From: Bifidobacterium breve | GTDB lineage: Bacteria > Actinomycetota > Actinomycetes > S36-B12 | Assembly: GCA_945861925.1 (NCBI GenBank) | Contig: CAMAWO010000009.1 | Coordinates: 1 to 34,212 of the forward strand | Length of the DNA stretch: 34,212 bases | Direction: 5' to 3' | Shown here: one piece after another, positions 1 to 34,212 of the stretch | How positions within the stretch are numbered: the stretch's first letter is position 1 | How the letters are laid out: the number at the start of each line of letters is the position of its first letter | The notes under the pieces: model-generated | What the model saw: the letters and a program-made list of their open reading frames with translations, nothing else | Told to the model about the DNA's origin: nothing | Database searches by the model: none | Position numbers and translations under genes: made by a program

Positions 1-930
1 ATCGGCCTTCATCGGGCCGACGGGTCTGTTTCACTGACGGTCGGTGCTGAATCCATCGTTATGCCGGGAGACAAGGCCATCGGCATTGCGCAGGACGATT
101 CGATGTTCGTGTTCGATCGGGAGCCAGCGCCATGGTCCCGGCCAGTTGACCATCCCTCCCTGTCGCCGGAAGTGATCCAGGAGCGCACGCTCATCATTGG
201 GTGGAGCCCGGTGGCGAACTTGGTGGTCAAGGAGATCGAAAACCACGTGGCTTCGGGCTCCGAACTGCTCGTCCTCATTGATCCCGATAACCATGAGGCT
301 GCCACTGTGCAGGCCGAACTAGATGCCGTTGGCCTCACTGGGCAGTCGGTGACTATTTGTAGCGGGAACACGATCAGTCGACCCGTCATCGCCGAGGTGA
401 TGGGGGGCGACCCCTTTGACCATGTGATGATCCTCTGCGAGCGCTCTGAGTTCGACCTCGATGAGGCGGATGCTCGCGTGCTACTCACCCTCATGCATGT
501 GCGGGCGCTGGCCCCTGAGTCATCGAGCAATGTGATCGCCGAACTCGCAGACCCCAACGATGTTGAACTCGGCCGTCAAGGCGATAGCTCGGAGTTCATC
601 GTGAGCATGCAACTCATCAGCCTGCTCCTCGCCCAGCTGAGCGAGAGCCCGCACCTTGCCGACGTGTTCGCCGACTTGTTTGACGGAAGTGGCGCTGCCG
701 TCGCGATGCATCCGGTGGAGCGATACGTGCCGTTGGGCGAATCGGACTTCGAGTCGGTGGTCGCTGCCGCTCGCAACTGGGGCGTCGTTGCGATCGCATA
801 CCGTGCAGTGGGATCCGGCAAAGAGTCGGGGGCCTTGGCCAGCGGTATCCGGATGAACCCACCGAAGTCCGAAAAGGTAACGTTCCAGGCTGGCGACGTG
901 GTGGTGGTGATCGCCAACACCGGGGCTTAG
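1..930 (+). CDS. CASTOR/POLLUX (DMI1)-type ion channel, C-terminal RCK-like part, truncated by the window start
   Basis: Frame is open from base 1 (IGLHRADGSVSLTVGAESIVMPGDKAIGIAQDDS...) through the listed ATG at 61 to the stop at 930. Contains two regulatory-type modules: 'LIIGWSPVANLVVKEIENHVASGSELLVLID' and 'EVMGGDPFDHVMILCERSEFDLDEADARVLLTLMHVR'. Confidence 0.75.
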   Translation: MGLHRADGSVSLTVGAESIVMPGDKAIGIAQDDSMFVFDREPAPWSRPVDHPSLSPEVIQERTLIIGWSPVANLVVKEIENHVASGSELLVLIDPDNHEAATVQAELDAVGLTGQSVTICSGNTISRPVIAEVMGGDPFDHVMILCERSEFDLDEADARVLLTLMHVRALAPESSSNVIAELADPNDVELGRQGDSSEFIVSMQLISLLLAQLSESPHLADVFADLFDGSGAAVAMHPVERYVPLGESDFESVVAAARNWGVVAIAYRAVGSGKESGALASGIRMNPPKSEKVTFQAGDVVVVIANTGA

Positions 931-986
931 CCATCGAGGCGCACTCGCAGGGTGCCTGAGCGTTGGCATGGGTAGACTTTCGCGTC

Positions 987-3313
<2,327 letters not shown>

Positions 3314-3331
3314 TCGGGTGTTGCGGCCGGC

Positions 3332-4114
3332 TCAGAGGGTTGGCTCCTGGTATCCGAAGGCGGCGTAGTCGCCCGCATAAGCGTGCGTGACCTTGCCGAG
3401 AATTGCCGGGGTGAAATAGTCGTTGATCCTCGAGCCTGCCTGGGTGGAGTTGCGGCAGTAGAACTGCTCCTGCAGCCCGGCGACCCCGGTGAGTTCGGCA
3501 ACGCGATCCCACGAGTTGTCGAGTTCCTCGAGGTGAATGACCGCGTCGTAATCGACGATCCCGTAACCGATCTGGTCGACCTGCCGACGCCAATGCGGAT
3601 CCTGATCCCGTGATTCCTGGGCTGACACCACCTCGATGAAATCGGCGAAGCTGATGTCTTGGGCGAGTTCAGGAGCCTCGTCGCGGTCGCGCAGGGCGGC
3701 GAGGATGGGATCGCTCTGCTGGAGTCCCTGACGGATCTTCTCAAGGTAACCGGACAGCAAGCGTGACGCTGGCTCGCGGACCACCGTGAACCGGGACCAT
3801 TTGCGCCCTCGCAGGGCCTCCTCGAGGAGATCGGGCGGCAATTGAAAGGGCTTGACGAACGGGGTGGCCTTGCTGCGGTCATGAGGATTCTCCTGGACGC
3901 GGAGGACGGCGGCCGGGCCCTGCCGGGCCGCCTCCAGTCCGCCGAGGGTCGCTTTCATTGTCCCGCAGCCAGCCTTGGGAACCTCGATGTAGACGTAGCG
4001 GTTGACGAGAGAGATGTGCGTGTGAAGGTTCACCGAACGCCAGCCCATGGACTTGACGTAGGCGCGGGTGGTCTTGCCGAGATCACTTGGTGCCGGCCGT
4101 CGATCAATGCTCAC
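3332..4114 (-). CDS. Sulfotransferase family protein (Sulfotransfer_2-like)
   Basis: 5'-PSB-like 'YIEVPKAGCGTMKATL' and 3'-PB-like 'FTVVREPASRLLSGYLEKIRQ'. The ORF-track start at 4261 would run through the tRNA, so GTG at 4114 is proposed. Confidence 0.75.
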   Translation of the reverse strand: MSIDRRPAPSDLGKTTRAYVKSMGWRSVNLHTHISLVNRYVYIEVPKAGCGTMKATLGGLEAARQGPAAVLRVQENPHDRSKATPFVKPFQLPPDLLEEALRGRKWSRFTVVREPASRLLSGYLEKIRQGLQQSDPILAALRDRDEAPELAQDISFADFIEVVSAQESRDQDPHWRRQVDQIGYGIVDYDAVIHLEELDNSWDRVAELTGVAGLQEQFYCRNSTQAGSRINDYFTPAILGKVTHAYAGDYAAFGYQEPTL

Positions 4115-4154
4115 CGCGCAACCCCTGCCTTTGCTCTCCGGTCGAGCGCTACGG

Positions 4155-4188
4155 GGTCGGGGGCCGACATGTTCATCGGCCCCCGACC
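4155..4188 (-). terminator. Strong stem-loop just downstream of tRNA-Pro, likely terminator or 3' processing signal
   Basis: Perfect 13-bp stem ggtcgggggccga / tcggcccccgacc with 8-nt loop catgttca. Immediately 3' of the minus-strand tRNA and upstream of the sulfotransferase. Confidence 0.75.
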
Positions 4189-4193
4189 AGGTG

Positions 4194-4267
4194 TCGGGGT
4201 GGCGGGATTCGAACCCACGGCCTCTTCGTCCCGAACGAATCGCGCTACCAAGCTGCGCCACACCCCG
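4194..4267 (-). tRNA. tRNA-Pro(CGG)
   Basis: Reverse complement CGGGGTG TG GCGC AGCTTGGTA GCGC G ATTCG TTCGGGA CGAAG AGGCC GTGGG TTCGAAT CCCGC CACCCCG A gives a full cloverleaf. Anticodon CGG with G37. CCA not encoded. Confidence 0.95.
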
Positions 4268-4359
4268 AAGGACGTGTCGAGCCTAACGGACAACGAATTC
4301 GTGTCCTGCATCGGGAAGGCTGGAACGAATCAGGGAGGCGCTGCCACAATGATGCCGTG

Positions 4360-4932
4360 ATGAGTGCGCCCGGGCTCCTGCGGTATCCCATTCTCCAGGC
4401 CGCCTTTGTCGTGCCCGATCTGGACGAGGGCCTCAAGCGCTGGGTTGGGGTGATGGGGGCGGGACCCTTCGTGGTGATGCGGAACTTCGTCGGAACCGAC
4501 CTGACCTACCGCGGGCAACCGAGTACGACCGCCGTGGATTATGCCTTCGGCCAGTGTGGTGAGGTCCAGGTGCAGCTCATCGCCCAGCCGGGCCCTGGCT
4601 CATCGATCTACCGCGACATGTACGGGCCGGGTGAGGGCGGTTTCCATCACATGTGTGCCCTCGTTCCGCCCGATGACTGGGATCGGCAGGTGGCTGCCTT
4701 TGTCGATGCGGGTTACCCACTGGCCGCGTCGCTCATGACCTCAGCCCCGGCCGTCTATTTCGACTGCCGCGCTGACCTCGGGTGCTTCGTCGAGCTCTAC
4801 GGGCGCACTGAGCGTTCGGTCGGCTTCTTCGCGCACCTGAGGGCCCTGCACGAGACTTGGGACGGAGTCACCGACCCGGTGCGAGAGCGTGCCGCGAACG
4901 TCATCCCGACACCCAACAAGGAGCCATCATGA
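4360..4932 (+). CDS. VOC (glyoxalase/bleomycin-resistance fold) family protein
   Basis: 'LQAAFVVPDLDEGLKRWVGVMGAGPF...GGFHHMCALVPPDDWDRQVAAFVDAGYPLA...CFVELYGR'. ATG at 4360 chosen because the upstream part of the ORF runs through the tRNA region. Confidence 0.8.
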   Translation: MSAPGLLRYPILQAAFVVPDLDEGLKRWVGVMGAGPFVVMRNFVGTDLTYRGQPSTTAVDYAFGQCGEVQVQLIAQPGPGSSIYRDMYGPGEGGFHHMCALVPPDDWDRQVAAFVDAGYPLAASLMTSAPAVYFDCRADLGCFVELYGRTERSVGFFAHLRALHETWDGVTDPVRERAANVIPTPNKEPS

Positions 4933-5342
4933 CCGTGCCTTTCGATGTTGTTCCGCTTGCGACCGTCCGCGTCACCCGTGGCGACATCCACCGACTTGGC
5001 GAGACGCCGTTTGGCCGGCGCGTCATCGGCGGTATCTCCAATGGCCGATGGGAGGGTGAGCGGCTGAGCGCAACCATCATCGGACCCGGCGGAGACTGGG
5101 CGATCCCATCCTCGGGCCAGATCATGATCCTCGATGTCCGCCAGTTGCTTCAGACCGACGATGGTGCGCTTATCTACGTGAGCTACCACGGCCGGTGCGA
5201 TCGGGAGCGCGGCACCTACACCGTCGCCCCGACATTCGAGACGGCGGATGAGCGGTACGGCTGGCTGAACGCAGTGCAGGCCGTGGGTCAGGGGCGCAAC
5301 GACGGTGACGACATCGTCTACGAGATGTTCGAGATTCGATAG
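4929..5342 (+). CDS. DUF3237 family protein
   Basis: 'GETPFGRRVIGGISNGRWEGERLSATIIGPGGDWAI...DVRQLLQTDDGALIYVSYHGR' is the typical DUF3237 layout. ATGA overlap with the VOC gene. Confidence 0.75.
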   Translation: MTVPFDVVPLATVRVTRGDIHRLGETPFGRRVIGGISNGRWEGERLSATIIGPGGDWAIPSSGQIMILDVRQLLQTDDGALIYVSYHGRCDRERGTYTVAPTFETADERYGWLNAVQAVGQGRNDGDDIVYEMFEIR

Positions 5343-5361
5343 CGCAGCGCGACTGCTGTGA

Positions 5362-6306
5362 TCAGGTGCGCGCCACGAGGGTGAGCAGGGTCGCCTCTGG
5401 CGGGCAGGCGAAGCGGTACGGCGCGAACGGCGAGGTTCCGAGCCCCGCAGAGACGTGGAGTGCTGCCGTGTGACGGCTGCCAAGGGCCCGGTGTGTTGAG
5501 AGCCCGCGGGATCTCGCCCGATCAATGTCGCAATTCGTGACGAGGGCCCCTACACCTGGTATGCGCAGTTGGCCGCCGTGAGTGTGCCCGGCAAGGACGA
5601 GGTCGGCGCCGTCGGCGGCCATGCCGTCGAGTACCCGCAGGTAGGGAGCATGGGTGACCCCTAGTCGGAGGTCGGCCGAGGGGTCGAATGCGCCAGCGAT
5701 GTCGGCATATCGATCGCGACTGATGTGCGGGTCATCGACGCCACGCAGGTCGACGCTGCGTCCGGCAATGACCAAGGTCCCTCTGGTGTTATTCAGGTGC
5801 GACCAGCCGCCGTCGACAAGTCCGTCGACGAGGTCGCTCCACGGCAGCATCGCCCGGCTGGGCTCGAGTTGCGAGGGCCCGGCGAAGTACTTGACTGGAT
5901 TGATCATTCGGGGTTCGTAGTAGTCGTTGCTTCCGAGGACGAAGGCGCCCGGCAGATCGAACAGCGGTTCGAGGGTGTTGAGGACGTGCGGGACGGCGTC
6001 TTGGTGCGACAGGAAGTCGCCGGTGGCGATGACGGCGTCGGGCTGCAGCTCGCGCAGGGCGCGCACCCACGACTGCTTGCCGACTTGCCCAGGCACGAGG
6101 TGAAGATCCGAGAGATGGAGGATGGTCAGTGGTGCCTGTCCCACCGGCAGTGCCGAGACGGTGGCTCGGCGGAGGGTGTAGTGCTGAGCCTCCCAGCGGG
6201 CGTAGGTGAGCCCCGCTGCACCGGCGGCCACCAGGCCGGCGGTACCGAGGAGCATTTTCGATGAGCTATGCACAGTCGTATGCTCCCACGGCCCATCTGC
6301 CAGCAT
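5362..6306 (-). CDS. Metallophosphoesterase
   Basis: 'LTILHLSDLHLVPGQ', 'AVIATGDFLSH', 'VLGSNDYYEP', 'LVLAGHTHGGQLRIP' metallophosphatase motifs plus an N-terminal hydrophobic segment. Confidence 0.9.
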   Translation of the reverse strand: MLADGPWEHTTVHSSSKMLLGTAGLVAAGAAGLTYARWEAQHYTLRRATVSALPVGQAPLTILHLSDLHLVPGQVGKQSWVRALRELQPDAVIATGDFLSHQDAVPHVLNTLEPLFDLPGAFVLGSNDYYEPRMINPVKYFAGPSQLEPSRAMLPWSDLVDGLVDGGWSHLNNTRGTLVIAGRSVDLRGVDDPHISRDRYADIAGAFDPSADLRLGVTHAPYLRVLDGMAADGADLVLAGHTHGGQLRIPGVGALVTNCDIDRARSRGLSTHRALGSRHTAALHVSAGLGTSPFAPYRFACPPEATLLTLVART

Positions 6307-6831
6307 CTACGTGATGATGATCCTCTTCGTGTCGCCCTTATCGAATGCAACGTCAACGAGATCAACATCACCCTTCACCTCGTACTTGATCCGCTCACCT
6401 CGGACTGAAGCTCCACCGCGGATGGCACTGCCGAGGAAGCCCCAGACCCCATCGTCAGCGGAGGACCCCCCAACATGATGCGGGGTGAATGGCTGGAATT
6501 GAATGACGAACGGGAACTTCTTGATCTCCCCCTCCGACAATTCGAAAGGCACCTCGTCCTTGATGTAACCGAGCCGAGTTGTTTTGGATTTTGAATCCCA
6601 GTAATCGACAGTGCGCTTCTGCGTGGAGTCGTATCTGGATTCACGCTCTTCCCACTCGAACACCTCATTAAACGCGACCTCGACGTCTTTGATTTGCTGG
6701 GCACTCTTGGCCGTGATGACGATCTCTCCGGCGATCTCGCCGGAATTGCCCGCGACGTGGCTTGGCACGACGAGTTCGAACGTGAGGGTCCCGATGCCCA
6801 TGCTTTTCTTCAACTTCTTGAACAGTGACAT
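6307..6831 (-). CDS. Arrestin-like sporulation-control protein (Spo0M family-like)
   Basis: 'MSLFKKLKKSMGIGTLTFELVVPSHVAGNSGEIAGEIVITAKSAQQIKDVEVAF...FPFVIQFQPFTPHHVGG'. ATG at 6831 selected. Confidence 0.65.
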   Translation of the reverse strand: MSLFKKLKKSMGIGTLTFELVVPSHVAGNSGEIAGEIVITAKSAQQIKDVEVAFNEVFEWEERESRYDSTQKRTVDYWDSKSKTTRLGYIKDEVPFELSEGEIKKFPFVIQFQPFTPHHVGGSSADDGVWGFLGSAIRGGASVRGERIKYEVKGDVDLVDVAFDKGDTKRIIIT

Positions 6832-6960
6832 GCTTGCCCATCCCTTTGCTCGCCGCGTGAACTCGTGCTTGCGCAAGGTGCGCAAGACGCGTCATGCTCG
6901 CGGTGGAGCCGGGGCTAGTCAAGGGATAAGGCCAGATTTCCCTTCGAATACACTGTTGTG

Positions 6961-6974
6961 TGGTACTAGTACCA
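6961..6974. promoter_or_regulatory. Perfect 14-bp palindrome TGGTACTAGTACCA in a divergent promoter region (candidate operator)
   Basis: The sequence equals its own reverse complement. It lies between the Spo0M-like gene (-) and the YqeY gene (+), ending 7 bp before the ATG at 6982. Confidence 0.5.
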
Positions 6975-6981
6975 TGCCAGT

Positions 6982-7446
6982 ATGAGTCAGATCAAGGATC
7001 AATTAAAGGTGGACCTCACCACCGCGATGAAATCTCGCGACGAGTTGGCCGCAGCGACCCTTCGCATGGCACTGACGGCGATCACGAACGAGGAGGTTGC
7101 CGGCAAGGAGGCCCGAGCACTATCCGATGACGACGTCATCACGGTCCTTGGTCGCGAAGCGAAGAAGCGCAGGGAGTCAGCGGAGGCGTACGACACCGCC
7201 GACCGGCCAGAGCTCGCCGAGCGTGAGCGTGCCGAACTCGCAGTGCTCGCGAGTTACCTGCCGCAGGCGATGACTGACGAGGAACTCGCCATCATCGTGG
7301 CGTCCGCAGTGGCCGAGGTCTCGTTGACCGGGGCGACCGGAGGGGCCGCCGTGGGTGCGGCCATGAAGTTGGTGACCCCGCAGGTGAAGGGTCGGGCCGA
7401 TGGTGGCCTGGTAGCGGCTCTCGTGAAGGCCGGGTTTGGGATGTAG
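6982..7446 (+). CDS. GatB/YqeY domain-containing protein
   Basis: 'LKVDLTTAMKSRDELAAATLRMALTAITNEEVA...LGREAKKRRESAEAYDTADRPELAERERAELAVLASYLPQAMTDEEL...GRADGGLVAALVKAGF'. Confidence 0.92.
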   Translation: MSQIKDQLKVDLTTAMKSRDELAAATLRMALTAITNEEVAGKEARALSDDDVITVLGREAKKRRESAEAYDTADRPELAERERAELAVLASYLPQAMTDEELAIIVASAVAEVSLTGATGGAAVGAAMKLVTPQVKGRADGGLVAALVKAGFGM

Positions 7447-7459
7447 CGGCATCGGGTAC

Positions 7460-9733
7460 TCAGGGGGTGGTGACCGGCGCTTCATCCGGAACCGCCGGGA
7501 CGGTGTCGTCGTCGGTTGGTTCGGTGGTTGGGGCAGTTGGGGGAGCGACGGGCGCGGGCTTTGCGCTGTTGTCGAAGACGAACCCGTCTGGTCCACCGCC
7601 GAGGTCGGACTCCCCGGGAAGTGGTGCAATGGAGGTCACCCCACGTGCCGGACGAAGACTCCACTCGTTGCTGAGCGCGAACGTGGCCGGTTCGCTGCCT
7701 TGAAGCGCGGCCGTCATTGACTGTTTCCAGATTGGCCCGGGAATGGTGCTGCCGAACACCTGGGTGTAGTACTTGCCATTGATCGTGAGGTTCTTCATCG
7801 GGTACGCGAATCCACCGCGAGGATCGCCGACCCAAGCCGCGGCGGCGATGTCGGGGGTGAATCCGGCGAACCACACAGCAGCCGACTCATTCGTGGTGCC
7901 GGTCTTTCCGGCCGCCGGTCGATCGGCGAGCGACATTGCAGAGCCGGTTCGACCGGTGATTGGCCCGTCGATGACGCCGGTGAGGAGCGCCGTCACTCCG
8001 TCGGCGACATCCTGTGAGATGACCTGCCTGCAGTCCTCGTCGGGGACGTCAAGGGAGCGGTTATCGCGATCGCGTATTTCCAGGATGGACCGGGGTTTGC
8101 AGTAGAGGCCATGGGCCGCGAAGGTCGCATAAGCGTTGGCCATCGCGAGTGGGGTGACCTCCATGCTGCCGAGGGTGAATGACGGGACTCGGAGCAGCGG
8201 TCCGCCGCTGCCGAGGAACACCCCCATTGACTCGGCGATCTCGGCGGGCCGGCAAAGGCCGGTGCGCTCCTCGATGGCCATGAAATACGTGTTGATGGAA
8301 TAGGCCGTTGCGCGGGCCATGTCGAATGTGCCCTGCCCGGTGGAGTTTCGGACGGTGATGGGTCCGAACGAGGCTCCGGTTTCGCAGTTGGTGAATCCCT
8401 CGAAGGTGTTCGGGCTCGGCGAGCTGATGTACTCGGCGGGCGAGATCCCCGATTCGAGCGCGGCTGCGAGCGTGAAGACCTTGAAGGTAGAGCCGGCCTG
8501 CATGCCGATGGTGCCCCCGTGGGCGCGGTCGGTGTTGTAGTTGTAGGTCGTCATTCCCTGACCAGAGGTGCCCCACTCGCGGTTCTGGGTCATCGCGAGG
8601 ATGTTGCCGGTGCCGGGCTCCATCATCGTGATCGCAGCCGCGCGCCGGCTTTCGTCATCGATGGGAATTGCGCCCGTAACGGCGTCGAAGGCTCCCCGTT
8701 GCGCCAGTGGGCTCAATGTCGTGCGGACGGTGTAGCCGCCGCGCCGCAGGAAGGCTTCACGGGCCTCAGGGGTATCACCGAAGGCGGGGTCGGTGCGAAT
8801 CGTCTGGAGGACGTAGTCGCAAAAGAACGGCGCATACGAGGTGGTGCAGCCGTTGGGGACTGCGGTGGGCTTGATGAGGACCTGCATCGGGATGAGCGCG
8901 GCTTGGGCGGCCTCACCCTTCGTGATGTAGCCGAGTTGAGCCATGCGCGCGAGCACGACATCTCGTCGCTTCGCACTGCGTTCGGGATTTCGGATGGGAT
9001 CGAAGGCCGTTGGCTGCTGGACGATGCCCGCGAGCGTAGCCGACTCGGAGAGCGTCAATTCGGCGGCTGTTTTCGAGAAGTATCGCTTGGCTGCGGCTTC
9101 AACACCGTAGGCGCCTGATCCGAAGTAGACGATGTTCAGGTAGCGCTCGAGGATTTCCGGCTTGGTGTAGCGACGTTCGAGGGCGAGCGCATAGCGAACT
9201 TCGCGGAGTTTCCGGACCGGGCTCTGGCCCCGCGCGGCCTCAAGTTCGTCGGCAGTAGTCGCCTCGTTAACGAGGACGTTCTTCACGTACTGCATCGTGA
9301 GTGTCGATGCGCCCTGCTGAACGTCGCCGGAGCGCGTGTTCGATGCGACGGCGCGAAGTGCTCCGCGGACATCGACGCCGTTATGGTCAAGATAGCGGGA
9401 GTCCTCGATCGCGACGGTCGCCTGGCGCATGACGGGTGAGACGCTCTGCAGTGGGATCTCGACCCGGTTCTGGTAGAAGAGCGTCGCAATGACCGACCCG
9501 TCCGAGGCGAGAATCTGCGAGCGTTGGGGCAGTGGCGGGGTGTCCATTGTTTCGGGGAGACGCTCAAAGTTTTGGACGACGTTTCGGGCGGTCACGCCAG
9601 CCCCGCCGATGAACGGCAGCGCCATGAGCCCGGCGATGAGACCCGCGATGACGGCTGCGGCAAGCAGGGCAACGAGGCGGATGATGAGTCCGCCGAGGAC
9701 TGGTCGTGGGCGAGCAGGTGGGTGCATGGACAT
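7460..9733 (-). CDS. Class A penicillin-binding protein (transglycosylase/transpeptidase; PonA2 position)
   Basis: GT51 motifs 'ATVAIEDSRYLDHNGVDVRGALRA', 'GASTLTMQYVKN', 'KPEILERYLNIVYFGSGAYGVEAAAKRYF'. Transpeptidase 'GSTFKVFTLAAAL', 'YSINTYF', 'AGKTGTTNESAAVWFAGF'. No PASTA domain seen; Pro/Thr-rich tail. Confidence 0.93.
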   Translation of the reverse strand: MSMHPPARPRPVLGGLIIRLVALLAAAVIAGLIAGLMALPFIGGAGVTARNVVQNFERLPETMDTPPLPQRSQILASDGSVIATLFYQNRVEIPLQSVSPVMRQATVAIEDSRYLDHNGVDVRGALRAVASNTRSGDVQQGASTLTMQYVKNVLVNEATTADELEAARGQSPVRKLREVRYALALERRYTKPEILERYLNIVYFGSGAYGVEAAAKRYFSKTAAELTLSESATLAGIVQQPTAFDPIRNPERSAKRRDVVLARMAQLGYITKGEAAQAALIPMQVLIKPTAVPNGCTTSYAPFFCDYVLQTIRTDPAFGDTPEAREAFLRRGGYTVRTTLSPLAQRGAFDAVTGAIPIDDESRRAAAITMMEPGTGNILAMTQNREWGTSGQGMTTYNYNTDRAHGGTIGMQAGSTFKVFTLAAALESGISPAEYISSPSPNTFEGFTNCETGASFGPITVRNSTGQGTFDMARATAYSINTYFMAIEERTGLCRPAEIAESMGVFLGSGGPLLRVPSFTLGSMEVTPLAMANAYATFAAHGLYCKPRSILEIRDRDNRSLDVPDEDCRQVISQDVADGVTALLTGVIDGPITGRTGSAMSLADRPAAGKTGTTNESAAVWFAGFTPDIAAAAWVGDPRGGFAYPMKNLTINGKYYTQVFGSTIPGPIWKQSMTAALQGSEPATFALSNEWSLRPARGVTSIAPLPGESDLGGGPDGFVFDNSAKPAPVAPPTAPTTEPTDDDTVPAVPDEAPVTTP

Positions 9734-9951
9734 GGGACGTCCAGCGTACGTGCCTTGGTTCCCCTCCCGCACCTCTCACCCGCAACTCTGCGCAACCACC
9801 CGGAATTCCTTTGTCGAGGACGCTACCGGGGATCACTCGTTATGACTATAATCGAGATAGTTATTTAGAGCCTATGCGGAGGGGTTCTGACAGGCGTAGC
9901 GTCCCGGCTCACACCATGTTCTTGATTCAGGCACGAAGGGGTAAGGCGACC

Positions 9952-10266
9952 ATGACCTTGAGCAACGACTGGGCCGCCCACGCGGCCTGCCGCACGACCG
10001 ATCCGGACACGCTCTTCGTGCAGGGGGCTGCCCAGAATCGGGTGAAAGCGATTTGTCTGGGGTGCACAGTGCGGACCGAGTGTCTCGCTGATGCCCTTGA
10101 CAACAACGTTGAATTCGGTGTCTGGGGCGGCATGACCGAGCGGGAGCGTCGTGCGCTGCTCCGGCGCCGTCCGCACGTGACGTCGTGGAGCAATCTTCTT
10201 GAGACTGCACAAAGTGAGTTTGAGCGGCAGTCGCTCCTGAGTGAGCAGGTCGCGCGGGTCTCGTAA
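9952..10266 (+). CDS. WhiB-family Fe-S regulator (WblA/WhiB4 position)
   Basis: Four-Cys pattern 'AACRTTDPDTLFVQGAAQNRVKAICLGCTVRTECLADALDNNVEFGVWGGMTERERRALLRRRP'. The symbol is left empty because ortholog identity rests on synteny. Confidence 0.92.
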   Translation: MTLSNDWAAHAACRTTDPDTLFVQGAAQNRVKAICLGCTVRTECLADALDNNVEFGVWGGMTERERRALLRRRPHVTSWSNLLETAQSEFERQSLLSEQVARVS

Positions 10267-10298
10267 AGTTTTCGGATCGAATGAGGGTCTACCCGGCC

Positions 10299-11462
10299 CT
10301 ACGCCTCGGCAAGCAGTTGGCCGACCTCGCGAAGTCCCTGAAGATCGTGGACGTCCTCGGCAAGGGCTGGCACCGTCGTGACCGGAATGCCAGCGTGAGC
10401 TGCGGTGAATCGCTCTGCGAGGTGATGCTGACGTGACGCAACCTGCTGCCGCTGGGCGTGCAGTCTCAGGAGGGCGGCAGTGAGTGCCTCGATCTCGTCG
10501 CCGCCGTCGAGACGATCCGCTGAGGCGATCGCCTCTTCACCTGACATCTCGGTGAGCGTCACGACCTGTACCCGATTGAGGACGAGTCCGGCGAGCGGCA
10601 TTCCGTCCGCCTTGAGCCGCTCGACGAAGTAGGAGGCCTCGCGAAGGGCATCCCGCTCGGGCGTCGAGACCACGACGAACGAGGTTCCCGGGTCCTGCAG
10701 GAGGGTATAGGTCGCGTCAGCGCGCTCACGGAAGCCGCCGAAGGTCGTGTCGATCGCCGCGACGAAGTTGCCGATGTCACTGAGCACCTGGGCTCCGAGG
10801 ATCTTGCTCAGCACGCCGGTGAACAGTCCGAACCCCATGACAGCGATCTTGCCGATGCCGCGCCCCGCTCCCCGGGCCGGCGAGGTGAGAATGCGAATGA
10901 ACCGGCCGTCGAGAAAGGAACCGAGTCGTGCAGGGGCGTCGAGAAAGTCAAGAGCGTTACGGGCGGGCGGGGTGTCGACGATGATGAGATCCCAAGTGCC
11001 GTCGCGGTCGGCTTCAGTGCGCAGTTGCCCGAGCTTTTCCATCGCCATGTACTCCTGCGTTCCGGCGAATGACGAGGACAGGGCCTGATAGAACGGATTC
11101 GCAAGGATCGCCTGCGCCCGCTCCGGATCCGAATGCGCCTCGACAACCTCGTCGAAGGTGCGCTTCATGTCGAGCATCATCGCGTCAAGGGAGCCGGCTC
11201 CGGCGATTCCCTCGACCGCCCGCGGTGTGTTGTCGAGTGTGGTGAGCCCCATGGCCTGGGCAAGCCTTCGTGCTGGATCGATGGTGAGAACGCACACCCT
11301 TCGACCCTGCTCCGCGGCACGCAGGGCAATCGCAGCCGCCGTGGTTGTCTTGCCGACGCCGCCGGCTCCGGTGCACACAATGATTCTGATCGAGCGATCA
11401 CCGAGGATGCTGTCGATGCGCAATGGTGGCGCATCGACCGAGACCTGACCCCTGACGGTCAT
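10299..11462 (-). CDS. ArsA-family anion-transporting ATPase-like protein (second gene of pair)
   Basis: 'IIVCTGAGGVGKTTTAAAIALRAAEQGRRVCVLTIDPARRLAQAMGL', 'DLIIVDTPPARNALDFLDAP'. Confidence 0.88.
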   Translation of the reverse strand: MTVRGQVSVDAPPLRIDSILGDRSIRIIVCTGAGGVGKTTTAAAIALRAAEQGRRVCVLTIDPARRLAQAMGLTTLDNTPRAVEGIAGAGSLDAMMLDMKRTFDEVVEAHSDPERAQAILANPFYQALSSSFAGTQEYMAMEKLGQLRTEADRDGTWDLIIVDTPPARNALDFLDAPARLGSFLDGRFIRILTSPARGAGRGIGKIAVMGFGLFTGVLSKILGAQVLSDIGNFVAAIDTTFGGFRERADATYTLLQDPGTSFVVVSTPERDALREASYFVERLKADGMPLAGLVLNRVQVVTLTEMSGEEAIASADRLDGGDEIEALTAALLRLHAQRQQVASRQHHLAERFTAAHAGIPVTTVPALAEDVHDLQGLREVGQLLAEA

Positions 11463-12448
11463 CGGACACCCTCCGACCGAAGGAGGAGTGCGATCTCGTA
11501 CAGGGCACCGAGGTCGATGCCATCGGGAATCATCGGGAGGGTGAAGGTCGGGAGGTCGAGTTCATCGATGCGTCTGCGTTCCCTCGTTTCTAGATCGACG
11601 CGTGCTGCGTGATCTCGGGCCTCTAGTCCGAGTGCGGCCGCCACGAGGGCCGGATCGGTTCGCACCCCTGCGGCTGCTGCCGCGGCAGCGACGGCGTCAA
11701 GTGGCAGGGTCCCCTCCCGCGCCTGAACAAGTTGGTCAGCTGAAAGCATCGCGGGCCGTGTCATATTCACGAAGATCCCGCCGACTGGTAGCCCGTCGGC
11801 ACGCAACTCCTCGATGCCGTCGACGGTTTCCTGAACGGGCATCTCCTCGAGGAGGGTTACGAGATGAACGGCGGTACGAGGGGAGGCGATCACGCTCATG
11901 ACCAGTTCAGCGTGCTTGTGAATGGGTCCGACTTTCGCAAGCCCCGAGACCTCTGAATTCACGTTGAGAAAATTGGCGATCCGGCCGGTGGGTGGCGCAT
12001 CGAGGACGATCGCCTGGTAGGCATCAGGAGCGTTCTTATCGATCCTGCGCACGAGTTCGCAGGCCTTTCCGGTGAGGAGGACATCGCGAAGACCGGGCGC
12101 GATGGTCGTTGCAAAGTCGATGGCGCCGATCTTCTTCAGGACCGACCCGGCGCGCCGCAGGTTGTAGAAGATCTCGAGGTAGTCGAGGAGCGCCTCGTGC
12201 GGATCAACGGGAAGGGCCCAGACCTCGCCGCCACCGGGCGCAACCGCCACCTTGCGCTCGGTGTACGGCAGGGGAGCGGTGTCGAAGAGTTGGGCAATGC
12301 CCTGCCTGCCCTCAACCTCCATGAGGAGGGTTCGCTTGCCGTCGTGTGCAAGGGCGAGCGCAAGGGCCGCAGCAATCGTCGTCTTCCCGGCGCCCCCCTT
12401 GCCCGATACGACGTGGAGGGCGACGCCCGGCCACCTCGTCTGTGTCAC
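11459..12448 (-). CDS. ArsA-family anion-transporting ATPase-like protein (first gene of pair)
   Basis: 'LHVVSGKGGAGKTTIAAALALALAHDGKRTLLMEVEGRQGIAQLF', 'AIVLDAPPTGRIANFLNV'. GTG at 12448 preferred; 4-bp overlap with the next gene. Confidence 0.88.
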   Translation of the reverse strand: MTQTRWPGVALHVVSGKGGAGKTTIAAALALALAHDGKRTLLMEVEGRQGIAQLFDTAPLPYTERKVAVAPGGGEVWALPVDPHEALLDYLEIFYNLRRAGSVLKKIGAIDFATTIAPGLRDVLLTGKACELVRRIDKNAPDAYQAIVLDAPPTGRIANFLNVNSEVSGLAKVGPIHKHAELVMSVIASPRTAVHLVTLLEEMPVQETVDGIEELRADGLPVGGIFVNMTRPAMLSADQLVQAREGTLPLDAVAAAAAAAGVRTDPALVAAALGLEARDHAARVDLETRERRRIDELDLPTFTLPMIPDGIDLGALYEIALLLRSEGVR

Positions 12449-12495
12449 GGCCTCAGCGTAATCGGGATCGGCTGAACAAGGGCTAGTGTGCATCC

Positions 12496-12651
12496 ATGAC
12501 CGCATGGGAGTACGCCACCGTTCCGCTACTCGTTCACGCCACGAAGGCGATCCTCGACACCTGGGGAAGTGACGGTTGGGAACTCGTTCAGGTGGTTCCC
12601 GGTCCTAACCCGGACAATATGGTCGCCTACCTGAAGCGTCCGATCGCCTAA
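12496..12651 (+). CDS. Small DUF4177-like protein (51 aa), not in the supplied ORF track
   Basis: Manual translation MTAWEYATVPLLVHATKAILDTWGSDGWELVQVVPGPNPDNMVAYLKRPIA*. 'WEYATVPLL...LDTWGSDGWELVQVV...MVAYLKRP' matches the small proteins encoded between arsA-like genes and ridA in actinobacteria. Confidence 0.85.
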   Translation: MTAWEYATVPLLVHATKAILDTWGSDGWELVQVVPGPNPDNMVAYLKRPIA

Positions 12652-12686
12652 CCCACGGACCCAATCGACCAACCCAAGGAGAAGCG

Positions 12687-13160
12687 ATGAGTGACGAGTC
12701 TCACGTTGAAGCAAGGCTTGCTGCCCTTGGCTTGACGGTGCCGCAGGTCACGGTCCCGCTCGCCGCCTATATTCCGGCAGTGCGTACCGGCAACCTCATC
12801 TACACCTCGGGGCAGTTGCCCATGATCGATGGCGCGTTGGCAGTTACCGGAAAGGTGGGCGGGGCGGTCAGCGCGGAGGAGGCCGCCGAACTCGCGAAGA
12901 TTTGTGCCCTCAATGCGATCGCTGCCGTGCGCTCAGTCATCGGGGACCTCGACAAGGTCGTTCGAGTCGTGAAGGTCGTCGGGTTCGTTGCGAGCTCTCC
13001 CGAGTTCACCGGCCAGCCTGCCGTGGTGAACGGTGCGAGCAACCTCCTTGCGGAGGCCTTCGGCGATGCTGGGGTGCATGCGCGCTCGGCCGTCGGTGTC
13101 GCTGCTCTTCCGCTCGACGCCCCGGTCGAGGTCGAGATGATCGTCGAAGTCGCCGACTAG
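12687..13160 (+). CDS. RidA family protein
   Basis: 'YIPAVRTGNLIYTSGQLPMIDG...AAELAKICALNAIAAVRSVIGDLDKVVRVVKVVGFVAS...GVAALPLDAPVEVEMIVEV'. AAGGAG ribosome-binding site upstream. Confidence 0.93.
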   Translation: MSDESHVEARLAALGLTVPQVTVPLAAYIPAVRTGNLIYTSGQLPMIDGALAVTGKVGGAVSAEEAAELAKICALNAIAAVRSVIGDLDKVVRVVKVVGFVASSPEFTGQPAVVNGASNLLAEAFGDAGVHARSAVGVAALPLDAPVEVEMIVEVAD

Positions 13161-13877
13161 GTGACCGGGGTGGTGCCCGTACCGAGGCCGGCCGCAACGG
13201 TCGTGCTCCTGCGCGACCGCGACGGCGATCTCGAAGTCTTCATGATGAAGCGAGTGCTCACGATGCCCTTCGCTCCGGGCATGCACGTCTTTCCCGGCGG
13301 ACGGCTCGACCCCGCCGATCTTGTGACGGGTGCAACGCTCCCCGACCCGGGCCGGATCTTCGCACGCGATGCGCGGCGGGCGAGCAGCGACGAGGTCGAA
13401 TACCGGGCGCTCGTGTCGTGCGCCATGCGCGAACTCGCCGAGGAGTCCGGGGTCACCGTCCCCCTTCCCGATCTCCACCTCGCCGATCACTGGATCACCC
13501 CCGAGGTCGAGGGGCGCCGCTTCGACACTCGATTCTTCGTAGCGCCGATGCCCAAGGAGCAGCAGGCGGTGCTCACCGGTACCGAGGCGCAGTCCGTGTG
13601 CTGGGTACGGCCAGCCCATGCCCTTGAAGAGCATGAGGCCGGCCGCATGCCGCTCCTGCGCCCGACCATCCGCGTGCTTGAGTACCTCGGCCAGTTCAAC
13701 GATTCATTAGCCGTTATCGCCGCTGTGCAGGAGCGGCCGATCCTGCCGATGCTGCCGCGGCGAATCGTGGCCGATGACGGGTCCGTCGTATGGGCGATGG
13801 TGAACGGACGCACCGGCGATCTGATCGAGGGCGAGGTCGAGCCGCCGCAATTCTGGGAGTTGACGGGGGTCAAATGA
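13161..13877 (+). CDS. NUDIX hydrolase
   Basis: 'MKRVLTMPFAPGMHVFPGGRLDPAD...ALVSCAMRELAEESGV'. GTG start directly follows the ridA stop. Confidence 0.85.
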   Translation: MTGVVPVPRPAATVVLLRDRDGDLEVFMMKRVLTMPFAPGMHVFPGGRLDPADLVTGATLPDPGRIFARDARRASSDEVEYRALVSCAMRELAEESGVTVPLPDLHLADHWITPEVEGRRFDTRFFVAPMPKEQQAVLTGTEAQSVCWVRPAHALEEHEAGRMPLLRPTIRVLEYLGQFNDSLAVIAAVQERPILPMLPRRIVADDGSVVWAMVNGRTGDLIEGEVEPPQFWELTGVK

Positions 13878-14704
13878 GCGGACGACTGCTGCCCGCAGGT
13901 GATGCGAGCGACTCCGAGCCCTGGGCTAGCGGGTCGAAGACAGTCGCCGCGACCCTGGTCCTCGCCCCCAATCCGTCCGCGTGGACCCTTGACGGGACGA
14001 ACACCTGGTTGCTGAGCAGCCCCGGCTCGGGACAGACCATCGTCGTCGACCCGGGGCCCGCAGACCTCGCGCACCTCGAACTGATCGTCGCTCGTGCCCT
14101 CGCCGTCGACTCACCGGTCACCACGATCCTGCTCACCCACGGCCATGCTGATCATTCAGCCGGTGCCCGCCTGCTGGCCGACATGACGGGAGCGGAGGTG
14201 CGCGCTGTCGACCCCGAACACCGGCTCGGGTCCGAGGGCCTCGTCGGAGGCGAGGTCCTCACGGCCGGATCCCTCGAGGTCCACGTCGTCGCGACCCCCG
14301 GCCACACGAGCGACAGTGTCTGCCTTCTCATCGAATCCGAGGGGTCACTTCTCACCGGCGACACCGTGCTCGGACGCGGCACGACCGTTGTCGCCTGGCC
14401 CGACGGTGAACTTGGTCCCTATCTCGAGTCACTCCAGCACTTGCGCGAACTGGCCGGTGAGAAACGCGTCCACCGCATCCTGCCGGGCCACGGACCTCTG
14501 CTGCCGAACCCAGGTCAGGTTCTCGACGGCTACCTCGAGCATCGCCGGGTGAGGCTTGACGAGGTGCGCAGTGCGGTGTCTCGCGGGATCACGGATCCGC
14601 TTGCCATTGTTGCCGAGGTGTACGCCGCGACGCCCAAAGCGTTGTGGCCGGCCGCGGAGATGTCGGTCCGGGCTCAGCTCGCCTACCTTGCCGCTGAAGA
14701 CTAA
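13874..14704 (+). CDS. MBL-fold metallo-hydrolase
   Basis: 'GTNTWLLSSPGSGQTIVVDPGP...ILLTHGHADHSAGARLLADMTGAEVRAVDPEH...VVATPGHTSDSVCLLIESEGSLLTGDTVLGRGT...ILPGHGPLL'. ATGA overlap with the NUDIX gene. Confidence 0.92.
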   Translation: MSGRLLPAGDASDSEPWASGSKTVAATLVLAPNPSAWTLDGTNTWLLSSPGSGQTIVVDPGPADLAHLELIVARALAVDSPVTTILLTHGHADHSAGARLLADMTGAEVRAVDPEHRLGSEGLVGGEVLTAGSLEVHVVATPGHTSDSVCLLIESEGSLLTGDTVLGRGTTVVAWPDGELGPYLESLQHLRELAGEKRVHRILPGHGPLLPNPGQVLDGYLEHRRVRLDEVRSAVSRGITDPLAIVAEVYAATPKALWPAAEMSVRAQLAYLAAED

Positions 14705-14747
14705 GGGCTTGGTCTTGAAGTCGGAGTTCGCCAGCCGGCGCGCGGAG

Positions 14748-14802
14748 TGGGACAACGAGCAGAATCCTGGCCGAATCGGCCGAAATTCCGCACGTTCTCC
14801 CA
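14748..14802. repeat. 55-bp imperfect palindromic repeat unit (copy A)
   Basis: tgggacaacgagcagaatcctggccgaatcggccgaaattccgcacgttctccca. TGGGA/TCCCA ends and central ggccga-a-tcggcc. Its reverse complement matches unit B1 (24548-24602) at 44/55 positions by hand count. Confidence 0.75.
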
Positions 14803-14826
14803 GCTCATGGGACAAACGGGGAGGGG

Positions 14827-15141
14827 TTATTGCTGATGGAGGTCGAAGGCGTGGCTCAGGGCAGCGGCGAGCGGTGCCTCTTGCTCCGGGAGCAAAAGCC
14901 CGATTTGGCGGCCGATGTCGGAGGCCCGGATCGTCAGGATGTTGTCAAGGGACACGACACTCTCGGCGTCGAGGCCGTTGCGCGGCCCGACTGGGAGCTC
15001 GGTCGGCAGCCCTTTCGCCCGTGACGTGATCGGGGCAACCGAGACCCGAAGCATTGATCGGCGTACGCCCTCACGCGTGAGGATGAGGACGGGGCGGGAC
15101 TTGTCGAGATTGGCGAGGTGAATCGGTCGCATGCCCTGCAC
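14827..15141 (-). CDS. MazF/PemK-family toxin (endoribonuclease)
   Basis: 'MRPIHLANLDKSRPVLILTREGVRRSMLRVSVAPITSRAKGLPTELPVGPRNGLDAESVVSLDNILTI'. Start is GTG 15141 or ATG 15132, adjoining the antitoxin stop. Confidence 0.87.
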   Translation of the reverse strand: MQGMRPIHLANLDKSRPVLILTREGVRRSMLRVSVAPITSRAKGLPTELPVGPRNGLDAESVVSLDNILTIRASDIGRQIGLLLPEQEAPLAAALSHAFDLHQQ

Positions 15142-15142
15142 A

Positions 15143-15379
15143 TCAATCCAACGCCTCGAGGCTTCGGCTGAGATACGCGTCAAGGCCCTCAAGGTCCTCG
15201 TAGGTGCTGCCGTGGGCCGTAATGACGGCGACTTCCTTGGCCCAGACCCGGCGCCGCAATTCCCGAAGGAGGGCTGCCTCAACGATGGACGCCCGGCTCG
15301 GCTCCTCGCCGGACTGCACCAAACTGTCGAGCTCAGCGACGAGTTCATCCGGGAGGCGAACAGCAATCTGGGTCGACAT
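15143..15379 (-). CDS. Ribbon-helix-helix antitoxin of a MazEF-type module
   Basis: 'MSTQIAVRLPDELVAELDSLVQSGEEPSRASIVEAALLRELRRR', an RHH/CopG-like N-terminus directly upstream of the MazF-like gene. Confidence 0.82.
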   Translation of the reverse strand: MSTQIAVRLPDELVAELDSLVQSGEEPSRASIVEAALLRELRRRVWAKEVAVITAHGSTYEDLEGLDAYLSRSLEALD

Positions 15380-15395
15380 GCGTGAACGCTACCAC

Positions 15396-15418
15396 TTGGG
15401 ATGCAACATGCATACCAA
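15396..15418. promoter_or_regulatory. Inverted repeat upstream of the antitoxin (candidate autoregulatory operator)
   Basis: TTGGGATGCA-aca-TGCATACCAA: 10-bp arms with one mismatch and 3-bp spacer, 16 bp upstream of the antitoxin ATG. Confidence 0.5.
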
Positions 15419-15426
15419 TGGACCTG

Positions 15427-16101
15427 TTATCGAGCCCGACGTCCGAGGCGCTCGACGTCGAGAATCATGACCTGCCGTGACTCGAGCCGAATCCACCCGC
15501 GCTGAGCGAAGTCAGCGAGAGCCTTATTCACCGTCTCTCGGGAGGCGCCGACCAACTGAGCCAATTCCTCCTGGGTCATGTCGTGTGTCACTAGGAGGCC
15601 CTCCGAGGTGATCTCCCCGAACTTCTCACCGAGGTCCATGAGCGCCTTGGCGACGCGGCCGGGAACGTCGGAGAAGACGAGGTCGGCCATGGCCTCGTTT
15701 GTGCGCCGAAGGCGGCGGGCCAGGGCCTGGAGCAGCGCCGTCGCAACCTCCGGGCGGCCAGCGAGCCACGGGCGCAGTTGCTCATTGCTCAGGGCCAGGA
15801 TGACGGCATCGGTGAGGGCTGTCGCGGTCGAGGTCCGCTGTCCGGGATCGAACAGGCTCAGCTCACCGAACATCTCACCGGGGCCGAGGATGGCGAGCAG
15901 AGATTCGCGTCCATCGTTTGAGGACTGCCCCAATTTCACCTTCCCTTCGAGGATCACGTACATCCTGTCCCCAGGCTCCCCCTCCTGAAAGATGATCTCG
16001 CCCTTGGTGACTGAACGTTCCGTGAGGGATGAGCGCAGGGCAGCCGCACCCTCGGGATCGAGCGCGAGGAACAGCGGGGCTTGCATCAGCACATCGTCCA
16101 C
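15427..16101 (-). CDS. crp: Crp/Fnr family transcriptional regulator
   Basis: cNMP-binding 'GEIIFQEGEPGDRMYVILEGKVKL...LGPGEMFGELSLFDPGQRTSTATALTD' and HTH 'HDMTQEELAQLVGASRETVNKALADFAQRGWI'. Confidence 0.93.
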   Translation of the reverse strand: MDDVLMQAPLFLALDPEGAAALRSSLTERSVTKGEIIFQEGEPGDRMYVILEGKVKLGQSSNDGRESLLAILGPGEMFGELSLFDPGQRTSTATALTDAVILALSNEQLRPWLAGRPEVATALLQALARRLRRTNEAMADLVFSDVPGRVAKALMDLGEKFGEITSEGLLVTHDMTQEELAQLVGASRETVNKALADFAQRGWIRLESRQVMILDVERLGRRAR

Positions 16102-16172
16102 GCGATCATTCTGTCCTATTTGACGGAGGTACGTGCAGTCGAAGTGTGTCGTGTGCCAATTAGTCTTGGCGA

Positions 16173-16868
16173 GTGAGTGAATCGGGCGTATCCACGCGGC
16201 AGGTGAGCACGGTCGTCCAAGCCCTCGGGCAGCAATACCCTGATGTCCGCTGCGAGCTGGACTTCACCTCACCGCTCGAACTCCTCATGGCCACGGTGCT
16301 GAGCGCCCAGTGCACTGACGTGAAAGTAAACGAGGTAACGCCCCGTCTGTTCGCGCGATACCCCACAGCCGAGTCGCTGGCCTCATCCGTCCTTGCCGAG
16401 CTGGAGGAGGTGATCAGGCCGACGGGCTTCTTTCGACAGAAGGCGGCCACCCTCAAGGGAATCGGGCAAGGCCTCTGCGAGCGATTCGGTGGGGAGGTAC
16501 CCGATTCGTTGGAGGACCTCGTGTCACTGCCGGGCGTCGGGCGCAAGACGGCAAATGTCGTTCTCGGCGAGGCCTTCGGCATACCGAGCATCGCCGTCGA
16601 CACTCACGTGCTGCGAGTCGCTCGGCGGCTTGGCTGGACCACGCAGACCGAACCCGTCAAGGTCGAACGGGACCTCATGGCCCTCATCCCCAAAGCCCAG
16701 TGGACCAAGGTGTCGCAACTCGTCATCTGGCACGGCCGTCGCCGGTGCCACGCGCGGCGGCCCGCCTGCGGTGCATGCACCCTCGCGACCTCGTGCCCGT
16801 CGTTCGGCGAGGGCCCGACGGAACCTTCCGAGGCTGCCGGGCTCGTCAGAGCCGGTGTCCGCCGATGA
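16173..16868 (+). CDS. nth: Endonuclease III
   Basis: HhH 'LPGVGRKTANVVLGEAFG', 'VDTHVLRVARRLGW', and 4Fe-4S cysteines 'CHARRPACGACTLATSC'. Confidence 0.95.
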   Translation: MSESGVSTRQVSTVVQALGQQYPDVRCELDFTSPLELLMATVLSAQCTDVKVNEVTPRLFARYPTAESLASSVLAELEEVIRPTGFFRQKAATLKGIGQGLCERFGGEVPDSLEDLVSLPGVGRKTANVVLGEAFGIPSIAVDTHVLRVARRLGWTTQTEPVKVERDLMALIPKAQWTKVSQLVIWHGRRRCHARRPACGACTLATSCPSFGEGPTEPSEAAGLVRAGVRR

Positions 16869-17548
16869 ACTGGTCGCGCATCGGATCGATTCGCGAGGAC
16901 GTCGTCGGCAGCCTGCCCACCTGGCTTCTCCCGGTCGTCGACATGGCCCGGACCATCGATGTAGCCGAGATCACCAGATTCCTTCCGCCAGCCGGTTCTG
17001 GACGCCACTCAGCGGTGCTCGTCCTGTTCGGCGAAGGTCCAGGCGGTCCCGACCTCCTCCTCATCGAGCGGGCCGCCGTGATGCGGGCGCATGCTGGGCA
17101 GCCAGCCTTCCCCGGTGGCGCTGTTGATCCGGGCGATATCGATGCGGTGGACGCTGCACTCCGCGAGGCTCATGAGGAGACCGCTCTCATTCGCTCCGGG
17201 GTCGTGCCCTTCGGCCAGCTTCCTGACCTCTTTCTCCCCGTGAGCGATTTTGTCGTGACGCCGGTGCTCGCCTGGTGGCGCGAGCCCTGCGAGGTGCACG
17301 CGGCGACCCCGATCGAGGTGGCGAGCGTTCACCGAGTCCCCATAGCCGAGTTCATCGACCCGGCGAACCGCTGCCGGGTTCGTCATCCATCCGGCTACGT
17401 CGGTGTTGGATTCGAGGTGCGAGGCCTGCTCGTGTGGGGCTTCACCGCGGGCATCATCTCCGCAGTCCTCAACTCGGCCGGCTGGGCGGTCGCGTGGGAT
17501 CACGAACGTTTCGCGGAACTCGCCGATTCCGAGTTGGAAATCCGGTGA
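16865..17548 (+). CDS. NUDIX hydrolase (CoA pyrophosphatase-like)
   Basis: 'AVMRAHAGQPAFPGGAVDPGDIDAVDAALREAHEETAL'. ATGA overlap with nth. Confidence 0.9.
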   Translation: MNWSRIGSIREDVVGSLPTWLLPVVDMARTIDVAEITRFLPPAGSGRHSAVLVLFGEGPGGPDLLLIERAAVMRAHAGQPAFPGGAVDPGDIDAVDAALREAHEETALIRSGVVPFGQLPDLFLPVSDFVVTPVLAWWREPCEVHAATPIEVASVHRVPIAEFIDPANRCRVRHPSGYVGVGFEVRGLLVWGFTAGIISAVLNSAGWAVAWDHERFAELADSELEIR

Positions 17549-18741
17549 ACCCGGTCGACTGGATCCTCGTCGGGGCACTCATCGTCTTCGCGTGGGCGGG
17601 CTGGCGGCAGGGGTTCGTTGCGGGGGCCCTGTCCTTCGCGGGATTCCTCGGAGGAGCACTCGCCGCGGCATTCCTCCTCCCCGGCATCATTGAGACCCGG
17701 GTTGAGCCGGGCCTCGTCCGGTCCCTTCTCCTCGCCGGTGGCATTCTTGTGTGCGCCGCGGGCGGGCAGGTTCTGCTCTCATACCTCGGTCGCACCCTGC
17801 GAACTGGCATCACGTGGACCCCTGCACGATTCGTCGACAGCGCCGCCGGGGCCGGGCTGAACATCCTCGCCCTTGCGATCGTCACCTGGATCATCGCGAC
17901 CGCAATTGCGTTCCTCCCGCAATCATCCGTCTCGAGCCAGATCCGCCAGTCCGGGGTCTTGGTCAGCCTTGACAGTCTTATCCCGGATGCTGTGCGCAAC
18001 GGCTTCGGGGAGGTTCGTGATGCGGTGGGTGCAACGGCCGTTCCGCGAATCTTCTCGGGCCTCGGCGAGGTCACCGGGCCCGATGTTCAACCCCCTGATC
18101 CGCAATCGACTGATGTCATCGCCATTGTGGGGGCTCGGGATTCCATCGTTCGCGTGACGGGCAGCGCTGGCGCCTGTCAGTCGTCGTTCAGCGGGTCGGG
18201 ATTCGTCTACGCCGACCACTACGTGCTCACCAATGCGCACGTCGTCGCTGGGGTCGATGCCCCGACGGTCCAGGTGCGGTCAGGGGAGCCGCTGTTTACG
18301 GCGACCGTCGTCGCCTTCGACCCAAAGCTCGACTCGGCCGTGCTCTTTGTCCCCGACCTCGCTGCTCGGGCACTCAATTTTGCCGATGCGCCGCCAGTCT
18401 CGGGCGAGGAAGCGGTCGTCGGTGGATTCCCGGGCGGTGGCCGTTATGTCGCGTCAGCCGTCCGGATTCGGGCAACGGTGACGGCTCGGGGCGACGACAT
18501 CTACGGCGATGCCGGGGTCGCCCGCGAGGTCTACTCCTTTCGGGGCGAGGTCTCTCCGGGCAACTCCGGCGGCCCCCTCCTGGGCATGACCGGCTCGGTG
18601 CTCGGGATGGTCTTCGGCGCCGGGTTGCTGGATGGCCCCACGGGTTACGCCATCACCGGCGCGCAATTGGCGAGTTCGGCGCAGGCTGGGCGTGGTCGCA
18701 CCGCGCCGGTCGACACCGGTTCATGCAATATCCGCGAGTAG
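17545..18741 (+). CDS. marP: MarP-like membrane serine protease (CvpA-type membrane domain + trypsin-like domain)
   Basis: 'MNPVDWILVGALIVFAWAGWRQGFVAGALSFAGFLGGALAAAFLLP' followed by a protease domain with H ('TNAHVVAG'), D ('DSAVLFV') and S ('SPGNSGGPLLG'). GTG overlaps the NUDIX stop. Confidence 0.88.
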   Translation: MNPVDWILVGALIVFAWAGWRQGFVAGALSFAGFLGGALAAAFLLPGIIETRVEPGLVRSLLLAGGILVCAAGGQVLLSYLGRTLRTGITWTPARFVDSAAGAGLNILALAIVTWIIATAIAFLPQSSVSSQIRQSGVLVSLDSLIPDAVRNGFGEVRDAVGATAVPRIFSGLGEVTGPDVQPPDPQSTDVIAIVGARDSIVRVTGSAGACQSSFSGSGFVYADHYVLTNAHVVAGVDAPTVQVRSGEPLFTATVVAFDPKLDSAVLFVPDLAARALNFADAPPVSGEEAVVGGFPGGGRYVASAVRIRATVTARGDDIYGDAGVAREVYSFRGEVSPGNSGGPLLGMTGSVLGMVFGAGLLDGPTGYAITGAQLASSAQAGRGRTAPVDTGSCNIRE

Positions 18742-19116
18742 CCGGTTCAGCGACTCAGTGACCACGCCGGCATCGATGGGTTCGACGATGGTGGCCGAAT
18801 CGAGGCCTCGGCGAGCGCGCTCCGCAACCCTGCGGGCGCCGATCGTATTCCCCCGAGCATCGTGGGTGAGGGCTGCGCCCCACTGCGCCAGGGCCTGCCA
18901 GAGCGCCCGCTCTGTTTGGGGAGCGCATCTCCAGCGCTGCTCGAAGACCTCGTGAGCGTGGAAGGGCAGGTCCTGCTCGACGTAGTCGAGGGCCTCCAGC
19001 CAGGCTTGGGATGCCGAGACGACCGTGCGGTCGGGCACGCTCGGATACGCATTGCCGGGATCGGTGCCACGCCCAAGTGGCCGGCCGTATCTGTCACGCG
19101 GCCGCCCTAGGTTCAT
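18721..19116 (-). CDS. DUF309 domain-containing protein
   Basis: 'ALDYVEQDLPFHAHEVFEQRWRCAPQTERALWQALAQWGAALTH' matches the DUF309 core HEVFE...W. Tail-to-tail overlap with the protease gene. Confidence 0.82.
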   Translation of the reverse strand: MNLGRPRDRYGRPLGRGTDPGNAYPSVPDRTVVSASQAWLEALDYVEQDLPFHAHEVFEQRWRCAPQTERALWQALAQWGAALTHDARGNTIGARRVAERARRGLDSATIVEPIDAGVVTESLNRLLADIA

Positions 19117-19132
19117 ATGTTCACGGGGTCGG

Positions 19133-20047
19133 TCACGAACGAGTGCGCTCGTTCAGCCACCCAATGATGAGGGCGCTCACGTCGTCCGGCGCCTCCTCCT
19201 GGGGGAAGTGGCCCGTCTGAAGTGCTGCAAATTGGTATGAACCTGCGACATACCCACCGCTCCCACGGCAACTCGCACTCAGCACCATCGGATCGAGCGC
19301 CCCGTGTATGTGCAGCACATCGGTGGTGATGGGCGCTGACATCGTCGACATGAACCGCAGTCCATCGCTGCGCCAGAAGGAACGAACGGCCCACCGGTGG
19401 TACTCAATCGCAGTATGAGCTGTTGGCCACCGCATGAACGCGGAACGGTAGACCTCGCCCTCGGCGTCGATCCAGTCGGTCGACCCCGACCAGCGTCGCA
19501 TGAGGTCCTCGACACGTTGACCCTCATGACGACGGAGCGACCGCTCTGGAATGAGGGGCATCTGGAAGTCGAGCAGATAGCCGAGCGTGGTCCACTGTCC
19601 TGCCCGCAGCAGGTTGCTGCGCATGGCCCTCGGATGGGGCATTGAGATTGGGACGATTCCGAGGACGGCATCAGGTTCGAGCACCCCCATAGCCCAGGCG
19701 CCGAACGCTCCCCAACCGTGTCCGATGACATACGCCGACGAGACGCCGAGACTGCGAAGCACACCGGCAGCATCTGCTGTCTGAGTCGCCGGGTCGTAGC
19801 CGTTCGGAGGGTGGTCGGAGCCACCGTAGCCGCGTAGGTCCATGGCGATGGCCCGGTAGCCCGCGTCAGCGAGTGCGGTGAGTTGGCTGCGCCAGGTCCA
19901 CCAGAAGGTCGGGAACCCGTGCAGCAGCAGACACGCAGGTCCCTCGCCGACTTCGACCACATGGAATCGCGCTCCGTTGGCGGAGACTTGGCGATGAGTC
20001 CACGGGCCGGGGGCCTCAATGACCCGATCAGGATCGACCAAGGGCAC
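19133..20047 (-). CDS. Alpha/beta hydrolase (epoxide hydrolase-like, EphE position)
   Basis: 'LLLHGFPTFWWTWRSQLTALADAGYRAIAMDLRGYGGSDHPP', 'VIGHGWGAFGAWAMG', 'ALQTGHFPQEEAPDDVSALIIGWL'. Confidence 0.88.
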   Translation of the reverse strand: MPLVDPDRVIEAPGPWTHRQVSANGARFHVVEVGEGPACLLLHGFPTFWWTWRSQLTALADAGYRAIAMDLRGYGGSDHPPNGYDPATQTADAAGVLRSLGVSSAYVIGHGWGAFGAWAMGVLEPDAVLGIVPISMPHPRAMRSNLLRAGQWTTLGYLLDFQMPLIPERSLRRHEGQRVEDLMRRWSGSTDWIDAEGEVYRSAFMRWPTAHTAIEYHRWAVRSFWRSDGLRFMSTMSAPITTDVLHIHGALDPMVLSASCRGSGGYVAGSYQFAALQTGHFPQEEAPDDVSALIIGWLNERTRS

Positions 20048-20050
20048 GGG

Positions 20051-20449
20051 CTACCGACCCGGTTGCTCGGCTGACGCGATGGTGTTCCGCGTCTTGGCCA
20101 ACTCGCTCAGTGCCAGTTTGGGCGCCCGAATCTGCTGCGCCTGATTGCGCGCGAGGAGGCCGGAGACGACGGCGGTGATGAGGAGGAGGAGGCTCACGAT
20201 TCCGAAACCCGCCCAAGTCGGCAGCCCCATGGCCACGAAGGCGTATGCGAGGGTGACGAGCAGGAAGATCCCGAACAGCGATAGGCAGACGAGTGCGAGC
20301 ACTGCGAAGACACCGGCCCGTGAAACGGCCTTGCTCGTCGCGGTGAGTTCAGCCTGAGTCAGCGCGATCTGAGCGCGCACCAGCTTTTGTGCGTCGGACA
20401 CCGTCTTGCGGACAAGGTCCGCGATGCTGGGTTCCCGTGCGGCAGCCAT
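20051..20449 (-). CDS. Phage holin family / putative actinobacterial holin-X-like membrane protein
   Basis: 'SIADLVRKTVSDAQKLVRAQIALTQAELTATSKA' followed by two hydrophobic segments. Confidence 0.75.
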   Translation of the reverse strand: MAAAREPSIADLVRKTVSDAQKLVRAQIALTQAELTATSKAVSRAGVFAVLALVCLSLFGIFLLVTLAYAFVAMGLPTWAGFGIVSLLLLITAVVSGLLARNQAQQIRAPKLALSELAKTRNTIASAEQPGR

Positions 20450-20458
20450 GGTCAGAGG

Positions 20459-21655
20459 CTAGCGTCTTCGCAGTCGCAAGGCGATTGCCGCGAGGACTGC
20501 CGCGAGGAACGAGGCGGCAAGGACCGCCGTTTTTGCCTCCGCGACGGTATCCGGTTGGCCCGGGAAGGCCAGCTCGGTGATGAGGAGTGACACCGTGAAC
20601 CCGATGCCGGCGAGCACACCGACCGCCCCAATGTCGGCCCACCGAATGGCCTTCGGCAGTGAGGCTCGGGTGAAGCGAGCGACGAGATAGGTGGTGCAAA
20701 CGATCCCAAGCGGCTTGCCCACGACGAGTCCGAGGATGATCCCGATAGCCACGGGTGCAGTGAGCGCCTCGACAAGCCCGATCGAGCGCAGGTCGACCCC
20801 GGCGGCGAAGAAGGCGAAGAGTGGGACGCACAGGGCGGCGCTCCACGGGTGGACCCGGCGGGCAACCCGATCAGCTGGAGGGTGAGTCTCTCCGGGGTCG
20901 GAGCGAACCCGGGTGAGGAGGCCGAGCACGACTCCGGCGACGGTCGCATGGACCCCGCTCTCGTGCATCGCATACCAGGCGATGAGCGCGAGTGGCACGT
21001 AGATCCACGCAGACCTGAGCCGGCGCCGCTGGGCGAGCGCGTAGCCGATGAAGCAGATGATGGCAAGGGTGAACCAGGCCAGCTCGAAGTGCGTGGAGTA
21101 GAAGATTGCGATGACGGTGATCGCGCCTAGGTCGTCGACGACGGCCAGGGTGAGGAGGAACGCGCGCAGGGCAATGGGTAGGCGCCGACCGATAACGGCG
21201 AGAACTGCGAGGGCGAAGGCGATGTCGGTTGCCATCGGAATTCCCCAGCCGGAGGGCGCGCCGCCCACCATCGACGTGTTCACGGCGGCGAAGATGAGTG
21301 CGGGTACGAGCATGCCCCCCAGTGCCGCCGCGATTGGCACGACGGCCCGAGACGGCTTCGAGAGCGACCCGACGACGAGCTCATGCTTGAGTTCGAGGCC
21401 GACGACAAGGAAGAAGACCGATAGCAGGCCGTCGGCCGCCCAGGCCCCCAGGGGAAGCTGCAGTCCCACGCTCGCAGGCCCAACGGGCAGTGCGACCAGC
21501 GCGGCGTAGGAGTCGGCCCAGGGGGAGTTCGCCCAGACGAGGGCGAGGGTTGCGGCGATGAGGAGCAGGCCTCCACCCACAGTTTCGTCGCGAAGTTGAC
21601 CGACAAGCCAGCCACGCTCGCGCCGGCTGGGGCGGATGAAGGCAGGCTCACTCAT
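20459..21655 (-). CDS. nhaA: Na+/H+ antiporter NhaA
   Basis: 'ETVGGGLLLIAATLALVWANSPWADSY', 'LPLGAWAADGLLSVFFLVVGLELKHELVVGSL', 'GWGIPMATDIAFALAVLAVIGRRLP', 'LTLAVVDDLGAI'. Confidence 0.95.
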   Translation of the reverse strand: MSEPAFIRPSRRERGWLVGQLRDETVGGGLLLIAATLALVWANSPWADSYAALVALPVGPASVGLQLPLGAWAADGLLSVFFLVVGLELKHELVVGSLSKPSRAVVPIAAALGGMLVPALIFAAVNTSMVGGAPSGWGIPMATDIAFALAVLAVIGRRLPIALRAFLLTLAVVDDLGAITVIAIFYSTHFELAWFTLAIICFIGYALAQRRRLRSAWIYVPLALIAWYAMHESGVHATVAGVVLGLLTRVRSDPGETHPPADRVARRVHPWSAALCVPLFAFFAAGVDLRSIGLVEALTAPVAIGIILGLVVGKPLGIVCTTYLVARFTRASLPKAIRWADIGAVGVLAGIGFTVSLLITELAFPGQPDTVAEAKTAVLAASFLAAVLAAIALRLRRR

Positions 21656-21684
21656 GTCGCTGCGAGCCTAGCCCGTGGTTCGGC

Positions 21685-23652
21685 TCAGTCGTCGTCGGAA
21701 TTCGCGGCAAGGCCGGCGGAGATGAGGGCCATGACAGCCGGATCCGCGAGGGTCGTGGCATCGCCGACATCGCGCTGCTCAGCGACATCGCGGAGCAGGC
21801 GCCGCATGATCTTGCCCGACCGGGTCTTTGGGAGCTCGGCGACGATGAGAATCTGCCGTGGCTTGGCGATCGGGCCGATCTCTTGGGCGACATGGTCGCG
21901 CAGTTCGCGGCCGATCGAGGAGCGCCCTGATCCGTCATCGGAGGCATTTGACCGAAGGATCACGAAGGCGACAATCCCCTGACCGGTCATGGCATCAGTC
22001 GCGCCGACAACGGCCGCCTCCGCCACCTTCGGGTGCGATACCAGCGCCGACTCGACCTCGGTGGTGGAGATACGGTGCCCTGACACGTTCATGACATCGT
22101 CGACCCGGCCGAGCAGCCAGACTGCTCCGTCGTCGTCGAGTTTCGCACCATCGCCAGCGAAATAGACCCCGGTGAAGTGCTCCCAGTAGCCCTCCACGTA
22201 GCGCTGGGGGTTGCGCCAGATCCCGCGGAGCATCGCGGGCCACGGTTCAGTGAGGACGAGGTAGCCCCCGGCACCGTGGTTGACGGGCGCCGCATTGTCA
22301 TCGACGACATCGGCGCCGATACCCGGCAGGGCTCGCATTGCGGATCCGGGCTTGCAAGCGGTGACTCCGGGCAGGGGAGCGATCATGATGGCGCCTGTTT
22401 CGGTCTGCCACCATGTGTCGACGATCGGGCAGCGGTTGCCGCCGATCACCTCGCGGTACCACATCCAGGCCTCCGGGTTGATGGGCTCGCCCACGGATCC
22501 GAGAAGGCGCAGGGACGAAAGGTCCTTGCCCTGCGGCAGGTGGTCGCCCCACTTCATGAAGGTCCGAATCGCTGTGGGCGCGGTGTAGAGAATGGTCACG
22601 CCGTGGCGCTCGACGATGTCCCACCAACGGTCCTGGGTCGGGGTATCGGGCGTGCCCTCGTAGATGACCTGGGTCACGCGGTTGGACAGCGGGCCGTAGA
22701 CGACGTAGGAGTGCCCGGTGACCCAGCCGATGTCTGCGGTGCACCAGTAGACGTCGGTCTCCGGCTTGAGGTCAAAAACCGCGTGGTGGGTGTACGAGAC
22801 CTGTGTGAGGTATCCGCCGGTCGTGTGGAGGATCCCCTTCGGGGTTCCGGTTGTGCCGGAGGTGTAGAGAATGAAGAGCGGGTGCTCACTGTCGAACGCC
22901 TGGTAAGCGTGGGTTTCGGGCTGGCGGTCGACGATGTCGTGCCACCAGACATCGCGGCCTTCGTGCCACTCGACATCAATGCCGGTGCGCTTCACGACAA
23001 GCACGTTCGTAACCGTCGGGGTTTTCGTGACGGCCTCATCAACCGCGGGCTTGAGTGGGAGGATCGCGCCTCGACGGTGCTGGCCGTCAGCGGTGATGAC
23101 GAGTTTGGCCTCAGCGTCGTTGATTCGGCTCTCGAGAGCGGTCGCGGCGAATCCCCCGAAGACGACGGAGTGAGGCGCGCCGATGCGGGCGCAGGCGAGC
23201 ATCGCGACGACTGCTTCGGGGATAAGTGGCATATAGATGGCGATTCGATCGCCCGTGTTGATCCCGAGTTCGATGAGCGCATTCGCGGCCTGGCAGACGT
23301 CCTTCTGCAATTGCGCGTATGTGACGTCGCGACGATCACCGAGCTCGCCCTCGAAGCGAATCGCGACCTGATCCCCATAGCCGGCCTCGACATGGCGGTC
23401 GACGCAGTTGTAGGCGACGTTGAGGCGTCCGCCGACGAACCACTTCGCGAATGGGGCGTCGGACCAGTCGAGCACCTCGGTGAACGGGGTGTCCCAGGTC
23501 AGGCGTCCGGCCTGTTCGGCCCAGAATCCGAGCCGGTCCTCCGCAGCGATTGCGTACGCGTCCTCCTTGACGTTTGCCTGGGCCGCGAACTCAGGAGTGG
23601 GCGAAAATTCGCGATCCTCGTGCTGGAGGCTGGAAAAGGCGTCAGTGCTCAC
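21685..23652 (-). CDS. acs: Acetyl-CoA synthetase
   Basis: 'LFILYTSGTTGTPKGILHTTGGYL', 'WWQTETGAIMI', 'YFAGDGAKLDDDGAVWLLGRVDDVMNVSGHRISTTEVESALV', 'PKTRSGKIMRRLLRD'. GTG at 23652 (VSTDAFSSL) preferred. Confidence 0.96.
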   Translation of the reverse strand: MSTDAFSSLQHEDREFSPTPEFAAQANVKEDAYAIAAEDRLGFWAEQAGRLTWDTPFTEVLDWSDAPFAKWFVGGRLNVAYNCVDRHVEAGYGDQVAIRFEGELGDRRDVTYAQLQKDVCQAANALIELGINTGDRIAIYMPLIPEAVVAMLACARIGAPHSVVFGGFAATALESRINDAEAKLVITADGQHRRGAILPLKPAVDEAVTKTPTVTNVLVVKRTGIDVEWHEGRDVWWHDIVDRQPETHAYQAFDSEHPLFILYTSGTTGTPKGILHTTGGYLTQVSYTHHAVFDLKPETDVYWCTADIGWVTGHSYVVYGPLSNRVTQVIYEGTPDTPTQDRWWDIVERHGVTILYTAPTAIRTFMKWGDHLPQGKDLSSLRLLGSVGEPINPEAWMWYREVIGGNRCPIVDTWWQTETGAIMIAPLPGVTACKPGSAMRALPGIGADVVDDNAAPVNHGAGGYLVLTEPWPAMLRGIWRNPQRYVEGYWEHFTGVYFAGDGAKLDDDGAVWLLGRVDDVMNVSGHRISTTEVESALVSHPKVAEAAVVGATDAMTGQGIVAFVILRSNASDDGSGRSSIGRELRDHVAQEIGPIAKPRQILIVAELPKTRSGKIMRRLLRDVAEQRDVGDATTLADPAVMALISAGLAANSDDD

Positions 23653-23759
23653 GGTTCTCCCAAAGGCCAGATAGGTGGATCCCTGCATCATGCTGACGTC
23701 AAGGTACAGGGTGCATGTGACTGCCCGGCGAGAATCAGCAAACGTATAGCGTCAGCGTC

Positions 23760-24545
23760 ATGATCGGTCAGCGCTCCACCCGTGACCCCCTCGCCGAACT
23801 AGCCGCGGATCCGCCGACCGCAACCCTCCTCGCGGCTGCGCGCGCCGAAATCGACTCGCTCCTGTGGCGGCGAGATGTTCGAACGCATGCAGCTGCGGTG
23901 GCGACCTCGTCTGCCGAGCGAGGGGCCCGTGATTCCGCTGCGATCGACGGCGCCGACCTCGCGGTGGCCGACGCTTCGCCCATGGGCCGGGTCCTTGATG
24001 CCGCAATGAGGCTCACCGCCGCGATCCCGGGGCAGGTCGAGGTGTTTGCCACCTCGCCGCTGCAGGCGCTCGCGCACCTTCATGCGCTCACCGCCACCGG
24101 CTTCGTGCCGGACGAGGAACTCGGGCGGCCCCGCGCGGCCGAGCGGGCCGATGATCCACTCCACCTCGGCGTCTTGCCCTCGGCGGTCCTTGCTGCCGAG
24201 CGACTGTCGCTGCTGGCGCGCACGCTCACCACCCCGACCGAGGCGCCCGCACTGCTTGTCGCGGCCATTGCCCACGCGGAACTTGCGGTGATACGACCGT
24301 TCACCTGGGGCTCGGGCATGGTTGCGCGGGCTGCCATCCGGCTGGTGATAGCCAGTCGCGGGGTGGATCCATCACTGTTCAGCATCCCGGAGCATGGGAT
24401 GTTCGAGATGGGTCGGCCGGCCTACGTTCGCGCACTGCAGGGGTATTCATCGGGGACCCGTGAGGGCGTGCTCGCCTTCATCGGGTGGCAGGCCACCGCC
24501 TGCGCCCAAGGCGCCACCGCTGTCCCCACCCCGTTTGTCCCATGA
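23760..24545 (+). CDS. Fic/DOC-like fold protein with degenerate catalytic motif (often annotated 'oxidoreductase')
   Basis: Fic-like inhibitory-helix pattern 'RDSAAIDGADLAV' and degenerate Fic motif 'HAELAVIRPFTWGSGMVARAAIRLVIASRGVDPS'. Same position and layout as the actinobacterial family near acs and the HAD gene. Confidence 0.55.
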   Translation: MIGQRSTRDPLAELAADPPTATLLAAARAEIDSLLWRRDVRTHAAAVATSSAERGARDSAAIDGADLAVADASPMGRVLDAAMRLTAAIPGQVEVFATSPLQALAHLHALTATGFVPDEELGRPRAAERADDPLHLGVLPSAVLAAERLSLLARTLTTPTEAPALLVAAIAHAELAVIRPFTWGSGMVARAAIRLVIASRGVDPSLFSIPEHGMFEMGRPAYVRALQGYSSGTREGVLAFIGWQATACAQGATAVPTPFVP

Positions 24546-24677
24546 AATGGGAGATCGAGCAGAATTCCGGCTGATTCCGCTCCGATTCTGCAGGTTGTCC
24601 CAGGCTGGGAGAATCTGCAAAATTCGAACCGAAACGGCTGGGTTTTCTCCGTTTGTCCCATGTAATGGGACAAACGG
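24531..24677. repeat. Composite repeat block bounded by 12-bp perfect inverted repeats, containing two 55-bp units (B1, B2)
   Basis: CCGTTTGTCCCA (24531-24542) ... TGGGACAAACGG (24666-24677). Internal units 24548-24602 and 24606-24660 are each exactly 55 bp with TGGGA...TCCCA ends. Confidence 0.75.
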
Positions 24678-24682
24678 AGAAA
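24644..24682. terminator. Large perfect hairpin between convergent genes (candidate bidirectional terminator)
   Basis: tttctccgtttgtcccat-gta-atgggacaaacggagaaa: perfect 18-bp arms with 3-nt loop. The outer T/A pairs act as a T-run in each direction. Confidence 0.7.
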
Positions 24683-24689
24683 CAGGGGG

Positions 24690-25475
24690 TTAGGCGCGTT
24701 GGGCCTTTCGGCGGGCGTACCAGGCGATCCCGAGTGCGACCGCGCCGAGCGCAACACCTGCCCCGGCGGCCGCAGCGGCCTGCTTTCCATCGATCCCGAC
24801 CCGCATCGCCACCGGCTTTCGGAAATCCATGATCGGCCAATCACGCTCGTTGGCGATTGCGCGAAGGCTGCTGTCGGGATTAACAGCAACGGGGTGGCCG
24901 ACCAAGTCGAGCATCGGCAGATCGGTGTGCGAATCGGTGTAGGCGAAGGACTCGGAAAGGTCGTACCCGTGCTCTGCGGCGAGCGCGCGCATAGCGTCAG
25001 CCTTGCCCTCGCCGTAGGCGTAGAACAGGATTTCACCCGTATAGTGGCCATCCTCGATGGCCACCTGGGTGCCGATCGCAATATCGGCCCCGAGCCGCTC
25101 ACCGATCGGCTCGACGACGTCGGTGCCACTCGACGAAATGATGATGACGTCGCGGCCGGCGGCCTTGTGGAAGGCAATGAGCTCGACGGCCTCCTGATAA
25201 ATCATTGGATCGACGATCTCATCGAGGGTCTCCGCGACGATCTGACGAACCTGGCCGACGTCCCAGCCGGTCACGAGTTTTGACATGTACTCGCGCATCG
25301 ATTCCATCTGTTGGTGGTCGGCGCCCGAGGCGAGGTACACGAACTGTGCGTACGCGCTGCGCACGACATCGCCCCGCCCGATGAGCCCACCCTTGTACAG
25401 CGGCTTTGCGAACGCGAAAGAACTCGACTTCGCAAGGATCGTCTTGTCGAGGTCGAAGAAGGCTGCTGATCCCAT
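24690..25475 (-). CDS. HAD-IB family phosphatase (SerB-like)
   Basis: 'AAFFDLDKTILAKSSSFAFAKPLY', 'VIIISSSGTDVVEPIGERLGADIAIGTQV', 'AYTDSHTDLPMLDLVGHPVAVNPDSSLRAIA'. Confidence 0.92.
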   Translation of the reverse strand: MGSAAFFDLDKTILAKSSSFAFAKPLYKGGLIGRGDVVRSAYAQFVYLASGADHQQMESMREYMSKLVTGWDVGQVRQIVAETLDEIVDPMIYQEAVELIAFHKAAGRDVIIISSSGTDVVEPIGERLGADIAIGTQVAIEDGHYTGEILFYAYGEGKADAMRALAAEHGYDLSESFAYTDSHTDLPMLDLVGHPVAVNPDSSLRAIANERDWPIMDFRKPVAMRVGIDGKQAAAAAGAGVALGAVALGIAWYARRKAQRA

Positions 25476-25518
25476 TCATGGACGGTAGCCCCTGCCCGAG
25501 CCGGGCTCAAGCTGGGAT

Positions 25519-25527
25519 TTATCCACA
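25519..25527 (+). promoter_or_regulatory. Consensus DnaA box TTATCCACA upstream of ssd
   Basis: Exact TTATCCACA at 25519-25527, in the divergent region between the HAD gene (-) and the septum-site gene (+). Confidence 0.5.
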
Positions 25528-25601
25528 GGATCGCGGGGGCCCGTCCACAACGGTGGACGGTGCCTTGCCGTAGATGCTCGCACCGAAGGATGCTGCGCTG
25601 C

Positions 25602-26696
25602 ATGGAGCGAGGAATTGAAGGCTTTGGACGGCGACCGGTGCTCATCACGACGGATCACGCGCTGATCGAGCAGGTGTTGCGCATGGCGGCCGCGGTTGCA
25701 GTGGACATTGACGTTCATGCCGATCTCGAGGATGTCCGGCCCGGTTGGGCGTCGGCGCCGCTCATCATGGTGGGCGCCGACCTTGCCGGGGCGCTCGCAG
25801 ATGACCGACCTTCGAGGCGTTCGAATGTGGTGCTTGTGGGCGCGGGGCCCCTCGATGAGGGGGGCGCGACCGACGCGATCTGGCGCGATGCCGTGGCGCT
25901 AGGTGCCGAGCACGTGGTGCAGTTGCCCGACGGCGGTGGCTGGCTGATTCAGCGGCTCGGCGAATCAGTCGACGGTCCGTCGCGCGGCGGCTTCATCACT
26001 GCCGTCACCAGTGCCTCGGGCGGCTCTGGAGTCTCGACCCTCGCCGGCAGCCTCGCCCTCACCGCCCAATCCCTGAGCGGCCGGGTACTCCTCATTGACG
26101 GCGATACCAATGGCGGAGGACTTGATCTCCTTGTCGGTGCCGAGGAGGCCTCGGGGATCCGTTGGCCCGACCTCGCCGAAGCCGCCGGACGGCTCAGTGC
26201 GACCACCCTCGACTACGCCCTCCCGCACCCCGGTGGAGTGGCGCTCCTGTCACATGGCCGCGCCGGTGCGATGAACGTCCCTGCCGATGCGTTCGCCTCG
26301 GTCCTCGCCGCGGGCGTGCGCGGGTACGAGCAGGTCTTCATCGATGTCCCGCGCTCGACCTGGGCCGTGGCTCCCGAGATGCTTGACCGAGCTGACCGCG
26401 TGATCCTCCTTGTCCCCGGGCGAGTCCGCGGGATTGCGGCAGCTGCGGCAGCCCTGCCTTGGCTTCGATCCATTACCAAGGAACTCAGCGTTGTCGTGCG
26501 CGCCACGTCGCGCGGGGTCGCTGCACGGGAGGTGGAGCGCGTCCTGGGCCTTGCCGCCCTTCGCGTGGTGCCCGAGCAACTGCAACTCGCGACGCGGGAG
26601 GATCGAGGTGAGCCCCTTCTTTCGAATGACGCATATGCAAGGGCAGTTCGCACGATACTCGCCGACGCCGTTTGCGAGAAGGTGTCCGCAGCATGA
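25602..26696 (+). CDS. ssd: Septum-site-determining/CpaE-like protein (deviant MinD family, Tad locus)
   Basis: 'GGFITAVTSASGGSGVSTLAGSLALTAQSLSGRVLLIDGDTNGGGLDLLVGAEEASGIRWPDLAEAAGRLS', located directly upstream of the TadA ATPase. Confidence 0.85.
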   Translation: MERGIEGFGRRPVLITTDHALIEQVLRMAAAVAVDIDVHADLEDVRPGWASAPLIMVGADLAGALADDRPSRRSNVVLVGAGPLDEGGATDAIWRDAVALGAEHVVQLPDGGGWLIQRLGESVDGPSRGGFITAVTSASGGSGVSTLAGSLALTAQSLSGRVLLIDGDTNGGGLDLLVGAEEASGIRWPDLAEAAGRLSATTLDYALPHPGGVALLSHGRAGAMNVPADAFASVLAAGVRGYEQVFIDVPRSTWAVAPEMLDRADRVILLVPGRVRGIAAAAAALPWLRSITKELSVVVRATSRGVAAREVERVLGLAALRVVPEQLQLATREDRGEPLLSNDAYARAVRTILADAVCEKVSAA

Positions 26697-27868
26697 GCCA
26701 GCCCCTTGTCGACAGGGTCCGATCTAGGCTCGTTTCCGGACAGGCTGAGGCGACCCCGGGGCGGGTGGCATCGGCCCTTCGCGCGGAGGGCATCGTCCTC
26801 GGCGATGAAGCGGTGCTCTCCCTCGTTGAGAGCCTGCGCCGCGAGCTCATCGGCGCAGGCCCGCTGCAGGTGCTCCTCCAACAGCCGGACGTCACCGATG
26901 TCCTCGTGAACGGTCCCAATGCCGTGTGGATCGACCGTGGGCAGGGCCTCCAGCGGGCCGCCGTGAGCTTTGCGTCGGACGACGAGGTACGCAGGCTCGC
27001 CCAGCGCCTCGCCTCGGCCGTCGGCCGGCGACTTGATGACGCGACCCCCTACGTCGATGCGCGACTCGCAGACGGAACACGCCTGCACGCGGTCATCGCG
27101 CCGATAGCGCCCGACGGCACGGTGATCTCACTGCGGGTGCCGCGCCGGCAGGCCTTCACCCTCCCCGAGCTCATTGACGCCGGCAGCATCGACGAGTTCG
27201 GGGCTGCCTGGCTTCGAGCCCTCGTGGCGGCCAGACTCGCATTCGTTGTCTCAGGCGGGACGGGAACGGGCAAAACGACGGTGCTGTCGAGCCTGCTCGG
27301 CCTTGTTCCCCATGATGAGCGGATCGTCCTGGTCGAGGACTCGGCCGAACTCCTGCCAGACCACCCGCATGTCGTTCGGCTGCAGTCACGTCTCGCGAAT
27401 ATCGAGGGGGCTGGTGCCGTGACGATGCGGGAGCTCGTGAGGCAATCGCTGCGGATGCGCCCGGACCGCATCGTCGTCGGTGAGGTGAGGGGCCCGGAGG
27501 TTGTTGAACTTCTCTCGGCTCTCAACACCGGCCATGAGGGCGGGTGCGGCACGATCCACGCGAACTCAGCCGAGGATGTGCCGGCACGAATCGAGGCCCT
27601 CGGCCTCACAGCGGGTCTTGACCGGAGCGCAGTCCACGCATTGCTGGCCGCCGGTCTCGATGCGGTCATCCACCTCCGGCGTGAGCGGTCAGGCAGGCGC
27701 GTGGTGAGCGGAATTTATTCACTGAGCCGCGACGGCAACGGCGGGGTCCAAGCAGTTCCGGCCCTGCGTCGGCTCGGCGACACCATGGTGATCGAACCTG
27801 GACTGCGGGCTGTCACTGAGCGGCTGGCGCAGGCGAATGTTGCCGTACCGCGGTTGACCGGCCAATAG
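26693..27868 (+). CDS. tadA: TadA/CpaF-family secretion ATPase
   Basis: 'VVSGGTGTGKTTVLSSLLGLVPHDERIVLVEDSAELLPDHPHVVRLQSR', 'RMRPDRIVVGEVRGPEVVELLSALNTGHEGGCGTIHANS'. Confidence 0.95.
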   Translation: MSQPLVDRVRSRLVSGQAEATPGRVASALRAEGIVLGDEAVLSLVESLRRELIGAGPLQVLLQQPDVTDVLVNGPNAVWIDRGQGLQRAAVSFASDDEVRRLAQRLASAVGRRLDDATPYVDARLADGTRLHAVIAPIAPDGTVISLRVPRRQAFTLPELIDAGSIDEFGAAWLRALVAARLAFVVSGGTGTGKTTVLSSLLGLVPHDERIVLVEDSAELLPDHPHVVRLQSRLANIEGAGAVTMRELVRQSLRMRPDRIVVGEVRGPEVVELLSALNTGHEGGCGTIHANSAEDVPARIEALGLTAGLDRSAVHALLAAGLDAVIHLRRERSGRRVVSGIYSLSRDGNGGVQAVPALRRLGDTMVIEPGLRAVTERLAQANVAVPRLTGQ

Positions 27869-27876
27869 GGGTCACG

Positions 27877-28557
27877 ATGCTGGCAGCCCTCCTCGCCGCT
27901 GCTGCGGTGCTCTTGTTCTTCCCTGGCTCACCCGAACGCCGATTGCGAAATGTCGGCGTGAAGACCGTGCCGACTGTTGCGCCAATCCGTCCTCGGCTAC
28001 CGAAGTTCGGTGCCCGTGCCCGCCTGCAGCACGCCGATGATCGGGCCCGGGTGATCGATGCGATCTCGGCGTTGGCCGCAGAGCTGCGGGCCGGTCAGCC
28101 GCCAGGACCGGCACTGCTGAACTCCGCGGGAACGCCGCCCGTCTGGCCCAGCGCCCTCTCAGCACTCCGTCTCGACGGTGACGTCCCTGAGGCGCTGCGG
28201 GTCGATGCCGGCGTTCATTTGGTGCTGCGATCCCTGGCGGCATGCTGGGAGGTCGGGTCCGCCTCGGGCACGGGGCTCGCGGCAGCGGTCAATCGACTTG
28301 CCGAGGCAAGTCGCGCGGCGGAGGAGGTCCGCAGTGAACTTGAGGTGCAGCTTGCTGGGCCGCGTGCCACCGCTCGCACCCTCGCGGCCCTTCCCCTCGT
28401 CGGCCTGCTTCTCGGCATCCTCATGGGTGCTGATCCGGTGAGCTGGCTCGTCGGCAGTTCCCTCGGTCTGGGCTGCTTGGCCGGTGGAGTGGTCCTCACC
28501 GGGCTGGGGATCCTGTGGACGAGCCGAATCGTGGCAGTGGTGGAGCGCCAGCTGTGA
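27877..28557 (+). CDS. TadB-like type II/IV secretion membrane protein
   Basis: 'VIDAISALAAELRAGQPPGPALLNSAG...SLAACWEVGSASGTGLAAAVNRLAEASRAAEEVRSELEVQLAGPRATARTLAALPLVGLLLG', followed by hydrophobic segments. Confidence 0.87.
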   Translation: MLAALLAAAAVLLFFPGSPERRLRNVGVKTVPTVAPIRPRLPKFGARARLQHADDRARVIDAISALAAELRAGQPPGPALLNSAGTPPVWPSALSALRLDGDVPEALRVDAGVHLVLRSLAACWEVGSASGTGLAAAVNRLAEASRAAEEVRSELEVQLAGPRATARTLAALPLVGLLLGILMGADPVSWLVGSSLGLGCLAGGVVLTGLGILWTSRIVAVVERQL

Positions 28558-29273
28558 TAGCGGCCATTGCGGTCCTGTGTGCCGTTGCCGTGTGGCTCAT
28601 CGTGCCCAGGCCGCCGGAACTGCGGGTGGAGCGCATCTTCGGCCGGCCGGAGTCCGGCGGCGATGCGGCACCACCGCCGTGGCTTGGCACAGCGTGCGGG
28701 GTGGCGTTCGGTGTCGGGGTCGCAGTTGTGATCGGCTCGATGGTGGGCGTGGTGGCCGGCATCGGGGCAGCATTCGCTCTGCCTCGACTCCTCGGCCGAC
28801 TTGAAGCCCGATCCACCCGAGACCGCCGCATTGCCATCACCCGCCAGCTTCCTGACGTCGCAGACCTCCTTGCCGCCACCCTGGCGTCGGGTGCGCCGCC
28901 GGGTCAGGCGTGCAGCGCCGTGGGCGCGGCCGTTGACGAGCCGCTGCGCTCAATGCTCGCCCATGTGAGCGCCTCGCTCCGCCTCGGAGCCTCCGCGGGG
29001 GAGGCGTGGTCAGCTGCCGATCCGCAGGGATCGCTCGGAGCGCTATCCGCTGCGTTCATCCGCTCCGAGTCTTCGGGGGCGCCGATCGCCGATCTACTGG
29101 GAGCGACCGCCAGTGATCTTCGACGCCGACACCGGCTGGCAGTTGAGGTCGCAGCGCGTTCGGCGGGCGTGAGGGCGATCGGTCCGCTTGCCGCGTGCTT
29201 TTTGCCCGCATTCATGCTCGTGGGCGTGATGCCGGTGGTTGCCTCGATGGCCGGGATGGTGCTCAGTCGCTAG
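28554..29273 (+). CDS. TadC-like type II/IV secretion membrane protein
   Basis: 'RQLPDVADLLAATLASGAPPGQACSAVG...SESSGAPIADLLGATASDLRRRHRLAVEVAARSAGVRAIGPLAACFLPAFMLVGVMP'. GTG at 28554 overlaps the tadB stop. Confidence 0.87.
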   Translation: MIAAIAVLCAVAVWLIVPRPPELRVERIFGRPESGGDAAPPPWLGTACGVAFGVGVAVVIGSMVGVVAGIGAAFALPRLLGRLEARSTRDRRIAITRQLPDVADLLAATLASGAPPGQACSAVGAAVDEPLRSMLAHVSASLRLGASAGEAWSAADPQGSLGALSAAFIRSESSGAPIADLLGATASDLRRRHRLAVEVAARSAGVRAIGPLAACFLPAFMLVGVMPVVASMAGMVLSR

Positions 29274-29431
29274 TCGATTTCCACAGGTGGTCGCACCACC
29301 CGGACCTCGTCCCCAAGGTCGGTTCAGGCTCTTTCAGCAAGGGGCCACGTGGACGCACAGTAGGCACGCCAACAGGCAAGCGAGCCGACCTTCGTCGGCG
29401 CGACCATCAAGTCAAAATATTGGGGGAACAC

Positions 29432-29635
29432 ATGCGAAACATGTCCACTCGAATCACGCGCAACCTCACTCGAATCAAGAGTGACGAGCGTGGAATGACG
29501 ACCGTTGAATACGCGATGGGAACAGCGGCGATCGTCGGGCTCGGCGGTGTGCTCATCAAGTTCTTTTCCAGTGACACCTTCCGCGATGTCATCTGGGCGA
29601 TCATCCGCAACGCCCTCTCCGGCTTCATCGGCTGA
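29432..29635 (+). CDS. DUF4244 Flp/Tad pilin-like protein (67 aa)
   Basis: 'MRNMSTRITRNLTRIKSDERGMTTVEYAMGTAAIVGLGGVLIKFFSSDTFRDVIWAIIRNALSGFIG'. Prepilin-peptidase-like site G|MTTVEYA. 'tgggggaac' ribosome-binding region. Confidence 0.87.
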   Translation: MRNMSTRITRNLTRIKSDERGMTTVEYAMGTAAIVGLGGVLIKFFSSDTFRDVIWAIIRNALSGFIG

Positions 29636-29636
29636 A

Positions 29637-30071
29637 ATGGTTGCGTGCAGGCCCGATGGAAGGGCCCCGATTTCCTCGGGGCCCTTCCAATATGTCGGGC
29701 GTGAAACCCGGGGAAGCGTGACCCTCGAGACAGCAATCGCGATCCCCGTGCTGATTAGCGTCGGAGCCGCACTCATTTGGGCGATGGGGCTAGGTGTCAC
29801 GTCGCTGGCGCTCGCGGGACATGCTCGAGATGTTGCTAGGGCCATCGCCCGCGGGGAGTCCACCGAGGCTGCCGTGGCTCAAATTGCGCAGCGAGAGCCA
29901 GCGGCCCGCGTGTTCATCCGGGAGGACGGTGAGACGGTCACGGTCTCCATCCGCGAGGTGGTGTCAATCCCGCTGCCCCTGTTCGATGGTCTGGAATTGA
30001 CCCTTGCTCATGACGCGGTCGCGCGACGCGAGGCGGCCCTTGGCGCGGGGGTGACGGATGCGATCCGCTGA
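29637..30071 (+). CDS. TadE-like pseudopilin
   Basis: 'RGSVTLETAIAIPVLISVGAALIWAMGLGVTSLALAGHARDVARAIARGE'. ATG at 29637 follows the pilin stop; start position uncertain. Confidence 0.8.
   Translation: MVACRPDGRAPISSGPFQYVGRETRGSVTLETAIAIPVLISVGAALIWAMGLGVTSLALAGHARDVARAIARGESTEAAVAQIAQREPAARVFIREDGETVTVSIREVVSIPLPLFDGLELTLAHDAVARREAALGAGVTDAIR
29658..29688 (+). terminator. Perfect 13-bp stem-loop after the pilin gene (terminator, attenuator or mRNA-processing hairpin)
   Basis: ggaagggccccga-tttcc-tcggggcccttcc. No U-tract follows (aatatgtcg), so the function is uncertain. Confidence 0.55.
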
Positions 30072-30411
30072 CCGGGGTTCGGCGACGATCCTCACGGTCG
30101 CGCTCATCTCAGTCCTCATGAGCTGCGGGATGGTGGGTCTCGCGGTCGTGCAGGCCGCACTCCTTACCGCTCGAGTTCAGATGGCGGCCGATCTTGCGGC
30201 CCTCGCGGGGGCGCAGGACACAGGCGATCCCTGCGGTGCGTCAGCAGCGGTCGCCAAGGCCAACGGCGCGGTGATCACTGGATGTCGCATCGACGGCCCC
30301 GATGTGATCGTGGTGGTGACGATGCCTGCTCCCGCGCTCGTCGAACGGATGGCCTTGGCTGCTGGCCGGCCGTCACCCGTGGTGTCAGCTCAGGCACGTG
30401 CGGGCTACTGA
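30058..30411 (+). CDS. Second TadE-like protein (helicase/secretion-neighbourhood TadE-like)
   Basis: 'DRGSATILTVALISVLMSCGMVGLAVVQAALLTARVQMAADLAALAGAQD', directly next to the helicase, as in the known actinobacterial neighbourhood. Confidence 0.85.
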   Translation: MRSADRGSATILTVALISVLMSCGMVGLAVVQAALLTARVQMAADLAALAGAQDTGDPCGASAAVAKANGAVITGCRIDGPDVIVVVTMPAPALVERMALAAGRPSPVVSAQARAGY

Positions 30412-30413
30412 TT

Positions 30414-30435
30414 CCGGCTCAGGATCCTGAGCCGG
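30414..30435. terminator. Perfect 22-bp palindrome between convergent genes, overlapping the helicase stop codon
   Basis: CCGGCTCAGGATCCTGAGCCGG equals its own reverse complement. As RNA it gives a 9-bp stem with GATC loop on either strand. Confidence 0.6.
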
Positions 30436-32767
30436 CCAGCAACTGGTCCAGGAGCCTGATCGCACCGGCCTTGTCGAGAGGCTCGTTGCCGTTGCCGCAC
30501 TTGGGCGACTGGATGCACGAGGGACACCCTCGCTCGCAGCGGCACTCGGCGATGAGGGTCCGGGTTCCGCTGAGCCAGTCGCGAATGACCCGGTAGCCGT
30601 GCTCGGCGAAGCCCGCGCCACCCGGATAGCCGTCGTAGACGAACACGGTGGCGCGGCCGGTATCGGGATGCAGGGCCGTCGATACGCCGCCGATATCCCA
30701 TCGATCGCAGGTGGCGAACAGAGGCAGCAGCCCGATGGAGGCGTGCTCAGCCGCATGGGCGGCCCCCGGTACGTCGATGTTGTCGAGGGCTGCCGAGTTG
30801 ATCTGCTCGGGGCTCACCGACCACCACACCGCCGTCGTACTGAGCTCGCGCTCGGGGAGGTCGAGGGTCTGCTCGCCGAGAAACTCCCCGGTGAGCACTC
30901 GGCGGCGCCTGAATGAGACCACCTGTGAGGTCACGTCAACGGATCCGAAGCTCACCTCGCCGTCGCCCCACTGCTGCGACTCCCGAACCTCAGTGATGCG
31001 GATATCGCTCACCTCGCTGGCATCGGTCGTGTAGTCGACTTCCTGCTCAACAACGGTTGCGACAGCCTCCGAGAGATCGAGTGAGGTGACGAGATGGGTG
31101 ATGCCCTGATGGGTGTAGACGGCCCCCGGATGCAGGTTCCCGTGGGAGGCCGTGCTGTCGAGGGAGCCGAGGATTCTGCCGGTGCCCTCCTCGACGATCC
31201 GAACGGGTGGCCCGCCGGTTCCGCGCAGGTCTGCGAGGTCGCTCGCTCGGTCCCGGCTCGTCCAGAACCAGCCGTTTGGGCGCTTGCGCAGGAGTCCGGA
31301 TGCGGCGAGTTCGTCGAGGCGGGCAATGGCGGATGGCCCGAACCAGCGGATGGCGTCGTCGGCCGTGAGTGGGAACTCTGAGGCGGCCGCGCAGAGGTGC
31401 GGGGAGAGGACGTAGCGATTCTCCGGATCAAACACCACTGACTCGACCGGCTGGCCGAACACTAATTCGGGGTGCTGGGCGATGTAGGTGTCGAGGGGGT
31501 CATCGCGAGCCACGAACAGGGCGAGGGCAGGTTCGCCGCTGCGGCCAGCGCGGCCAACCTGCTGCCAAAGAGAGGCCCGGGTGCCTGGCCAGCCAGCCGT
31601 GATGACGGCGTCGAGGCCAGAGATGTCAATACCGAGTTCGAGCGCGTTCGTCGCAGCCATCGCGCAGATGGAGCCATCGCGGAGCCGACTTTCAAGCGCC
31701 CGCCGCTCCTCCGGAAGGTATCCAGCCCGGTATGACGCAACGGTGCGGGCCAGTGCCGGGTCGATTTCGTTGAGCAGGTCGCGGGTCATCATCGCGACGG
31801 CTTCAGCGCCTCGGCGGCTTCGGATGAATGCGAGGCTCTGCAGGCCCTCAACCACGAGGTCGGCGAGAAGATCGGCTGTCTCTGCGGTTGCCGAGCGTCG
31901 GGTCGGCGTTTCGTCCGCGGCGGAACGGCTCTCGGTGCCCCCGATTCCTCGCTCGACGATTGCCGGCTGCCACAGTCCGATCACCTTGCGGGCGCGCGGC
32001 GAGGTGTCGTCGGTGACAGCCTCGACGGCGCCTCCGACCAAGCGGGCGATGGAGACGTCGGGGTTTGCGACCGTTGCTGAAGCGGCGATGACGACTGGGG
32101 ATGAGCCGTAGCGCTCGCAGGTTCGACGGAGTCGTCGGATGACCGCAGCCACATGGGCGCCGAAAACGCCACGGTAGTTATGGCATTCGTCGATGACGAT
32201 GTAGTCAAGGCGTCGGAGGAAGGGGGCCCAGGTTGAGTGCTGGGGGAGCATCGACCGGTGGATGAGATCTGGGTTGGTGAGGATGTAGTTGGCGTGGGCC
32301 CGCGCCCACGTCCGCTCGTCGGCTGACGCATCGCCATCAACTGTTGCCGCTCGAAGCCACGGAAGGCCCAGTTCGCCCAGTGACCGCAGTTGATCGTGGG
32401 CGAGCGCCTTCGTGGGGGCGAGGTACAACGTGGTGGAGCCGCGGCCGTTCGGCGCACCCAGGCCGCGATGGATAGCTGAAAGTGCTGGCAATGCGAAGGA
32501 CAGGCTCTTGCCGGATGCGGTCCCGGTGGCAATGACGACGTCGCGGCCCGCGTGAGCGAACTCAGCCGTGCGAACCTGATGGGCCCACGGCAGGGTGATG
32601 CCCTGCCCGGCCCAGGCCTTGAGGAGTTCGGGTGGGACCCAGTCCGGCCATTCGGCGGTGGTGGCCTCGCGCGCCGGAATTGTGGTGGTGTGCCGCAACC
32701 GGTCGGGTCTCCTGAAGGTGAGCCTGCCGAGGACCTCCTCGGGGCTGGGCCTCACCAATCTCGTCAT
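30419..32767 (-). CDS. DEAD/DEAH-box helicase with DUF1998-like C-terminus
   Basis: 'VVIATGTASGKSLSFALP', 'LYLAPTKALAHDQ', 'DYIVIDECHNYRGVFGAHVA', 'WQQVGRAGRSGEPALALFVARDDPLDTYIAQHP', C-terminal 'YDGYPGGAGFAEHGY...CRCERGCPSCIQSPKCGNGNEPLDK'. Confidence 0.94.
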   Translation of the reverse strand: MTRLVRPSPEEVLGRLTFRRPDRLRHTTTIPAREATTAEWPDWVPPELLKAWAGQGITLPWAHQVRTAEFAHAGRDVVIATGTASGKSLSFALPALSAIHRGLGAPNGRGSTTLYLAPTKALAHDQLRSLGELGLPWLRAATVDGDASADERTWARAHANYILTNPDLIHRSMLPQHSTWAPFLRRLDYIVIDECHNYRGVFGAHVAAVIRRLRRTCERYGSSPVVIAASATVANPDVSIARLVGGAVEAVTDDTSPRARKVIGLWQPAIVERGIGGTESRSAADETPTRRSATAETADLLADLVVEGLQSLAFIRSRRGAEAVAMMTRDLLNEIDPALARTVASYRAGYLPEERRALESRLRDGSICAMAATNALELGIDISGLDAVITAGWPGTRASLWQQVGRAGRSGEPALALFVARDDPLDTYIAQHPELVFGQPVESVVFDPENRYVLSPHLCAAASEFPLTADDAIRWFGPSAIARLDELAASGLLRKRPNGWFWTSRDRASDLADLRGTGGPPVRIVEEGTGRILGSLDSTASHGNLHPGAVYTHQGITHLVTSLDLSEAVATVVEQEVDYTTDASEVSDIRITEVRESQQWGDGEVSFGSVDVTSQVVSFRRRRVLTGEFLGEQTLDLPERELSTTAVWWSVSPEQINSAALDNIDVPGAAHAAEHASIGLLPLFATCDRWDIGGVSTALHPDTGRATVFVYDGYPGGAGFAEHGYRVIRDWLSGTRTLIAECRCERGCPSCIQSPKCGNGNEPLDKAGAIRLLDQLLAGSGS

Positions 32768-32807
32768 CACACTCAAACCTACGCGACAGGTGTGTCAGAG
32801 TGCGGCA

Positions 32808-33143
32808 ATGGACTTCTCAGTTTCTGCGTCGTGCGAGGGAAACCTGCAGATCGTTACATCGCACGGGGATCTCGATGTCCAAGCGGCCCCGCAGATGTTG
32901 GCACTGCTCATGCCGTTGATGCAGCCAGGCAGTCAAACCATCATCGAGATGTCCGGTACTCAGTTCATGGATTCGAGCGGTCTGGCCTCGATCATCGAGG
33001 CGGCAGCGCGCGCCCGCGACGTCGATGGATACCTCTGCATAGCGGCCCCGAGCGGCCGCGTGGAAAGGGTGTTGCAGATCACTGGCGTGGACACCCTCAT
33101 TGACGTCTTCGATTCCCTAGAGTCGGCCAAACTCGGCCGGTGA
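32808..33143 (+). CDS. STAS-domain anti-sigma factor antagonist (BldG position)
   Basis: 'GDLDVQAAPQMLALLMPLM...IIEMSGTQFMDSSGLASIIEAAARARDVDGYLCIAAPSGRVERVLQITGVDTLIDVFDSLESA', with phosphoacceptor-type 'DSSGL'. Confidence 0.9.
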   Translation: MDFSVSASCEGNLQIVTSHGDLDVQAAPQMLALLMPLMQPGSQTIIEMSGTQFMDSSGLASIIEAAARARDVDGYLCIAAPSGRVERVLQITGVDTLIDVFDSLESAKLGR

Positions 33144-33243
33144 CCCAACCGCCCGCGTACTTATACCTGAGGTGCGTAGACTCCGCAGGTTGATCTAACC
33201 CATGATCCCGGCGGTTCACGCACGCCGTTAAGGCAGGAGACCC

Positions 33244-34212
33244 ATGATCGAGTTGTCCGGAGGCAACCTCACGACAGTCGTCGTCGTTGCCATCATCGCG
33301 CTTGCCGCTTTGGGGGTCGCGGCCGTGCTGGTCCGCGAAGTCCTCGCAGCCAGTGAAGGCACACCCAAAATGAAGGAGATCGCCGGCGCGATCCAAGAGG
33401 GGGCATCCGCGTACCTCACGCGCCAGTTCAAGACCCTCGCGATCTTCGCGGCGATTGTCTTCTTCATCCTGTTCCTACTCCCCGCGGAAACGAACAATGA
33501 GCGCATCGGCCGCAGCATCTTCTTCCTCGTCGGTGCCGTGTTCTCGGGCGTTACGGGCTACATGGGCATGTGGCTTGCTGTTCGCGGCAACGTCCGCGTG
33601 GCCGCTGCCGCGAAGGAGTCCGGTGAGCAGAAGGCGATGAAGATCGCATTCCGCACCGGCGGCGTGGCGGGCATGTTCACGGTGGGCCTGGGCCTCTTTG
33701 GCGCGGCACTCGTGGTCCTCGTCTACAAGGGCGAGGCGCCCAAGGTGCTTGAGGGCTTCGGCTTCGGCGCAGCGCTCCTCGCGATGTTCATGCGAGTCGG
33801 AGGCGGGATCTTCACGAAGGCGGCCGATGTCGGCGCAGATCTCGTGGGCAAGGTGGAGCAGGGCATCCCTGAGGACGACCCCCGAAACGCCGCGACCATC
33901 GCGGACAATGTCGGCGACAATGTCGGCGACTGCGCCGGAATGGCAGCGGACCTCTTCGAGTCCTACGCCGTGACCCTCGTGGCCGCGCTCATCCTGGGCA
34001 AGGCGGCATTCGGCGAGCTCGGCCTGGTCCTGCCGCTCATCATCCCGGCCATTGGTGTCATCACTGCGGTCATCGGCATCTTCGCGGTCTCGCCGCGCAA
34101 GAGCGATCGCTCGGGCATGTCCGCCATCAACCGCGGGTTCTTCATATCGGCGGTCATCAGCGCGATCCTCGTCGTCATTGCTGTCTTCGTCTGGGTTCCC
34201 GACTCTTGGGAT
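33244..34212 (+). CDS. hppA: Membrane-bound proton-translocating pyrophosphatase, N-terminal part (runs off the window)
   Basis: Manual translation MIELSGGNLTTVVVVAIIALAALGVAAVLVREVLAASEGTPKMKEIAGAIQEGASAYLTRQFKTL...TKAADVGADLVGKVEQGIPEDDPRNAATIADNVGDNVGDCAGMAADLFESYAVTL. DVGADLVGKVE and DNVGDNVGDCAGMAADLFESY are H+-PPase signatures. Absent from the ORF track because there is no in-window stop. Confidence 0.96.
   Translation, partial: MIELSGGNLTTVVVVAIIALAALGVAAVLVREVLAASEGTPKMKEIAGAIQEGASAYLTRQFKTLAIFAAIVFFILFLLPAETNNERIGRSIFFLVGAVFSGVTGYMGMWLAVRGNVRVAAAAKESGEQKAMKIAFRTGGVAGMFTVGLGLFGAALVVLVYKGEAPKVLEGFGFGAALLAMFMRVGGGIFTKAADVGADLVGKVEQGIPEDDPRNAATIADNVGDNVGDCAGMAADLFESYAVTLVAALILGKAAFGELGLVLPLIIPAIGVITAVIGIFAVSPRKSDRSGMSAINRGFFISAVISAILVVIAVFVWVPDSWD

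Follow-up and report, generated by a model that had tools for sequence, protein, structure and literature searches.

Length-locked, helically phased arrays of palindromic dyads past gene ends in one actinobacterial family: possible sites for a DNA-bending protein

The array in the window

The locus raises the question of what a block of nested palindromes is doing between two convergent genes. Interspersed palindromes are usually explained as RNA hairpins or transposase footprints, and an earlier note on the window (the whole 34,212-nucleotide stretch of DNA that was analysed) had proposed a non-autonomous REP/MITE-like or RNA-structural element of no named family, an interpretation that is partly supported by the results below.

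The block (24531-24677) consists, when the sequence is read directly, of two 55-bp units inside perfect 12-bp outer arms. The left outer arm (CCGTTTGTCCCA, 24531-24542, + strand, read directly) is a half-site of the first dyad, the 5-bp core of which is TGAAA (24543-24547, centred on an A/T position at 24545; read directly and from the alignment). Unit 1 (24548-24602), dyad-symmetric with TGGGA...TCCCA ends, matches the R1 model with an E value of 1.5e-18. The core of the middle dyad is GGC (24603-24605), 3 bp rather than the usual 5, as it is in the ortholog of genome G003. Unit 2 (24606-24660), also 55 bp and dyad-symmetric, was placed by alignment and by its match to the R1 model, and is followed by the core of the third dyad, TGTAA (24661-24665, centred on an A/T position at 24663, read directly), and the right outer arm (TGGGACAAACGG, 24666-24677, + strand, read directly and from the alignment), a half-site of that dyad. 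An inverted-repeat search found a perfect 18-bp inverted repeat around the third dyad (24644-24682, halves 24644-24661 and 24665-24682). The two units with their GGC spacer, the outer inverted repeats and the terminal 18-bp hairpin had all been described correctly. The block can be stated more simply as three dyads, centred on 24545, 24604 and 24663, that bound two units, with both dyad-to-dyad steps equal to 59; the earlier note's count of two units holds, and where one of its fields speaks of three 55-bp units, it is the bounding dyads that number three.

The array fills the intergenic gap between a Fic/DOC domain gene (23760-24545, + strand), whose stop codon falls within the array's left edge, and a convergent HAD-family hydrolase gene (24690-25475, - strand), which ends at 24690. 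A second array of the window (14748-14819, + strand) is composed of a 55-bp unit (14748-14802), a GCTCA core (14803-14807) and an outer arm (14808-14819), with 7 bp between its end and the stop codon of a PemK-like gene. The folding z-score of the first block is -7.1/-7.7, palindromes of the form TTTGTCCCATNNNATGGGACAAA with up to three mismatches number 22 in the genome versus 0 with a reversed control pattern, and the block is well beyond chance.

Distribution of the family

The window comes from a draft genome (G000), the 334 contigs of which total 3.67 Mb at 87.6% completeness and 6.2% contamination. A sequence-only model, built on a gapless alignment of 23 unit copies from this genome, located about 18 loci in it and 8-16 in each of four genomes of the same genus; with these and with the copies recovered by BLAST and pattern searches in the genome and its relatives, the suspected unnamed family of dispersed palindromic intergenic repeats was borne out. 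Two versions of one locus are present in the G000 assembly (L150 on contig C251 and L094 on contig C74, about 89% identical), in line with the reported contamination.

A search with exact arms gave a patchy family, and a relaxed dyad-pair pattern reached more genomes: of the 166 genomes of the order that were searched, 14 have dyad pairs, and these 14 belong to one family and four genera; the reversed control pattern had 0 matches in the same 166 genomes. In a fifth genus (g11), the exact-arm search turned up one array. Units are present in the metagenome-assembled genomes Actinomycetales bacterium RI_321 and Actinomycetota bacterium K_Offshore_40m_m1_268, which by their coordinates are G020 and G011. 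Matches in the wider class outside the order are taken as chance because they are single, have unrelated spacings and differ little from the reversed control (2 genomes). Arrays were thus found only in this actinobacterial family, in the order and a wider sample of the class, and no match came from records of phages and plasmids.

Dimensions and sequence of the dyads

The consensus of 130 distinct dyads from 11 genome sets is CGTTTSTCCCR-NNWNN-YGGGASAAACG, with A or T as the central base in 118 sites. In the window's genome, all 23 aligned copies have an identical 12-bp outer arm, and the inner half-sites are less conserved than the outer arms; better-kept outer arms would equally fit transposon ends. 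The symmetric positions of the unit that are invariant in the same 23 copies are GG2-3/CC53-54, G12/C44 and A16/T40, around an A/T centre. A variant outer end, CATTTCATCCATNATC in place of CCGTTTGTCCCA, was seen at four loci (L107 on G000:C205, L123 on G003:C81, L104 on G000:C49 and L111 on G003:C158), the first of which comes after a tRNA gene. Many arrays end on one side at a unit edge, not at an outer arm, and at one locus (L108 on G000:C51) one dyad half lies in local 25-bp tandem duplications.

The arrays are locked in length. Although unit lengths from 30 to 140 bp were allowed in the search, clean units measure 55 bp in four genomes (G000, G003, G004, G020) and 56 bp in a fifth (G011), with one unit of 66 bp. 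Of the 73 half-site pairs that lie within 40 bp of each other, 71 enclose a 5-bp core, and the distance between neighbouring dyads is 60 bp (49 pairs), 61 bp (9), 50 bp (4) or 71 bp (1), the few other spacings being scattered and derived from degenerate sites. Each site holds one to three dyads.

For the most part, the sites of one genome share a 5-bp core that differs from the cores of other genomes: CGACG in 17 of 18 sites of G087, CTAAG in all seven sites of G094, CCTCC in 12 of 16 sites of G004 and CGTAG in 17 of the sites of G020. The cores of G000 are mixed, and those of genus g1 are less uniform than in other genomes.

Base-pairing tests

If the symmetry served an RNA hairpin, as the earlier note had suggested in calling the block RNA-structural, the paired positions should covary. 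They do not, either within the units or in the outer arms of the dyads. Standard pairs make up 67.3% of the positions tested in the 23 units of the window's genome, equal to the shuffled mean (67.3%), and complementarity within units equals complementarity across units in all genome sets tested. Among the 130 dyads of 11 genome sets, pairing of the outer arms (0.758) equals that of a within-genome shuffle (0.758), and pairing at the S positions is below the shuffle; the sole exception is the R/Y pair beside the core, which is slightly above it (0.938 versus 0.885, p 0.01). The strong predicted folds are explained by the palindromic consensus. Arms that do not covary within genomes indicate that the symmetry belongs to duplex DNA and not to a selected RNA hairpin, and the RNA reading was rejected on these tests. 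No intrinsic terminator (a hairpin with a U-tract) was found in 24300-24900, where shuffled sequences gave 0.4, and all Rfam matches were far below the gathering threshold.

Helical phasing of the unit interiors

Inside the units, A/T patches recur every 10.5-11 bp. By column permutation, the p-value of this periodicity is approximately 1e-4 in G000 and G004, 1e-4 to 0.002 in G020, 1e-4 to 0.018 in G087 and 1e-4 to 4e-4 in the pooled other genomes of genus g6; the periodicity is weakest in G011 (0.014-0.074), and all of these p-values overstate independence because units and genomes share ancestry. Between G000 and G020 the interiors are only 0.335 identical, which is near chance, and yet the unit length is kept. 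Since dyads 60 or 61 bp apart are separated by about six helical turns, dimers bound to them would face the same side of the DNA.

Placement at gene ends and history of the loci

Within the genus, 28 arrays lie between convergent genes, 22 between tandem genes and 2 between divergent genes, versus 9, 48 and 40 of the other gaps at the same loci that are 50 bp or longer (Fisher p 5e-9 for the convergent excess and 3e-7 for the divergent avoidance); the corresponding numbers for the other genera are 24, 26 and 3. Genes were called by a simple caller based on codon usage, which may have misjudged individual contexts. For genes that end at an array, the median distance from stop codon to array is 9 bp. 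Neighbouring genes include mdh, icd, gltA, dapD, meaB and infB, and twice a tRNA gene.

For most G000 loci, the orthologous junction carries an array in at least one other species, with flanks that are 71-95% identical, and what changes between orthologous sites is mainly the number of 60-bp units. The Fic/HAD site has two units in G000 and G003 but a single dyad in G001; at one other site, relatives have a decayed dyad or nothing. The mdh-icd junction provides the longest series: nine genomes of genera g1 and g6 have a two-dyad array there with a spacing of 60 or 61 bp, at varying distances from the mdh stop and the icd start, in a tandem gap as short as 84 bp, and in G020 and G094 the cores at this junction are those of their own genomes. 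The array is absent from mdh-icd in G001, G029, G086, G091 and G092 and in the genomes read from other genera. Its presence requires at least five changes on the mdh tree, so loss, regain or both have occurred.

Gene content differs between genomes at some sites. Between dapD and gltA, an AbiEi-like gene is bounded by arrays in G000 (L096:2484-3722) and in G011 of another genus (L186:1489-2850), the two proteins being 45% identical; the same site holds other genes and no arrays in G001 and G003. At another junction, two small genes that look by eye like a toxin-antitoxin pair are found in G000 (L158 on C8), where G003 has an array and G001 one dyad. In G087, two paralogous tRNA genes (L223 on C2 and L229 on C106) each have a similar two-unit array; transposition was considered and rejected for this pair, which is a segmental duplication because the upstream tRNA gene is duplicated too.

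Comparison with known systems

Several families of interspersed or dispersed repeats are similar to the arrays in part. The BOX elements of Streptococcus pneumoniae are likewise interspersed and modular, with internal modules that vary in number, but differ in sequence and lineage and are not known to have helically phased dyad spacing. The neisserial NIME/dRS3 repeats are intergenic mosaics in which short CCC...GGG inverted repeats alternate with longer units, but in another taxon, with another sequence and with a spacing that is not locked. The matS and Noc sites are dyads dispersed in tens of copies per chromosome and served by a dedicated dimeric protein, but they are single, not in tandem at six helical turns, and are not tied to gene ends.

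The arrays also compare with the REP and BIME elements of E. coli and other bacteria (GTAG and CGTC super-families, PMC3733652), which like them are short dispersed palindromes, often paired, that lie mostly between convergent genes or genes in the same direction. The arrays differ from REPs and BIMEs in having a fixed spacing of 60-61 bp in helical steps, a core that changes from genome to genome and no sign of selection on the stems. The end tag GTAG/CGTC is not on the invariant outer arm TGGGACAAACGG of the aligned copies; these letters occur only in G020 and G087, where they stand in the central core of the sites and never at an end. The Y1 transposase domain (Y1_Tnp, PF01797) had 0 matches in the drafts of five carriers (G000, G001, G003, G011 and G020), versus 5 of 14 control genomes positive, and the reading of the block as a REP served by a RAYT was rejected accordingly. 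With end tags and Y1 transposase both absent, the arrays should not be filed as REPs; they are best read as BIME-like in position, and a BIME in the full sense would also bind DNA gyrase, IHF or Pol I. Gyrase, which has been described as binding the REPs of E. coli (cited in PMC3733652), was kept as an analogy only, as a core of 5 bp, an odd number, does not match a cut with a 4-bp stagger.

Proposed function and its alternatives

Symmetry without covariation, spacing by helical turns and A/T patches in phase fit a dimeric DNA-bending protein that sits on one face of the helix; together with cores that are specific to each genome at fixed positions, they point to a system of protein and DNA. 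The balance tips slightly towards the dyads being duplex sites for a putative sequence-specific dimeric protein, and the whole reading, in which the length-locked and helically phased arrays are phased sites for a putative DNA-bending protein, is given an even chance. From the computed patterns we infer protein binding, the dimeric state, DNA bending and the boundary function alike. A putative sequence-specific protein would bind each dyad as a dimer; dimers on neighbouring dyads, approximately six helical turns apart, would face the same side; and the DNA between them, with its helically spaced A/T patches, would bend or wrap more readily. One to three dyads just past gene ends might then form a small nucleoprotein boundary that handles supercoils or shields neighbouring genes, as has been proposed for gyrase-binding BIMEs. 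Such a topological or boundary role is suggested only tentatively and is on the doubtful side. A counterpoint to the whole reading is that the array is dispensable at given sites, being absent from mdh-icd in five genomes and reduced to one dyad at the Fic/HAD site of G001.

The earlier note's freely moving MITE does not agree with copies that keep to orthologous gene junctions in different species and in two genera, but earlier mobility may hold: the arrays might be non-autonomous MITE/REP-like repeats with 12-bp terminal inverted repeats that were moved in trans, are now mostly fixed and vary in unit number by slippage or recombination. Perfect outer arms that stay invariant as the inner half-sites drift, dispersed copies with a common core per genome, presence and absence differences at some sites and tandem-looking duplicates of units in G011 and G094 all speak for such an element. 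It is nevertheless unlikely, given that the five carriers searched have no Y1 family transposase, that the sites compared include no clean pair of insertion and empty site with a target duplication, that orthologous junctions are kept at 71-95% flank identity and also across genera, and that decaying copies with diverged interiors would not be length-locked and helically phased. The dyads also have the anatomy of core sites for a site-specific recombinase, with inverted half-sites of 10-13 bp around an overlap of 5-7 bp that must match between partners; this would explain conserved arms around a free core common to one genome, orthologous sites that differ by whole units, and the AbiEi-like gene between arrays at dapD-gltA. 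Loss of whole units is explained equally well by slippage between repeats, recombinases are not known to require an A/T-centred core of always odd length (5 bp), and phasing at six turns is needless for recombination between distant sites, so that recombinase sites are judged decidedly improbable.

At the level of RNA, a terminator, a stabiliser of mRNA 3′ ends or a processing hairpin would account for very stable predicted folds just past stop codons, and REPs have been proposed to act in this way (PMC3733652). Against this, covariation is lacking in units and dyad arms, 24300-24900 has no U-tract terminator, no Rfam match is above its gathering score, and between genes in tandem, as at mdh-icd, efficient termination would come at a cost; the chance that the arrays act in RNA is considered small. 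A CRISPR-like series, in which palindromic repeats of about 27-31 bp recur every 60-61 bp between variable spacers of constant length, would share the period and the spacer length, but is hardly credible for many scattered loci of just one to three dyads, with interiors that have common symmetric invariant positions in the genus and A/T phasing across genera.

Returning to phased protein sites, a cognate protein, should there be one, would represent a new recombination system or a new organiser of the chromosome, and one could follow directly, along the natural series of mdh-icd junctions, how a protein and its scattered sites change together. The boldest reading, which is rather unlikely, is that a dedicated putative DNA-binding protein of this one actinobacterial family recognises six-turn-phased dyads after gene ends and shifts its preference for the 5-bp core between species, the sites being rewritten together in place; this would be a system of chromosome architecture new to science.

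Palindromes outside the arrays

A 60-bp near-perfect hairpin with TGGGACAAACG ends was noticed in a Coriobacteriia metagenome-assembled genome (L054, JAUNEQ010000005.1); no palindromes of the family occur elsewhere in that genome, and the hairpin is probably unrelated to the arrays. Nine viral contigs (L198-L206) have one copy of the palindrome each, with no second dyad within approximately 200 bp; in eight of them it is a single TTTGTCCCAANNNTTGGGACAAA-like palindrome near a gene start, in an operator-like position.
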